Shown here piece after piece: positions 1 to 64,000 of a stretch of 64,000 bases of DNA. The notes beneath the pieces were generated by a model, which saw nothing but the letters and a program-made list of their open reading frames with translations, searched no databases and was not told the origin of the DNA. Each line of letters starts with the position of its first letter. The first letter of the stretch is position 1. This DNA is from an uncultured Deferribacteraceae bacterium (GTDB taxonomy: Bacteria; Chrysiogenota; Deferribacteres; Deferribacterales; Mucispirillaceae). Location: assembly GCA_947039395.1 (NCBI GenBank), contig CAMQYS010000006.1, forward strand, positions 1 through 64,000, read 5' to 3'. A program made the translations under genes and the position numbers.

Positions 1-116
1 ATATTAACGGTTATAATAACCTGCATAATATATTAACGGTTACGATAATATAAATAATATATTAACGGTTATAATAACCTGCATAATATATTAACGGTTA
101 CGATAATATAAATGAG
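1..116. repeat. 29-bp tandem repeat, four copies, cut by window edge
   Basis: Units begin at 1, 30, 59 and 88, each opening with ATATTAACGGTTA. Units 1 and 3 are identical, and units 2 and 4 match except at the very end, so the array is also two copies of a 58-bp unit. No unique spacers separate the units, so this is not a CRISPR. The left edge of the window cuts the array, so the copy number is a minimum. It lies downstream of the minus-strand ankyrin gene. Function unknown. Confidence 0.9.
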
Positions 117-135
117 ATGTTAATCAAGTTTATAT

Positions 136-1200
136 CTATATTCTTAAAAACTCATCAAAAGTTCCTATCTCTTGTATATGTTTATTTTCTTCATCGTAGC
201 AACCAAATTGTGCAATTTTAGGCATCCAAACAATTTTAAAGTTACTATAATGTCCTGTGTTTTTTGATAGCAATAAAAATTTGCTTCTATTAACTCTAAA
301 TTCTTTTATCTCCGTTAGAGAGAAAAACTCAATAAATTTAAAATCTGTATCTGGTAATTCTACTCTTAAAATATCTTGTTGTAAAAAGTCTAACATTTTT
401 TTAGGTAATTTATATGTTCTCAAACTTTCTATTTTGTTTAAAGTTTTATGAACATCTTCTGGTTCTAATGATTTTAAATACTCTGCAATATCATTTTTCT
501 TCGCCTCTATAGCATGCCTATACGGTCTTTTTCCCTCTTTATCTGCTAAGGTAATATCTGCACCATGTTCCACTAAATATCTACATCTTTTTAAGTCTTG
601 ATATCTTGCTGCAATACAAAGAGGTGTTTCTTCTAAGTGATAGCACATATTATTTTTATTATAATTTACATCTACATTTCTTGAGGTAAAAAAATCTAAA
701 ACTTCATATATTATATCTTCGTATTGATATCTCTGGCTATTAATTTGATCGTCAGAAGTTTGTTTATTTATACCGATCATATCTCTAAAAGCTCCCCCAG
801 CATATTGCTCTACAGTATGTCCAAGCTCATGAATAAGTAGTAGAATATCATTGTTTCTTTTTTTCCAAATGGCATAAGAGAATGCTTCACCAGAATGATC
901 AGAAGCATGTATATCTGCACCATTTTCTACAAGATACTTTATAATATCGTGATTACAATATGCAACAGCATCTAAAAATGCAGAGTTCCTTTTATTCTCA
1001 AACAACATTCCTTTAGACACAAGAAATTTTAAAAGTTCAATATTTCTTTTTATAAGTGCAATCCAAAGAGGAGATAATTTACCGCCTTCATCTTTTAGTA
1101 TCTTATTTGGATCAAAGTTTTTAATTTTTTTAAGCTCTTCAATATTACCTTCTTCTAATAACTTTATTAAGTTCGTATCCAGTTGTATCCTCCTACTCAT
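136..1200 (-). CDS. Ankyrin-repeat protein, 354 aa
   Basis: Ankyrin-type helices are visible from about residue 10 to 120 (for example YLVENGADIHASD near 89) and again at about 185-245 (YLVEHGADITLADKEGK), separated by a less regular stretch. The last 100 residues do not look like ankyrin and I do not recognise them. No signal peptide is evident, so it is probably cytoplasmic or secreted by another route. Ankyrin domains bind proteins; the partner is unknown. The start is uncertain: codons 3-4 spell AGGAGG, a strong Shine-Dalgarno sequence inside the reading frame, and a CTG codon lies six bases after it. An HELGH string at residues 124-128 falls where an ankyrin loop is expected. Confidence 0.8.
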   Translation of the reverse strand: MSRRIQLDTNLIKLLEEGNIEELKKIKNFDPNKILKDEGGKLSPLWIALIKRNIELLKFLVSKGMLFENKRNSAFLDAVAYCNHDIIKYLVENGADIHASDHSGEAFSYAIWKKRNNDILLLIHELGHTVEQYAGGAFRDMIGINKQTSDDQINSQRYQYEDIIYEVLDFFTSRNVDVNYNKNNMCYHLEETPLCIAARYQDLKRCRYLVEHGADITLADKEGKRPYRHAIEAKKNDIAEYLKSLEPEDVHKTLNKIESLRTYKLPKKMLDFLQQDILRVELPDTDFKFIEFFSLTEIKEFRVNRSKFLLLSKNTGHYSNFKIVWMPKIAQFGCYDEENKHIQEIGTFDEFLRI

Positions 1201-1498
1201 TATGTCAATTAAACATAGTAGAGTAAATTTTTACAGTCATCATTTATAACTATTTTATTTAGTTGCATTTGCAAATATTATCGTATCATAGGCACAAAAA
1301 ACTGTCAACGTGATAGTGGTAATCTTTATCATTAATAAAGATGTTTTGCTTAACAATAAATTCACTTATTAAATCGTTCTCTTATAGAGTTTAATACTGA
1401 TATTTTAGTAAGAAGAAGATAGAACCATTCTTATTTTTTGAATAACTTAATTGTAAAAATATTAAGAGTAAGGTTCTATAAAGTAAGTAGAATAGAAT
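1201..1498. other. Intergenic, no gene seen
   Basis: About 300 bases between the ankyrin gene and the ahpC terminator. I see no coding potential, tRNA or clear structured element. It should contain the promoter of the ankyrin gene but I cannot place it with confidence. Confidence 0.5.
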
Positions 1499-1536
1499 AG
1501 AAAAGAAAAAACCCTCTACAAAATGTAAAGGGTTTT
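1497..1536 (-). terminator. Rho-independent terminator of ahpC
   Basis: AAAACCCT (1508-1515) pairs with AGGGTTTT (1529-1536), with three further inner pairs after one mismatch. On the minus strand the hairpin is followed by TTTTCTTTTC. It lies about 60 bases downstream of the ahpC stop codon and is oriented to end ahpC transcription. Confidence 0.8.
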
Positions 1537-1596
1537 ATGTTACTTTATATAAATTTTAATTTTATATTTATTTAATGCAAGCGATTAACTGTTATC

Positions 1597-2160
1597 TTAC
1601 AGTTTACCTATAAGGTCTATACCCGGTTTTAATGTTTTAGCTCCTGGTTTCCATCTTGCAGGACAAACTTCATTACCATGTTTAGCAACGAATTGTGATG
1701 CTTGAAGAAGTCTTAATAACTCTTCAGAGTTACGTCCGATATTACCAGCAACTATTTCATATACAACAACTTTTCCTTCTGGATTAATAATGAAAGTTGC
1801 TCTTTCAGATAGCCCTACTTCATCTATCATAACTTCAAAACCTCTAGCTAACACACCAGTTGGATCAGCTAACATTGGGAATTGAATTTTCTTAATTGTT
1901 TCAGATGCATCATGCCAAGCTTTATGTACAAAATGAGTGTCGCAAGACACAGAGTAAACTTCACAGTTAGCCTCTTTAAATTTTGGATATAGATCAGCTA
2001 GATCTTCTAACTCAGTAGGACATACAAATGTGAAATCTGCTGGATAGAAGAAGAATACAGACCATTTGCCTAGTAAATCTTTCTTACTAACCTCTTTAAA
2101 ATTATCGTTAACATACGCTTGAACTGAAAAATCAATTATTTCTTTATTTATCATTGACAT
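1597..2160 (-). CDS. ahpC: Peroxiredoxin AhpC, 187 aa
   Basis: Typical two-cysteine peroxiredoxin of the AhpC/Prx1 family, which reduces hydrogen peroxide and organic peroxides in the cytoplasm. The peroxidatic cysteine is C47 in FTFVCPTE and the resolving cysteine is C166 in EVCPARW. Length matches the family. AAAGGAG lies six or seven bases before the first ATG. No ahpF or thioredoxin reductase gene is adjacent, so the electron donor is not evident here. It has its own candidate promoter and terminator and so is probably monocistronic. Confidence 0.97.
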   Translation of the reverse strand: MSMINKEIIDFSVQAYVNDNFKEVSKKDLLGKWSVFFFYPADFTFVCPTELEDLADLYPKFKEANCEVYSVSCDTHFVHKAWHDASETIKKIQFPMLADPTGVLARGFEVMIDEVGLSERATFIINPEGKVVVYEIVAGNIGRNSEELLRLLQASQFVAKHGNEVCPARWKPGAKTLKPGIDLIGKL

Positions 2161-2229
2161 AAAAAACTCCTTTAGTAAATATTATTTATTATCATTAAAT
2201 CATTTATTTTAATTTAATATAGTTTTACT

Positions 2230-2258
2230 CTTCTATTAAATTTTGAACGATTTGTCAA
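2230..2258 (-). promoter_or_regulatory. Candidate sigma-70 promoter of ahpC
   Basis: On the minus strand TTGACA (2258-2253) is followed after 17 bases by TAGAAG (2235-2230). This would start transcription about 65 bases before the ahpC start codon. The -35 box is perfect and the -10 box is moderate. No operator palindrome was recognised. Confidence 0.45.
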
Positions 2259-2336
2259 GATATATAATACAGTTTATAAATATTTATTACAACACTCATA
2301 TCTATAATAGCAAAATATTCTTAGCAATATAAAGAC

Positions 2337-3053
2337 CTACAGATAGAATAAAAGTTCTCTAAATGATTTAAAACTTTTTAGTTTTTTAGATGTAACCACT
2401 TCAACGTGCTCGACAAAAAGTTGTAGAATATTATTCTCTTGAGTTTTACTAATACTCATGTTTTTATAACTACTATTACATGATAATGCTTTAAGTATAG
2501 GATTTATTTCATTTGATATCGGTATTGGTAATTTTTTACCACCTACACATTTATCGCAAATAATATCGCCTTCAAGATAATATGATAATGCTTCTATATC
2601 GTTATGACATACTCTACATGTATAGAAAGATGGTAAACTTCCAGATACTTTTAAAACAATATAAATTATATATATAATGGCTTTATGAACATTTTCTTGA
2701 TTTATATTTAATATAAGCTTGTATAGATACTCATAACTTTCATCAAGTGGCAGAAGAGAGTCTATAATATCAAAAATAAGATTTAATCTAATACTTATAT
2801 CAGATACTTCAAGGAATGATATATATTTTGCATCAGGAGAGTATGAATATAGTTTGAATAGATCACTATTTTCTTTTCGCAGTATATCTAGAGTTGATGG
2901 AACAAATTTAACTATTCCGCTACGTTTTGAGAATGCTTTTGGCATAAACATTTTTAACTTACCATACTCTTTAGTAAATACTGACGCTATACATGATGAG
3001 TCAGAGTAGACTGTATATTTATATATTACTCCACTACAAGATATTCTTTTCAT
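2337..3053 (-). CDS. recO: DNA repair protein RecO, 238 aa
   Basis: RecO loads RecA on SSB-coated single-stranded DNA in the RecFOR pathway and anneals complementary strands. The N-terminus has the OB-fold pattern (SGVIYKYTVYSDSSCIASVFTKEYGKL), and a zinc site follows in the helical domain with C146, C149, C166 and C169 (CRVC...CDKC). Length is normal for the family. It starts 11 bases after the mgtE stop, so the two genes are probably cotranscribed. No strong Shine-Dalgarno precedes the ATG, which suggests translation coupled to mgtE. Confidence 0.9.
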   Translation of the reverse strand: MKRISCSGVIYKYTVYSDSSCIASVFTKEYGKLKMFMPKAFSKRSGIVKFVPSTLDILRKENSDLFKLYSYSPDAKYISFLEVSDISIRLNLIFDIIDSLLPLDESYEYLYKLILNINQENVHKAIIYIIYIVLKVSGSLPSFYTCRVCHNDIEALSYYLEGDIICDKCVGGKKLPIPISNEINPILKALSCNSSYKNMSISKTQENNILQLFVEHVEVVTSKKLKSFKSFRELLFYL

Positions 3054-3064
3054 CTATTATATAT

Positions 3065-4420
3065 CTACAGTAGCGATAGTAGTAGTAGCGATACAGAGAA
3101 GTATATCGTAAGCCCTGTAATATCATTTAATGTAGATATAAACGGTGTTGATGCTACAGCTGGATCAAACTTTAGTTTAGTTAAGACTATAGGTACGATA
3201 GCACCTGTGAAAGAAGCAAAAAGTATCGCTGAAAATAACGCAATACCAACGATTAACCCTATCTCTCTAGTGCTTTGTAGTAGAGGGGCGATTAAGGCTA
3301 ATAATATCCCTATAACAACACCCATGATGAGTCCGATTTTGATCTCATTAAATATTACTTTACCAGTATGAGACATATCTATTTTACCTAATGCTATGCC
3401 ACGAATTATAACAGTTGCAGATTGACTACCAACATTTCCACCCATAGCCATAATTATGGGCATAAAGGTTGCAAGTATAAGGAAGTCTGTAACTCTACCT
3501 TGAAAGAATGTTATAATAAGACCTGAAAACATCTCTCCTATAAATGTAACTATCAGCCATGGGAGACGTGTTTTTGCCGCCTTAATAGGCTTATTGCTAA
3601 ACTGCAGCTCCTCTTGATTAATTCCAGCCATGTTATAGATATCTTCATGTGCTTTATCACGTATAAAGTCAATAATATCATCGACTGTGATAATACCGCA
3701 TAATCTATGATGTTCATCAACTACAGGTATCGCAAGAAGATCATATTTATCTATATAGTTTGCAACCTGTTCTTGTTCATCAACAAGGTTTGCAGTTACG
3801 ACATCTTGCACCATAATGTCAGCGAGTTTTCTAGTGGGTGGATTAAGTATTAGTTGGCGAAGAGATAAAACTCCGACAAGTTTATTATCATCATCAACTA
3901 TATATAGATAGAACACCATCTCAAGATGTTCTGCAAGATGCAGAGATTTAGTTGCCTCTTTAACGGTTGTGTTACAGTTGATAGCAAAGAATGCTGTGTT
4001 CATTATAGCTCCAGCTGTTCCTTCTTCATAGTGGAGTAATTTCTCTACATTTAATAGATCTTCTTTTTTAAGATATTTTAAATACTCTTCTAACTGTCCA
4101 GCAGGGACAAGCCTAAGGATATGACTTGTATCATCAGAGTCCATTAAGGTTAATATAGATGCAACGGTTTTAGGATCGATTTCATTTAATGCTGTTAATA
4201 TATCATGATCATCTAGATCTAAAATTACTTCAGCAAGTTTTTCGTTGTCAGTTATATATTTCCATAATTTTCTGCGATCAATATCTGATAGGTGAGAAGA
4301 TATAAATGCAATATCAGCATGGTGAATTTTTGTTAATAGATTTTGTAGATGTGTTTTTGCATCACGTCTAATTAATTTCCGTACATTCTCTAACTTAACT
4401 TTTAGTGATGAATCTATCAT
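3065..4420 (-). CDS. mgtE: Magnesium transporter MgtE, 451 aa
   Basis: Inner-membrane Mg2+ channel gated by cytoplasmic magnesium. The family order is complete: N-terminal helical superhelix (about 1-130), paired CBS domains (about 135-255, with MNTAFFAINCNTTVKEA and VVTANLVDEQEQV), a linking helix, then five membrane helices (about 275-451) with the pore segment FMPIIMAMGGNVGSQS. AAAGGTAG precedes the start. It is first of a pair with recO. The family is also known to carry other divalent ions, so selectivity for magnesium is inferred. Confidence 0.95.
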   Translation of the reverse strand: MIDSSLKVKLENVRKLIRRDAKTHLQNLLTKIHHADIAFISSHLSDIDRRKLWKYITDNEKLAEVILDLDDHDILTALNEIDPKTVASILTLMDSDDTSHILRLVPAGQLEEYLKYLKKEDLLNVEKLLHYEEGTAGAIMNTAFFAINCNTTVKEATKSLHLAEHLEMVFYLYIVDDDNKLVGVLSLRQLILNPPTRKLADIMVQDVVTANLVDEQEQVANYIDKYDLLAIPVVDEHHRLCGIITVDDIIDFIRDKAHEDIYNMAGINQEELQFSNKPIKAAKTRLPWLIVTFIGEMFSGLIITFFQGRVTDFLILATFMPIIMAMGGNVGSQSATVIIRGIALGKIDMSHTGKVIFNEIKIGLIMGVVIGILLALIAPLLQSTREIGLIVGIALFSAILFASFTGAIVPIVLTKLKFDPAVASTPFISTLNDITGLTIYFSVSLLLLSLL

Positions 4421-4518
4421 AAAATTTATCTACCTTTTAGCACATATTTCTCTACTATTTATAAAAGTGCAATTGTAACTATTTCTAACAATATATACTT
4501 TTTACATCTATTAAAGCT

Positions 4519-5955
4519 TTAAGCTCTATATCTTGTACCAGTTACAGTATCTATCAACTCTACACCGTTTTCTGATAATTTATTTCTTATCTCATCAGCT
4601 AATGTATAGTTTTTATCTTTTTTTGCTATATTTCTTTCTTCAATTAATTTATCTATCTCTTTTTCATCTATTTTAAGATTTAATTTAAATCTCTCTTCTG
4701 CTGTATAGTTTAATATCCCTAAAAGGGTATTTACTCTTTTAATAATTTTAAGAGTTATCTCTTTAAGTAAAGCTATACTATCAGTTGATGGTTTTGATGA
4801 TATAATTTTGTTTCCTTCTCTTACAAATTCAAATAAAGTAGCTATAGCTTTAGGTGAGTTAAAATCATCGGTTAATGCTTCGTTAAAAGATGTTATAAAG
4901 GTATTAAGTAGATTATTGATATCCTCACTAAAATCTTTTCCTTTATTTGATCCAGTTGTATAATTTAATTCATCAAGATAGATATACATTCTATCAAGTG
5001 CTGATTTAGACTCTACCAACTTATCTTCAGAGTATTCAAGCGGTTGTCTGTAATGAGTTGTTAAAAATAGAAATCTTAATGTTTCAGGATCGGTAAGAGT
5101 TAGTACATCTCTTATTGTGAAGAAGTTATTTAACGATTTAGACATCTTCTCTTTATTCACATTTACAAACCCGTTATGCACCCAATAATTAGCAAATGTT
5201 TTAGAGTTGCAAGCTTCAGATTGTGCTATCTCATTTTCGTGATGAGGAAAGATAAGATCTTGTCCACCACCATGAATATCAATCGTATCTCCCAAAACCT
5301 CTTTATTCATAACCGAACATTCAATATGCCAGCCAGGTCTACCTTTACCAAATGGAGACTCCCAAAAAGGTTCATTCTCCTTAGATGCTTTCCACAGTAC
5401 AAAATCTAACGGGTTTTCTTTTTTCTCATTGATCTCAACCCTTGCACCACTTAGAAGATCCTCTATATTACGATGAGATAATTTACCATACTCTTCAAAT
5501 GATGTTACCCTAAAATAAACATCTCCATCGACTTCATAAGCATGTCCACTACTTATTAGCCTCGTACAGTAATCTATCATACCTTGAATATAATCTGTTG
5601 CATGAGGAGTATGAGTTGGAGACAGAACAAATAACGAATTCATATCAATATCATGTTCTTTAATAAATTTTGCAGTAAGTTCTTTAAACGGTATTCTCTG
5701 TTCATTTGCACGGTTGATAATTTTATCATCTATATCTGTGAAATTTTTCACAAAAATAGTATTGTAACCTTTATCTTTAAAAACTCTATGTATTAGATCG
5801 AATGCTATTGAACTTCTAGCGTGTCCGATATGGCAGTAATCATACACTGTTATTCCACATACATATATTTTGACTTCATTCTCTTTAATAGGTCTAAAAA
5901 TTTCTTTTTTAGATGTCATAGTGTTGTATAGTTTTATTTCCACATTAATATCCAT
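4519..5955 (-). CDS. cysS: Cysteinyl-tRNA synthetase, 478 aa
   Basis: Class I synthetase that charges tRNA-Cys. HIGH is at 42-45 (CHIGHARS) and KMSKS at 270-274. Zinc ligands are C33, C213, H238 and E242. Length is normal. The first 11 bases overlap the 3' end of the upstream ABC ATPase gene, so the two are cotranscribed and probably translationally coupled. No good Shine-Dalgarno is seen before the ATG; an in-frame ATG at codon 13 is the alternative start. Confidence 0.96.
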   Translation of the reverse strand: MDINVEIKLYNTMTSKKEIFRPIKENEVKIYVCGITVYDYCHIGHARSSIAFDLIHRVFKDKGYNTIFVKNFTDIDDKIINRANEQRIPFKELTAKFIKEHDIDMNSLFVLSPTHTPHATDYIQGMIDYCTRLISSGHAYEVDGDVYFRVTSFEEYGKLSHRNIEDLLSGARVEINEKKENPLDFVLWKASKENEPFWESPFGKGRPGWHIECSVMNKEVLGDTIDIHGGGQDLIFPHHENEIAQSEACNSKTFANYWVHNGFVNVNKEKMSKSLNNFFTIRDVLTLTDPETLRFLFLTTHYRQPLEYSEDKLVESKSALDRMYIYLDELNYTTGSNKGKDFSEDINNLLNTFITSFNEALTDDFNSPKAIATLFEFVREGNKIISSKPSTDSIALLKEITLKIIKRVNTLLGILNYTAEERFKLNLKIDEKEIDKLIEERNIAKKDKNYTLADEIRNKLSENGVELIDTVTGTRYRA

Positions 5956-6745
5956 CGTTGTATTTTATTAAATCCTTTGTATATTCTGATACAGGTTTAT
6001 TTATCATTTCAATACTATTACCGTACTCAACCATTTTACCTTTTTTCATAACTAGCATTTTTTCAGCAAGTATAGATATATGTGCGATTGAGTGGGATAT
6101 AAGTATTATTGTCAAGTTTTTCTTCTCTTTTAAATCTATGAGAAGATTTAATATCTGTGCTTGAACAGAAACATCAAGCATTGATAATGGTTCATCAGCG
6201 ATCAGTATGTTAGGCTCCAAGATAAGGGATCTTGCGATAGATATTCTTTGTCTTTGTCCACCAGAGAACTGATGAGGGTATCTATCTAAAAACTCATATG
6301 GTAATCCGACTAAATCAAATGTTGAATATATTTTATCTAAACTATCTTTTTTATTATAGTCGAAATTAGCGTTTATAACATCAAGCATTGTTGTGCGTAT
6401 GCTTAGTTTAGGGTTAAGCGAATTCATAGGATTTTGAAATATCATCTGTACATTCTTTCTATATGTTTTATGAGCAGGTTTATCAAGTTTTGCAAGATTA
6501 GTACCATGGTATAGAACTTCGCCTTTATCGGCCTTATATACATCTGCTATAATTTTAGCAAGAGTTGATTTGCCTGATCCAGACTCACCAGCTATACCTA
6601 TAGACTTAGATTTATTGATAGATAAAGAGATATTGTCAACCGCTGCAAAAGATACACCTTTTTTAAATAGTGTTCCTTTAGATGTGAAAAACTTACTAAT
6701 ATTTTTTAACTCTAATACTGTATCGTTGATTATATTATCCTTCAA
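5945..6745 (-). CDS. Oligopeptide-type ABC transporter ATPase, 266 aa
   Basis: Complete ABC ATPase most like the OppF/DppF/AppF branch, with Walker A GESGSGKST (53-61), signature SGGQRQR (161-167), Walker B LIADEP (181-186) and a switch histidine in ISHS near 218. This branch powers uptake of oligopeptides and related substrates. It seems to be an orphan: no permease, binding protein or second ATPase is in the window. The start is a TTG codon without an obvious ribosome binding site, so the N-terminus is uncertain. It overlaps cysS by 11 bases. Confidence 0.88.
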   Translation of the reverse strand: MKDNIINDTVLELKNISKFFTSKGTLFKKGVSFAAVDNISLSINKSKSIGIAGESGSGKSTLAKIIADVYKADKGEVLYHGTNLAKLDKPAHKTYRKNVQMIFQNPMNSLNPKLSIRTTMLDVINANFDYNKKDSLDKIYSTFDLVGLPYEFLDRYPHQFSGGQRQRISIARSLILEPNILIADEPLSMLDVSVQAQILNLLIDLKEKKNLTIILISHSIAHISILAEKMLVMKKGKMVEYGNSIEMINKPVSEYTKDLIKYNDGY

Positions 6746-6921
6746 ATATTCTAAAATTATTTACTTAAGTAAAATTGTTGATAGCTTCACAAGTTTGATA
6801 TATAGTAGTCACAGATGTATATTTACAATCTAAATGCGATTGTACATTATAAGTGTCTAATTTTCAAGAAGATTAAATTATACAATTATTGTATTGTAGA
6901 GTAAAAAAAATTGGAGTTTTT

Positions 6922-8025
6922 ATGAGAGTAGAGAGTTATGAGACAAAAATGGCTAACCTTATTTTAAAGTATTCTTTAAATATAGTAAAAGATGATATAG
7001 TTTTAATAAAGTCAGAAACAGTCGGTGAACCGCTTGTTCGTGAGTTTGTAAAAGAGATAATTAAATTAGGTGCACATCCGATTGTACGTTTTCATATCCC
7101 TGAACATAAAGAGTATTTAGTTAAATACGGTAAAGAATCGCAGTTGACATTTTTACCATACTTTGAGTTACAACAGACAGAGACTATTACAGCTTATATA
7201 TATATAGATTGTTTATCTAATGCTAGATCGTTAAGTAGATCAGATCCTAAGAAATTAGCGATGATACAAAAGACGGGAATAAAACTTAGAGAGATTATGA
7301 ATAAGCGTGAAGCTGAAGGTAAATTTAGATGGTGTATCTGTCCATATCCTACAAACTCTATGGCACAAGATGCTGATATGAGCTTTACTGATTACTCTGA
7401 TTTTGTATTTGAGTCTTGTAAATTAAATGATGCAAATCCAGTTTTATCGTGGAAAAAAGTTGAGGCTGAACAGAAAAAGATAGTTAAAAAATTAACAGGT
7501 AGTAAAGAATTGTTAATAGTTGGTAAAGATACAGAGTTAAAGTTATCGGTTAAAGATAGATTATGGATCAACTGTTGTGGACATAGAAATATGCCTGATG
7601 GCGAAGTGTTTACATCTCCAATTGAAACATCAGCAGAGGGAGAAATTCTGTTTGATATCCCAACAACTTATAACGGAGTAGAGGCTGAAGATGTTAGGTT
7701 GACTTTTAAGAACGGAATAATCGTTAACTCATCTGCTAAGAAGGGAGAGACGTTCTTGAAGAGAATGATAGAGATGGATGAGGGTTCAAATAAAGTTGGC
7801 GAGATAGCATTCGGTTTGAATGATTGTATCAAGGATGCTTCAAGAAATATATTATTTGATGAGAAGATCGGACGATCTATGCATTTAGCGATAGGTTCTA
7901 GTTACGAAGAGGCGTTAGGTAAGAATAAATCGGCATTGCATTGGGATTTAATAAAGGATATGAGAAAGGGCAGTAAAGTTTATATCGACGGCAAGATGAT
8001 ATATAAAGATGGAAAATTTATTTAA
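6922..8025 (+). CDS. M29 family aminopeptidase, 367 aa
   Basis: Matches the AmpS/PepS/aminopeptidase T family of two-metal enzymes that remove N-terminal residues from peptides in the cytoplasm. Recognisable metal-site blocks are NMPDGEVFTSP with SAEGEI, GEIAFGLN, MHLAIG and ALHWD. Length is close to the usual 370-410 residues. The start is set at 6922, where TTGGAG lies six bases upstream; an in-frame ATG 33 bases earlier lacks a site. It stands alone, divergent from the peptide-type ABC ATPase gene, and ends at a terminator at 8158. With iadA (25876) it points to peptide use, an inference. Confidence 0.9.
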   Translation: MRVESYETKMANLILKYSLNIVKDDIVLIKSETVGEPLVREFVKEIIKLGAHPIVRFHIPEHKEYLVKYGKESQLTFLPYFELQQTETITAYIYIDCLSNARSLSRSDPKKLAMIQKTGIKLREIMNKREAEGKFRWCICPYPTNSMAQDADMSFTDYSDFVFESCKLNDANPVLSWKKVEAEQKKIVKKLTGSKELLIVGKDTELKLSVKDRLWINCCGHRNMPDGEVFTSPIETSAEGEILFDIPTTYNGVEAEDVRLTFKNGIIVNSSAKKGETFLKRMIEMDEGSNKVGEIAFGLNDCIKDASRNILFDEKIGRSMHLAIGSSYEEALGKNKSALHWDLIKDMRKGSKVYIDGKMIYKDGKFI

Positions 8026-8140
8026 GGTTTTTACGGCTAAGGTTTTACACTTTTAAGATTTAAGATTTAAGATTTTATGGTTAAGGTTTTAATTGTTTAA
8101 GATTTTAACGGATTGGTTTTTGGTTTAGATTGATTTTTAA
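8023..8140. repeat. Imperfect TAAGRTTTTA tandem repeat
   Basis: From the stop codon onward the sequence repeats TAAGGTTTTA or TAAGATTTTA at intervals of about 14-16 bases, with two 7-base TAAGATT units in the middle. This looks like replication-slippage expansion in a spacer. It lies between the aminopeptidase stop and its terminator. No coding potential. Confidence 0.7.
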
Positions 8141-8157
8141 TAATGATTAATAATATT

Positions 8158-8204
8158 CCTATCACGATAGTTTATAAAATACGAACTGTTGTGATAGGTT
8201 TTTT
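8158..8204 (+). terminator. Rho-independent terminator of the aminopeptidase gene
   Basis: CCTATCAC (8158-8165) pairs with GTGATAGG (8191-8198), extended by an inner AGTT/AACT helix after mismatches, and is followed by six T residues. It sits in the convergent gap between the aminopeptidase and the zinc-ribbon protein gene. The opposite strand lacks a T run after the stem, so it serves the plus strand. Confidence 0.85.
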
Positions 8205-8215
8205 ATTATTACCTA

Positions 8216-9304
8216 TTAAGATTGATCGTAATTGCAAGCGATTGTATTACATTTATGACAAACATAAAAATAGTAAATTCCTTCTGCGTACTCATTCACA
8301 TCTGCTGTATCAAGTTGTGCTTCAAAACACATAACTTCTCCACAATCTGGACAAGCTGGATAATGCAAATCATTAATAGATGTAGCCATTCCTCCGATCT
8401 GTGTTCGTGTTATAATCGGTAAATCATGTGCTGTATAACTGAATCTCCTCTGCTCATCACTTAATGATAAGTTAATCGCAAATAAACTCATTGTTTCATT
8501 ATCTGCCTCATTATTTTCATCATCGTTACAACTAATCAATAACTCTGTTTGACTCTTTAAATAACCATCTAACTTATTACCACTATGCCAATATACATCA
8601 TTACTATCTTGCTTTGTAAAGATAGTTTGATAACTAGAACAGTGTGAACAGGTGGCAAGTTTATAAGCATCATCAAAACATAATACTAAACGTCTGCCAC
8701 AAAAACCACATTTTTCATCAACCAGTTTCATAGGAGCTTTACCACTTGGTTTTGCATTAGTATCACCTATAAAAGCTTGAGTATTATCTGAGTAGAGTTT
8801 CTTTATTTCCCCGTTTATATCTACACTCCAACCACCAACATAAACACCGTACTGAATAGGGGTTATGTATAACTTTTTAGCCCAATTGGGTAAAGGTTCT
8901 TGACTACTCTCAGTAAAGAAATCTTTTACTTTTTCACAAGGGATATATGCAAGTGCAGAAAGTGCATGATTTGCATTCAAATTTACAACATCTTTCGAAT
9001 GAAATAAATTTATAATTTTTTCAGCTATATCTTCATTTGCTCGTATGTAAATCTCTGGATAATAAAAGATATTATTTGTGATTAAATAATCGTAAAGTTT
9101 TTGAGGTAGATACTCTCCACAATTATAAGAGAACATCGCAAGATGAAGTAAAACATCTATATTTATGTTTCCATCTTCGCTAGCATTTGCGATTACTGTA
9201 TCAATTAAGAGATCAACTTCAAACTCTTTTAGCTTTTCATACTTTTTATAGATATTGCTATCTCTTGAATAAAGTTTTTGGTTATACAACTCTTCAATTG
9301 TCAT
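8216..9304 (-). CDS. Zinc-ribbon protein, DUF1963-like C-terminus, 362 aa
   Basis: I do not recognise the N-terminal 170 residues. The middle has two CxxC pairs (CGFCGRR and CSHCSS). The C-terminal 70 residues (TRTQIGGMATSINDLHYPA then CPDCGEVM, ending CHKCNTIACNYDQS) resemble the cysteine-rich ends of DUF1963-like proteins, which often sit in immunity and stress loci; that link is from memory. No signal peptide or membrane segment. AAAGGGG precedes the ATG. It lies 24 bases after metF on the same strand, so it may be read from the metF promoter. Function unknown. Confidence 0.72.
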   Translation of the reverse strand: MTIEELYNQKLYSRDSNIYKKYEKLKEFEVDLLIDTVIANASEDGNINIDVLLHLAMFSYNCGEYLPQKLYDYLITNNIFYYPEIYIRANEDIAEKIINLFHSKDVVNLNANHALSALAYIPCEKVKDFFTESSQEPLPNWAKKLYITPIQYGVYVGGWSVDINGEIKKLYSDNTQAFIGDTNAKPSGKAPMKLVDEKCGFCGRRLVLCFDDAYKLATCSHCSSYQTIFTKQDSNDVYWHSGNKLDGYLKSQTELLISCNDDENNEADNETMSLFAINLSLSDEQRRFSYTAHDLPIITRTQIGGMATSINDLHYPACPDCGEVMCFEAQLDTADVNEYAEGIYYFYVCHKCNTIACNYDQS

Positions 9305-9328
9305 ATTATTTTTCCCCTTTAAAAAAAT

Positions 9329-10189
9329 CTAAAATTTTAATCCCTCTAATACCTTAAGCGTTGAAACAGATTTATTTAACGTATAGTAATGTAATCCATC
9401 AACGCCGTTCTTGATTAGATTATTTGATTGCTCTGTTGCTATATCTATACCGATTTTTACAGTCTCTTCATCACTCTTATTAGCAATTCTATCTATTACT
9501 TTTTGAGTAATAGATGTGGAACACATATCGGTAAATTTAACGATCTGTTTATAATTTGTAATAGGCATGATACCTGCAATAATAGGAAGCTTTATTCCCT
9601 CTTTTGCAATCCTATCTCTAAACCTATAGAAAGCATCATTATCAAAAAATAGTTGGGTTACAAGAAAATCTACGCCCGTATCAACCTTAATTTTAAGATT
9701 TTCGATATCATCATTCATAGACACAGATTCAGGATGCTTTTCAGGATAACATGCACCACCTATACAAAATGCTTCTTCATCTTTATTTTTTATATATGTT
9801 ACTAAATCTGATGCGTACTGAAACTTACGAGATTTAACAAGATCAATTTTATCAGCTGGTATATCTCCCCTTAATGCTAAAATATTCTCAATCTTATTTT
9901 GTTTAAGCTCTAATAAGATATTATCAACTGTATTGTTATCGAAACCAACACAAGTTAAATGCATCATTACAGAGGTATTTAAATGCTTTTTAACTTCTAT
10001 AGCGTATTCTAAGCTTTTATCACTTGTTGTACCTAATGCACCAAATGTTACAGAAGCGTAGTCGGGATTCATACCTTTTAGGCTATCCATCGTTTCATAG
10101 AGAATATTTTCATTTTCAGGAGATTTAGGAGGGAAAAACTCAAACGATATAGCAGGATGTTTAATTTTTAATATGTCTTTAATTTTCAT
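9329..10189 (-). CDS. metF: Methylenetetrahydrofolate reductase MetF, 286 aa
   Basis: FAD enzyme that reduces 5,10-methylene- to 5-methyl-tetrahydrofolate for methionine synthesis. The TIM-barrel signature blocks SFEFFPPKS at the N-terminus, VTFGALGTT, LALRGD, and VTQLFFDNDAFYRF are all present. The start is placed at the ATG at 10189 (MKIKDILK), which gives the family length; a longer reading frame adds 28 unconserved residues. No clear Shine-Dalgarno. It is divergent from the gene at 10301, and the longer reading frame would overlap that gene's promoter region. Confidence 0.93.
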   Translation of the reverse strand: MKIKDILKIKHPAISFEFFPPKSPENENILYETMDSLKGMNPDYASVTFGALGTTSDKSLEYAIEVKKHLNTSVMMHLTCVGFDNNTVDNILLELKQNKIENILALRGDIPADKIDLVKSRKFQYASDLVTYIKNKDEEAFCIGGACYPEKHPESVSMNDDIENLKIKVDTGVDFLVTQLFFDNDAFYRFRDRIAKEGIKLPIIAGIMPITNYKQIVKFTDMCSTSITQKVIDRIANKSDEETVKIGIDIATEQSNNLIKNGVDGLHYYTLNKSVSTLKVLEGLKF

Positions 10190-10300
10190 AATGATATGAT
10201 GATATACAAACTCTCTATTGACTGCAAGTATAAAATTAATATAGAATGAAGATTGTGTGCATTCTATAGTCATACAATTACAATAAGAGGTCTTTTAACT

Positions 10301-10897
10301 GTGAAATTGTTTTACAAGAGGTTACTTTTACTATTTGTTATGTTGATACTCTTCATAAATATTTTTGCAGCGTTTATGAGTTTAAATCCTAAACAGTTAC
10401 TAACATTTGCGTTCTATGATACAAGAGCTATCGCTTTATTCTATAGAGTGAAAAATGTTGTATTTGAATCAGGATTGTATCCACAAGAAACAAAACAAGA
10501 AGATCTCGCTGCAATTGCAGATGATGCTGCATCAGAGTATGGAATAGATAAAACATTGCTATACACACTAATAGATGTAGATGGAAAATATGCTATTACT
10601 TTGACTGGTGGAATGGGATATACAAAAATTACTCCCGCTGCTTTTATGAAAAGTGGTTTTAAAGATCCATTTATTACAAATGATAATATCTTCGCTGCTG
10701 CAAAACTATTATCTGAACTTAAAGAGAAAAATATGCATGATGCGGACCTAATAAGAGAGTTTTTAACATGGGAGTTAAATTTCGACAATGTACGAACATT
10801 TGCACCATCTGCTAATGAGTTAATATTATTTCATACTGAAAAATATAACGATCTATTAAGAGAAGGTAATGGAGCAAATAAACTGAAAATATTCTAA
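10301..10897 (+). CDS. Lytic-transglycosylase-like membrane protein, 198 aa
   Basis: A GTG start with AAGAGG upstream is followed by one hydrophobic anchor (LLLLFVMLILFINIFAAF), so the protein is probably anchored in the inner membrane facing the periplasm. Residues of the pattern DKTLLYTLIDVDGKYA, then GGMGYTKITP and NIFAAAKLLSEL, follow the soluble lytic transglycosylase (SLT, C-type lysozyme) layout. The position of the catalytic glutamate (usually VES) appears as aspartate (VDG). It may be inactive, or only a distant relative. Divergent from metF; mqnB follows 113 bases downstream. Confidence 0.65.
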   Translation: MKLFYKRLLLLFVMLILFINIFAAFMSLNPKQLLTFAFYDTRAIALFYRVKNVVFESGLYPQETKQEDLAAIADDAASEYGIDKTLLYTLIDVDGKYAITLTGGMGYTKITPAAFMKSGFKDPFITNDNIFAAAKLLSELKEKNMHDADLIREFLTWELNFDNVRTFAPSANELILFHTEKYNDLLREGNGANKLKIF

Positions 10898-11010
10898 AAG
10901 TATATATAAAGTATTGATTTAATTGAAGAGTAGTTATATATTTCATAGATTGGTTTAATTGAATAAAAACATTTTATAGCATATTAATTTAGTTAAAGAG
11001 TAATCATTAT

Positions 11011-11682
11011 ATGTTAAGTAAATATAAAGAGATCATTGCAATACCATCTGAATTTGAAGTTCAAAAGATATTTGGTAATATATCAATAAAGGTTGAGAAC
11101 GGTATAAAGTATACTCTTTATAGAGATTACCTAATACTATTGACAGGCGTATCAAAAATAGCCACTACTTATAATTTAACAAAATTTTTACTAAGTGGTA
11201 ATAATATTAATAAGATATATCTTATTGGTATAGCTGGTGCTTACGAGCATAGCAATCTTAATATATCAGATATAGTTTCTGTTAGAAAAGATTACTTAAT
11301 TGATGAGGCAACGATCTTCCAAACTGATGATTTAGAGATTAACTTAACAACTATGTATGAGAAAGGTATCAATATTATTCATGATAATTGTGCAGAATTT
11401 AAGGTTATAGATAATATGAAAGTTGTGAACTCTAACACTGTGTCATTAATTCAAACTGATGAGAATATATGTAATGCGTATAGAGATAAGTACGGTGCAT
11501 CTATAGAGAATATGGAAGGGACAGCATTTAGGTATGTAACATCACAGTTTAATATTGATACATATCAGATAAGATCAATCTCTAATTTCTGTGGAACAAA
11601 ATTTAATAGTAGTTGGGATATTAAAGGTGCTTGTGAAAAGCTCAAATATTTTATAGATAGTGTAGTTGATGATAATATTTAA
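11011..11682 (+). CDS. mqnB: Futalosine hydrolase MqnB, 223 aa
   Basis: Member of the nucleoside phosphorylase/MTAN superfamily with GIAGAY near residue 74, the purine and ribose site block IENMEGTAF near 166, and SISNFCG with a tryptophan-aspartate end. These fit futalosine hydrolase, which releases hypoxanthine from futalosine in the alternative menaquinone pathway. An MTA/SAH nucleosidase is the main alternative. No other mqn genes are in the window. It is followed 20 bases later by the kelch lipoprotein gene. Confidence 0.8.
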   Translation: MLSKYKEIIAIPSEFEVQKIFGNISIKVENGIKYTLYRDYLILLTGVSKIATTYNLTKFLLSGNNINKIYLIGIAGAYEHSNLNISDIVSVRKDYLIDEATIFQTDDLEINLTTMYEKGINIIHDNCAEFKVIDNMKVVNSNTVSLIQTDENICNAYRDKYGASIENMEGTAFRYVTSQFNIDTYQIRSISNFCGTKFNSSWDIKGACEKLKYFIDSVVDDNI

Positions 11683-11702
11683 CTACCATAACGGTTTATA
11701 AT

Positions 11703-14700
11703 ATGAACATAAGTAGATTGATGAGATTGATACTTATAACGATTGTACTGATACAGTGTATAAGTTGTAGTAGTGCTAAAGAGAGTCAGTTGCAACCAGA
11801 TGAGAATATAAATTCAAGATATTTGTCGGTGCGTCATCTTGAGTTTTCTAGTGATAAGATAGATTTTGTTAGTCAATCATTAGGTGTTAAAACAGTTAAA
11901 TCTTTCTCTGTTTCAAATCATGAAAAGAACTATCCGATAAAATTTTCAATTGAGAGTACCCCTAATAATATTACCTTATTAGATACATCAACGTGTCCAA
12001 AAGATAATGCAACTGTTTATCCTGGTGAGGATTGCGTATACTCTATTCTACTATCTAATAATGAAGAGAGCGAACGGCTAGATAATATAATTTTTTACGA
12101 TAATTATTCAGAGGTATATTTAGAGGTATCATCTAAAACTGCTACACAAGGGGTAGCATTACCTAGCAATGATCCACAAGGCGTGAGGGTTGCTAATTTC
12201 CCTTTAATAGTTAATAAAGAGTATCACTCATTTGGTAGGGTTGATAGCTTATCAAAAAACATATCAACAGATTTTATTATAAGTAATAGTTCATCATCAG
12301 AGGTTAATTTTGATATTTCATCATTAACATCTGGTGGATATATTATTCATCCTATATCTACATGCGTAGTTGGTAGTAATAAGTTAGGTGCTGGAGAAAA
12401 CTGTTTAATGAATATAGTTTTTTCTCCAACATCAAGAGCGATTTATAATGATAGCTTTCAAGTATCTTACGGTGGTGAGAAGATATCTGTAAGCTTAACT
12501 GGGGTTGGTGCAAAAAAATATGCAGATATAAACTCACTGATATTAGTAAATGATTTTATTGATTATGGAACAGTTATAAATGGTGAGTATAGAGTTGATA
12601 GTGTGACAGTTAGAAATAACTCTAATAATTCGTTTATGAAGTTCTCTTTATCTGATATTTCAGATGGTTTTGCATATCTTCCTTCCTCAACTTGTGGGGT
12701 TTATTATACAACTTTACCACCTAGTCAATCATGCACAATATTTGTAAGGTATTTATCAGCTGATGGTGGCGGTTTTAAAGTATGGGTAGGTAACCATTAT
12801 AAAGAGATTAAATTACTATCTAATTCGTTAGAAGAAAAAGTTTTATCTATAGAACAGTCAGTTGTTGATTTTGATAATATTCTTGTTAATAGTGTAAATA
12901 GTAATATATTTATATTAAATAATCTATCAGAAGAGGAGCAGTCTATAAATATTACAAGTTCAGATGGTATTACAGTAGCTGATTCTGGGATATCAATACC
13001 TGCTGAAAGTAGCAAAGTGATTGATTTTACATTACAGCCTCAAAATGTAGATAGAGATTTTCAGAGTAATATTAAAATAAATACAAATGATGGCTTAGGT
13101 TATGTATTACCAGTAAAAGCAGAGGTTGTAGAAGATAGTAATATTGATATAACACAGTTTTTATCATCGGCATCTATAGGAGAGAGAGTCTATATATATG
13201 ATGATAATATGCTTATTTACAATCCTTTAATAGATAATAAGTCTAACCGATTATACAGTTATAGTTTATCTTCATTAATATGGAAAAAGATTGAATATTT
13301 AGGAGATATTCCTGAAAATGATATAGGTACAGAGCTATTATTTTTCAATGATGCTTATTATTTGTTTGGTGGAGAGAATAAAGAGGGAAATTTATCTAAT
13401 AATCTATTTTATTTTGATACAGTTAATGAAAAATGGTATGATATTATAATAGATGATGGAGATATAAAGCCTACAGCTAGAAAAGGATATAAAGGTGTTG
13501 TTGCACAAGATCGGTTATATATCATGGGTGGAGTAGATAGTAGTGGTAGTTATATAAACGATATATGGGCTTATGATTTTAATAAAAGCTCAAATGGTTG
13601 GAGTAAAGTAAATATAGAACCGTCATTCACAGCAGAAGATATAAATAATAGTACGACTATACTGTTTTCAGATAATGATAGCTTGTATATAATAGTTGCA
13701 AATAATGTTTATTCTTATAAAATAAGTGGTGAATTAAAATGGGAAGAAGAGTATGATATATCTGATATAGAAAATATAGATATAATTATTAAAAATAAAG
13801 TGTTATATTTGGTAGGAAGTAAAATAGGTTATGATAAATTATTTTTAAGCAAGCTAGATATGAGTACTGGGGAAGCCTACGAAATAGAAACAGATGTGAC
13901 TATTAATAATAGTGTTAAACCAATAATTCATTTAAATAAAGATGGCTTAATTTATCTTTTTCTGATGTTTGACGATAGAGTAAGAAGTAAGCTTTATTAC
14001 CTAAATGATATCAGTAGTAGTTTTGTAGAAATAGATACGCGAATATATCCGTATATTGATATGATAGATGCTTCTACATTATATAAAGAGTATATATATT
14101 ATCTTAGTTCGGATAGCAAACTATATAGTTATAATCTTAATACGCGACAATTTGAGTATAAAAAAATGATGAGTTGTGCTACTATTTCAGATACTGTTAC
14201 ACCACATCTTATTTCTGATAGTAGTAACGGTAAGCTTTATGTTGTAGATGGTTCTAATTCATTGTGTGAGTATGATATATCATTAGATGAATGGCAAGAG
14301 AGTAGTGTAGCTTTTCCAACTGGGATTAAAGATAATTTTTCTGTAGCTATATATGATAATCATTTATGGGTCTATGGTGGAATTAAAAGCGATAATATAG
14401 TAAGTGATGAATTATGGAAGTACTCAATTAATGAGAGTTCAAATTGGGTGAAAGTTCAAAAGTCATCTAGTTATAGTATTTCAGATAATCGTGTTTCAAA
14501 TTATGGTGTTTACGACCATAAGATGGTAGTATATAAAGATGGGCTATATATTGTTGGTGGTTATCTAGATTTATTAAAGAGTAAAAACAACTCTATATTT
14601 AAAATAGAGTTGTCGGAAACCGAAGTAAGTGTTACAACTGTATCAGCACTTGACATGGCAAAACAACTTTCTGATAATTTTGGTGTAACACTATATAAGA

Positions 14701-14903
14701 AAGGTTTTGTTTTGCTTGGTTTAAATGACGATAAAACGAATGTTCTCTACTATGATGTAGTTAATGATGAGTTTTTAGGATATAGTAATATTAGTGGTGA
14801 TTATTTTGATAAAGAGTATGTATCAACGGTTATATCTTTTGGTTCTTCACTTTATTTGCACAACAATATATATTCAAGAGTAAGTAAGATTATTTTAGAA
14901 TAA
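11703..14903 (+). CDS. Giant lipoprotein with ASH-like and kelch domains, 1066 aa
   Basis: A hydrophobic N-terminus ends in CISCSS, so C22 is the probable lipidated cysteine. Residues about 45-475 hold four repeats of an Ig-like fold of the ASPM-SPD2-hydin/choice-of-anchor type, with the recurrent phrase STC..L..GQ.C.I....SP. From about 480 to the end kelch-type blades recur (YYLFGGENK, LYIMGGVDS, LWVYGGIKS, LYIVGGYLD), suggesting a beta-propeller. It is probably anchored to the outer membrane and exposed to the periplasm or surface, a likely binding protein. Ligand unknown. It starts 20 bases after mqnB with a weak ribosome site. Confidence 0.82.
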   Translation: MNISRLMRLILITIVLIQCISCSSAKESQLQPDENINSRYLSVRHLEFSSDKIDFVSQSLGVKTVKSFSVSNHEKNYPIKFSIESTPNNITLLDTSTCPKDNATVYPGEDCVYSILLSNNEESERLDNIIFYDNYSEVYLEVSSKTATQGVALPSNDPQGVRVANFPLIVNKEYHSFGRVDSLSKNISTDFIISNSSSSEVNFDISSLTSGGYIIHPISTCVVGSNKLGAGENCLMNIVFSPTSRAIYNDSFQVSYGGEKISVSLTGVGAKKYADINSLILVNDFIDYGTVINGEYRVDSVTVRNNSNNSFMKFSLSDISDGFAYLPSSTCGVYYTTLPPSQSCTIFVRYLSADGGGFKVWVGNHYKEIKLLSNSLEEKVLSIEQSVVDFDNILVNSVNSNIFILNNLSEEEQSINITSSDGITVADSGISIPAESSKVIDFTLQPQNVDRDFQSNIKINTNDGLGYVLPVKAEVVEDSNIDITQFLSSASIGERVYIYDDNMLIYNPLIDNKSNRLYSYSLSSLIWKKIEYLGDIPENDIGTELLFFNDAYYLFGGENKEGNLSNNLFYFDTVNEKWYDIIIDDGDIKPTARKGYKGVVAQDRLYIMGGVDSSGSYINDIWAYDFNKSSNGWSKVNIEPSFTAEDINNSTTILFSDNDSLYIIVANNVYSYKISGELKWEEEYDISDIENIDIIIKNKVLYLVGSKIGYDKLFLSKLDMSTGEAYEIETDVTINNSVKPIIHLNKDGLIYLFLMFDDRVRSKLYYLNDISSSFVEIDTRIYPYIDMIDASTLYKEYIYYLSSDSKLYSYNLNTRQFEYKKMMSCATISDTVTPHLISDSSNGKLYVVDGSNSLCEYDISLDEWQESSVAFPTGIKDNFSVAIYDNHLWVYGGIKSDNIVSDELWKYSINESSNWVKVQKSSSYSISDNRVSNYGVYDHKMVVYKDGLYIVGGYLDLLKSKNNSIFKIELSETEVSVTTVSALDMAKQLSDNFGVTLYKKGFVLLGLNDDKTNVLYYDVVNDEFLGYSNISGDYFDKEYVSTVISFGSSLYLHNNIYSRVSKIILE

Positions 14904-15042
14904 GTAACTACATATTAAGTTAATTAGTTATTTAGGCTTAAAATTAGATAAGTTAGGTTTAGTTTGTTCACAAATTTAAAAGTATAAATTGTTCATATCA
15001 TGTTTTGATTAAAAAAGTATATTTCTTGGAGGAAGATGTTTA

Positions 15043-16698
15043 ATGTTTAATTTGTTTAAGAACTTGAAAGTAAGGACTATGTCAAAGGTAGTTATTGTGT
15101 TAATGCTAGTTTATATTGCTTCATCATTATCTGTTATGATGATTATCAAAAAATCAAGTGGCGATTTGTATGATCAGGCTCTTGAAAATAATAAAATATT
15201 GGTATTGGCATTTGAAGTTTATGGATTAACAATATCTTCTTCAGCATATCTTAGGACATATATTATGAATGATGATCAAACATCTTATGATAGATATCTT
15301 GAATTAAATGATGGTGAAAATATGTTTGATGAGAGTATTCAAAACTTTGTAAATCTACATGTTAGTGACGATGTTTTGACATTCTTATATAGTGCAAAAG
15401 ATTTAGAAAGTCGTAATGTTCTTATTGAGGTTGAGATGTTAAAACGTTATCATGCTGGAGATAAACAGGGTGCAAGAGATTTATATTTCGGTAATGAATA
15501 CACAACAGGTATAGCTACAATATTAGAAAGAATATTTGATTTTGAAGAAGCTGTAATAACCAGTAATGAAATAAGAATGGAAGAGGCAAATGGTTTCTTA
15601 AATAACTTAATTGCTACATCAACAACAGTGTTGTCAGTATTCCTTGTTTTATTCTTCGGAGTTGTACTAATGTTGTTACGCATGATTACAAATGCATTAG
15701 ATCGTATGGGTGGGTTATTTAAGAAGTTAGCTGCTGGTGATTTAACAGATCGTGTTCCAAGTTTTGTATCAGACAATGAAATATATACTACTTACAATCT
15801 TGTAAATACTTTTGTTGTAAACGTTTCTGGAACATTAAAAGAGGTTTCATTATCAACTGATGAAGTTGCTTCAGGTAATAATGAACTTGCTGTAACAACA
15901 GAAGAGCTATCAACTACATTTAGTTCTCAATCAGAGCAAGTTACAACGGCTGCTGCTGATATGGAAACAATTAGTGATAAGTTAAGAAATGTTGTAGATA
16001 TGTTACAATCTAATACAAATGTAATGGAAAATACTGTACAAAGTACCGAGAAAGGTCAATCAAGATTATCTATAGTTAAAGGTGCGATGCAGAATATCAA
16101 TCAACAAACCGATTCACTATCAACAACAATTACGAAGTTATCAGACTCATCAGCAGAGATAGGCAATATTATTACAGTTATTAATGATATAGCAGATCAA
16201 ACAAACTTATTAGCACTTAATGCTGCGATAGAGGCTGCACGAGCAGGTGAAGCTGGTAGAGGGTTTGCAGTTGTAGCAGATGAAGTTCGTAAATTAGCAG
16301 AACGTACACAGAAAGCAACAAGTGAGATAGAGCAGATTATCTCTACATTACAGAACGATTCAGAGATAGCATCAACAGAGATGAAAAAAGCATCAACGAC
16401 TGTTTCTGATGGAGTTGAGTCGATAGAAGAAACTGAAGAAGCTTTCAATGAGATATTTGGTGGCGTAAATCAGATATCAGAAACAACAACTTCAATCAAT
16501 GTAGAGGTTTCACAGAATTACGATCTTATCCGTAGTATTTCAGAGTCAACACAGATGGTTGCAGCAGGTATAGAAGAGTCAACTTCAGCTGTGGCAGAGT
16601 TTACATCAACGGTTGGACATTTACAAAAACGTGTTGAGATGTTAAAAAACAAATTATCATTTTTCACTATTAGTGATGATATAGAAAAAATAGTATAA
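15043..16698 (+). CDS. Methyl-accepting chemotaxis protein, 551 aa
   Basis: Transmembrane chemoreceptor. First membrane helix at about 16-33, a helical periplasmic sensor of about 150 residues (four-helix-bundle type), a second helix at about 190-213, HAMP, then the methylation and signalling coiled coil with the hairpin tip [20 protein letters not shown]. No C-terminal CheR-binding pentapeptide is seen. GGAGG precedes the ATG. Ligand unknown. Its signalling core shares 245 identical bases with the receptor gene at 17019. A hairpin follows the stop codon. Confidence 0.95.
16084..16328 (+). repeat. 245-bp identical block, copy 1 (chemoreceptor core)
   Basis: Every base from 16084 to 16328 matches 18060 to 18304, including all third codon positions. 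The flanks of the two genes are clearly diverged, both in the sensor region and in much of the C-terminus. The block encodes the hairpin tip that contacts CheA and CheW. Confidence 0.95.
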
Positions 16699-16703
16699 TA
16701 TGT

Positions 16704-16742
16704 TCTGTTACTGTTATCATTGATAGCAGTAACAGAGTTTTC
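16704..16742 (+). terminator. Hairpin after the first chemoreceptor gene
   Basis: CTGTTACTG (16705-16713) pairs perfectly with CAGTAACAG (16727-16735), with an inner ATC/GAT helix, six bases after the stop codon. The T run that follows is short (GTTTTCT), so termination may be incomplete. Confidence 0.65.
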
Positions 16743-16828
16743 TAGATTTAATTTAAGTAGCAGAAAATATGTTTTAGGTAAATAGTGTTATAACCTATTA
16801 ACATAATGATGAAGATTGATAGACAATA

Positions 16829-16867
16829 TTAAGCACATTGATATATTTTATATATTAATGTGCTTAA
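16829..16867. repeat. Perfect 11-bp inverted repeat between chemoreceptor genes
   Basis: TTAAGCACATT (16829-16839) and AATGTGCTTAA (16857-16867) are exact inverted copies around an AT-rich 17-base centre that is itself nearly palindromic. Neither side has a T run. It may be a protein-binding site or an RNA hairpin ahead of the second receptor gene. A smaller hairpin, ATACTCT/AGAGTAT at 16970-16990, lies just before that gene. The rest of the 320-base gap (16699-17018) shows nothing recognisable. Confidence 0.6.
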
Positions 16868-17018
16868 TGTATAAATATGCTTAAATAAATTGCGAGACAA
16901 TAAGTTTAAGTAAGTGATATACTTATATGAGGTGTTAAATAGTTAAACACAGTGGTAACTTAGGATATTATACTCTGTTAATAAGAGTATAGTATAAATA
17001 ACTGTAATTTGAGGGAAT

Positions 17019-18773
17019 ATGATAAAAATAATATCTAAGCTTCGTATAAGAGCAATTTTAGTAATGACGTTCATGTTTAGTATTGCATTCCTTATATCAA
17101 TTCTATTTACTATGTCGTATGTTTCAGGTTCTGTTGATAGTGGTGTTGATCGTTCATCTTCAAATGCGGTAGCAGTAGAACTATTTGATGAATTGAAGAT
17201 GAATAGATTATTAGCTGTATCAGCAATTAAGATATATATTTCTACTAAAGATAGATTATATTATGATGAGTATCTAGATACTCTAAAAAAAGATATAGAA
17301 ATAGTTGCTAAACTTAAAACATTGCATAAGATTGAGCTTTTAGATGAGATACTTAAAAATATGGATAAAGTTTATTCTAGTATTTCAGTTAGCAAAAATT
17401 TTGAAAATAGAGCTATAACACTTTTTAATGCTGGTGATTACGCAGATGCAGAAACGTTGATTTATGGAAAAGAGTATGCAGATAACTTGTATGGGACATA
17501 TAGTGATATAGATGAAGCAACTAAAGCCAATATAATTATTCTAGAACAAAGTGAAATAAAAGAGATAAATATAATTAAGTTTGTTGTAACTTCAGCAACA
17601 ATATTTTTAATATTATTTTTACTTCTATTTTCTTTTCTAATAATAGGTACGATTTTAATTATAGCAAAAGCTTTTGGACGTATGAGTAGTTTGTTTGCTG
17701 TTTTAGGAAACGGATATTTAACTTATCGTTTACCAGAGCTTGTAACTAAAAACGAAGTTTTCGCTACATATTCAGCGATTAATAATTTTGTACAGCGAAT
17801 ATCAGATATGTTAAAAGATGTTGTAGATGCATCAAAGCAGATTGAAAGTGATAATACTAGTCTTGTAAATACGATGAATGAATTAGATATTACATTTAAT
17901 GCTCAATCAGAGCAGGTAACAAAAAGTGCTGAAAATATGGAAGCTATCACAGAGAAACTAAAGAAAGTTGTAGAGATGCTTCAATCAGATACTGCGGTTA
18001 TAAAAGAGGCTGTTAATGATACAAAAGAAGGGCAGTCACAGCTTACAATTGTTAAGAATGCGATGCAGAATATCAATCAACAAACCGATTCACTATCAAC
18101 AACAATTACGAAGTTATCAGACTCATCAGCAGAGATAGGCAATATTATTACAGTTATTAATGATATAGCAGATCAAACAAACTTATTAGCACTTAATGCT
18201 GCGATAGAGGCTGCACGAGCAGGTGAAGCTGGTAGAGGGTTTGCAGTTGTAGCAGATGAAGTTCGTAAATTAGCAGAACGTACACAGAAAGCAACAAGTG
18301 AGATCGAACAGATTATATCTCACTTGCAGAATGATTCAGAGATAGCATCAACAGAGATGAAAAAAGCATCAATAACTGTATTAGATGGAGTAGAGTCGAT
18401 AGAGGTAACGGAGACAGCATTTAATAAGATACATAGTGGCGTGAACAGTATTTTTAAAACTACAGGTATAATTAATAAAGAAGTTACAGAAAACTATGAT
18501 TTAATACTGAATAGTTCGGAGTTAGCTAAATCAGTAGCAGCAGGTATTGAGGAGTCAACATCTGCAGTATCAGAGGTAACGACTATTGTAACTAACCTTC
18601 ATGATAGATTAGAGCTTTTAAATGAGAAACTGTTTTCATTTGATATAAGTAGCGATTATGAGGTTATGGGAGCAGGTAATGGTCAAGAAATATTAGAGAA
18701 AATGAGTGTTGAGAAGAAAAATATTAACAGACAAGAGAAAATTGATAAAGAAGTGGATAAGAGTGTAGAGTAG
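17019..18773 (+). CDS. Methyl-accepting chemotaxis protein, 584 aa
   Basis: Paralogue of the receptor at 15043 with the same order: first membrane helix at about 13-32, helical periplasmic sensor, second helix at about 190-215, HAMP, and the signalling coiled coil with the conserved hairpin tip. The sensor is diverged, so it probably detects another ligand. The C-terminus carries a 45-residue lysine- and glutamate-rich tail absent from the paralogue. GAGGG lies before the ATG. Terminator at 18916. Confidence 0.94.
18060..18304 (+). repeat. 245-bp identical block, copy 2 (chemoreceptor core)
   Basis: Exact copy of 16084-16328. The first differences are a C for A at 18305 on the right and the diverged upstream segment on the left. 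A further conserved run occurs just beyond it (GATAGCATCAACAGAGATG). Confidence 0.95.
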
Positions 18774-18915
18774 CAAGTAGTGATGGTTAATTTTGTAATA
18801 TATTTTATTTTGGTAGTAATATAAATATGTTTAAATAGTTTAGGTTAGTCTATTATTAAGTTGCGTAGATATAGTATGTTTATATACTATATATTATAAT
18901 ATATGTTTTTAAAAG

Positions 18916-18963
18916 TGAACGGTTACGGTTGATATTTATATTGATCTATCCGTTCATTTTTTT
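18916..18963 (+). terminator. Rho-independent terminator after the second chemoreceptor gene
   Basis: TGAACGG (18916-18922) pairs with CCGTTCA (18950-18956), with a partly paired AT-rich centre, followed by seven T residues. It lies about 140 bases after the stop codon and overlaps the 3' end of the minus-strand pseudogene. Confidence 0.75.
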
Positions 18964-19431
18964 GTTAATTTTCTGTAGAATACTTTATTAAATATATTTA
19001 TCATGTGTAGTTTTTGACTTTCAATTAAGTAAGATATTCCACTGCTTAACTTCTTTATTTTTGCAACTATAATTGGTGCGAGTAATAAAGTTGATACAAC
19101 TAAAACCTATAGATTTTCTGTTAATGGATTGATTGCTTTAAAAAATCTAACAAGTATTTTTCATCACTTATAAAAAATACCAAGTCAAATAGAGTAGTCA
19201 AAATAAACTAAATAGCACCCATTAGAATGTACTCATAAGTTTTATCACCTTTAAGTTTTAGTAGCGATATTAGAGTTACAATAAAAATAAAGATAGATGA
19301 AGTTATAGCACTTAATGGCAAATCGATATTTTTCCAAGCAGTAGTGCAATAGCTTTTTCACGCAATCCACCGTTCAAAATTGCAAGTGGTATAATTGAGA
19401 GCCATATTAATATTGATTTTAAAATTTTCAT
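18954..19431 (-). pseudogene. Broken small membrane protein gene
   Basis: The minus strand from the ATG at 19431 reads a hydrophobic protein (MKILKSILIWLSIIPLAIL, then NGGLREKAI) that must change frame after LLLGK to continue as NIDLPLSAITSSIFIFIV. An in-frame TAG follows at GAI*FIL, where tryptophan would fit, and a further frame change is needed to reach VVSTLLLAPIIVAKIKKL and a final stop at 18954. With these repairs it is a protein of about 155 residues with four membrane helices, like a family of uncharacterised bacterial membrane proteins I recall but cannot name. Clearly not translated as one product. Confidence 0.75.
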
Positions 19432-19580
19432 AAATATTCTTCCTAATATAATATAATATAATGTTAGATCTGCAATATCAATTATAACAAATATGCTTGA
19501 TAAATATATAAAAAGATATTTATTTTATTCTCATAATGATATAATATGATAGTTGATTAATTGTATTTAGGAGTGTTTAT

Positions 19581-20531
19581 ATTTATAAAAATAATGATAC
19601 TAGACTTGATGATGATAAAAAAATTCTTACAAAAATTTTAGGCGATATTTATAATAAAATAAAAACTAACGATAAAGATCCTAATTTATATAATCAGATC
19701 GCAACTATATATATCAAATTAAAGAAGTATAATAAGGCTATCAAATTTATAAATAAGGCGATCAAACTTGATCCAACTAATCCAGAATATCTAAACTATA
19801 AAGGCAATGCTTTACTATATAAAAATAAGTTTAATGAAGCGTTACGATGTTTTAATCAAGCTATAAATATAAAGCCAACTGAACTCACTTATCAAGTCAA
19901 TAAAGCATCTTCATTATACTCATTAGGTAAATATTCTGAAGTCTTAGCAATATACGATAATTTACTTACTTCAAATAACAGTGATATTGAATCTCTAATA
20001 GGTAAGGGCGATACTCTGTTTATGATGAAAAGATATCAAGAGGCATTAACAACTTATGAGCAGGTTTTATTAGTTGATAATGATAATATAAACATAATTA
20101 GGTCAGTTAATTTATTGCAAAAATATCTAACTAATCCGAAAAATACAAATAATAAATTTTCATTTTTTAAGCTAAGGGTTACGAAAAAAGAGGTACTTAC
20201 TAAATCTCTTAAAAAAATACAAATTATATTTGCGATATTATTACTATCTATAATCTGCTACCTAGCATACAACAGTTATAATAGTAACAGTAACATTGAT
20301 GAGCTTGTTAGATCGGTAGAAGTTTCACGTCTATCAAATGACTTTGAAGAGGCGTTATCTAGTACCGATGAGATATTAACTTTATTCCCGAACTCTAATA
20401 TAGGATACGAACTAAAGATAGATATTTTATTTGAACTAGAACGATACGGAGATACGATTGTTTATATAGACAAACTTATTGCGAACGATCAAAATAATAT
20501 TAGTATATATAAGCTTAAAGGTATAGCTTAG
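19581..20531 (+). pseudogene. TPR membrane protein gene lacking a normal start
   Basis: One frame is open from 19557 to 20531 and reads TPR repeats (LYNQIATIYIKLKKYNKAI, AIKLDPTNPEYLNYKGNAL), a membrane helix (IIFAILLLSIICYLAYN) and more TPRs. The first ATG is at 20022, in mid-repeat. The only candidate placed after a good Shine-Dalgarno (AGGAG at 19569-19573) is ATT at 19581, seven bases on. At the 3' end, adding one T in GCTTAGG would restore GIALGESYREMEA, so a base seems lost. I call it decaying; a functional gene using an ATT start (316 aa) is the alternative. Confidence 0.6.
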
Positions 20532-20670
20532 GTGAATCTTATAGAGAAATGGAAGCTTGAACTTCTTGATATATCTATCATCATACCTGTTGCCACTTGT
20601 CAATAGGTTTTTAATCAAAAGTTGACTTTTTTCTAAATTGGCTAAATCGTTTAATATTATGGGTATTACT

Positions 20671-21198
20671 TTAGCTATGGGTATAAAGCACGGCAACCAT
20701 ATTTAGTTTATGCTTATCATAATATTTTTTAAATTCAATTTCATGTAAATTGTGAGCTTTTTTATTATCTGGGTGGATAATTACTTTGTTTCCATTATAT
20801 TTATTTAACAACATACTATACTCAAATTCACTTATATCGTGCCAGATACCCTCTGTATCTATAAATGCTGAAGCAACATATTGAAGTTCAGTCATTAGTG
20901 TGTATTCCTCAATATAATAGTAATCCCATGTTGCTGCTTTGTTAAATGTGGACATACACCAAATTTCTCCATTCTCCATCCAATCAGTCTCTTCAAGATT
21001 AAGATGTTCATGCAGTTCATCTATTCTACAACCATATTTACTAGCCAAAACAGTAGTGTTCTCTTTATCAGAAAGAATCTTTTTATATGGCGACACCTCA
21101 AGGTTTCTATCATAAGGAGCTAATACTTTTTTTACGTATTTTTTGTATTCAGTTTCTTCTATTTCAGATGGAATGATAACAAATGTTGTAAACTTCAT
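20671..21198 (-). CDS. Hypothetical protein, 175 aa (cargo gene after tail A)
   Basis: No family recognised. An intact, charged, apparently cytoplasmic protein (opening MKFTTFVIIPSEIEE, with LAPYDRNLEV), without signal peptide or membrane segment. GAAGGGG precedes the ATG. It is the gene directly downstream of the 26-codon peptide frame and relaxase-like tail at 21255-21473, the same arrangement as the genes at 24033 and 25133. Confidence 0.75.
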   Translation of the reverse strand: MKFTTFVIIPSEIEETEYKKYVKKVLAPYDRNLEVSPYKKILSDKENTTVLASKYGCRIDELHEHLNLEETDWMENGEIWCMSTFNKAATWDYYYIEEYTLMTELQYVASAFIDTEGIWHDISEFEYSMLLNKYNGNKVIIHPDNKKAHNLHEIEFKKYYDKHKLNMVAVLYTHS

Positions 21199-21249
21199 TT
21201 TATATATCCCCTTCTATATGGTTCTGCAGAATTCTAGCATCTATTATAT

Positions 21250-21473
21250 AATATTTACGGCATTGCACCATATTCTTTGTTTTTCGTGATTACTAAAATA
21301 ATACTTACCGTATATAATACAGCGATCACTTTCATAATTCAAGCCAAAATATGTGAATTTTATCTTTCCATCTCTTTAGATTTTGATTTTGACATATCAT
21401 CAACAATCTGTATTTCGTCTAGCTTTTTTGTGATTTTCTCGGCTCTGCTTAGTTCCTCCCTTAGCTGATCCAT
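21250..21473 (-). repeat. Relaxase-tail repeat, copy A
   Basis: Minus-strand codons at 21473-21360 read LREELSRAEKITKKLDEIQ then IVDDMSKSKSKEMER and a stop. This matches the layout of the ends of copies B and C (LRGEI...ENI.KRVE) and resembles the C-terminus of MobA/MobL-type relaxases as I remember them. The 3' side keeps the element ending GTGCAATGCCGTAAA. The upstream side joins an ankyrin gene within the word VLVENG, so the copy looks like a recombined end. Confidence 0.6.
21255..21335 (-). CDS. 26-aa hydrophobic peptide reading frame
   Basis: Reads MKVIAVLYTVSIILVITKN then KEYGAMP. A short hydrophobic stretch is followed by a charged end. Related sequence is present after tail B as a shorter frame (24499-24540) with the same YGAMP ending, and after tail C in broken form. 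It may be a real small membrane peptide, or only part of a conserved non-coding 3' region. No strong ribosome site is seen. Confidence 0.35.
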   Translation of the reverse strand: MKVIAVLYTVSIILVITKNKEYGAMP

Positions 21474-21723
21474 TTTCCACTAACACTTTAATAAGTGCTA
21501 ACCCCCGATGCATTCCAGCAACTTGAAGTGCAGTATAATCACCATCATCTTTTGCATTCACTTGTGCACCCGCATCAATAAACAGTTTCGAACATTCAGC
21601 AGTTTCTGCGCGCATAATTGTGGTAACTTTATAACGTACTTTAAGATTTGAATCTTCGCCGTCTGTAGTCACTTTCTTTACTTCGTCTAAACCCCCTGTT
21701 TTTACTAAATCAAATAATGTCAT
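21400..21723 (-). CDS. Ankyrin-repeat fragment, 107 aa
   Basis: About two ankyrin repeats (FIDAGAQVNAKDDGDYTALQ, ALIKVLVENG). After VLVENG at about residue 83 the sequence stops resembling ankyrin, because from there the frame runs through the relaxase-tail repeat in a different phase. So the gene is probably a chimera truncated at about 21475. It starts inside the end of the upstream gene, overlapping by 14 bases, which suggests translational coupling. Confidence 0.55.
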   Translation of the reverse strand: MTLFDLVKTGGLDEVKKVTTDGEDSNLKVRYKVTTIMRAETAECSKLFIDAGAQVNAKDDGDYTALQVAGMHRGLALIKVLVENGSAKGGTKQSRENHKKARRNTDC

Positions 21724-22282
21724 ATATTTTCCACTTTGTTACTTCGTTAATATTTAAAATCATAAAATCTTCAAGTAAACCTTCAATAATTTTATCGGCT
21801 TGAATTATTCCGTTTTCATCTGTTTTAACTAGTGCCCAGCTAACGCCATCTTCACTAGCGCGCCAATTACTTCCCTCATCAATAAAGATGATAAACGATG
21901 AAATCAGTCCTCTATTATAATCTTTTAAATATGCATGTAATTTTTCTTTGCCTATTATTTTTTCAATTTCTACGCGTATTTCTTCAAAATCTTCATTGCT
22001 GTTTTCAGAATTTTCCGTATAATCGTTTGCATTGGCAATACCAGTGTCTATATTGTCTGCAATTTTAAATAATTCTTTATAAACTAAAAATCGTGCAAAT
22101 TGTGGTATACCCTCAGAAATTTCGCTAAAAGCATAAGGCAACGGATTGGTACAGCCTGTATTCTCCATTTTGTGCAGTAGTTTTTAAAGTGCCTCTTTTT
22201 GCACATCGGTTAAATTAGCAATTTATTGAGGGTAGGATTTTTTACCAAAATCAGAACATTTTTCGATGTGTTTTTTAAACAT
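21710..22282 (-). pseudogene. Immunity-like gene with two internal ochre codons
   Basis: From the ATG at 22282, after GGAG, one uninterrupted frame runs 190 codons to 21710 except for two TAA codons: after MFKKHIEKCSDFGKKSYPQ and after IANLTDVQKEAL. In both places glutamate would fit (PQ-E-IANL, AL-E-KLL) and GAA to TAA is a single change. A 152-residue product from the ATG at 22168 remains possible (MENTGCTNPLPYAFSEI). No family recognised; acidic and small, like immunity proteins. Its end overlaps the ankyrin fragment. Confidence 0.7.
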
Positions 22283-22302
22283 ATTAATTCTCCTAATTTT
22301 AT

Positions 22303-22878
22303 TTATAATGGAATATCATTTTGCTCGATTAATAATTGAGAATAACCTTTCTTCATTAATTTTGTTGCAGTGTTTTCATCGCACATGAACCAGTTATCTC
22401 CTGTGCTAATTCGTTTTACTGTAAAAAAATCTGTTTTAATTTGATCTGTTTCGTTAATTATATAGTTATTGGAATAAAGAAGCACAATGTCCACCTCCTC
22501 ATTAGGTAGCCATTTTGCTCTTTTTATTCTAGGCTTGTCTTTAGATAAGAATTTAGCTTTAGGGTTTTCTATAAATTCTACTTCGCAAATTTTCAACCCT
22601 GTAAAACATTCTATTAAGTCTATTGCAATTTTACGTCTTACAAAAATCCCTTCATGCTCATCCGTTCTAAGATAAACATCAATAAAATCTCCTACTTTAC
22701 TACCGATTACACCATAACTATTTTCATGCGACCACATTACTGTAATTTTTTCACTAGGTGAATTTGACTTTTTCTTCCCTTTCCAAAGAGTAGTTAAGCA
22801 TACATAATCATAGTCATTACTAGAATTCCAAGCCAATAAGCTAAATTGTCCTCTAATTTTTTGATTATCTAAAGGCAT
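22303..22878 (-). CDS. Hypothetical protein, 191 aa
   Basis: Intact and probably expressed: AAAGGAGG lies seven bases before the ATG at 22878 (MPLDNQKIRGQF). An earlier in-frame ATG at 22914 would put that site inside the gene. Contains mixed beta-rich sequence (KITVMWSHENSYGVIGSKVG) and no signal peptide or membrane helix. No family recognised. Its stop is 20 bases before the start of the broken gene at 22282, so both lay in one operon. Confidence 0.75.
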   Translation of the reverse strand: MPLDNQKIRGQFSLLAWNSSNDYDYVCLTTLWKGKKKSNSPSEKITVMWSHENSYGVIGSKVGDFIDVYLRTDEHEGIFVRRKIAIDLIECFTGLKICEVEFIENPKAKFLSKDKPRIKRAKWLPNEEVDIVLLYSNNYIINETDQIKTDFFTVKRISTGDNWFMCDENTATKLMKKGYSQLLIEQNDIPL

Positions 22879-22950
22879 ATCATGACCTCCTTTCAAGTTA
22901 ATAAATATTATCATAACATTTTGATTTTAAATTATTTTGTGTACGAATAA

Positions 22951-23617
22951 TTAAGGTTTAAAATTTTCAGCATACGCTCTTAATCTATCGTAGTCACTGT
23001 ATTGAGCTTTTTGTAAATATTCTTTAAAGAGGGGGAGTTTATAGTTTGTAGTACCTCTAAAGCCATACTTTTTTGGTAGCTATCTCTTGCAATGATATAT
23101 AGTCAATCAAGTACTGCCAACTTATCAATGTTTGAGGGAATAGGTTCTTGAATAAGCGTGATAAAAGGGGGTGTAAAAGTTTTCGAAATCCCCACAGAGA
23201 TAATCACATTCCCATTCGTAACCAATTTCCCAAGTGTTAATATTAGGATACGTTTTTTCTTGCCATTCTTTAAATTGAGATATGGCTTTTCTAAGAATTG
23301 ATAAAGTAGTCATATCAATTAAATGCCCCATTTTGATATTCATTTAAGGTTTCTTTAAATTCTTCTTCCGTATTTAACCCCAATAAAATTTCTGCATATT
23401 CATAGTTGCAAGTAAAAGCGAATGAATAATATATTTCATCTACATGCTTCTCTAAAAACATCTTTAAAGCTTGTTTCATTTTTTCTAGTAGTTCTTCTTT
23501 TTTGATGTAAAATTCATTTTCTTGCTTCCATTTTTTTAAGTGTTTTCACAATGGTTTCTCTGTTTTGTCTATTTTTTCCGCATTTAGCGTTTGACAATAA
23601 GGACAGCGTACATTCAT
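22951..23617 (-). pseudogene. Remains of one or two DUF4303-like genes
   Basis: Fragments in shifting frames on the minus strand: a zinc-ribbon start (MNVRCPYCQTLNAEK), then WKQENEFYIKKEELLEKMKQ to YSFAFTCNYEYAEILLGLN, which recalls DUF4303 immunity-type proteins, then IDMTTLSILRKAISQFKEWQ with YEWECDYLCGDFENF (the one open piece, 23125-23343), then EPIPSNIDKLAVLD with a TGA where tryptophan fits, and finally KYGFRGTTNYKLPLFKEYLQ and a stop at 22951. At least three frame changes and one nonsense codon. The family link is from memory. Confidence 0.6.
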
Positions 23618-24032
23618 TATTTTAAAATTCTATTGGCTTTTATCTTCACCTTCTGTCAGATAATATCTTTCACAAGTTTTGTAGTAGGTTTTTACTGCAT
23701 AGATGTTTATAAAATCCTCTATCTTTTTTCGCTTAGCTTAAGACAGTGTTTACTATCATCACATTTTTCATAATTTTTATTTTTATGCGTGTCGAATTTA
23801 TAAAAATGGAAGCCGTAAGCATATCCATAACTATGTTTATTCTCATATTCGTTGCGGTCTTTTTTTCTAACCCATACATTGTGAAAAAATATTCGCCTAC
23901 TGGGATTTCAAAGTTTATCGCAGAATAGCTTATTTGGAGTACAGATTATATCCGTTTTCAGAAAATTTAGTTATCCTATTTTACAAGTAATTTGAATGAT
24001 TATATATTATATTAGCTTAATTAAATTTATAA
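23618..24032 (-). other. Degraded coding remnants, minus strand
   Basis: Gene-like phrases occur on the minus strand (SYGYAYGFHFYKFDTHKNK; KTYYKTCERYYLTEGEDKSQ, then TAG, then in frame the zinc-ribbon start of the next pseudogene). They are broken by stops, so this is probably the 5' part of a decayed gene. Plus-strand frames here (23591-23773, 23746-23928) lack ribosome sites and look like shadows of these remnants. Confidence 0.4.
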
Positions 24033-24425
24033 TTATAGATTAGGATAATTTTTCAAAATATCTCCTGTAGGAAAAATATTAGACATATATAAAGTAATCA
24101 TTTTTTCGAGCCATGGTGATTTAAAACCACAATAATCCGCCATACAGATAAGTTCCATATCATCCGAAGCATACCCTGCTAATTCACTACAACCTTCAAA
24201 TTTAACACAAGTTAAAAATGCTAATTTACATAATTTCTTAATTTCATCCATAATTTCTTTTGGTATTTCTTGTTTCTCTAAATAAGTAGATACTTCCACC
24301 CAACTAGAATCAAATGGATTTTTATCTCTTTCATCTAATAATTTATCAATATTTTTTGCTTTAAACATATATTCTGTAAATAATTTCTTATCCTCAATTT
24401 TTTTGATTATTTCATTTGCTAACAT
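24033..24425 (-). CDS. Hypothetical protein, 130 aa (cargo gene after tail B)
   Basis: No family recognised. Small and probably cytoplasmic (MLANEIIKKIEDKKLFTEYM; ELAGYASDDMELICMADYCG). The start is taken as the second ATG at 24425 because AGGAG is then seven bases upstream; the ATG at 24431 is too close to it. It lies directly downstream of relaxase-tail copy B, about 75 bases after the conserved GCCGTAAAGATTAT boundary. Immunity-like size, but no partner toxin seen. Confidence 0.75.
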   Translation of the reverse strand: MLANEIIKKIEDKKLFTEYMFKAKNIDKLLDERDKNPFDSSWVEVSTYLEKQEIPKEIMDEIKKLCKLAFLTCVKFEGCSELAGYASDDMELICMADYCGFKSPWLEKMITLYMSNIFPTGDILKNYPNL

Positions 24426-24490
24426 TTTCATTCTCCTTAATTTTCAATAACTTTTATAAACTAAAGTTTCCCTTTTGCTTCCATAAACTT

Positions 24491-25035
24491 TATAATCTTT
24501 ACGGCATTGCACCGTACCATATAGCATACAGCAATTCCACGTATAGTTCAACTTAAATAGGTGAACTTTATATTTCGGTTTGTCTGTTTTTGGTTTTAAC
24601 ATTCTGCTCTGTTGTCATCAATTCAACTCTCTTACGGATATTCTCGGCACTATAAATTTCCCCACGTAAATTAGATAGCTTTAGATTTTTTTAGCAATGT
24701 AATTTAGTATCGTCGCTTTGTTCTCTTGGCACAACTTATGAGTGAATTTCTAGCCATTTTCTTTTCAACCTCTCAATGTTTCCTCGGCTGACAAAACATC
24801 AGTAATAGCAAATACATTTTTTCATAAAACTGCTCTTGTTTCTTGCCTGTTAGTGAACGATATTTTTTTAGATACCCTTATCTTTAGTATAATCAGCATA
24901 TGCAGAAATATGATTATTTAAAAGACTTAATTGTTTATTGGCATTTTTGATGTTGCCTTGAATATCGTAAAATTCTGTATTCATACTAGATAGCTTATCA
25001 TGTAGAACCTCGACACTATCAATGTTATTATCCAT
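24491..25035 (-). pseudogene. Relaxase-tail repeat, copy B (broken)
   Basis: A frame with its own AAGGAG site starts at 25035 (MDNNIDSVEVLHDKLSSMNT) and stops after YTKDKGI. Other frames continue with KKYRSLTGKKQEQFYEKMY, AEETLRG*KENG*KFTHKLC, and finally LKLSNLRGEIYSAENIRKRV to a stop at 24568. The order (helical segment, YKKY..LTGKKQE.FYE, KAW-like segment, E-x-R-R coil) is what I remember for the C-terminal region of MobA/MobL relaxases of mobilizable elements. The 3' non-coding end runs to 24491 and matches copy C closely. Confidence 0.62.
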
Positions 25036-25132
25036 TTTAAAAATCTCCTTTTCTTGTTTTTGGGTAGAAAAAAAGACGGAAACAATGTTACTTGCTCCAT
25101 CTTTGGGTGTTTATTTAATTTTGGTTTTCACT

Positions 25133-25429
25133 TCAATCAATACTCTTTTTATTCAAATTTTCTTCAATATTATAAAGCACTTCACAATCACAACCTGCAC
25201 CATTTTTATTTAACCATTGAATCACCTCAGCAATGTTACAATTAAATTTCCTCAAAAATTCCGTAGTAACATCAAAGTTATGTTGACATTCTTTTGTTTC
25301 AGATTGCAAATCTAAGTAGTCAAAAAGTTCTTCAAACATTTCATGTGCCATAGGTAAGGAATCGTAAAATATTTGCTGTTGTTTCAACGCATATTCTTTT
25401 AACATCCTTTTTTTTTCTTCCTTGTTCAT
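25133..25429 (-). CDS. DUF2695-like protein, 98 aa (cargo gene after tail C)
   Basis: An N-terminal charged helix is followed by SLPMAHEMFEELFDYLDLQ, a histidine segment (CQHNFDVTTEFL) and ENGGYCDCEVL-type end, here NKNGAGCDCEVLYNIEEN. That is the DUF2695 pattern as I remember it. Function unknown; small cytoplasmic proteins of this kind occur in accessory regions. AAAAGGAG precedes the ATG. It begins about 20 bases after the conserved boundary of relaxase-tail copy C. Confidence 0.78.
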   Translation of the reverse strand: MNKEEKKRMLKEYALKQQQIFYDSLPMAHEMFEELFDYLDLQSETKECQHNFDVTTEFLRKFNCNIAEVIQWLNKNGAGCDCEVLYNIEENLNKKSID

Positions 25430-25449
25430 TAAAATTTTCTCCTTTTAAA

Positions 25450-25790
25450 TAATCTTTACAGCATTGTACCGTATTTTTGTTTTTCATGATTACTAAAATA
25501 ATCCTTACCATATATCATGTAGCAATTTCACATATAGTTCAAACCTCAATAGGTGAACTTTATATTTCGGGTTGTTTGTTTTTGGTTTTAACATTCTGCT
25601 CTGCTGTTATCAATTCAACTCTCTTACTGATATTCTCGACACTAGAAATTTCCCCACGCAAATTAGATAGCTTTAGATTTTCATTAGCTAGGTAATTTTC
25701 AATCTTCGTTTTATTCTCTTGCCACAACTTAGGAGTGAATTTCAAGCCATTTTCTTTCCAACCTCTTAATGTTTACTCGGCTCTTAGCAT
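25450..25790 (-). repeat. Relaxase-tail repeat, copy C
   Basis: The minus strand reads AE*TLRGWKENGLKFTPKL, then an open frame (25745-25560) through ENYLANENLKLSNLRGEISS and ENISKRVELITAEQ to a stop at 25560. The downstream 110 non-coding bases, ending TGTAAAGATTAT, match copy B and in part copy A. The first part is lost near 25790, and beyond it (25791-25875) no relaxase-like sequence is seen. The least damaged of the three copies. Confidence 0.62.
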
Positions 25791-25875
25791 ATTATTCTTT
25801 GATAGAATTTTTATTAACTATTTTAGTTTATAGTAACTGTAATCTCAAATAAATAACTCTACTGTAACTCTAGTT

Positions 25876-27021
25876 TTACTCATAATATCCTTTTTTTAAT
25901 ACTTCTCTATTCTGCATCATAATATTTCCATTAGCGATAACGGTATCAATATCTAGCTTATCATCAAGTAGTAGTAGATCTGCATAGTAGTTCTCTTTAA
26001 TAGATCCTCTTTCATGAGCAATTCCAAGTCCGCCAGCTGTGTTACTTGTTGCAAAAGGTAGAGCATCTTCGAGACTTAATATTTTATTTTCAACTAGCAC
26101 TTTTATACCGTTATGCACTTCATTACAGCTTGATTTACCGATCTCAATTATTTTGCCATCGCTATCACATCTATTCCAACTACCGTTACCATCAGAACTT
26201 AATGTTACTCTATCAAGTATTGCATTCTCCTCTTTAAGCATTGCAAAAGATTGATCCATAGGCAGGTGTGATGCGAGACAAGAAGTTATATCTATATATC
26301 CACCCATCTTATTAAACTTGATTCCTTCTTTAAAGAGTTCTTTACTTCTAGATATGTGTGTTGGTTTGAAAGCACTTGCAGGAGTTTGTCCTCTTTCTAA
26401 GACTTTAAAGATAATATCTATATAAGTTTTAGCAGTTCCTATATGTAATTCTACGAATGATTTTTTTGCACCAACCATTCCAGCAACTCTAGTGTGAAGT
26501 GCAAGACGCTCTAGTTCATCAACAGTTATAGCAGAAGATCTATGATCTGAAATAGCTAATTTTACACCGATGATTTCATGGATAAATACAATATCTTTCT
26601 GTATATCGCCTGTTAGTGTTGGAGATGGAAATGTGTACGAACCCGTTAAGCAGTAAGCGTTCATACCACTTTCATTTAATGATTTAGTTTTTGCAACGAG
26701 TGTTTCAATATCTCTTGTGATAGAGTCTGTACCTAATAAACCAGTTACGGTTGTAAGTCCTGATGTTATGAATGTTGATAGAGGGATTTCTGGAACTCTT
26801 GTTATGCATCCAGCTTCTCCTCCTCCACCGATAATATGCATATGTGTGTCCATAAATCCTGGTACGCACTTCATACCTTTACCATCTATTGTGATTAAAT
26901 CTTTAAATGTATAATTTAAATTTTCACCAATTTCTACTATCTTATCATTACAGATAAGTATATCTTTTTCACCGATGAACTTAGGTGAGTATATTGAGCT
27001 ATTTTTTATTAAGATAAACAT
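25876..27021 (-). CDS. iadA: Isoaspartyl dipeptidase IadA, 381 aa
   Basis: Amidohydrolase-superfamily peptidase (M38) that splits beta-aspartyl dipeptides formed from damaged proteins. Metal and substrate residues are visible: H60 and H62 (DTHMH), E69 in GGGGEAG, the bridging lysine K154 (GVKLAISDHRS), H193 (ELHIG), H222 (PTHIS) and catalytic D277 (SSDGNGS). Length is normal. AGGAGG lies about ten bases before the ATG. It marks the right edge of the accessory region. Confidence 0.93.
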   Translation of the reverse strand: MFILIKNSSIYSPKFIGEKDILICNDKIVEIGENLNYTFKDLITIDGKGMKCVPGFMDTHMHIIGGGGEAGCITRVPEIPLSTFITSGLTTVTGLLGTDSITRDIETLVAKTKSLNESGMNAYCLTGSYTFPSPTLTGDIQKDIVFIHEIIGVKLAISDHRSSAITVDELERLALHTRVAGMVGAKKSFVELHIGTAKTYIDIIFKVLERGQTPASAFKPTHISRSKELFKEGIKFNKMGGYIDITSCLASHLPMDQSFAMLKEENAILDRVTLSSDGNGSWNRCDSDGKIIEIGKSSCNEVHNGIKVLVENKILSLEDALPFATSNTAGGLGIAHERGSIKENYYADLLLLDDKLDIDTVIANGNIMMQNREVLKKGYYE

Positions 27022-27987
27022 ATATGTATATCCTCCTTTTACCGCTTTTTAATTGTACAATAAAAACTATATTATTTGTACATGATACATTTTATATCAT
27101 TACTAACTATATAGCAAGTATGTTAAAGGGGTACTTTATTTTGATGATAGGTATAGATGTTGAACTTGATAGACGTTGTTAATTATTAGATGTTAGAGAA
27201 TTTAATAGAGGTAGTTTTTATCGTATATACTTTCTATGTAGTAGGAATAAGGAATCTGTATTTAATATTACTATTTAGTAGTTTGTTATAAAAGTATTAT
27301 CTTTTTTAAATACAATAATATGTATATAGTATTTATATTTAAAAGGAAAATAATTTCATGAGGTTTGCTAAAAGATTGTTTTGTCACTTGAGTAAAATAG
27401 TATTAATCCTATTAGTTTGTTTTAACGCAAAAAATAAGGCTTACTTTAGTTCTAATTAAAATGAGTTAGATATTTTAAAATTGTGAAATTGAGAAGCTAT
27501 AAAATTTATGGAATAGAGATGATAAGTTTATGTAATTATATTGATATTAAAGTTATGGAGTATGAATATATTAATTAATATGATAAATTAGAGATACAGA
27601 TTAAAGGTGCACTAACCTTCTAATAATGTATATATACATTTAATAAAGTTATTGACGGCATGAATAGTAAGTGTTAAAGTACTTGAGAATTTGTTTCTAT
27701 TATTAGGTTTAGAGTTGTAGAGTTATGTTACATTTGTGTTTTAACAATTTCCTTTTTTCTGTCTCTACTGAGTTGAAGATTGAGATATTAAGTGTTAATT
27801 TTCAATTTTAAACAGTATATAATTATTTTGTTAAATTATTTTTTGTTATATATTTTTAAAAGGATCTACTTTATCTATTTACTATTATTTTAACTCCCAT
27901 ATTGGTACAGATTAAAAAATAGTGATACTCTATAATACACTATTACTAAAACATTAAATAACAAATCAATTTACTTGGTCGCAGGCA
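27022..27987. other. Long intergenic region, mostly empty
   Basis: Nearly 1 kb of AT-rich sequence without a convincing gene. It must contain the iadA promoter on the left and the promoter of the TPR gene on the right. The only frame with a plausible ribosome site is the 33-codon one at 27358. No tRNA or terminator is evident. Confidence 0.5.
27358..27459 (+). CDS. Possible 33-aa hydrophobic peptide
   Basis: Reads MRFAKRLFCHLSKIVLILL then VCFNAKNKAYFSSN. AAAAGGAAAA lies about ten bases before the ATG. The basic start and hydrophobic core followed by VC look like the signal peptide of a truncated lipoprotein, or a small membrane peptide. Weakly supported. Confidence 0.25.
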   Translation: MRFAKRLFCHLSKIVLILLVCFNAKNKAYFSSN

Positions 27988-29079
27988 ATGAACAACAACA
28001 TATTAACTAAAATACAGAATTATCATGATATTGATGAACACCAAAAGATTATTGATCTAATCAATCAATTAAATAGTGATGACCTTAATTACGAGCTTAC
28101 ATCATTATTAGCAAGAGCATATAGTAATCTAGGTAGTTTTGATAAATCTATTTCACTTCTTCTATCTGTAAGAGAAGAGGGTGAGTATGATGATTTATGG
28201 TATTCAAGGTTAGCTCACAATAACCTACTTAACGAGGAGTTTGTAATTGCAAAAGGTTTATTTCTTAATGCCTTAGAGATCAATCCAAAAAATCAAAGAG
28301 TAAAAGAGTTGCTATCAGTATGCTATTATCTTATAGGTAAAGATTTATGCGATAATAATAAGTGTGATGAAGGGTTGGTAGAACTTTATAATTCATTAGA
28401 ACATGCTTCATGTAAGGTAAAGATATATCTTGAAATAGCAGAGGTTTTTATCTCTCTACATCAATATGAAGATGCATTACCATGTCTTAAAAATGTGATT
28501 TCAGTTGAACCTGATAATTTATTAGCATGTATAAATCTTGCATTTGTATATTATAACTGTAGTAAATTTAATGAAGCTCTTACATTCTATGAACATGCAA
28601 TTGAGTTAGATAGTATGGTGGGATATCATTATTATAATAAGGGAAGATGTTTATTCCACCTGTCACGTTATGAGGATGCTGTTGATAGTTACACGAGTGC
28701 TATTGAGATTGTTCCTACGGTGAGTGATTTCTATTTTGAAAAAGGTAAGGCACTTGTTTTATTAAATAGAAATGTTGAATCACTTATATGTCTTGAAAAG
28801 GCTATTGAAATTGATCCAACACAGATAAGCTGTTACTACTTAAAATCAATGGCACAATATTTGTTAAATCGATATGAAGAATCATTAGAGTCACTTAATA
28901 CAATAATAGAATTAGATAGTAATATATTTATTGTCTATGTAAGTAAGGCAGAGATTTTGATCGCTTTAGAGGAGTATAATAAAGCATTAGAATGTTACGA
29001 TATAGCAATGTCTATAGATCCATATAATGAGACAGTTGCAGACTCAAGAGAGGAGCTGTTAGCTATCATAGAAGATTAA
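27988..29079 (+). CDS. TPR-repeat protein, 363 aa
   Basis: About ten tetratricopeptide repeats nearly end to end, for example AFVYYNCSKFNEALTFYEHA and KALVLLNRNVESLICLEKAI. No signal peptide or membrane helix, so probably a cytoplasmic scaffold. Partner unknown. Repeat phrases resemble those of the decaying TPR gene at 19581 but the proteins differ. The ribosome site before the ATG is weak. Monocistronic. Confidence 0.88.
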   Translation: MNNNILTKIQNYHDIDEHQKIIDLINQLNSDDLNYELTSLLARAYSNLGSFDKSISLLLSVREEGEYDDLWYSRLAHNNLLNEEFVIAKGLFLNALEINPKNQRVKELLSVCYYLIGKDLCDNNKCDEGLVELYNSLEHASCKVKIYLEIAEVFISLHQYEDALPCLKNVISVEPDNLLACINLAFVYYNCSKFNEALTFYEHAIELDSMVGYHYYNKGRCLFHLSRYEDAVDSYTSAIEIVPTVSDFYFEKGKALVLLNRNVESLICLEKAIEIDPTQISCYYLKSMAQYLLNRYEESLESLNTIIELDSNIFIVYVSKAEILIALEEYNKALECYDIAMSIDPYNETVADSREELLAIIED

Positions 29080-29103
29080 TCATATCTGTTTGATATTTTC
29101 ATT

Positions 29104-29135
29104 ACATTTCAATTACTATACATTTCAATTACTAT
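29104..29135. repeat. 16-bp perfect tandem duplication
   Basis: ACATTTCAATTACTAT occurs twice head to tail (29104-29119, 29120-29135), and a partial copy, TTTCAATTACTAC, follows near 29174. It lies in the convergent gap between the TPR gene and the ankyrin lipoprotein gene. Confidence 0.85.
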
Positions 29136-29259
29136 AACGATTTATTATCTCCATACTTTATTACTGTTAAGTTTTCAATTACTACAACTTACTATTGTTT
29201 CTAATTTTTACTAGCAAAACAGTTACGATTATCTTTAACCTATCCTCAACAATTAGATA

Positions 29260-30345
29260 TCACTTTTTAGTTAGGTATGTAAGTATCTCTCTATTTTCAA
29301 GTTCTGTTGCTATATCTGTTGCTGTTTTACCAGCTTTATCAGTTATATCTAAGTCTGCTCCTGCGTCTACCAATATTTTTATTACATCGAAATTAGATCC
29401 GTTTGTAGCAGCGATTAAAGCTGTCTCACCATTTTCATCTTGAAAGTTAAGTTCTGCTCCATTATCAATTAGGTATTGAACAGTTTCAGGATCTTTCCAT
29501 CTAGCGATTGTGAGTAACGCTGTTCTGCCATATTTATCTTTATGATTAATATCAATTTTTTTAGCAACCAACAACTTAACTATACTTAATCTATCCTTAC
29601 CTGAAGCGATCATCAATGCGTTAGATTTAAACTCGTTCAACTGATGAACATCAGCTTTATTATCTATAAGGTATGTTACGATATCAAGATATCCTCTTGA
29701 TATGGCGTCCATCAATGCACTACTTTTATAGATATCTGTTGCATTAATTTTAGCACCGTTTTGTATAAGCAGTTTAACAACATCAAGATTATTACTAGAG
29801 GCTGCAAGCATTAAAGCTGTCCTTCTATCTTTTGTAGTAGCGTTTACATCTAAAACTCCTTTACCGATTAGATATGTAGCTGTTTCAATACTGTTATTGT
29901 CATTAGCAGATAGCATGAGTGCGTTATATCTATCTAAATTTATAGCATCAACTTTAGCACCGTTATCTACAAGGTATTTTATAAGATCGACATCTCCTGA
30001 AGTTGATGCAATGAGAAGTGCAGTATTACCTTCATGATCCATAATATTAATATCTGCTTTATTTTGTAGAAGCAGTTTGACTATATCTAGATTGCCTCTT
30101 TCAACAGCTATCATGAGTGCAGTTTTGCCGTACATTTTATCTCGTAGATTGAGATTGCCTGTTGTTGATATTATCTTCTGTACGGTTTCATTATCGTTAA
30201 AAAATGTCGCTTCCATAAGCTTGGTTGATCCGTACTCGTTATATAGGTTAACGGTTGTGTTATCTATTATTTCTTTCTTGTTTCGATTGATACAACCTGT
30301 GAATATTGTGAATGCAACTAATACGATAATAACCGTATACTTCAT
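29260..30345 (-). CDS. Ankyrin-repeat lipoprotein, 361 aa
   Basis: A lipoprotein signal peptide with lipobox IFTGC (lipidated C18) is followed by about nine regular ankyrin repeats covering residues 38-358 (for example KTALMIAVERGNLDIVKLLL). Probably held on a membrane facing the periplasm or surface, binding another protein. AAGGAG precedes the ATG. It has its own promoter and is divergent from the LolA-like operon, which may be coincidence or a functional pairing. Confidence 0.9.
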   Translation of the reverse strand: MKYTVIIVLVAFTIFTGCINRNKKEIIDNTTVNLYNEYGSTKLMEATFFNDNETVQKIISTTGNLNLRDKMYGKTALMIAVERGNLDIVKLLLQNKADINIMDHEGNTALLIASTSGDVDLIKYLVDNGAKVDAINLDRYNALMLSANDNNSIETATYLIGKGVLDVNATTKDRRTALMLAASSNNLDVVKLLIQNGAKINATDIYKSSALMDAISRGYLDIVTYLIDNKADVHQLNEFKSNALMIASGKDRLSIVKLLVAKKIDINHKDKYGRTALLTIARWKDPETVQYLIDNGAELNFQDENGETALIAATNGSNFDVIKILVDAGADLDITDKAGKTATDIATELENREILTYLTKK

Positions 30346-30366
30346 GGAAAACTCCTTAAATATCTA

Positions 30367-30394
30367 TATATAATAAATTAAATAATATTGTCAA
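30367..30394 (-). promoter_or_regulatory. Sigma-70-type promoter of the ankyrin lipoprotein gene
   Basis: On the minus strand TTGACA (30394-30389) and TATATA (30372-30367) are separated by 16 bases. The implied start point is about 15 bases before the ATG at 30345. It is back to back with the operon promoter at 30413, only 18 bases away. Confidence 0.7.
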
Positions 30395-30412
30395 CAGAAC
30401 ATGATATTCGAA

Positions 30413-30441
30413 TTGACAAAGTAATGCAACTATGATGTAAT
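30413..30441 (+). promoter_or_regulatory. Sigma-70-type promoter of the LolA-like/FtsX operon
   Basis: TTGACA (30413-30418), a 17-base spacer, then TGTAAT (30436-30441). The start point would be near 30449, giving a short leader to the ATG at 30471. It drives the five genes from 30471 to 35489. Confidence 0.75.
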
Positions 30442-30470
30442 AGATAAAATATTTTATAAAGGTTATATAT

Positions 30471-31232
30471 ATGATAAAAATGAGGATTTTATTATTTTTT
30501 TTGTTCACTATTTTTTCTTCACCGATAAATCTTTACGCAATAACTGCTGAAGAATTACTTGATAAAGTTGATTTAGTACAACGTGATTACGACTCTTTAT
30601 ATTTTGAGGCTGTGATGGAAATTATCTCTGGATCACGTCAACTTAGTAAAGATTACTACGGATATCTTGATGATAAAGATAGTAAATCATTTATGGAATT
30701 TACGAACCCTCAAGATCAAGGAACAAGGTATCTAAAGATTAATACTGATCTATGGATCTATCTACCTGATGCTCAAGATACGATTAAGATTTCAGGACAC
30801 CTGTTAAGAGATGGAGTTATGGGTAGTGATATATCGTATGATGATATATTAAATCAAGGTGCTTATAATAAAGAGTACACTTCAGAGTCGTTAGAGACAG
30901 TTGAACTTGATGGAATGCAAGTGTATAAATTAACTATTCTAGCGATCAACGATGCGGTAGTAAGTTACGCTAAACAAGATTTATATGTGGATATGGATAG
31001 CTTTCAAATCTATAAAGTAACTCTTTACGCTAAAGGCAGAAAAGGGTATAGAGCTATTAAAGAGTTCAAGTTAAAAGATTATCAAAAAGTTGGTAAACTT
31101 ACTATGCCTATGATTTCTGAAGTGAGTGATCTTAGAAAGAAAAATTCATTAACTAGAGTTACATATACAAAATTAAAACCAGATATTAAGCTAGATAAAA
31201 AAATGTTTACTAGATCATATTTAGAGAATTAA
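30471..31232 (+). CDS. LolA-like outer-membrane lipoprotein-sorting protein, 253 aa
   Basis: A signal peptide (cleavage near YA-ITAEE) is followed by a LolA/LolB-type half-barrel of the outer membrane lipoprotein-sorting family: FMEFTNPQDQGTRYLKI, LWIYLPDAQDTIKISGHLL and MGSDISYDDIL are its characteristic blocks. A periplasmic carrier of lipid or lipoprotein is likely. First gene of an operon with a barrel protein and an ABC/FtsX exporter, two bases before the next gene. Whether it serves general lipoprotein sorting or a special substrate cannot be told from sequence. Confidence 0.87.
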   Translation: MIKMRILLFFLFTIFSSPINLYAITAEELLDKVDLVQRDYDSLYFEAVMEIISGSRQLSKDYYGYLDDKDSKSFMEFTNPQDQGTRYLKINTDLWIYLPDAQDTIKISGHLLRDGVMGSDISYDDILNQGAYNKEYTSESLETVELDGMQVYKLTILAINDAVVSYAKQDLYVDMDSFQIYKVTLYAKGRKGYRAIKEFKLKDYQKVGKLTMPMISEVSDLRKKNSLTRVTYTKLKPDIKLDKKMFTRSYLEN

Positions 31233-31233
31233 C

Positions 31234-32355
31234 ATGCATAGATATCTCTACGTTTTATTGATTATATTATTTTCATCTTCATTATCATACGCAAAACTAT
31301 CGCTTGGTGGAGCGTTAGAGAATAGCTCTACAATGATGGCGGGCGGTAGTCCGTTTAAGTTTCAAAACTTTTCAAGACTTAAATTTGATGTAAATTATAG
31401 AGACACAAACTGGAGAATATATTCAGATATACGTCTAGGTTTACTGTATGCAAAAATCAATCTAGATACAGGAGTAAACGATCCAACTGTGAGTTTACCT
31501 ATAGGTAGTTATGCCGATGTTATTTTAGATATACCTAGGTTATATATGAAAATAAATAGTAATATCGGAACATTTACAATAGGTAAAACATATCTAACTT
31601 TTGGACAACCAGAGTTATTTAATGTTTTAGAGTGGTATAAAAATTTTTCACTTTTAGATCCAACAGAAACAAAACCTGGAGTTAATCTTATATCGTGGGA
31701 TCTAGGTATCGGTTCATACGGTAAGATAGGTATGTTCTTGGGTGGCGATAATAAATGGGATGATGTATTAGGTGGCGTTGAACTTATATTTGGTAGAGAG
31801 AGTTTTGAAGCAGGAGTTGTCTATCAATATAAAGGCGATAATCAGAATGTTTTAGGTGGATTTTTTAAGGCTGATGTTGTCGTCGCACTTTTAGGATCGT
31901 ACGCTTATCATGCAAATGATATTTTAACAAAAAGTGGAAGTAGTGCTTATAACGATTATCATGAAGCAACGCTGGGGGTTGATTACAGTTTTCAAATAGG
32001 TAGTCGTACACTCGTTGTTAAACAAACATTCTATTTTAATTCGATAGGTGCAAGAGATAAAGAAGAGTTAAGAACTACAATGTTAGGTGATTATTATTTT
32101 AGAGGTGGTGGATACTCATACACCTCACTTATGTTTACAATAGATCAATTTATTCAAGTAGGGTTAGATGTGATAGTTAATGTTTTTGATGGTAGTGGAT
32201 CAGCTTTACCTAGAGGTGTTTTTCAAGTTGCCAATAATTTAATGTTAGATATATCTATGGGAAGTTATTTTGGATCTAACGGTTCAGAGTTTGCTCCTAC
32301 TAATAAGGGTGGATATAATTTCTCATTATTCGTTAAGTTAGAGGCTAGTTTTTAA
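31234..32355 (+). CDS. Predicted outer-membrane beta-barrel protein, 373 aa
   Basis: A signal peptide (ending SLSYA) is followed by alternating amphipathic strands throughout, a porin-like layout (KFDVNYRDTNWRIYSDIRLG) and a C-terminal aromatic end (FSLFVKLEASF), as for outer-membrane insertion. No named family recognised. Two bases after the LolA-like gene and 16 bases before the ABC ATPase gene, so it is probably the outer-membrane partner of that system. Confidence 0.8.
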   Translation: MHRYLYVLLIILFSSSLSYAKLSLGGALENSSTMMAGGSPFKFQNFSRLKFDVNYRDTNWRIYSDIRLGLLYAKINLDTGVNDPTVSLPIGSYADVILDIPRLYMKINSNIGTFTIGKTYLTFGQPELFNVLEWYKNFSLLDPTETKPGVNLISWDLGIGSYGKIGMFLGGDNKWDDVLGGVELIFGRESFEAGVVYQYKGDNQNVLGGFFKADVVVALLGSYAYHANDILTKSGSSAYNDYHEATLGVDYSFQIGSRTLVVKQTFYFNSIGARDKEELRTTMLGDYYFRGGGYSYTSLMFTIDQFIQVGLDVIVNVFDGSGSALPRGVFQVANNLMLDISMGSYFGSNGSEFAPTNKGGYNFSLFVKLEASF

Positions 32356-32371
32356 TTTAGGAGAAAAATTA

Positions 32372-33040
32372 ATGTATGTAAAAACAAGTGGTATAAAAAA
32401 GATATATGATAACGGATTAACTCCATTTGAAGCGTTAGGTGGAGTATCTATAGGTATCGAAAAAGGAACGGTATGTGCATTAGTTGGTGCATCAGGATCA
32501 GGTAAGACTACTCTTTTAAATATCATAGGTGCGATTGATACTGCAACTGAGGGTGAAGTTATCATTGATAATGAATCGTTGAGTGATAAGAATAGTAAAG
32601 CGTTATCTATTTTTAGAAGAAAAAACTTAGGTTTTATTTTTCAAAGTTATAATTTAATACCCGTTTTAACTGCGTATGAGAATGTAGCTTTAGCGTTGTT
32701 TGAAAGTGAGGGCAAAGATAAGCACGATAAAGTTATGTCGATGCTTGATAAAGTTGGATTAATTGATAAAGTTAAAAATTATCCTAACCAGTTATCAGGT
32801 GGACAACAGCAGAGAGTATCTGTTGCAAGAGCGCTTGTTAAAACACCTAAATTACTTTTAGCAGATGAACCTACAGCGAACTTAGATAGCACAACTGGTA
32901 AACAGATTTTAGATCTTTTATTAAAATTAAATAACGATGAGAAGATCACAATTTTATTTTCTACACATGACTCAAGAGTTATGGATATAACAGATAAAAT
33001 ATATACATTAAGTGATGGGAAAATAATAGAGGAGTCGTAG
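32372..33040 (+). CDS. LolD/MacB-type ABC ATPase, 222 aa
   Basis: Walker A GASGSGKTT, signature SGGQQQRVSVARAL and Walker B LLLADEPTANLD mark the LolD/MacB/FtsE branch, which works with FtsX-like permeases in mechanotransmission rather than channel transport. AGGAG lies eight bases before the ATG. Immediately followed, with no gap, by the first permease gene. Confidence 0.93.
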   Translation: MYVKTSGIKKIYDNGLTPFEALGGVSIGIEKGTVCALVGASGSGKTTLLNIIGAIDTATEGEVIIDNESLSDKNSKALSIFRRKNLGFIFQSYNLIPVLTAYENVALALFESEGKDKHDKVMSMLDKVGLIDKVKNYPNQLSGGQQQRVSVARALVKTPKLLLADEPTANLDSTTGKQILDLLLKLNNDEKITILFSTHDSRVMDITDKIYTLSDGKIIEES

Positions 33041-34273
33041 ATGAAATTATTAAGCATAGCATTAAAAAATGTTCTTCGTGCTAAAAGACGAGCATTTATG
33101 ACTATATCTGTTCTATCGTTAGGTATCGTTTTATATATTATTTTATCATCATTTGCAGATGGTTTTATAAATATGTCTATCGACTCTTTGAGAGAGGAAG
33201 AGTATGCAGATATAAGAGTACGCATAGCTAATTTTGATACAGATATCCCTCTTAATGAGGATAATTTATGGATAGATCAATCGACTAATTTAGATAACGG
33301 CGAGACATTATTAGATACGGTTGAAGGTATCTCATATACTCCTCGACTTGTGATTTATGCAGAGGTTGATAACTATGTTGATTCGATCCCAGTCGCATTA
33401 ATAGGTATAGATGAAGCTAGAGATAGTGAAGTGTTATTAGTTAAGAATACATCTGATGAACCGCTTGGTGATCTTGCGTGGATAGGAGCTGGACTTGCAA
33501 ATGATTTAGATGTTGAAGTTGGAGATTATGTTAACTTAACATTTAGAACAAAAGGCGATGCGTTTGTGTCAACTGAGTACGAAATAGGTGGATTACTTAA
33601 TTCATCTAATCCGATGTATTCAGAGGGTGGAGTAATTATCGATCTAGCTGAACTTCAAGAGATGTTTGATTTAGATTATATATATCATTACACGATTAAA
33701 CTTGATGATGAGTCGAGGTTAGATGAAGTTGCAAGTGAGTTAGAATTACTATATCCAGATCAGGAAGTTTTAACATGGAAAGATTTAACGAGTGATCTAA
33801 CAGGTGCGATGGATGCAAGAATGTCGGCTATGAAGATATTTTATGTGATTATCGGTATTATAACTTTTCTCGGATTAACGAACTCTATTTTAATAAGTGT
33901 TTGGGAGAAGAAGAAAAATACAGGCACACTTAGAGCGTTAGGATTTATGGATAGCGAGATAGTAAAGATATTTATATATGAAGGTTTATGGATAGGTGTT
34001 TTCGGTGTAGCGATCGGTATTATTTTAGCGATCATAGGCAACATACCGTTATCTACGATAGGTATAGATTACTCAACAGCACTTGATTCAGTATCAGATA
34101 AAGGTACAGATATAGGATTATATATCACACCGATTGTAAGAAGTGCGTGGGATATAAAATATTTTCTACTACCTATAATAATTGTACCGATAGCGTCTAT
34201 GTTGGTATCGTATATCCCTGCTAGAAAGAGTGTGCGTATGTCGATTGTGGATTGTATAAGAAACAATACATAG
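33041..34273 (+). CDS. FtsX-like ABC permease 1 (LolC/E or MacB type), 410 aa
   Basis: Family layout is clear: a first membrane helix (about 20-40), a large periplasmic MacB-type domain (about 45-260), then three helices, with the conserved sequence LGLTNSILISVWEKKKNTGT and LRALGF before helix 3. The two permeases of this operon differ and probably pair as a heterodimer on the ATPase. Starts directly after the ATPase stop codon and is translationally coupled. Confidence 0.9.
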   Translation: MKLLSIALKNVLRAKRRAFMTISVLSLGIVLYIILSSFADGFINMSIDSLREEEYADIRVRIANFDTDIPLNEDNLWIDQSTNLDNGETLLDTVEGISYTPRLVIYAEVDNYVDSIPVALIGIDEARDSEVLLVKNTSDEPLGDLAWIGAGLANDLDVEVGDYVNLTFRTKGDAFVSTEYEIGGLLNSSNPMYSEGGVIIDLAELQEMFDLDYIYHYTIKLDDESRLDEVASELELLYPDQEVLTWKDLTSDLTGAMDARMSAMKIFYVIIGIITFLGLTNSILISVWEKKKNTGTLRALGFMDSEIVKIFIYEGLWIGVFGVAIGIILAIIGNIPLSTIGIDYSTALDSVSDKGTDIGLYITPIVRSAWDIKYFLLPIIIVPIASMLVSYIPARKSVRMSIVDCIRNNT

Positions 34274-34283
34274 AGGAAAAATA

Positions 34284-35489
34284 ATGTTTAAGTATGCGAT
34301 AAAAAATATTTTTAGATATAAAACACGAAGTATATTAACGTTCATTGTAATAGCCGTGTCGGCTGTAGCGACTGTTTTTATGATGGGATATTTTAATGGA
34401 ATGGTAGGGCTTTTCTTGAAAGGTTTTATAGATTATGAGACGGGACATATCCGTATTGTTACAGAAGGTTTCGCTGAGAAAGAGAGGTTTACTCCAGTAT
34501 ATGAAAATATACCTAATGTCGATCAACTTAAAGCAGATATATTAAAAGATGATAGGGTGGCTAAAGTTGTCCCTGCGTATAAAATTTTTGGACTTGTTGG
34601 TAACGGCGAGAACACATATCCTATGAGTATTGTATCGTTTGATTTCTCGGAGGATTTTTATGAGCTAAAGGATAAAGTTGTAGATGGCGAACTAGCTGAT
34701 ACAGGTTTATTAATGAGTAAAGAGTTGCAAGATAAGATAGGTACCTATCAAGGTGATACTCCTATTTTAGTATCAACAACGGTTGATGGAGGACTTAACG
34801 CTGTTAAGCCAGAGCTTATCGGTACAACATATTTTGCGATGTCGTTATTTGATAAGCACTCTGTTTTTGTAGATTTAGCAACAGCTAATAAACTTCTTAA
34901 AACTAAGAACTCTGCAACAGAGATTTTTGTTGTTTTAAAAAATATGAAAGATATTCCAGTAGTTACAAAAGAGCTTAAAGCAAAATATCCTAACTACGAT
35001 GTTAGCGATTATATAACGCAGATAGGCCCTTTATACTCATTTATAGATTTTGAGTTAAAGTTACTAAATGCTATCGTGGTGTTTGTAATGTTTTTAGGTT
35101 CATTAATAGTTGTAAACTCTCTTGTTGCTTCAATTTATGAGAGAATAACTGAAGTTGGAATGTTAAAAGTTTTAGGATATTCTAATCTTGAATTGACTAA
35201 GATGTTATTTTATGAAGGGTTATTTTTTGGTGTTTTTGCAGGTGGGCTAGGATTTATTATCGGAGCGTTGCTACTATATTATCTATCAATTGTGGGGATA
35301 GATTTAACGGCTATGCAATCAGATGGACAGGCTGTTCCTATGGAAACAGTACTGTATCCAGCATTGACATTTAAATTTGGTGTAATAAGTTTTTTAGTAG
35401 CAGTGATGATCCCTGCGTTAATATCGTTAGTACCAGCTAGAGTTTTAAGTAAGATTGTACCGATTGATGCAATTAACTCAAGAGGATAA
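34284..35489 (+). CDS. FtsX-like ABC permease 2 (LolC/E or MacB type), 401 aa
   Basis: Same architecture as the preceding permease: N-terminal membrane helix after NIFRYKTRS, periplasmic domain, three C-terminal helices with SIYERITEVGMLKVLGY. GAGGAAAA precedes the ATG, 10 bases after the first permease. Last gene of the operon. No clear terminator was found after it. Confidence 0.9.
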   Translation: MFKYAIKNIFRYKTRSILTFIVIAVSAVATVFMMGYFNGMVGLFLKGFIDYETGHIRIVTEGFAEKERFTPVYENIPNVDQLKADILKDDRVAKVVPAYKIFGLVGNGENTYPMSIVSFDFSEDFYELKDKVVDGELADTGLLMSKELQDKIGTYQGDTPILVSTTVDGGLNAVKPELIGTTYFAMSLFDKHSVFVDLATANKLLKTKNSATEIFVVLKNMKDIPVVTKELKAKYPNYDVSDYITQIGPLYSFIDFELKLLNAIVVFVMFLGSLIVVNSLVASIYERITEVGMLKVLGYSNLELTKMLFYEGLFFGVFAGGLGFIIGALLLYYLSIVGIDLTAMQSDGQAVPMETVLYPALTFKFGVISFLVAVMIPALISLVPARVLSKIVPIDAINSRG

Positions 35490-35771
35490 TTTTAGATAAT
35501 TAAAGTTTGTGAATTGATGTTTTAACAAATAATATAGTTTAAAAAAATAAGATAGAAGTTACTATATAGAGTATAGATATATTTTATATTTATCATTATT
35601 TTTATTTTAAATTATATATTGAAAAGCTGTTCGGTTTCTTGCAAGTATCTTATGTTTAATTTTAGGTTATATATTAGAAGGTGAACTATTATTTTATAAG
35701 ATGTTTTCAAATTTATTTGCGGTTACGTATTGAAAAATAGTCATTCTTTTTCATTCCAGTATATTTTCAAT
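35490..35771. other. Convergent gap, no gene seen
   Basis: Between the permease gene and comF, which face each other. A weak hairpin, TGAAAAA/TTTTTCA at about 35732-35754, might act as a terminator but has no clear T run. Nothing else recognised. Confidence 0.4.
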
Positions 35772-36446
35772 CTAAACTATACATATAGAAAAACAATCTA
35801 CTTTTTTAACGCCAGCAGATTTTAATGTTATAGCACACTCTTCAATAGTGCTTCCTGTTGTAATAATATCATCAATGAGCAGTACAGAATTATATTTAGA
35901 TATAGAGGTATATAGAAATGCATCACGAATATTATCAGATCTTTTATTTCTATCTAATTTAAATTGATATGGAGTATATCTAGTTCTCTTCAACGCATTA
36001 TCTAGCTTAATATTATTTTGATCAGCGATATGTTTTGCTATAATATCAGTTGGATGAGACCACCTTCTAAACTTACGATAGAAGTGTGAAGGTACAGGAA
36101 TAATTGCATCGTACTCATTAATATTTACATCTGATAAATCTATCAGATGAGGTAGTAGGTTTTTTACACGAAAAGCGTATTGAAATTTTATGTTTGCTAA
36201 AATATCTTTGATAGGATAAGCGTAACTATAGTTAGAGTATATTCTTTTAAGATTCTTTTTATTTTGTTTGCATACAATACATATATTATCAACTAAAGAG
36301 AGTGATGAGTTACATTTTGTACATGTTGATGTAAGTTTAGTAAGCTTGCTATAACAACTATCACATAGTGTATGATAGTTGTTAGTTACAGCTTTACATG
36401 CAGAACATTTATAACCAAGAATTAGTTCATCTTCAATTTTTCTCAT
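35772..36446 (-). CDS. comF: ComF family protein, 224 aa
   Basis: Zinc-finger N-terminus with four CxxC pairs (CSAC, CDSC, CTKC, CIVC), then a phosphoribosyltransferase fold with the PRPP-binding motif VLLIDDIITTGSTI near the C-terminus. ComF proteins are linked to DNA uptake and, in several bacteria, to recombination of incoming DNA. The start is set at the ATG at 36446; a GTG lies one codon upstream. Follows gpmI by about 48 bases in the same direction. Confidence 0.87.
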   Translation of the reverse strand: MRKIEDELILGYKCSACKAVTNNYHTLCDSCYSKLTKLTSTCTKCNSSLSLVDNICIVCKQNKKNLKRIYSNYSYAYPIKDILANIKFQYAFRVKNLLPHLIDLSDVNINEYDAIIPVPSHFYRKFRRWSHPTDIIAKHIADQNNIKLDNALKRTRYTPYQFKLDRNKRSDNIRDAFLYTSISKYNSVLLIDDIITTGSTIEECAITLKSAGVKKVDCFSICIV

Positions 36447-36494
36447 CACTATCTTTTAAATCCTATTATATATTGAGTAGATATTATTAATATA

Positions 36495-38012
36495 TTATTT
36501 ATCAATTAATGAGTTTCCAGTCATCTCTTTTGGTTGTGATAATCCTAATACTTCTAAAATAGTTGGAGCGATATCGGCTAATTTTCCACCGTTGATATTT
36601 AATCTACATTTATAGTTATGAATTATAAACGGAACTTTATTAGTCGTATGTGCCGTATGGGGTTGATTATTTTCATAATCCCACATACATTCAGAGTTAC
36701 CATGATCAGCGGTAAGCATTAACACAGCGTCCATATCATCAACGATTTTCACAACACGTCCTAAAGCTGTATCAACTGCTTGACAAGCTTTTATAATCGC
36801 ATCTTGAACACCAGTATGTCCAACCATATCAGGGTTTGCAAAATTCATTACAACTAAATCTATATCGCCTTTTCTAAAATGTTCTTCAAACTTATTAGTA
36901 ATTTCTGCTATACTCATTTCAGGTTTAAGATCGTATGTTGCAACATCTCTAGGTGATGGTATAAGTTCTCTAATTTCATTTAGAAATGGTTCTTCTATTC
37001 CGCTATTAAAGAAATATGTAACATGAGGATATTTTTCTGTTTCAGTAATTCGTAGCTGTTTCAATCCATTGTTACTTACAACTTTAGCTAAAATATTGTC
37101 GTAAAATTCAGACTGATATGCAACAGGAAGATTAAGAGTTTTATCGTACTCCGTTAATGTTAAAATATTTAACATAGGTTTGCTTCCTCTATCAAACTCT
37201 GTGAAATCATCATCAACCATAACATCGGTTAATTGTCTTGCTCTATCTGCTCTAAAATTCATCATGAAAACAGAATCACCATCTTTAATTTTACCATCAA
37301 CCGAGTCTATTATAGTTGGGAGAATAAACTCATCTGTATCAGCATTATTTTCAATAGCAGTGATCGGATTTTTAGCAGTTACACCTTTACCATTTCTAAG
37401 TGCGTCCCAAGCTTTTTCAACTCTATCCCATCTTTTATCTCTATCCATAGCGTAATATCTTCCGATAATAGTAGCGATCTGTCCGTATTTTATTTCGTTA
37501 AGAAAGTTTTGCATATCGGCTATATAGCTTATTCCAGATGTTGGAGGCGTATCACGTCCATCAGTAAAACAGTGAATGTATAACTCTTTAACACCTCTCT
37601 CTTTTGCAATTTCTATAATAGCTTTAAAATGATCAATATGAGAGTGTACACCACCGTCAGAGAGCAGTCCAAGTAGATGCACTCTACCAGAGTTTTGAGT
37701 AGCATTATCAAAAAATAAATTTATCTCTTTATTCTCTTTAATTTTCCCATCATGTACATCGTTAGAAATTCTTAAAAGATCTTGATAGATAACTCTACCA
37801 GCACCGATATTCATATGTCCAACTTCCGAGTTCCCCATCTGTCCTTTAGGCAATCCAACCTCTTCACCTGATGCATCAAGTAGGGTATGTTCATTGTTAT
37901 ATAATAGTTTAATATAGTTTTGAGGATTAGAAAGAACTGTCCCATTATGTTCTTCTTCTAAACGATATCCCCATCCATCTAATATTAGTAGCACGACTCT
38001 TTTTTTATCCAT
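36495..38012 (-). CDS. gpmI: 2,3-bisphosphoglycerate-independent phosphoglycerate mutase, 505 aa
   Basis: Glycolytic enzyme interconverting 3- and 2-phosphoglycerate with two manganese ions. Blocks typical of the alkaline-phosphatase superfamily are complete: LLILDGWGYR, the phosphoserine loop GQMGNSEVGHMNIGAGR, FTDGRDTPP, and MLTADHGNSECM with HTTNKVPFI. Length is normal. AAGGTGG precedes the ATG. Divergent from the dcw cluster. Confidence 0.97.
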   Translation of the reverse strand: MDKKRVVLLILDGWGYRLEEEHNGTVLSNPQNYIKLLYNNEHTLLDASGEEVGLPKGQMGNSEVGHMNIGAGRVIYQDLLRISNDVHDGKIKENKEINLFFDNATQNSGRVHLLGLLSDGGVHSHIDHFKAIIEIAKERGVKELYIHCFTDGRDTPPTSGISYIADMQNFLNEIKYGQIATIIGRYYAMDRDKRWDRVEKAWDALRNGKGVTAKNPITAIENNADTDEFILPTIIDSVDGKIKDGDSVFMMNFRADRARQLTDVMVDDDFTEFDRGSKPMLNILTLTEYDKTLNLPVAYQSEFYDNILAKVVSNNGLKQLRITETEKYPHVTYFFNSGIEEPFLNEIRELIPSPRDVATYDLKPEMSIAEITNKFEEHFRKGDIDLVVMNFANPDMVGHTGVQDAIIKACQAVDTALGRVVKIVDDMDAVLMLTADHGNSECMWDYENNQPHTAHTTNKVPFIIHNYKCRLNINGGKLADIAPTILEVLGLSQPKEMTGNSLIDK

Positions 38013-38199
38013 TGTTAGTGACCACCTTGAGTATATTTATATCTAGTCTATATATGCTATCAGATGTATTATTTATAGTAAAGTTAATAATGAGAGAAGT
38101 TTTTATCAAAAAAAATAATCTTAAATTTTATTTCAATTTAAGAAAATAAAATAATGATGTTGGTAGATATATAGATTTAGTGTAGAGGTTAAATATCTC

Positions 38200-38227
38200 T
38201 TGACAAAAGGCAAGAATAACGTATAAA
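38200..38227 (+). promoter_or_regulatory. Sigma-70-type promoter of the dcw cluster
   Basis: TTGACA (38200-38205) and TATAAA (38222-38227) with a 16-base spacer. Transcription would start near 38234, inside the row of TGG boxes that follows, giving an untranslated leader of about 250 bases before mraZ. Confidence 0.8.
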
Positions 38228-38272
38228 TGGGTTAAAGAGGCATGTGGTGGACTGATTTGGCGTAAAGTGGCT
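38228..38272 (+). promoter_or_regulatory. Candidate MraZ operator: five boxes at 10-bp period
   Basis: TGGGT (38228), AGGCA (38238), TGGAC (38248), TGGCG (38258) and TGGCT (38268) follow each other at exactly 10 bases. MraZ is known in Escherichia coli and Neisseria to bind direct TGGGN repeats spaced by five bases at its own promoter. Here the boxes start at the base after the -10 hexamer and cover the transcription start, ideal for repression. That MraZ binds here is an inference. Confidence 0.7.
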
Positions 38273-38311
38273 TAATTGTAGTAATTATATAGAAAATAGC
38301 TAGAAATAAAC

Positions 38312-38416
38312 TTGTAACTATTAAATTTCTAGAGATTAAGCTTAGAATAATTAGTTTTATAATAGTTAGACTTATAGCAATTAATCTTATTACAGTTGGA
38401 TTTACGATAATAGTTA
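38312..38416. repeat. 15-bp-period degenerate tandem repeat in the dcw leader
   Basis: Seven consecutive 15-mers can be laid out: TTGTAACTATTAAAT, TTCTAGAGATTAAGC, TTAGAATAATTAGTT, TTATAATAGTTAGAC, TTATAGCAATTAATC, TTATTACAGTTGGAT and TTACGATAATAGTTA. Each opens with TT and shares a central A/T pattern. It lies in the predicted untranslated leader between the MraZ-like boxes and mraZ. Confidence 0.6.
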
Positions 38417-38483
38417 TACGGTTTACAGATATTATAAAGAATTAACATAGGTTAAAGTATTATAGATCACTTTTGGAGTAAGA

Positions 38484-38939
38484 ATGGGATTTAAGGGCGA
38501 GTATCTTAATAAATTTGATGATTCAGGCAGAATATCTTTACCTGCTAAGATGCGTGATGAACTTCGTTCTAAAAACTTAGGAGATACTCTTGTGGCTTAT
38601 TATACTCCACAATCTAAATGTTTGAAATTGATGACTAAGTTGAATTTTGAAAAGGTTGAACGTTCTCATATAGATAATCCTCCTACTAATAGGAGTGATG
38701 TAGATATTTATAGATATATTTTTGCATCATCAATGGATGTTGATATAAGTGCATCAGGAAGAATAACTATTACACCAAAACATAGAAAGAAAGCCAATTT
38801 AAGTGATGAGTGTTATATCATAGGTGTGAATGATCAGATACAGTTATGGAATAAACAAGAGTGGGAGACGGAGTCTCAACGTATAGAGTCAGAGTTATCG
38901 GATGAGGGTTTAAGAATTTCTTCTCATCTCATATTTTAA
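38484..38939 (+). CDS. mraZ: Transcriptional regulator MraZ, 151 aa
   Basis: Two tandem SpoVT/AbrB-like MraZ domains: GEYLNKFDDSGRISLPAKMR at the N-terminus and SMDVDISASGRITITPKHRK in the second half. MraZ forms rings that bind direct repeats at its own promoter and restrains the division cluster. TTTGGAG precedes the ATG. First gene of the cluster, nine bases before rsmH. Confidence 0.95.
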   Translation: MGFKGEYLNKFDDSGRISLPAKMRDELRSKNLGDTLVAYYTPQSKCLKLMTKLNFEKVERSHIDNPPTNRSDVDIYRYIFASSMDVDISASGRITITPKHRKKANLSDECYIIGVNDQIQLWNKQEWETESQRIESELSDEGLRISSHLIF

Positions 38940-38948
38940 GTAGGTATT

Positions 38949-39878
38949 ATGCATACGCCAGTTATGTTATTAGAGTTAGTAGATGGTGTTTTCACAGATC
39001 CAGATGGTATATATATTGATTGTACTGGTGGTGGTGGAAGTCATAGTTTTGAACTATCAAAGCGTTTATCTGATAAAGGTTCTCTAATAATTTTAGATAA
39101 AGATTTAGATGCAGTTGATAGACTTAGAGATCGTTTTAAAGATTGTAAAAATGTGAAAATAATTCATTCATCGTTCGCAGATATATTACAGATTGTAGAA
39201 GAAGATAATATTTTAGGTAACGTTACTGGAATTATTGCAGATTTTGGAACATCATCATATCAGTTAAAGGATTCAGAGCGTGGTTTCTCATTTAGATTAG
39301 AAGGCGATATTGATATGAGAATGGATAGAACGCAAGAATTTAGAGCATCTGATGTAGTGAACAGTTACGATGAACATGAGATATTTAAAATCATAATTAA
39401 ATATGGTGAAGAGAAATTTGCAAGAAGTATAGCTAGAAACATAGTGAAGTATAGAGAGGGCAAGAGGCTTGACACGACCTTAGAACTTTCTCAAATTATA
39501 GCTAATTCAATTCCTAAGAAATTTCATAAGTATGGTATCTCTCCATCTACAAAAACATTCCAGGCGTTAAGGATATACGTTAATAGGGAGCTGGAAGATA
39601 TTGAGACATTGTTAAGTTCTGTATCAAGTATATTAAAGATATCTGGTAGGTTTGGAGCTATTTCATTTCATTCATTGGAGGATAGGATTGTAAAGAAATC
39701 ATTTATTGAATATGCGAAAAACTGTACATGTCCACCACTTTTGCCGATGTGTATATGTAATAGGGTTCCAGAGTTTAAAATACTCACTAGAAAGGCTGTT
39801 GTACCGTCAATCCTTGAGGTTACAGTAAATCCATTATCTAGAAGTGCAAAGTTAAGAGTTGCGGAGAAGATTAATTGA
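38949..39878 (+). CDS. rsmH: 16S rRNA (cytosine-1402 N4)-methyltransferase RsmH, 309 aa
   Basis: SAM-dependent methyltransferase of 16S rRNA. Family blocks: HTPVMLLELVDGV, IDCTGGGGSHS (SAM loop), IIADFGTSSYQLKDSERGFS, DMRMDRTQ, and SFHSLEDRIVK near the end. Usual place after mraZ. Also called MraW. Confidence 0.96.
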   Translation: MHTPVMLLELVDGVFTDPDGIYIDCTGGGGSHSFELSKRLSDKGSLIILDKDLDAVDRLRDRFKDCKNVKIIHSSFADILQIVEEDNILGNVTGIIADFGTSSYQLKDSERGFSFRLEGDIDMRMDRTQEFRASDVVNSYDEHEIFKIIIKYGEEKFARSIARNIVKYREGKRLDTTLELSQIIANSIPKKFHKYGISPSTKTFQALRIYVNRELEDIETLLSSVSSILKISGRFGAISFHSLEDRIVKKSFIEYAKNCTCPPLLPMCICNRVPEFKILTRKAVVPSILEVTVNPLSRSAKLRVAEKIN

Positions 39879-39888
39879 GGGAAGCGAT

Positions 39889-40215
39889 ATGAAACATATA
39901 CCTATGTATGAAGAAAGTAGTGAAAAAAGTCTACAGTTGTTTAGTTTTGTACAACCGATTTTTATAGTAACTTTTATGTTAGCGATTATTTTTGTTTCAA
40001 CACTTATTATTGTTAGAAATAAATGTATTACGATCGGTTATGAGATATCAGAATTATCACAAGAGTTAGAAAGTAGATCGTTGGTTGCAGAACGCTTATC
40101 TTTAGAATATTCTAAAATAGCAAGAAATGAAATTCTAATTGAAAAAGGGTTAAAAGCTGGATTTATGCTAGTAGATACGGGTAGGGTATTTTATGTTCAA
40201 AGAGACAAAAATTAG
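39889..40215 (+). CDS. ftsL: Cell-division protein FtsL, 108 aa
   Basis: Small bitopic protein: a short cytoplasmic start, one membrane helix (about 22-42, PIFIVTFMLAIIFVSTLIIV) and a periplasmic coiled coil (ISELSQELESRSLVAERLSL). FtsL activates FtsWI in the divisome. The family is poorly conserved, so the name rests on topology and position between rsmH and ftsI. The start is the ATG at 39889 after GAGGGAAG; an earlier ATG would lie inside rsmH. Overlaps ftsI by 23 bases. Confidence 0.78.
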   Translation: MKHIPMYEESSEKSLQLFSFVQPIFIVTFMLAIIFVSTLIIVRNKCITIGYEISELSQELESRSLVAERLSLEYSKIARNEILIEKGLKAGFMLVDTGRVFYVQRDKN

Positions 40216-41878
40216 TTCATTTTTCTCTGTATTGGCAGTATTTTTTACTGTGCTTGTTGTTGCACGACTTTTTCATCTTCAAGTTATTGAAGGGGCTAGA
40301 TATAAAAGTTTTGTTAAGTCTCAGGTAGAATCAAAGATAGAGACGACAAGAAATAGAGGAACAATTCTTGATAGAGATGGCGAGGTATTAGCGCAGAATA
40401 AGGTTGTCGGATCTATCTATGCTTTTAGAAAGAATATCAAAAACATGGATACCTTTATCAATCAGTTAGAGGTAAACGGTATTGATGTTTCAAAACGAGT
40501 TCGTGATCAGTTAAAAAACAGTGATGGTTTTGTATGGATTGAACGACATCTTGATTTAGAGTTAGCAGAGTACCTTAAAAGCAATATAAGTGGTTTAGAA
40601 TATTATAAGGAAGAGGCAAGATATTATCCTGAAGGTAGCAGTATGTCAAACCTTCTTGGTTTTACTGGAATTGATAATCAAGGAAGAGGTGGAATAGAGT
40701 ACACTCTTGATTCTGAACTTGCAGGCGATCCAGTTACAGTTGTTTCAATTAAAGACTCTAGAGGTAAATTAATTTTATTTGATGATAAATCAGATGCTAT
40801 TCTTCCTGATAGTTCTATTGATCTCACAATTTCATCAAAGCTTCAAGCAGGTGTTGAGTCTATTTTACGTAATGGTGCAAAAAATTACGGTGCAAAAAAT
40901 GGTACTGCTATTGCCTTAGATGTAAAGACTGGAAATGTTATTTTTGCTGCAAATGTAAAAGCTTTTAATCCACATGATTATTCAAGTAAAGAGAGATCTT
41001 ACTATAACAATATGCCTTTTACATATTTATTTGAACCAGGATCGATATTTAAAACTATTCTTTTTGCATTTATGCAGGATAAACTTTTGATAGATCATCA
41101 GAAGAAGTATAATACAAGTAAGATTATAAATTTAGGTGGGTTTACTTATACTGATACAATTTATCACCCTTCATTAACTCCTGAAAATATATATAAATAT
41201 TCATCTAATATAGGCATTGCGAAGATGGTAGAGAGTATTAATAAAGATGCATACCATAAATTTATAGTAAATGCTGGTTTTGGAGATAAGACTGGTATAT
41301 ATGGATTAAGAGAAGAATCTGGGTTAGTTAAACCACCTAAAAAATGGTCAAAAAATAGTAAAACATCTATATCTATCGGTTATGAGTTGCTTGTAACACC
41401 TATACAGATAGTGAATTTTTATGCAGCTATTGGAAACAATGGAGTAATAAATACTCCTAAACTTATTGATAAAGTTGAAGTTAAATCAAGGATTGTTAAT
41501 CCTAAGGTTGAAAGTCGTAGAATAATGAGTGAGTCAACATCTGATTATTTATTATCACTTATGGTTAAAACTGTTAAAACAGGAACTGGTAAAAATGCAC
41601 GTAGTAGCATAGTAGATATAGCGGGCAAAACGGGAACATCTAAAAAGTATGATCCGAAACTTAAAAGATATTCTGATGAAAATTATATTGCAACATTTGC
41701 AGGTGTTTTTCCATCTAATAATCCACAGATAGCGATGATTGTTGTTTATGATTCGCCATCAACATCGATTTATGGTGGTGCAACATCGGCACATATATTT
41801 AAAGAGATTGCAGAGTATCTTGCAATAGAGTTTAATTTATTAAATAAAAGTAGGGTGATTATAGCTGATGCTAATTAA
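40193..41878 (+). CDS. ftsI: Septal penicillin-binding protein FtsI, 561 aa
   Basis: Class B transpeptidase that cross-links septal peptidoglycan together with FtsW. One N-terminal membrane helix, pedestal domain with RGTILDRDGEVLA, then the transpeptidase with catalytic S284 (GSIFK), SSN at 337-339 and KTGT at 479-482. No PASTA domain. Overlaps ftsL at its 5' end and murE by 11 bases at its 3' end. Confidence 0.95.
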   Translation: MFKETKISSFFSVLAVFFTVLVVARLFHLQVIEGARYKSFVKSQVESKIETTRNRGTILDRDGEVLAQNKVVGSIYAFRKNIKNMDTFINQLEVNGIDVSKRVRDQLKNSDGFVWIERHLDLELAEYLKSNISGLEYYKEEARYYPEGSSMSNLLGFTGIDNQGRGGIEYTLDSELAGDPVTVVSIKDSRGKLILFDDKSDAILPDSSIDLTISSKLQAGVESILRNGAKNYGAKNGTAIALDVKTGNVIFAANVKAFNPHDYSSKERSYYNNMPFTYLFEPGSIFKTILFAFMQDKLLIDHQKKYNTSKIINLGGFTYTDTIYHPSLTPENIYKYSSNIGIAKMVESINKDAYHKFIVNAGFGDKTGIYGLREESGLVKPPKKWSKNSKTSISIGYELLVTPIQIVNFYAAIGNNGVINTPKLIDKVEVKSRIVNPKVESRRIMSESTSDYLLSLMVKTVKTGTGKNARSSIVDIAGKTGTSKKYDPKLKRYSDENYIATFAGVFPSNNPQIAMIVVYDSPSTSIYGGATSAHIFKEIAEYLAIEFNLLNKSRVIIADAN

Positions 41879-43343
41879 AGATTTGATTGAGACTCTTTCT
41901 GTTAAAGAGTTTCATCTAGACGAAAAAGTTTTAAATAAGAATATTGATTCATTCAGTCACCATATTGATGATGTAGTTAATCATATTGATGATAAATTAG
42001 TTTTTTTTGCATATAAAGGCAATAATTTTGATTCAACGGATAAAGCTATCGAACTTTACAATAGTGGTAAAATATCTGTTATTATAACAGATAGAGTGCT
42101 TGATAAGAGCATTGCACATATAGTGGTTGATGATGTTAGAATAGCGTTGACTTTAGCATCAATTGCATTTTTTGATAATAAATTAGATAGATTAAAAAAA
42201 GTGGCAATAACAGGTACAAACGGAAAAACTACAACATCAATGTTAATAGGATCTATATTAGCTTATGCTAAAAATAAAATTGTAACAATAGGTACGAACG
42301 GTATTTTTATAGATAGTAAAGTTTACGATAATAACACTACAACTCCTAGCGGATATGATTTTGTCAAATTCGCTTCATTAGGTGTTGATACAGGGTGTAG
42401 TTATTTAGTATCAGAGGTATCATCACATGCACTTCATCAAAACCGTTTAAAAGGTATAATGTTTGATGTTGCTGTGTTTACAAACTTAACGGGTGATCAT
42501 CTTGATTATCATAAAGATATGGATAATTATTTTGATACTAAAGCTAGATTATTTAACGATAATTATTCAGATATAAAAGTTATAAATATAACATCAATGT
42601 ACGGTGAAAAACTTTTATCAAAACTTGATAGATCAAAATGTATTACCTACGCTGTAGGTAAAGAAGCAGATGTATATTCTATAGATTATAATATATGTGT
42701 TGATGGGCTTGATGCTACTGTATTCATTCATGGTACAAAATATAATATTAAATCAAAATTGATAGGCGAGTATAATTTAGAGAATATTTTAGCATCTATA
42801 GCTGCTACAAAATCGTTATCTATAGATGATGAAAGTATCATAAAAGGCATTGAATCCTTAGATGCAATTGATGGTAGATTGCAGAGAGTACAAGCTAAGG
42901 ACTTTACTGTGTTTATTGATTACGCTCATACTGATGATGCGTTAGAAAATGTTTTAAATGCGATAAATTCTATTGCAACTAGAAGAATTATAACAGTCTT
43001 CGGTTGTGGTGGAGATAGAGATAGAAGTAAACGCTCAAGAATGGCAAAAGTTGCTGAAAGATTATCTAGTATAGTTATATTAACATCCGATAACCCTAGA
43101 TCAGAAGATCCTATGAGTATAATCGAGGATATGTTAAGTGAGAGTCCTGAAAGATCATCATTTATAATCGAAGTTAATAGAACAAGTGCTATAAAGAAAG
43201 CGATACTGTTAGCTGATAAAAATGACATTATTTTAATAGCTGGTAAGGGGCATGAAAAGTATCAGATTATTAAAGATGAAAAAATGATATTTGATGATAT
43301 TGAAGAGACTCTTATGTATTTAAAAGAGTATAATAAATGTTAA
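41868..43343 (+). CDS. murE: UDP-MurNAc-tripeptide synthetase MurE, 491 aa
   Basis: Adds the third stem-peptide residue. ATP loop TGTNGKTTT (115-123) and the substrate motif DNPR at 408-411, which marks enzymes using meso-diaminopimelate, so this organism probably has DAP-type peptidoglycan. Overlaps ftsI by 11 and murF by 7 bases. Confidence 0.95.
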   Translation: MLIKDLIETLSVKEFHLDEKVLNKNIDSFSHHIDDVVNHIDDKLVFFAYKGNNFDSTDKAIELYNSGKISVIITDRVLDKSIAHIVVDDVRIALTLASIAFFDNKLDRLKKVAITGTNGKTTTSMLIGSILAYAKNKIVTIGTNGIFIDSKVYDNNTTTPSGYDFVKFASLGVDTGCSYLVSEVSSHALHQNRLKGIMFDVAVFTNLTGDHLDYHKDMDNYFDTKARLFNDNYSDIKVINITSMYGEKLLSKLDRSKCITYAVGKEADVYSIDYNICVDGLDATVFIHGTKYNIKSKLIGEYNLENILASIAATKSLSIDDESIIKGIESLDAIDGRLQRVQAKDFTVFIDYAHTDDALENVLNAINSIATRRIITVFGCGGDRDRSKRSRMAKVAERLSSIVILTSDNPRSEDPMSIIEDMLSESPERSSFIIEVNRTSAIKKAILLADKNDIILIAGKGHEKYQIIKDEKMIFDDIEETLMYLKEYNKC

Positions 43344-44692
43344 TAAGTGAGTTTATTAAATCACTCCCACATATTATATCAAGTGATATTTTTGATGATA
43401 TAGAGATCGGAGATATTGTTATAGACTCACGTAAAGTTAAACTACATGATGTGTTTGTTGCTATAAAAGGCGATAACCATGATGCTAACTTATTTACTAA
43501 AGATGTAATAGATAGAAACGCATCGTTACTGATTTTATCTGATAAGAAAGTTTACGATAGTTTAAATTGTAATAAGATTTTAGTTGATAATGGAAAAGAG
43601 TTTTTAATTGAAACTGCTAAAGTTTTTTTTGATAGATTTAATGGTAAGAAGATTTTAATAACAGGATCATTTGGTAAAACTAGCAGTAAAGAGTTGTTGA
43701 AATGTATACTCTCTACTAAGTATAAAGTATACGCAACTGAAGGTAATTATAATAATGAGTTGGGAGTTTCAATAACTGGTATAAATTTAGATATGAACGC
43801 AGATTTTATTATTGTTGAAGCGGGCAGTAACGCTATGGGTGAGATTAAGTTGCTATCAAAAATGGTTAAGCCAGATATTGTAGTTATCACAAATATAGGG
43901 CATGCTCATATAGGAAGATTTGGAAGTTATGAGAGTATTGTTCACGAAAAACTATCAGCAGTAGATGGGTTGCTTGAGAACGGTTCTCTGTTTTTACCGA
44001 GTGAGTTTTATAATAATGTGCAATATAAAAATGGATTGGATATATATACATTTGGTGATAAAGACTCTAATATTTCATTAGATGAAATTAGTTCAGTTGA
44101 TAAGGGTATAACATTTAAGGTATCAACTAGCGATAAGGAGTATAGACTAAATCATATCTATCATCATATAGCGTATAACTGTTTGCCGTTAATATTATTA
44201 GCAGAGAAGGTTGGTTTATCATACGATGAAATTTATAGAGGGATAGAGTTATACTCTCCTATCAATGGTAGAGGTAATATGCTTTATAGTGATGAGTTAG
44301 TAGTAGTTGATGATACTTATAACGCAGGATTTGAGTCGGTTATATCAACTGTTAATAGTATTGCTAATATTAAAGATAGAAGTAAGCATGTTATTTTAGG
44401 CGAGATGGGTGAGATAGATGGATATGAGCAAGAGCTTTATAGTAAGATTATCTCTTTAGTTACGATATACAGCGATATACAGTTCTATTTTTTAGGAGAG
44501 AGTTTTAGCACATTTATTGATGATAGTATAAAAAAAGCTTCTAATATGATGTTGTATAGTTCAAGAGATAGGTTATTAGATGCCTTATTAAAGATAGATA
44601 AAAATGAGAAGGGTATTTTACTATTTAAAGCATCAAGAAGTAAGAGGTTTGATACACTTGTGAGCGAACTGATAGAGAAGAGAAAAAAATAA
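43337..44692 (+). CDS. murF: UDP-MurNAc-tripeptide:D-Ala-D-Ala ligase MurF, 451 aa
   Basis: Cytoplasmic ligase that adds D-Ala-D-Ala to complete the pentapeptide. Mur ligase domains with N-terminal ..IVIDSRKVKLHDVFVAIKG, ATP loop ITGSFGKTSSKE (unusual F in place of the common N), EGNYNNELGVSIT, and VVDDTYNAGFESV. Start overlaps the murE stop. Confidence 0.93.
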   Translation: MLISEFIKSLPHIISSDIFDDIEIGDIVIDSRKVKLHDVFVAIKGDNHDANLFTKDVIDRNASLLILSDKKVYDSLNCNKILVDNGKEFLIETAKVFFDRFNGKKILITGSFGKTSSKELLKCILSTKYKVYATEGNYNNELGVSITGINLDMNADFIIVEAGSNAMGEIKLLSKMVKPDIVVITNIGHAHIGRFGSYESIVHEKLSAVDGLLENGSLFLPSEFYNNVQYKNGLDIYTFGDKDSNISLDEISSVDKGITFKVSTSDKEYRLNHIYHHIAYNCLPLILLAEKVGLSYDEIYRGIELYSPINGRGNMLYSDELVVVDDTYNAGFESVISTVNSIANIKDRSKHVILGEMGEIDGYEQELYSKIISLVTIYSDIQFYFLGESFSTFIDDSIKKASNMMLYSSRDRLLDALLKIDKNEKGILLFKASRSKRFDTLVSELIEKRKK

Positions 44693-44720
44693 AAGTCATA
44701 AAACTTAGAGGTATTTAATT

Positions 44721-45803
44721 ATGTTGCATGCATTACTTGTTCCATTAGCAGAATACGTTTCTTTTTTTAATGTTTTCAAATATCTAACATTTAGAACGAT
44801 GTATGCAACAATTACTGCTTTACTTATTACTATGCTGATAGGTACTATTGCAACAGAGATGCTGCGACGTCATAAGTTTTCAAAGCTAAATAAAGATTGT
44901 GAACCAGATGCTCATAAGAGTAAAGAGGGTACTCCTACTATGGGCGGGTTGATAATAATATTTAGTGTATTTGTATCAACTGTATTATGGTCTGATCTAT
45001 CTAATAGATATATTTGGGTAACATTATTTATCTTTTTGTTTTATGGTGTAATAGGTTTTATAGATGATTATAAGAAGACGATTTCAACAAGTCCAGGTGG
45101 GTTATCAGGTAAGTTAAGACTTATTTTTGAGTGTCTATTTGCATGTGTTGCGATACTGTTTATCGTTTCAATAGATAATGGAGATGTTTCAACAAAGATA
45201 GCACTTCCATTTATTAAGTCGTTTGTATTTGATATGTCATGGGGCTATGTTATATTTGGGGTGATAGTTATAGTTGGTACTGCGAACGCTGTGAATTTAA
45301 CAGATGGGCTTGATGGACTTGCAACGATGCCTATTGTAACCTCATTTGTTGCCTACGCTGTATTTGCGTATATTGCTGGTAACTTATTTTTTTCAGAGTA
45401 TCTTCATATTCCATACGTTAGGGGATCAGGAGAGTTAACAGTTTTTTGTGGAGCGATGATAGGTGCTGGTTTAGGTTTTTTATGGTTTAACACTTTTCCT
45501 GCAACGATATTTATGGGAGATGTTGGATCTCTATCTATGGGTGGAGCGCTTGGTGTTGTTGCATGTATCGTTAAACATGAGGTATTACTTTTAATCGTAG
45601 GTGGTGTTTTTGTTTTAGAAACAGTATCGGTGATTTTACAAGTTGTCTCATTTAAATTAACAGGAAAACGGTTATTTAATATGGCACCGTTTCATCATCA
45701 TTTAGAGTTAAAGGGGTGGAGCGAGCCGAAGATAATAGTACGTTTATGGATAGTATCTTTTATTTTAGTCCTTGTAGCATTAAGTACATTAAAGTTAAGA
45801 TAA
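44721..45803 (+). CDS. mraY: Phospho-MurNAc-pentapeptide translocase MraY, 360 aa
   Basis: Ten-helix inner-membrane enzyme forming lipid I from UDP-MurNAc-pentapeptide and undecaprenyl phosphate. Signature blocks are HKSKEGTPTMGG, FIDDYKK, NAVNLTDGLDGLA, FMGDVGSLSMGG, and the histidine box APFHHHLELKGW. AGAGG precedes the ATG. Confidence 0.97.
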   Translation: MLHALLVPLAEYVSFFNVFKYLTFRTMYATITALLITMLIGTIATEMLRRHKFSKLNKDCEPDAHKSKEGTPTMGGLIIIFSVFVSTVLWSDLSNRYIWVTLFIFLFYGVIGFIDDYKKTISTSPGGLSGKLRLIFECLFACVAILFIVSIDNGDVSTKIALPFIKSFVFDMSWGYVIFGVIVIVGTANAVNLTDGLDGLATMPIVTSFVAYAVFAYIAGNLFFSEYLHIPYVRGSGELTVFCGAMIGAGLGFLWFNTFPATIFMGDVGSLSMGGALGVVACIVKHEVLLLIVGGVFVLETVSVILQVVSFKLTGKRLFNMAPFHHHLELKGWSEPKIIVRLWIVSFILVLVALSTLKLR

Positions 45804-45824
45804 CTTAACTAAAGGGTAAAGTTT

Positions 45825-47141
45825 ATGAAAGTTGCAATATTAGGTTATGGAAAAAGTGGACAAGCGGCAGAGAAATTATTAATCAACAAAGGCATAACGG
45901 ATATAAGTATTTTTGATGATAATGAAGAGTTAGATTTCTTATCTATATCTGTTTTTGTAAGTTATAATGATTATGATGTAACGGTTGTAAGTCCTGGTAT
46001 TGATCTTTCAAGATACGGACTATCTCTTGATATGATAAAAAACTGTACAAGTGAACTAGATTTAGCTTACGGTAGTATGGATAAAAGTAAGAAGATAATA
46101 ACAGTTACTGGTACAAACGGTAAATCGACCACAACATCGCTTGTGACACAGATTTTGAATTTATTAGGTGTTAAAGCTGTTGCGTGTGGGAATATAGGGC
46201 TACCTTTTGGAGAGGCTGTATTTGATAAATCGATTGATGTATTTGTTGTGGAGTTGTCATCATTTCAGATAGATTTATTAAGGAATTTTCATATTGATTC
46301 AGGTGCGATACTTAATTTATCAGCCGATCATATTGATAGATATGGATCGGTAGATGAGTATTATTTATCTAAATTTAGTATGTTAAAGTTTTTATCACAA
46401 GTTGCAAAACTTACAGTATTAGATGATGAAAATATAAAGAATCAGTTAGAAGATGAAAATGTTAAGAGTAAATTAGAAGATAAGAGTATTGATTACGTTT
46501 ATGTTGATAAAAAGTTTGAAAAATATCCGATTTTGAAAGATAATATTTTAGATTTTGGAAGCTATCAGTTTGATATAGGATCGTATAAATTATTTGGTGA
46601 TCACAATCTTCTTAATTTATCTTTTGCATTACTTTTAGCATCTTCAGTTATACGTATAAGTGGAGATATAACAGAACAGGTATCACAACTTACAGGATTA
46701 AAACATAGAAGTGAGATTATTGGAGAGTTTAAAGGAGTTACATATATAAACGACTCAAAGGCTACAAATGTAGATTCTGTTATGGTTGCTTTAGAGAGTT
46801 TAAACAAACCATCAACTTTATTAATTGGTGGCAGAGATAAATTGAGTGACTATAAACCGCTTGCGAATTTAATTAATAGTAATGTAAGTAAAGTGTTCTA
46901 TTTTGGTGAAGCAGCAGATATTATATCAGATCAGTTATCGCCTATGTTAAACGATATAGATGGTAGAGCTTTTTTAACATTATCTGATGCTGTTAAATAT
47001 GCAGTGAAAGATGCAGTTGTTGGTGAAAGCGTTATCTTATCTCCAGCATGCACTAGTTTTGATGAATTTAAAAACTATGCAGCAAGAGGTGATAAGTTTA
47101 AAGAGTATGTTCTTAAATATGTAGAGGAATTAGATGATTAA
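45825..47141 (+). CDS. murD: UDP-MurNAc-L-alanine:D-glutamate ligase MurD, 438 aa
   Basis: Adds D-glutamate to UDP-MurNAc-L-Ala. N-terminal Rossmann start VAILGYGKSGQA, ATP loop VTGTNGKSTTTSL, ELSSFQ, and YINDSKATNVDS with LLIGGRDK in the C-terminal domain. Overlaps ftsW by eight bases. Confidence 0.94.
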   Translation: MKVAILGYGKSGQAAEKLLINKGITDISIFDDNEELDFLSISVFVSYNDYDVTVVSPGIDLSRYGLSLDMIKNCTSELDLAYGSMDKSKKIITVTGTNGKSTTTSLVTQILNLLGVKAVACGNIGLPFGEAVFDKSIDVFVVELSSFQIDLLRNFHIDSGAILNLSADHIDRYGSVDEYYLSKFSMLKFLSQVAKLTVLDDENIKNQLEDENVKSKLEDKSIDYVYVDKKFEKYPILKDNILDFGSYQFDIGSYKLFGDHNLLNLSFALLLASSVIRISGDITEQVSQLTGLKHRSEIIGEFKGVTYINDSKATNVDSVMVALESLNKPSTLLIGGRDKLSDYKPLANLINSNVSKVFYFGEAADIISDQLSPMLNDIDGRAFLTLSDAVKYAVKDAVVGESVILSPACTSFDEFKNYAARGDKFKEYVLKYVEELDD

Positions 47142-48225
47142 TTTAAGAGATATTAAAATCCAAATTTTGATTACATCTGCACTACTAGTTATGATCGGTT
47201 TAGCATTTATATATACAACAGGTTCAGTTCAAAGTGTAAGGCTTGGAAAGAGCGAGTTATATTTTTTTGTTAAGCAGTTTATATCTGTAGGGCTAGGATT
47301 TTTTATTCTTATAATGGCGTATAATACTCCTATCAGTCTTTACAGAAAAAATGTGATGCTTATATTTTTTATAACATTAGTTCTTTTAGTTGCAGTATAT
47401 TTTATGCCAGCGATTAATGGAGCAAGAAGATGGATTGTCCTTCCTGTATACTCATTTCAACCATCAGAGTTAGCGAAATTTACAGCAGTTTTATATTTAG
47501 CACATTATCTTGATAAGAAGACAACGAAGATGATAGATTTTGCTAAAGGTTTTCTACCAGCGACACTTTTAGTTGGATTACTTGCAGCGTTAATATTATT
47601 TGAACCAGATCTTGGTACAACGGTGATTATCGTTACTGTATCGTTTTCAATGCTTTTAGCAGGTGGAGCGAGACTGTTACATATATTTGGAATGGTAGGG
47701 CTTATTCTTCCTATCTTAATGTCTATGATGTTATTTGGATATAGAAAAGGACGTATATTAAGTTTCCTAGATCCATGGGAAGATAGGTTCGGTGTTGGGT
47801 ATCAACTTATCCAATCATTAGCAGCCGTAGGTTCAGGTGGTCCTATCGGTAAAGGAGTTGGTAACTCTACACAGAAGTTATTTTTTCTACCAGAGGCACA
47901 CACGGATTTTATTTTTGCTATAATTGCAGAAGAGACAGGTATGATCGGAACATCTATAATAACGGTGCTCATACTATTTTTATTTAGAGTAAAATTAAAA
48001 GCAGCGTTCGATCATAAAGATCGTTTTCATAGATTATTGATATTCGGTTTAGCATTAACATTTTTTATGCAAAGTTTCATACATATATTTGTTGTACTAG
48101 GCTTACTTCCAACAAAAGGTATTACGCTTCCGTTTATTTCATACGGAGGATCGGCTATGATATTTGCACTCTTTTCTATCGGTGTAATACTTAGATCGAT
48201 TGAAGAGGATCAAGGTAATAAATGA
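47134..48225 (+). CDS. ftsW: Septal peptidoglycan polymerase FtsW, 363 aa
   Basis: SEDS-family glycosyltransferase with about ten membrane helices that works with FtsI. Visible blocks are GARRWI, FQPSELAKF, FEPDLGTT, GVGYQLIQSLAAVGSGG and LPFISYGGSA. RodA is the close relative, but place in the cluster favours FtsW. Confidence 0.93.
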   Translation: MINLRDIKIQILITSALLVMIGLAFIYTTGSVQSVRLGKSELYFFVKQFISVGLGFFILIMAYNTPISLYRKNVMLIFFITLVLLVAVYFMPAINGARRWIVLPVYSFQPSELAKFTAVLYLAHYLDKKTTKMIDFAKGFLPATLLVGLLAALILFEPDLGTTVIIVTVSFSMLLAGGARLLHIFGMVGLILPILMSMMLFGYRKGRILSFLDPWEDRFGVGYQLIQSLAAVGSGGPIGKGVGNSTQKLFFLPEAHTDFIFAIIAEETGMIGTSIITVLILFLFRVKLKAAFDHKDRFHRLLIFGLALTFFMQSFIHIFVVLGLLPTKGITLPFISYGGSAMIFALFSIGVILRSIEEDQGNK

Positions 48226-48250
48226 TTACTGTGTTTATGGGAATAATATT

Positions 48251-49291
48251 ATGAAAGTAGTTTTTGGAGCAGGTGGTACAGGTGGGCATTTATATCCAGC
48301 GATCGCAATAGCAGATAAGCTTAAAGCTTCTAATATTGAGGTGCTTTTCCTTATATCTAATAATGGTATGGATAAGAGTATTTTAGAGAGTGCAGGCTAC
48401 AATAATTATATAGAGCAGAAAGTATCAGGATTTATGGGCAAGTCGATAATTTTAAAGCTTAGATCGGTATTCAGCTTAATCTTATCGGTTAAAGATATAT
48501 ATAAATATGTTTCTAAAGGAGACAAGGTTATTGTGATGGGAGGGTTTGTTTCAGCTCCTGTTGCGGTAGTTGCAAAACTTAAAGGTGTTGATCTATATCT
48601 TCATGAACAGAACAAAGTTATGGGGTTAGTAAATTCTATTTTTGCAAGAATGTCTAAGAAGGTTTTTTTATCTTTTACATTATTTAATAAAAGTTTAAAA
48701 AGATCGGTTTTGACAGGTAACCCAGTAAGAGAGATATTTTACTCTATACCTAGTAAAGATAAGTATAGCTCAACTATATTAGTATTTGGTGGATCACAAG
48801 GCAGTAAGATTATAAATAAAACGGTTATAAGTTCTATAGATGAACTTATAAAAAATGATAGAAAGATTATTCATATAACTGGTAGAAAACTTTATGATGA
48901 TTGTATTGGTTTATATGGAGATAAGATAGATAAATATAAAAACATATTAAATGTCCTATCCTATGCGGACAATATATCCGAATATATATCTAATGCTGAT
49001 ATTATTATATCAAGAGCAGGGTCGGGTTCTATATTTGAAATAGTTTCATCAAGAAGAATAGGTTTATTTATACCGTTTAAATTATCTGCAAAAAATCATC
49101 AATACCACAATGCGAAGGATATTGTTGATAAAGGATTAGGCGTAATGTTAGAAGAGGATAAACTTAGTAGAGATAGTTTAGATAAAGCTATTATTGAAAT
49201 TGAAAATAATTATCTATCATACATGAGTAGGATAAATCAAGAGTTAGTTATTCATTCAGCAGATATAATTGTGAGCGAGGTATTTAATTGA
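48251..49291 (+). CDS. murG: Lipid II synthase MurG, 346 aa
   Basis: Peripheral glycosyltransferase (GT28) that adds GlcNAc to lipid I. N-terminal glycine loop GAGGTGGHLYPA, VMGGFVSAPVA, HEQNKVMGLVN, TGNPVREIF, GGSQGSKIIN and SRAGSGSIFE. The start is placed at the ATG at 48251, directly before the conserved beginning; an ATG 51 bases earlier, inside ftsW, lacks support. Confidence 0.93.
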   Translation: MKVVFGAGGTGGHLYPAIAIADKLKASNIEVLFLISNNGMDKSILESAGYNNYIEQKVSGFMGKSIILKLRSVFSLILSVKDIYKYVSKGDKVIVMGGFVSAPVAVVAKLKGVDLYLHEQNKVMGLVNSIFARMSKKVFLSFTLFNKSLKRSVLTGNPVREIFYSIPSKDKYSSTILVFGGSQGSKIINKTVISSIDELIKNDRKIIHITGRKLYDDCIGLYGDKIDKYKNILNVLSYADNISEYISNADIIISRAGSGSIFEIVSSRRIGLFIPFKLSAKNHQYHNAKDIVDKGLGVMLEEDKLSRDSLDKAIIEIENNYLSYMSRINQELVIHSADIIVSEVFN

Positions 49292-50676
49292 AACGTGTAT
49301 TTGGAACGTTAAAAAAAATCCACTTTATAGGAATAGGTGGTATCGGTATGAGTGGGATTGCAGAAGTTTTGCATGGTATGGGGTTTGAAATCTCAGGTTC
49401 AGATATGTCAGAAAATAGTAATACTAAACGCTTAGCATTAAAAGGAATGAATATATATAAAGGACACGCTGCTACAAATATTAAAGATGTAGATGTGATA
49501 GTTTATACATCAGCTATATCAGAAGATAATATTGAGTATCAAATGGCAAAAGATTCTCATATACCTCTTATAAAAAGAGGTGAGATGTTAGCAGAGCTTA
49601 TGCGATTAAAATATGCGGTAGCAGTTGGTGGATCTCATGGAAAGACAACTACTACATCAATGATATCAGAGCTTACAAACGATGCAGGGCTTGATCCGAC
49701 GATATTAATAGGTGGAAGATTAAACTCAATAGATAGCAATGTTGCATATGGCAAAAGTAATATAATGATAGCAGAAGCAGATGAAAGTGATAGATCGTTT
49801 TTAATGTTATATCCATCAGTTGTTGTGATAACAAATATTGATAATGAGCATATGGAGAGTTATCAAGATATAAATGATCTTAAAGTATGTTTTACGAATT
49901 TTGCAAATAAAGTACCTTTTTACGGAGTAGTTATTTTATGTCTAGATGATCGTAATTTAGCAGATATTATTCCGAATGTTACAAAAAGAATGATTACTTA
50001 CGGCTTAAAAACTCAAGCAGATATCCGTGCAGTAGATATCAAGAAAGAAGGTTTTGGAGTATCGTATGATGTTATCCATGGAGATGAACGCTTAGGACGA
50101 GTTAAGTTGAAATTGCCAGGAGATCATATCGTTTTAAACTCATTAGCAGTTATTGCAACAGCTATTGAAATGGGGATAGATTTTAAGGTTATTAAAAAAT
50201 CATTAGCTAAGTTTGAAGGTGTTCAACGTAGAATGACCATCAGATACGAAGATGAAGATTTTACAGTAATAGATGATTATGGACATCATCCAACAGAGAT
50301 ATCTACAACATTAAAAGCTATAAAAGAGGCGTTACCAGATTCGAAGATTGTGATAATTTTTGAGCCACATAGATATAGTAGAACAGAGTCGTTAATGAGT
50401 GATTTCGGTAAATGTTTTATGGATGCAGATGTGCTTTATGTAACGGATATTTATGCAGCTTCAGAGAAGCAGATAGAAGGAATAGACTCTCATCGCTTAA
50501 TTAAAGAGATCAAAAAATATGGTTTTAAAGATATATCATATTTAGAAAAAGTTGCTAATTTTTATAGTTTTCTAAAAAGAGATAAAGAGAAGCATACAAC
50601 GATTGTGACGTTCGGTGCAGGTACTATAACTAAGTTTTCGTTAGAGTTAAGTGATAAATTAAGATCATTTAGATGA
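49288..50676 (+). CDS. murC: UDP-MurNAc:L-alanine ligase MurC, 462 aa
   Basis: First stem-peptide ligase. Blocks: HFIGIGGIGMSGIAEVL, ATP loop GGSHGKTTTTSM, EADESDRSF, and IDDYGHHPTEI. The start codon is TTG at 49288, overlapping the murG stop as TTGA, with GAGG seven bases upstream, a typical coupled arrangement. In many relatives murB follows; here ddl does. Confidence 0.95.
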   Translation: MKRVFGTLKKIHFIGIGGIGMSGIAEVLHGMGFEISGSDMSENSNTKRLALKGMNIYKGHAATNIKDVDVIVYTSAISEDNIEYQMAKDSHIPLIKRGEMLAELMRLKYAVAVGGSHGKTTTTSMISELTNDAGLDPTILIGGRLNSIDSNVAYGKSNIMIAEADESDRSFLMLYPSVVVITNIDNEHMESYQDINDLKVCFTNFANKVPFYGVVILCLDDRNLADIIPNVTKRMITYGLKTQADIRAVDIKKEGFGVSYDVIHGDERLGRVKLKLPGDHIVLNSLAVIATAIEMGIDFKVIKKSLAKFEGVQRRMTIRYEDEDFTVIDDYGHHPTEISTTLKAIKEALPDSKIVIIFEPHRYSRTESLMSDFGKCFMDADVLYVTDIYAASEKQIEGIDSHRLIKEIKKYGFKDISYLEKVANFYSFLKRDKEKHTTIVTFGAGTITKFSLELSDKLRSFR

Positions 50677-50695
50677 TTGATAGAGGAATATATTA

Positions 50696-51607
50696 ATGGA
50701 GATAAATAAACTAGTAGATAAAAAAGTTGTTGTTTTATATGGTGGTTTATCAACAGAAAGAGAAGTTTCTCTTAAAAGTGGAAAAAATATTGCAGATTCA
50801 CTATCATTATATTACAGTTTTATACGATTAGTAGATGTAAGCCTCGCTTTCATAGATGATCTACTTGAGATAAAGCCGGATATATGTGTTATAGCGTTAC
50901 ATGGTACATACGGTGAAGATGGTACATTACAAGGTTTATTGGAAAGCTTAAGGATACCATATACAGGTTCTGGTGTTGCAGCATCAGCTATATGTTTTGA
51001 TAAATTATTAACGAAAATATTGCTAATAGGATCGGGTATCAATACCCCTAAATTTGTTTTAGCAGATAAAGATATGAAAAAAGCTCCATTTCTTCCTTGT
51101 GTAATCAAACCATCACGACAAGGTTCAAGTGTTGGAGTGCATATTGTTGAAGATGATATTAGCTTTGTAGAAGCGTTACAAGATGCTTTTAAATATGATA
51201 ATAACGTTTTGATTGAGGAGTTTATAGTTGGAAAAGAGATTACTATTCCTGTAATGGGTGCAGAGGTTTTTCCACCTATTTTAATAAAACCTAAGAAAGG
51301 CTTTTATGATTATAATAATAAGTATTTAGAAGGAATGACAGAGTATCTTCTTGATACTTCTTTATCACAAGATATTTTAGATGAATTAAGCTTAATTGTA
51401 TTAGATATATACAAGGTAATAGGTTGTAGATCTATGGCACGTATTGATTTTATAGTAAGAGAGAATGATATATATTGTATAGAGGTAAACACTTTACCAG
51501 GTATGACATCAACAAGTTTAGTACCTAAATCTGTTGCTAAGTCAGGTATAAGTTTTGAAGAGTTATGTTTTAAGATTGCAAGTAGTGCAACGCTTGATAA
51601 TAAGTAG
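50696..51607 (+). CDS. ddl: D-alanine:D-alanine ligase, 303 aa
   Basis: ATP-grasp enzyme forming D-Ala-D-Ala for MurF. Blocks: VVLYGGLSTEREVSLKSG, LHGTYGEDGTLQGLL, the ATP-binding KPSRQGSSVGV, and YCIEVNTLPGMTSTSLVP. GAGG precedes the ATG. Normal length for DdlB-type enzymes. Confidence 0.95.
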   Translation: MEINKLVDKKVVVLYGGLSTEREVSLKSGKNIADSLSLYYSFIRLVDVSLAFIDDLLEIKPDICVIALHGTYGEDGTLQGLLESLRIPYTGSGVAASAICFDKLLTKILLIGSGINTPKFVLADKDMKKAPFLPCVIKPSRQGSSVGVHIVEDDISFVEALQDAFKYDNNVLIEEFIVGKEITIPVMGAEVFPPILIKPKKGFYDYNNKYLEGMTEYLLDTSLSQDILDELSLIVLDIYKVIGCRSMARIDFIVRENDIYCIEVNTLPGMTSTSLVPKSVAKSGISFEELCFKIASSATLDNK

Positions 51608-51624
51608 AAATAGCAGGAGGATAT

Positions 51625-52308
51625 ATGAAAAAACTTTTTGCAACTTTACTTATTACAACAGGGATAGGGGTACTATCTCTATCGGTTTATAGTTTGTCAC
51701 AGTCGTTTAAGAAGGTAGATTTTTTTAAAGTTAAGGATGTAGAGATTGTAGGGATTTTAAATTCTGATAAAGATAAATTAAGTCAATTAGGTAGTACACT
51801 TGTAGGGCGAAGCATATTTGATGAAAATTTATCATCTATGTTAAAAACGGAAGATGCTTGGATACAGAAGATAGTTGCATCAAGGCTACTTCCAAATAAA
51901 GTTGTGATCACGGTTTTTGAAGAGAAAGAACTTTTTAAATATAAGGTTGCAAAAAACTGTTATTCATACACAGCAAATGGTAAATCGGTTCCGCTTATAT
52001 GCGATAAAAGTATTGCAATTAAATCAGATACATTACTTGATGAAGAGAAAGGCAATATGTTTCATAACATTTTAAGTAAGAATAAATGGTTAGAATCAAA
52101 AAAAATATATATGGATGCTTTTCAGTTTAAAATTTATGAGAAAGATTATGTTTATCTAGGCTCATATGATGAAGTAATTTTTAGTAATAACTATAAGCTC
52201 TATGAGTCGACAATCAAGAAACGTTACCGATCAGTTGAGTATGTAAATTTATCTATTGATAATAAGATATATGTTAAGGGAGTAAAGAATGTCTCAACCA
52301 AAGGATAA
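51625..52308 (+). CDS. ftsQ: Cell-division protein FtsQ, 227 aa
   Basis: One N-terminal membrane helix (about 5-25), then a POTRA-type domain (VKDVEIVGILNSDKDKLSQL) and a beta domain. FtsQ joins early and late divisome proteins. AGGAGG precedes the ATG. Slightly shorter than usual, and weakly conserved as in the family, so placement before ftsA is the main support. The 3' end overlaps ftsA by 20 bases. Confidence 0.82.
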   Translation: MKKLFATLLITTGIGVLSLSVYSLSQSFKKVDFFKVKDVEIVGILNSDKDKLSQLGSTLVGRSIFDENLSSMLKTEDAWIQKIVASRLLPNKVVITVFEEKELFKYKVAKNCYSYTANGKSVPLICDKSIAIKSDTLLDEEKGNMFHNILSKNKWLESKKIYMDAFQFKIYEKDYVYLGSYDEVIFSNNYKLYESTIKKRYRSVEYVNLSIDNKIYVKGVKNVSTKG

Positions 52309-53527
52309 TATATTTGTCGGCTTAGATATTGGAACGACTAAGATATGTACTGTTGTGGCAAGAGAGAACATGGAAAACACTCTTGATATAATCGGATTAG
52401 GTTCATCACGTAGTCTTGGTATCCGTAAGGGAGTTGTTGTTAATATAGACTCAACGGTAACATCTATTAATGAGGCTATTACTATGGCAGAACGCATGAG
52501 TGGAGTGGCTATTAAATCGGTTTGTGCTGGTATTTCTGGTGGGCATATAGAGAGTTTTAATTCACGTGGAGTAGTGGCTGTAAAAAATGGTGAAGTTGGT
52601 AAACAAGATATAGCAAGGGTTTTAGAATCAGCATCGGCTGTGAATATTCCAGTAGGTTATGATGTATTAGATGTTATACCACAGCAGTTTACATTAGATG
52701 GACAGTCAGAGATAAAAGATCCGATGGGAATGAGTGGTGTTAGATTAGAAGTAGATGTTCATATAGTTACAGGTGCGATAACATCTGCAACGAATATAAC
52801 TAAATCGTGTTCAAAGGCGGGTATCGGTGTTGAGCATATTTATTTAGAACAGATAGCCTCAAGTGAGGCGGTATTAACAGATGATGAAAGAGAGATAGGT
52901 GTTTGTTTAATAGATGGTGGTGGTGGCACTACGGATATGGCTGTATTTAATAAGGGTGAAGTTTGTCATACAGCTGCTTTACAGATAGGAGGCAATAATT
53001 TTACAAGAGATTTAACAGCAGGGTTAGCTACATCAGAGTTAGAGGCGGAGAAGTTGAAATTAACAAGTGGTTGTGTGATGATGGATATTGTAGATCCTTC
53101 GGAGACGATTTCTGTTCCGTCAGTAGGGGGTAGACCTCCAAGATCTGTTAGTAAGGCAGTTATATCTCAGATTTTACAGATGCGTTGTGAAGAAATATTT
53201 GAACTATTTTTAGGGGAATTACAGAAGAAGAAGTTATTAAATACTTTAGGAGCTGGGATAGTTATTACAGGTGGCATGGCAAATTTTGAAGGTATTGAAG
53301 AGTTGGCAGCAAAGATATTTGGAATAAATGTTCGTATCGGTAAACCGTTAAACATTTCTGGATTAGTTGATCAGGTTGAAGATCCTATTTATTCAACAGC
53401 TGTTGGTTTGGCAAAACTTCATTCAAAATATGGTCATTCAAAAAATATGATATCGCAAGGTAGTGAAGATGGTGTGTTTGGTAATATTTATGGTAAGATG
53501 AGAGATTGGTTAAAAGAATTTTTCTAG
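52289..53527 (+). CDS. ftsA: Cell-division protein FtsA, 412 aa
   Basis: Actin-like protein that tethers FtsZ to the membrane. Phosphate and ATP loops FVGLDIGTTKICTVVA and CLIDGGGGTTDMAVF, and GIVITGGMANFEGI. The C-terminal amphipathic helix KMRDWLKEFF, which binds the membrane, is intact. Overlaps ftsQ; ftsZ follows after 73 bases. Confidence 0.96.
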   Translation: MSQPKDNIFVGLDIGTTKICTVVARENMENTLDIIGLGSSRSLGIRKGVVVNIDSTVTSINEAITMAERMSGVAIKSVCAGISGGHIESFNSRGVVAVKNGEVGKQDIARVLESASAVNIPVGYDVLDVIPQQFTLDGQSEIKDPMGMSGVRLEVDVHIVTGAITSATNITKSCSKAGIGVEHIYLEQIASSEAVLTDDEREIGVCLIDGGGGTTDMAVFNKGEVCHTAALQIGGNNFTRDLTAGLATSELEAEKLKLTSGCVMMDIVDPSETISVPSVGGRPPRSVSKAVISQILQMRCEEIFELFLGELQKKKLLNTLGAGIVITGGMANFEGIEELAAKIFGINVRIGKPLNISGLVDQVEDPIYSTAVGLAKLHSKYGHSKNMISQGSEDGVFGNIYGKMRDWLKEFF

Positions 53528-53600
53528 ATTTTAGTAAATTAATATTATTAACATGGGTGGTAGAAGGGGTAGCAGAAGTGGTATGTCGGAGGATTAAATT

Positions 53601-54740
53601 ATGGACGATTTTAAATTTATTGATGAAACTATTACATATAAAAAGGGCGCAGCAATAAAGGTAGTGGGAGTAGGTGGAGCAGGCGGTAACGCTGTTGCAA
53701 ATATGATTGGAACAAATATATCGAACGTTGATTTTATAGTTGTCAACACAGATATACAAGCATTAGATATGAGCAAGGCTAAGACAAAAGTTCTTCTTGG
53801 TAAATCGGGATTAGGTGCGGGTGGCAATCCTGAGGTTGCAAGAAACTATGCACTTGACTCTATTGATGAAATACGTTCAATTTTAAAAGATTCTGATCTA
53901 ATATTTATTACATGTGGCTTAGGTGGTGGAACAGGAACAGGTGCATCACCAGTTATTGCAGCAGAAGCAAAATCTGCAGGTGCCTTAACGGTTGCTATTG
54001 TATATACTCCTCCAGCGTTTTTAGCAAGAAGAAAGAGCGAGCTTGCAAAAGCTGGGTTAGATGATCTTATTAAATATGTTGACTCATATATAGTTGTATC
54101 TAATGAAGGTATGCAAGATGTTGGACATAAACTTACACATAATGAAGCTTTACGTATGGCTGATGATGTTTTAAGACAGAGTGTGCAAGGTATTTCAGAT
54201 ATGGTTAGTAATCCAGGACACATTAATATAGATTTTGCAGATGTTAGAACAGCACTTAGTGAAAAAGGTAAATCAGTTATGGGAATAGGTACTGCAAGTG
54301 GGGAAAATAGAGCTAAGCAAGCGTTTGAAAATACTTTAAAATCTCCTTTACTATTAGATACCTCAATTAAGGGTGCATACGCTGTTATGTTAAATATTTC
54401 AGCAAATATGAATGACTTAATGAACGATGAAGTGGTGGAAATACAGAACTTAGCTTATGAGCAAGCTGGAGATGATGCATTAATATTTGATGGTATTAAA
54501 TATGATGATAGAACAGATGGATCTATATCTGTTACATTAGTTGCAACAGGAATAAATGCTCAAAAAGTTATTAAGCTTGACAGAAGTAAACTTGTAGAAA
54601 AACAGATGGATGTTGAAGAAATTCTTAACCGTACAAGAGATTTTAGTAAAGAAGATGCAAGAATAAACTCACTTGATGATGTAAACGATAATGAAGACTT
54701 ATTCACTGTTCCAACATATTTAAGAAAACAAGCTGATTAG
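53601..54740 (+). CDS. ftsZ: Cell-division protein FtsZ, 379 aa
   Basis: Tubulin-like GTPase that forms the division ring. GTP-binding GGAGGNAV near 25-32, signature loop GGGTGTG at 108-114, and a C-terminal peptide VPTYLRKQAD that matches the FtsA/ZipA-binding tail. CGGAGG lies nine bases before the ATG. Only six bases separate it from the next gene. Confidence 0.98.
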   Translation: MDDFKFIDETITYKKGAAIKVVGVGGAGGNAVANMIGTNISNVDFIVVNTDIQALDMSKAKTKVLLGKSGLGAGGNPEVARNYALDSIDEIRSILKDSDLIFITCGLGGGTGTGASPVIAAEAKSAGALTVAIVYTPPAFLARRKSELAKAGLDDLIKYVDSYIVVSNEGMQDVGHKLTHNEALRMADDVLRQSVQGISDMVSNPGHINIDFADVRTALSEKGKSVMGIGTASGENRAKQAFENTLKSPLLLDTSIKGAYAVMLNISANMNDLMNDEVVEIQNLAYEQAGDDALIFDGIKYDDRTDGSISVTLVATGINAQKVIKLDRSKLVEKQMDVEEILNRTRDFSKEDARINSLDDVNDNEDLFTVPTYLRKQAD

Positions 54741-54746
54741 TTTTTT

Positions 54747-55811
54747 ATGAATGTATTGCATATTATCAATGTTAGATGGTTTAATGCTACAGCATGGTAT
54801 GCACTTTCATTAGCAGATGTATCAAATAAGAATGGAGAGAATCATTCAATATTATCTATACCTAACGCCCCTGTTCTAAAAGAGGCGACAAAAAAAGGTA
54901 TAGCTAATTATACATTTGATTTTAATAGTAGTAATCCGATAAAAATATTTAAAACAATAATTTCATTTGAGAAATTTATCAAAAGAAATAATGTTGATAT
55001 CATAATCGCTCATAGGGGAGAATTTTTCTGGTATCTTTGCTTAAGACGTTTATTTAGTTTTAAACCTCATTACTTGATTAGAGTAAGAGGTGATGATCGT
55101 CCTCCTACATCTGACTTAATATCTAGATACTTTTATAAAAAACTCACTAACATGATAATTGTTACAGCTTCAATTATTAAAAAAACCTTTATAGATAATC
55201 TAAGATTAACATCTGATAAAGTAGTCGTTATTCATGGTGGAGTTGATCAAGAGATCTTCTATCAAGATATTGATAAAAGAGATATAATCCGTAAAGAGTT
55301 TAACTATACTAAAGATGATTGTGTTGTATCAGTGATCGGAAGGTTTGATCCTGTTAAAGGACATGCTATTTTTTTTCAAGCTATGGGTATGCTATATAAA
55401 GTTGATAAAAATCTTAAACTTCTACTTGTTGGTTTTCCAGAAAGTATTTCGAATGATGAAATAATGGATATGGCAAAACAGAATGGTGTTGATAAAATAA
55501 CTATAATAACTGGTAGAAGAGATGATATTCCAGCTATTATAAATGCTATAGATATCGGTGTTATATCATCTATTAATAGCGAGAAGATAGCACGAGTAGC
55601 TTTTGAGATAATAGCTACTGAAAAAAGGATTATGAGTAGTAATATCGGAGTGTTACAAGATATTATTCCAGTTGAAAACATTTATAGTTATAATGACCCT
55701 ATAGACTTATTTAATAAGGTTTTGAACTGTAAAAAGATTGATAAAATATACTCTTACAAGGAGTTTTATAGAGAGTATAAAGCTGTTGTTGATAAGGTAT
55801 TAACTTTATAA
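54747..55811 (+). CDS. GT4-type glycosyltransferase, 354 aa
   Basis: GT-B glycosyltransferase of the GT4 type: VVVIHGGVDQEIF, then SVIGRFDPVKGHAIFFQAM, LLLVGFPES and a C-terminal nucleotide-sugar site with SSINSEKIARVAFEIIATEK. Substrate unknown; lipopolysaccharide or another surface glycan is likely from the family. Six bases after ftsZ without a promoter between, so cotranscribed with the division genes. No ribosome site is clear. Confidence 0.85.
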   Translation: MNVLHIINVRWFNATAWYALSLADVSNKNGENHSILSIPNAPVLKEATKKGIANYTFDFNSSNPIKIFKTIISFEKFIKRNNVDIIIAHRGEFFWYLCLRRLFSFKPHYLIRVRGDDRPPTSDLISRYFYKKLTNMIIVTASIIKKTFIDNLRLTSDKVVVIHGGVDQEIFYQDIDKRDIIRKEFNYTKDDCVVSVIGRFDPVKGHAIFFQAMGMLYKVDKNLKLLLVGFPESISNDEIMDMAKQNGVDKITIITGRRDDIPAIINAIDIGVISSINSEKIARVAFEIIATEKRIMSSNIGVLQDIIPVENIYSYNDPIDLFNKVLNCKKIDKIYSYKEFYREYKAVVDKVLTL

Positions 55812-55919
55812 TATATTTCGCTTGACCATTGCATATAATTTAAGATAGGATTGGTGAAGTAATTAATTAGTTTACAGAAGTAAATAACATAAAATTTGTT
55901 ACAAATATGGAGGAAGAAG

Positions 55920-56924
55920 ATGAGTTGCAAAGTTGGAATTAACGGTTTTGGACGTATAGGACGTTCAGTTTTTAGAGCGGTATTAGCTGATAAAAATTTA
56001 GGGATTGATTTTGTTGCAATAAATGATTTAACTAATCCACAAACAATAGCACATCTACTAAAATACGACTCAGTACATGGTACTTTACCAAATGAGGTTG
56101 TAGCAGGAGATGGATATATATCAGTTGATGGTAAAAAAATACAGATTACTGCAGAGAGAGATCCAGCAAACCTTCCTTGGAAAAGTGTTGGAGCTGAAAT
56201 TGTTTTAGAGTCAACAGGTTTATTCACTAAAAGAGCTGATGCTGAAAAACATATTAATGCAGGCGCAAAAAAAGTTATTATATCTGCTCCAGCGACAGAT
56301 GAAGATATTACTGTTGTTTTAGGAGTAAATTTTGATAAATATGATAAAAGTAAACATAACATAATATCTAATGCATCTTGTACAACAAATTGCTTAGCAC
56401 CTGTTGCTAAGATATTACATGATAAGTTTGTTATTGAGCACGGATTAATGACAACTGTTCATTCATACACAAACGATCAGAATATTTTAGATTTACCACA
56501 TGGTGATATTCGTAGAGCACGTGCTGCTACGATGAGCACTATACCTACATCTACTGGTGCTGCAAAAGCTGTTGGGCTTGTTCTACCAGAACTTAAAGGT
56601 AAGTTAGATGGGTTTGCAGTAAGAGTTCCTACACCTAATGTTTCATTAGTTGATCTTGTTTGTAGAGTGGGTAAAAATGTTACAGTAGCAGATATTAACA
56701 ATGCTATAAAAGATGTGGCTGATCAAGGTGATTTAAAAGGTGTTCTTCTTTATACTGAAGAGGAGTTAGTTTCGATAGATTATAACGGTTGTAGCTACTC
56801 GTCAGTATTTGATGCTAAGTTAACTAAAGTTATGGATGAGAGAATGGTTAAGATTATCGCTTGGTACGATAATGAAACTGGATATTCAACTAGAACAGCT
56901 GAACTTATGACAAGAGTTTTATAA
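55920..56924 (+). CDS. gap: Glyceraldehyde-3-phosphate dehydrogenase, 334 aa
   Basis: Glycolytic oxidoreductase. NAD loop VGINGFGRIGR, catalytic C154 in SNASCTTNCLAP, sugar-phosphate site STGAAKAVG, and WYDNETGYS at the end. Start is the ATG at 55920, with GGAGGAAG upstream; an ATG 24 bases earlier would precede that site. No pgk or tpi gene is adjacent. A strong terminator follows. Confidence 0.97.
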   Translation: MSCKVGINGFGRIGRSVFRAVLADKNLGIDFVAINDLTNPQTIAHLLKYDSVHGTLPNEVVAGDGYISVDGKKIQITAERDPANLPWKSVGAEIVLESTGLFTKRADAEKHINAGAKKVIISAPATDEDITVVLGVNFDKYDKSKHNIISNASCTTNCLAPVAKILHDKFVIEHGLMTTVHSYTNDQNILDLPHGDIRRARAATMSTIPTSTGAAKAVGLVLPELKGKLDGFAVRVPTPNVSLVDLVCRVGKNVTVADINNAIKDVADQGDLKGVLLYTEEELVSIDYNGCSYSSVFDAKLTKVMDERMVKIIAWYDNETGYSTRTAELMTRVL

Positions 56925-57034
56925 AATAAATTATAAATTATTAGTATAGATATTTTTAGAAGCTGATGATTGACTTATAGTGAGTTGGTTGATTTAGTTT
57001 TGTAACAATATTAAAAGTTAAAAATTATAAAAAT

Positions 57035-57097
57035 ACTCGTCTCTTTATTTTGAAGTTTACGTATAGATAAGCTTTTATTAAGAGGCGAGTTTTTTTG
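57035..57097 (+). terminator. Rho-independent terminator after gap
   Basis: ACTCGTCTCTT (57035-57045) pairs with AAGAGGCGAGT (57080-57090), with one G-T wobble, and is followed by TTTTTTG. An 11-bp stem with seven T residues, about 110 bases after the gap stop codon. Confidence 0.88.
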
Positions 57098-57129
57098 TGT
57101 GTATATACTTTTGCAATGTGTGTAAATAG

Positions 57130-57854
57130 CGACACTTGTTGTAAGTAGAGTTGTTTTTGCGGCATCAAACTCTATTAGAAATTTAATAATTATCGTATCA
57201 TTAATAGTTCTTTTAGTTGTTGTTGTAGCGATATTTTATTTTTCAAAAACAATGTCTAAGGGTATAGCTGTTATACAAAATGGACTGGTAGATTTCTTTG
57301 AATTTTTAAACTATAAGAAACAAGATATTGAGTTAATTAAATTTAGATCAAACGATTAAATAGGTTCTATGGCGAAGGCGATAAATGAGAATATAGGACA
57401 AATTCAAGAATCGCTTAAACAAGATGCAAAACTTGTAGAAGATGCACTTGTTATAGTTGAAGAAGCTAAAGTCGGTAAATTTATGAGTCAAATAGTATCC
57501 TCAACAAACAACCCTCAACTTTTAAGATTGCGTAATGTTTTAAATGATATGGTAGAAACTTTATCTAACGTAGTTGGTTCAGATCTTGAACGCACAAAAG
57601 CAGCGTTAATTGAGTATACAGAGCATAACTTTTCAGTTGTAATTGAGAACCCTCAAGGTATGGAAACATTGCTAAACACTTTAGGAGAGAGAATGCGTGA
57701 AATGCTTACTACGAGTCAAAGTTTTGCAAACATATTATCTACTCATGCAGAGGAGTTAAAAATAACTATCACTGGTTTATCAGACTCATCTCACGAGCAA
57801 GCGGTTGCATTATCTGAACGTAGGGGTAGTGTTATAAGTAGGCTATGTGAGTAA
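57130..57854 (+). pseudogene. Truncated chemoreceptor gene
   Basis: The frame begins without a start in the receptor's second membrane helix (LIIIVSLIVLLVVVVAIFYF) and HAMP-like region, meets a TAA in SND*IGSMAK where glutamate is expected, and continues from an ATG at 57369 as AINENIGQIQESLKQDAKLV to NTLGERMREML, a helical linker known from another chemoreceptor subtype. It stops at 57854 after SSHEQAVALSE, just before the methylation and signalling part, which is missing. Both ends are lost. It differs from the two receptors at 15-19 kb. Confidence 0.78.
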
Positions 57855-57903
57855 TAACGAATGATAAATGTCATTTAGCATGATGAGTAAAACAACCTAC
57901 TCT

Positions 57904-59853
57904 CTATAATAAATTAAATTTATTTTGCGTTGCAATCTCTTTAAGATACTCTATAACCTCTTTATGTCCTTTTTTTTGAGCGAGCATAAGAGCTGTTTCA
58001 TTTTTGTTAGTTACAGCATTTATATCTGATCCAGCTCCAACCAATATCTTTACGGTATATCTATCACCAACTTGGACAGCTTTTAAGAAAGCTGTATAAC
58101 CGTGCTTATCTCTATTTTCAACATCATACCCGTTCCGAAGAAGATCTCGTACATATCCAACTGAACCATCTTCAATTATCTGCATCATGTACTCTATTAC
58201 ACCTAGAGACTCAAACTCTTCATTAATAACCGCACCGTTAGATATTAAATAATCAACCATTTTTTTATTACCTATCCATATTGCATAATCAACTGGAGCT
58301 ACACAAGAATTTGTTTTGATATTTACATCTGCACCGTTTTCTACAAGAAGTTTTACTGTATCAATATAATTGTTTTTGGTTGCATAAAATAAAGCTGTTG
58401 AACCGTCACGAGTTTGAGTATCTATTATAGCTCCATATTTTAGAAGAAGTTCTGCATATTTTGGATCATCACTTAAGCCTGATGATGTGATAGGATAATC
58501 TTCTGCCTTAGATATCCCATGAACATTAGCACCCGCTTCTAGCAACATTTCAACAACAACAAGTGGAGATTGTGGTAGAGATGCAAGTAGAGCAGGCGAA
58601 CCCCACTCATCAGTAGCGTTAACATCAGCACCGTTATCAATAAGATATTTAACAAGATCAACATTAGGTTTAAATGATACCTCTTCAGTTAATAGAGTAT
58701 TGTTATCATACACGGTGTTTACATCTACACCGTTATCAATTAACAGTTTTATAAGAAGGTAATTATCTTGATCCCTAGCATGAAACAGTAGAGGCTTTTT
58801 ATTTGGTTTATTACTCTCAACAAACTTTGCACCGTTTTTAAAAAGTGTTTCAGCGTAATCATAATCGTAGAAACTGCCACTCAGTATATTTTCTAAAGCT
58901 GTTTCGCCATCACTATTTTTACTATTAATATCAAACCCTTTACTTATAAGATACTCAACTAAAAATGCACTTCTTTTATCATGATGATTTCTCCACCATA
59001 CCGATTTTATCTCATCATCTGTTAAAGTTATTTTTATGTTTTTCTCTTCTAAATGTTTTAAAGTTTTAGCGTTTATATTTTCCATTATTTTAATTTTATC
59101 GCTAGATAGAACAGTTGTATCAATATTTGTATCTATTAGATAATCTATAATATCTAAATTTTTACCATCTACTGCATAGTAGAACAAATTTCTGCCTTTA
59201 CTATCTTTTAAAGTTAGATCAATATTTTTATTTTTTCCAATTACATATTTAAAAAGTTTATAATTACCTTTTGCAACAATAGGCATCAATATATTAGTTT
59301 TGAAATTTGGTTCGACATAATTTGTATCAGCGCCTTTTTTAATTAAATATATTACGATATTAGAATCGATGTTTTTCGCTGTGATTGCGTAATATATTAT
59401 CGGTAGTGATTCAACTTTTTGATTAACATCAGCACCTTTCTTAATAATATATTTTACTAGATCATACTTTTTTGCAAGAATCGCTATCAGTAAAGGAGAG
59501 TACTCTATATCCTTAAAAACCCCGGGTGTCTTTTTCAGCGTAAGAGGAGCAATATCTAAGATATATTTTATAAATTTATTATCACAAGTGTTTATTGATT
59601 GAATGATAATTCCATTTGCCAGCCTATTATGAACCATGAAAGTATCAGGATTATTTTTGATATATGTTTTCATCTCTTGAAGGTTACATGTATTAATGAT
59701 AGGTTTAAGATTTTGGACTATTTCGCTTATTTTGATCATTTTTTTTTTCGGATCTATATTTTGTTCTGCATAAGTGTTACTTATGATAGGTGATGATAGT
59801 AGTATTATTGTTGATAATATTGTAAATATAATTAATTGAAAGATTTGATTCAT
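57904..59853 (-). CDS. Large secreted ankyrin-repeat protein, 649 aa
   Basis: A signal peptide (MNQIFQLIIFTILSTIILLS, cleavage near TYA-EQN) is followed by a non-ankyrin segment of about 60 residues and then some 14 ankyrin repeats to the C-terminus, some degenerate (NYIDTVKLLVENGADVNIKT is regular). The start is the ATG at 59853 with AAGGA upstream; an ATG 60 bases earlier adds residues ahead of the signal peptide. Exported to the periplasm or beyond. Partner unknown. Convergent with the truncated chemoreceptor. Confidence 0.88.
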   Translation of the reverse strand: MNQIFQLIIFTILSTIILLSSPIISNTYAEQNIDPKKKMIKISEIVQNLKPIINTCNLQEMKTYIKNNPDTFMVHNRLANGIIIQSINTCDNKFIKYILDIAPLTLKKTPGVFKDIEYSPLLIAILAKKYDLVKYIIKKGADVNQKVESLPIIYYAITAKNIDSNIVIYLIKKGADTNYVEPNFKTNILMPIVAKGNYKLFKYVIGKNKNIDLTLKDSKGRNLFYYAVDGKNLDIIDYLIDTNIDTTVLSSDKIKIMENINAKTLKHLEEKNIKITLTDDEIKSVWWRNHHDKRSAFLVEYLISKGFDINSKNSDGETALENILSGSFYDYDYAETLFKNGAKFVESNKPNKKPLLFHARDQDNYLLIKLLIDNGVDVNTVYDNNTLLTEEVSFKPNVDLVKYLIDNGADVNATDEWGSPALLASLPQSPLVVVEMLLEAGANVHGISKAEDYPITSSGLSDDPKYAELLLKYGAIIDTQTRDGSTALFYATKNNYIDTVKLLVENGADVNIKTNSCVAPVDYAIWIGNKKMVDYLISNGAVINEEFESLGVIEYMMQIIEDGSVGYVRDLLRNGYDVENRDKHGYTAFLKAVQVGDRYTVKILVGAGSDINAVTNKNETALMLAQKKGHKEVIEYLKEIATQNKFNLL

Positions 59854-60070
59854 AGGTGTGTCCTTAGATGTAAGAGGTTTTATTATGCTACGATGTGTAG
59901 ATGTGTTTGTCAATAATAAAATATAATAATTGCTATAAAATAAGTTTACCTTATTGAATTTGCTTACTATTTATGATATAGTTAAGTATATAGATATCAC
60001 AATGGATTTTAAACCTCATATAAATATTTACAGTAAATATTATTTACTAAAAGTTTTAAAGGAGTTTTAG

Positions 60071-61480
60071 ATGTATGATATATTAATCAAAAACGCAAGA
60101 GTTGTTGATCCGATTAATGGTATAGATAAAGTTACTGATTTAGCTATTGTTGATGGCAAGGTAGCATTAATTGAAGATGATATATCACTCTCTAAAAGTA
60201 GAGAGGTTTACGATTTTACTGATAAAATTTTGATATCAGGTTTAATAGATACTCATGTTCATTTAGGTTCGATGTGGGGAAGCCACTACGGACAATTTAT
60301 GCTTGCTAAGGCGGGTGTTACTACCTGTTTAGATTTAGCAGGACCTATTGATGATATCATCGGTTCAATAAAAGATTACGGTGCAGGGCTTAATATTGCG
60401 TCATTACAATACGCATCACCTCCATACACTTTTACAACATCAAACCCTAGTAAGTTAGAGATTGAAAGATTGATTGATGAGTCTTTATCTAAAGGCTCGA
60501 TCGGTGTAAAACTGTTAGGTGGGCATTATCCACTTGAGCCATTAGTATCAGAAACTTTAATCAATACAGCAAGCAGTAAAGGAGCATATGTTGCATGGCA
60601 TGCAGGCTCAACTGTGACTGGTTCAAATATCAATGGTATGATAGAGGCTGTTCAGATTGCAGGTAAAAATTTTTTACACCTACCTCATATTAATAGTTAC
60701 TGTAGGGGTGCTATTCACTCTGAAATAGAAGAGGTTACGATCGCAATTGATCTATTAAAAAACAGTAGAAATATATATAGTGAGTCATATATTTCACCTA
60801 TGAACGGTACACGTTTAACTTGTGAGAATAATATTCCTATTAGTCATGTAACACAGAGCTGTCTAAAAAGGTTTGGATATGAGGCTACAGCTGATGGTAT
60901 AAAGAGAGCGTTTTTAGATTGCAGAGTTAATGCAGTTGTTGAAGTTGGAAATGAGAGTGTGTTATTAACTGGAGAAGAGGGTTTAGATGCGTGGATAGAA
61001 GTTTCTACAAATATAGGTGGCAGTTTTGCTGTAAACCCACCGTTATCACGAATGGCATTACTATCTGCTAAAGATGATAACGATAGATTTGTTGTCGATG
61101 CGATATCAACAGATGGTGGTTGTATACCTAGAAATGTTTTACTCTCTAAAGGTGTTCCTCTTGTTAAGTTAGATATATTATCATTGAATGAATATATAAT
61201 CAAAGCTAGTTATAATCCGTCAAGATTGTTAAGATTAGAAAATAAAGGACATCTATCTATCGGTGCTGATGCTGATATAACTATTATTGATTATAATTTA
61301 GATAAAGCTGTCGCATCATTTGTTGATGGTAGGTTAATTATGTATCAAGGATTAGTTATTGGAAAAGGTGCAAATATTATTTGTACAGTTCAAGGTGAAA
61401 AATCTATAAAGTCAGAAGGGTTGAAATCAATTATAGTAGATCCAAGTCTAAAACCGTTAACGATGTGGAACGGCAGATAA
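60071..61480 (+). CDS. Amidohydrolase, 469 aa
   Basis: Metal-dependent hydrolase of the amidohydrolase superfamily: metal histidines H62 and H64 in DTHVHLG, a lysine in GSIGVKLLGGHYP that may be carboxylated, histidines in AWHAGS and LPHINSY, and the catalytic aspartate in AISTDGG. Closest in feel to dihydroorotase/hydantoinase-like enzymes, but the substrate cannot be assigned. AAAGGAG precedes the ATG. Not adjacent to pyrimidine genes. Confidence 0.82.
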   Translation: MYDILIKNARVVDPINGIDKVTDLAIVDGKVALIEDDISLSKSREVYDFTDKILISGLIDTHVHLGSMWGSHYGQFMLAKAGVTTCLDLAGPIDDIIGSIKDYGAGLNIASLQYASPPYTFTTSNPSKLEIERLIDESLSKGSIGVKLLGGHYPLEPLVSETLINTASSKGAYVAWHAGSTVTGSNINGMIEAVQIAGKNFLHLPHINSYCRGAIHSEIEEVTIAIDLLKNSRNIYSESYISPMNGTRLTCENNIPISHVTQSCLKRFGYEATADGIKRAFLDCRVNAVVEVGNESVLLTGEEGLDAWIEVSTNIGGSFAVNPPLSRMALLSAKDDNDRFVVDAISTDGGCIPRNVLLSKGVPLVKLDILSLNEYIIKASYNPSRLLRLENKGHLSIGADADITIIDYNLDKAVASFVDGRLIMYQGLVIGKGANIICTVQGEKSIKSEGLKSIIVDPSLKPLTMWNGR

Positions 61481-61638
61481 TGATTGCCATTATGTGACTA
61501 AGATTATTATGTTACTGATTAAAAGATAGTTCGCTACATATATATAAGTGTATGTTAATTATTGATATATTGATCTATTTTGTTAGTTATAGTATCATAG
61601 GGATAGATTTATTAATTATGTATATTAAGGAGGATTAA

Positions 61639-62142
61639 ATGAGTAAGTATCATTTTTTAAAATATAATGATGAGAAAGTAGTAGAAAATAGTGAAACGGA
61701 TTTTGGTTGGAGAAATCCGATATCAGATCTTGAAAATGGAATAAGACATGTAATAACAGGAAATATAAATTACATCAAAGATAAAGATGATAACAATAAT
61801 ATATTAGAAGTGGGAGATACTGTGTATCTCTACTGTGGTGGAACTAAAAGAACAGATAACGGACGTAGTGGTATATACGGTCGTGGTAAAATAGTAGATT
61901 TTTTGATTGCTACGAAACTTGATTATGAAAATGGGGATGGTAACTTAAAGTTTGCTCTTATTAAATTGGATACAAACTTAGGTATCGATAAACAGCCGCT
62001 GTTAAGCTATAAAGATGGTATAGATTATCTAAAAGATATTGTTATAAGCAAGTCAACTTTACATAATTGGGGACATTGCATACTTACTGATGAAGAGGTT
62101 AAATTAATTGAAGATGGAATAGCAAATACAGATGCTAGTTAG
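61639..62142 (+). CDS. Hypothetical protein, possibly EVE/PUA-like, 167 aa
   Basis: The opening YHFLKYNDEKVVENSETDFG with a later VGDTVYLYCGGTKRTDNGRS and GIYGRGKIVDF recalls the beta-barrel of EVE/PUA-like domains, which recognise modified bases and occur in defence and restriction genes. The similarity is loose and from memory. AAGGAGG precedes the ATG. Stands alone. Confidence 0.65.
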   Translation: MSKYHFLKYNDEKVVENSETDFGWRNPISDLENGIRHVITGNINYIKDKDDNNNILEVGDTVYLYCGGTKRTDNGRSGIYGRGKIVDFLIATKLDYENGDGNLKFALIKLDTNLGIDKQPLLSYKDGIDYLKDIVISKSTLHNWGHCILTDEEVKLIEDGIANTDAS

Positions 62143-62578
62143 CAATAAATAATTTATAATTATAACTCTTTTCTACTAATTCAAATTATTTGCATTAGCA
62201 GATGAGTTATATTTTATAGTTGGGTTTAGATTAAAAGTTATCAATTATAAGTTTTAGTGATATTTTGAATGGAATATAATATAACTTTATATCTAGTTTC
62301 TTACTTCATATTAATCTTAAATATAATATGTAGCTGTTTTTTCTAATTACTATGTGCCTTATATAAATTATAAGCTTTTTATTATTTGATATTATGTTAC
62401 AAGCAAACCGCAGAAAGATTCTCTACTGGATTTATTAGCACTTTTAGACTGAATATTTAAGTTGATGCTTAACTATTTGATAGTTAATTTATATTAGCTT
62501 TTTAAATACCATCTATCAATTAGAGTATTTTGAGTTTGAAATATAGAACTATTCAATATTAATAAATGGAGTAATATT
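62143..62578. other. Intergenic, no gene seen
   Basis: About 435 bases of AT-rich sequence between two accessory genes. No hairpin with a T run, tRNA or coding signal was recognised. The promoter of the SUKH-like gene should lie at its right end. Confidence 0.45.
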
Positions 62579-63223
62579 ATGATGGATTTTAAACCTTACA
62601 TGAAAGATTTTTTTGAAAAGTATTATAATAAAATTATATCTGATTTTTCTGGTACTATTAGGAGCTCTGATATACCAAAGGAGATGTTAGTTGATGATGC
62701 TGATCCAACTCAAGAATATAATAGTTGGAAATTAGTGGAGTCTACTGTGACAGATGAAGAGTTGAACGAACTTGAAAAAAAATTAGGTATAAAATTTCCA
62801 CAAATAATTCGTGATTTTCTTTCAACATACTTTCATTGCTTTAATACACCGATAGGTAAAAACTCTATAAAGGATCCTTTTCGTGGTATCTATCATGCTT
62901 GGAACCCTTTATTAGTTGAATCTGGGTATCTTCCTTTTACATGGGATTATGATCATTATTACATTTTATGTATAAAGCTTACAGATATAGATAATTATGA
63001 AAAATGTGGTATTTATCAAATAGGGTATGACAAGCTTTTTGATATAGATTACGATCCTAGTTATTATAAAGATACTGAAGATTTAGATGTAGATGAGCGT
63101 GTAGATTTGAAAGATGAGCTTGCAGATTGTATATTGGAAGTCCATAAAAATATGGAGTTCGTAAACGATAATTTTAAAGTATTCTTAGATAATCTTCTAT
63201 TAAGTAGTAAAAAACGTTCATAG
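62579..63223 (+). CDS. SMI1/KNR4 (SUKH) family protein, 214 aa
   Basis: The stretch VTDEELNELEKKLGIKFPQI followed by IRDFLSTYF is the SMI1/KNR4 signature, and hydrophobic strands with a WDYDHYYIL phrase follow. Bacterial SUKH proteins are often immunity proteins against nuclease or other polymorphic toxins. No toxin gene is adjacent, so here it is an orphan. ATG at 62579, or the ATG codon next to it; GGAG lies upstream. Confidence 0.82.
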   Translation: MMDFKPYMKDFFEKYYNKIISDFSGTIRSSDIPKEMLVDDADPTQEYNSWKLVESTVTDEELNELEKKLGIKFPQIIRDFLSTYFHCFNTPIGKNSIKDPFRGIYHAWNPLLVESGYLPFTWDYDHYYILCIKLTDIDNYEKCGIYQIGYDKLFDIDYDPSYYKDTEDLDVDERVDLKDELADCILEVHKNMEFVNDNFKVFLDNLLLSSKKRS

Positions 63224-63423
63224 CTCTTCCATGTATCAATAATTTTTATATGGTTCTATTGATGCGATGTGATGTTTTTTCTCTTATGGTTACATATATT
63301 AATAATATTAAATTTTGACATGTTTCCCTTTTTATATCTGTATTTCTATGCTATGTATAGGTATAATCAATATCGTGTTGTTTTGAAGTATATTACATAG
63401 TCTACTTATAGGCATATTAAACT

Positions 63424-63840
63424 TTATTCGCCTATGATTTTTATAAGTACTCGTTTCTCTCTTTTTCCATCAAACTCAAAATAGAATATCTGTTCCCAAG
63501 TACCAAAATCAAGTTTGCCTTCTGTTATTGCAACAACTGTTTCACGTCCCATGATTGTTCTTTTAAGATGAGCATCAGCGTTATCTTCATATCCGTTATG
63601 GCGATACTGATCATACGGTTTTTCAGGAGCTAGTTTTTCAAGCCATACCTCGTAATCATGATGTAATCCAGACTCATCATCATTTATAAAAACAGATGCT
63701 GTAATATTCATAGCATTAACTAAAACTAAACCCTCTTTTATACCACTATCATTTATAGCCTTTTGAACATCAGATGAGATATTAACTAATCCACGTCTTT
63801 TTGGTATCTCAAAGAAAAGTTCTTTACGATAATTTTTCAT
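63424..63840 (-). CDS. yjbQ: YjbQ/UPF0047 family protein, 138 aa
   Basis: Complete member of the YjbQ family: [52 protein letters not shown] and [16 protein letters not shown] are its conserved blocks. The usual annotation is secondary thiamine-phosphate synthase, a weak activity, and the true role is open. AAGGT precedes the ATG. Confidence 0.93.
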
Positions 63841-63960
63841 AAGGTAACCTCACAACTTTTCAATAATTATAAAGTTAATAGATAGAATTGTAAAGCTATT
63901 CATTGCTTAAAAATAGTAAATTAGAGAGTAGAATATTATAATAAAAGTTAGATTGCGATT
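63841..63960. other. Short intergenic stretch before the right edge
   Basis: No signal recognised apart from the ribosome site of yjbQ at its left end. Confidence 0.4.
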
Positions 63961-64000
63961 TTAGAGATCGTAATCAATTTCTTCAATAGCTTTAATTATA
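63961..64000 (-). CDS. 3' tip of a gene entering from the right edge
   Basis: The minus strand reads IIKAIEEIDYDL and a TAA stop at 63961-63963. Twelve codons are too few to identify. It would be in the same direction as yjbQ, upstream of it. Confidence 0.35.
   Translation of the reverse strand, partial: IIKAIEEIDYDL

Follow-up and report, generated by a model that had tools for sequence, protein, structure and literature searches.

We identified, in an uncultured Deferribacteraceae bacterium, a promoter and five-slot array of boxes upstream of mraZ, the first gene of a standard dcw start. The close matches belong to assemblies of uncultured Deferribacteraceae. We are highly confident that these elements form an MraZ operator of five boxes through which mraZ and the dcw genes would be under negative autoregulation. 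Across related genomes the array is conserved together with mraZ, and it lies almost exclusively in front of this gene. Binding of MraZ to this array, and the resulting repression, are inferred by analogy with E. coli, Burkholderia and Mollicutes. The array was found in a window of 64,000 nt, which designates here the whole stretch of DNA that was analysed. The features of the region are as follows.

38200–38205, plus strand: −35 element TTGACA, read directly; TTGAC[AGT] in the congeners and most relatives.
38222–38227, plus strand: −10 element TATAAA, abutting box 1; same sequence in the congeners G001 and G002.
38228–38237, plus strand: MraZ box 1, TGGGTTAAAG, 5.4 bits in the box model built from relatives; TGG retained in G001 and G002.
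38238–38247, plus strand: MraZ box 2, AGGCATGTGG, 1.6 bits; AGGCA retained in the congeners, TGGCAT in most genomes of sister genera.
38248–38257, plus strand: MraZ box 3, TGGACTGATT, weak, −1.1 bits; CGT in G001, TGT in G002 and the sister genera.
38258–38267, plus strand: MraZ box 4, TGGCGTAAAG, 2.7 bits; TGGC retained in the congeners.
38268–38277, plus strand: MraZ box 5, TGGCTTAATT, 7.8 bits; TGGCTTAAT identical across three congeners.
38278–38470, plus strand: genus-specific untranslated leader with decayed period-15 tandem repeats, supported by autocorrelation and by the break in the congener alignment.
38475–38478, plus strand: Shine-Dalgarno-like GGAG of mraZ, read directly; TTTTGGAG kept in the congeners.
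38484–38939, plus strand: mraZ, 151 aa, presumed repressor of the boxes (PF02381, 67.4 bits; matches to solved structures).
38949–44692, plus strand: rsmH/mraW, a short ftsL-like ORF, ftsI, murE and murF, the first dcw genes under the promoter (the names ftsL, murE and murF come from position and inspection of the translations).

The preliminary description of this DNA had reported TTGACA, 16 bases and TATAAA (38200–38227), followed without a gap by five boxes in 10-bp steps, four starting with TGG and one with AGG, and the sequence reads exactly so: from 38228 to 38277, the slots start with TGG, AGG, TGG, TGG and TGG. The array presents direct repeats with a TGG/GTG core at a 10-bp period and lies downstream of the −10 element of the promoter of the first dcw gene, as is characteristic of MraZ operators. 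Box 1 is expected to overlap the transcription start. Box 3 is considered weak because its score is no better than background in the model derived from relatives. A consensus promoter scan of the window did not list the promoter, since the scan demands a T at the last position of the −10 element. Taken by itself the promoter appears unremarkable, and the support for it comes mainly from its conservation among relatives.

The protein encoded by mraZ matches PF02381 in two stretches, whose loops DDSGRISLP and ISASGRITIT present the two-domain SGR-loop arrangement of MraZ, and it matches by sequence the solved MraZ structures 1n0e, 9qlr, 9sx6 and 9qlg. MraZ proteins with solved structures form rings. 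In family f1, the second loop reads I-S/N-x-S-G-R (ISASGR/INSSGR) and lacks the Asp of the I-D-x-x-G-R form (IDKQGR) found in most others; we counted this change against the MraZ operator reading, as it might alter ring contacts. In the mechanism that we propose, a housekeeping promoter is followed by five in-phase 10-bp boxes, which would span about +1 to about +43. Because all the boxes lie on one helix face, the subunits of an MraZ ring could contact adjacent boxes jointly. Bound MraZ would then block promoter melting or escape, such that mraZ and the downstream genes would be held down by negative autoregulation.

We further compared the regions upstream of mraZ in relatives. The relatives search covered 40 genomes (15 genera, 8 families), 38 of which were found to carry the gene, and upstream regions were compared for 35 genomes, including that of the window. 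The 34 relatives share a common plan: a promoter, then usually three to six boxes of the form TG[G/T]NATAAAA at a 10-bp period, placed immediately 3′ of the −10 element as in the window. On the mraZ strand of the 35 genomes, distances between pairs of TG[G/T] peak at 10, 20, 30 and 40 bp (89, 65, 50 and 31 pairs, respectively) and counts are low at most other distances; no peak was observed on the opposite strand. The lags neighbouring the peaks (9, 11, 19, 21, etc.) and lag 5 are modestly raised, and part of this rise would be explained by overlaps of the TTGG/TGTG type and by the one-base shift seen in family f6. The preliminary description had proposed an MraZ-type site and had named the lack of 10-bp boxes upstream of mraZ in close relatives as an outcome that would speak against it. 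The boxes are present in these relatives with the expected spacing, directly 3′ of the −10 element, which supports this reading of the site.

We built a model of the box (10 positions, 125 sites, window left out; consensus TG[G/T][C/T]ATAAAA), and this model ranks the array at 38228 first in the window with 16.3 bits, relative to −5.5 bits for the next best place, a gap of more than 20 bits. By a simple rule, each genome presents two to six slots, mostly four or five, such that an array of five is typical for this order. The fewest slots were observed in family f6, whose exact phase is disrupted by the one-base shift, and in genome G024. From these comparisons, the array of the window is very probably an MraZ operator, a known kind of switch, with the number of slots that is usual in this order.

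The genus of the window differs from its relatives downstream of the boxes. The last box lies 206 bp from the mraZ start in the window, and the distances for three species of the genus are 206, 212 and 315 bp; almost every other genus has its last box no more than about 30 bp from the start of mraZ, the boxes abutting or even including the start codon, and G037 has a distance of 82 bp. In ten genomes (G016, G018, G020, G021, G023, G025, G027, G028, G030 and G033), the ATG is located inside the last box (TGTTATGAAA and others), the start codons having been chosen by alignment. We also observed that in several Deferribacterota families (loci L011, L015, L016, L018, L019 and others) the start codon of mraZ lies within the last box and that no Shine-Dalgarno sequence is visible by eye. 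How translation of these mRNAs is initiated when operator and start codon are merged in this way is a small, testable question. Inside the leader of the window, autocorrelation reaches 0.52, 0.47 and 0.46 at lags 15, 30 and 45, respectively, values as high being reached in 0 of 300 shuffles, and the leader of G001 carries 31-bp repeats. The leader evolves fast: it is not alignable between congeners, although the DNA flanking it is 84–87% identical. A reading of the leader as a genome-wide repeat family was rejected, since the best match elsewhere has an E of 0.06 and a second copy is therefore not convincing.

One elaboration of these observations is that the operator of Deferribacterota was merged with the translation start of mraZ and that a repeat-driven leader separated them in this genus, adding a control of the dcw genes by leader RNA. 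There is a precedent for long leaders: Rhodobacter sphaeroides has an extended dcw 5′ leader of 268 nt with the sRNA UpsM (PMC5089854), and the window likewise presents a long untranslated stretch ahead of mraZ. Unlike the UpsM leader, however, that of the window shows no terminator, no Rfam match and no unusual fold, and its sequence is not conserved between congeners. Indeed, no terminator-like site, including a Rho-independent terminator as in UpsM, was found in 38000–38560; a search of 36000–39000 against Rfam gave no match; and a structured leader RNA was rejected, the predicted fold being no better than that of shuffles (z = 0.74). We consider this elaboration unlikely. For the leader itself we favour a neutral expansion driven by repeats, and the probability that it has a regulatory role is low.

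A scenario of decay is also quite unlikely: in this genus the array would be a relic, in which the control by MraZ has weakened with the insertion of the leader and only some boxes are still functional. The boxes of this genus do score below those of sister genera, and box 3 is near background and has been lost in one congener (CGT in G001); the lower scores and this loss were counted against the MraZ operator reading. However, three congeners retain the promoter together with boxes 1, 4 and 5, next to a leader that does not align: the alignment of the congeners covers the promoter and the array and breaks down right after them.

The places where the boxes occur also support the reading as an MraZ operator. 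We searched the genome of the window and its relatives (41 whole genomes) for a three-box pattern, allowing one mismatch. This search yielded 24 matches, 23 of which are immediately upstream of mraZ; the remaining one is in genome G031 (C47), on a different contig from mraZ, which in this genome starts at a contig edge. The reversed control pattern gave 0 matches across the 41 genomes. The three-box pattern is strict: with matches in only 18 genomes, more than half of the mraZ sites escape it, and weaker sites may exist at other places. With a separate pattern taken from the array of the window, the sole exact match in its own genome is the site itself, and a single unrelated match was found with two mismatches. 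These results suggest that MraZ in Deferribacterota controls chiefly one site, its own operon.

Operators of this kind are known in other bacteria, and this is the ground on which we count the array among them. The E. coli mraZ operator (MraZ boxes) was reportedly described by Eraso et al. in 2014 (as cited in PMC8475190 and PMC7761207). In E. coli K-12, the slots downstream of the −10 element of mraZ are TGGGAAATTG, TGGGGCAAAG, TGGGAATAAG and GGGTGAGG, three with TGG and one with GGG. Both operators present TGG-core direct repeats at an exact 10-bp period, just 3′ of the −10 element of the dcw promoter and upstream of mraZ; however, E. coli has three TGGGN slots and a GGG slot where the window has five less G-rich ones, the first of which touches the −10 element, and in the window about 200 nt of leader precede mraZ. 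In Burkholderia cenocepacia, the fragment bound by MraZ in gel shifts contains four repeats of 7 nt with 3-nt spacers, which overlap the start site (PMC7761207). This PmraBc site shares with the window the 10-bp period and the position 3′ of the −10 element, over the transcription start, but it has four repeats and its binding was observed by gel shift, whereas the array of the window is known from its sequence. The MraZ of Mollicutes is described as binding direct repeats AAAGTG[T/G] (Fisunov et al. 2016, as cited in PMC8475190). Relative to this motif as cited, box 5 of the window and its preceding bases give an exact match, AAAGTGG, likewise among direct repeats in an mraZ promoter, and the remaining boxes match the 7-mer partially. 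The statement of the preliminary description that known operators usually have fewer boxes holds only in part: E. coli has three TGG slots and a GGG slot and B. cenocepacia has four repeats, and within the present order five boxes are ordinary. Our literature search gave no MraZ study for Deferribacterota, and the present results extend the MraZ operator to this phylum with the box consensus TG[G/T]NATAAAA.

Alternatively, the boxes could be the binding array of a regulator other than MraZ, under whose control the dcw operon happens to lie. Compared with the TGGGN of E. coli, the boxes TG[G/T]NATAAAA contain less G, and the binding of MraZ is here a prediction; yet the period, the strand, the position and the TGG core all agree with known MraZ operators, and the array was found almost only with mraZ across the searched genomes, which makes this alternative very improbable.

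The motif TGGN7TGGN7TGG occurs once in the window, relative to a mean of 0.12 in shuffles. For at least four of five TGG in phase, the expectation over both strands is about 0.007 occurrences per 64 kb; such an array was found in 0 of 60 simulated windows, and the window has one. Although 10 bp is near the helical repeat, an origin of the periodicity by chance or composition (A+T-rich DNA, helical-phase bias) can be dismissed with near certainty given this expectation, the lack of a peak on the opposite strand and of a comparable place in the window, and it is refuted by the conservation.

Other features of the window are unrelated to this operator. Intergenic tandem arrays are located at 1–113 and 8020–8108, with periods of 29/58 and 15/30/44, respectively; the array at 1–113 was considered as a wide repeat family and rejected, with just one further copy in the genome. 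The segment 20575–25875 (~5.3 kb) is missing at this place in both congeners; it presents a low coding density, with small ORFs without clear Pfam families and one weak ankyrin match. Finally, the segment 29264–35496 (LolA-like protein, ABC transporter and FtsX/MacB permeases) is 96.4% identical to G001, relative to 78–87% for its neighbours, which suggests a recent exchange between species.
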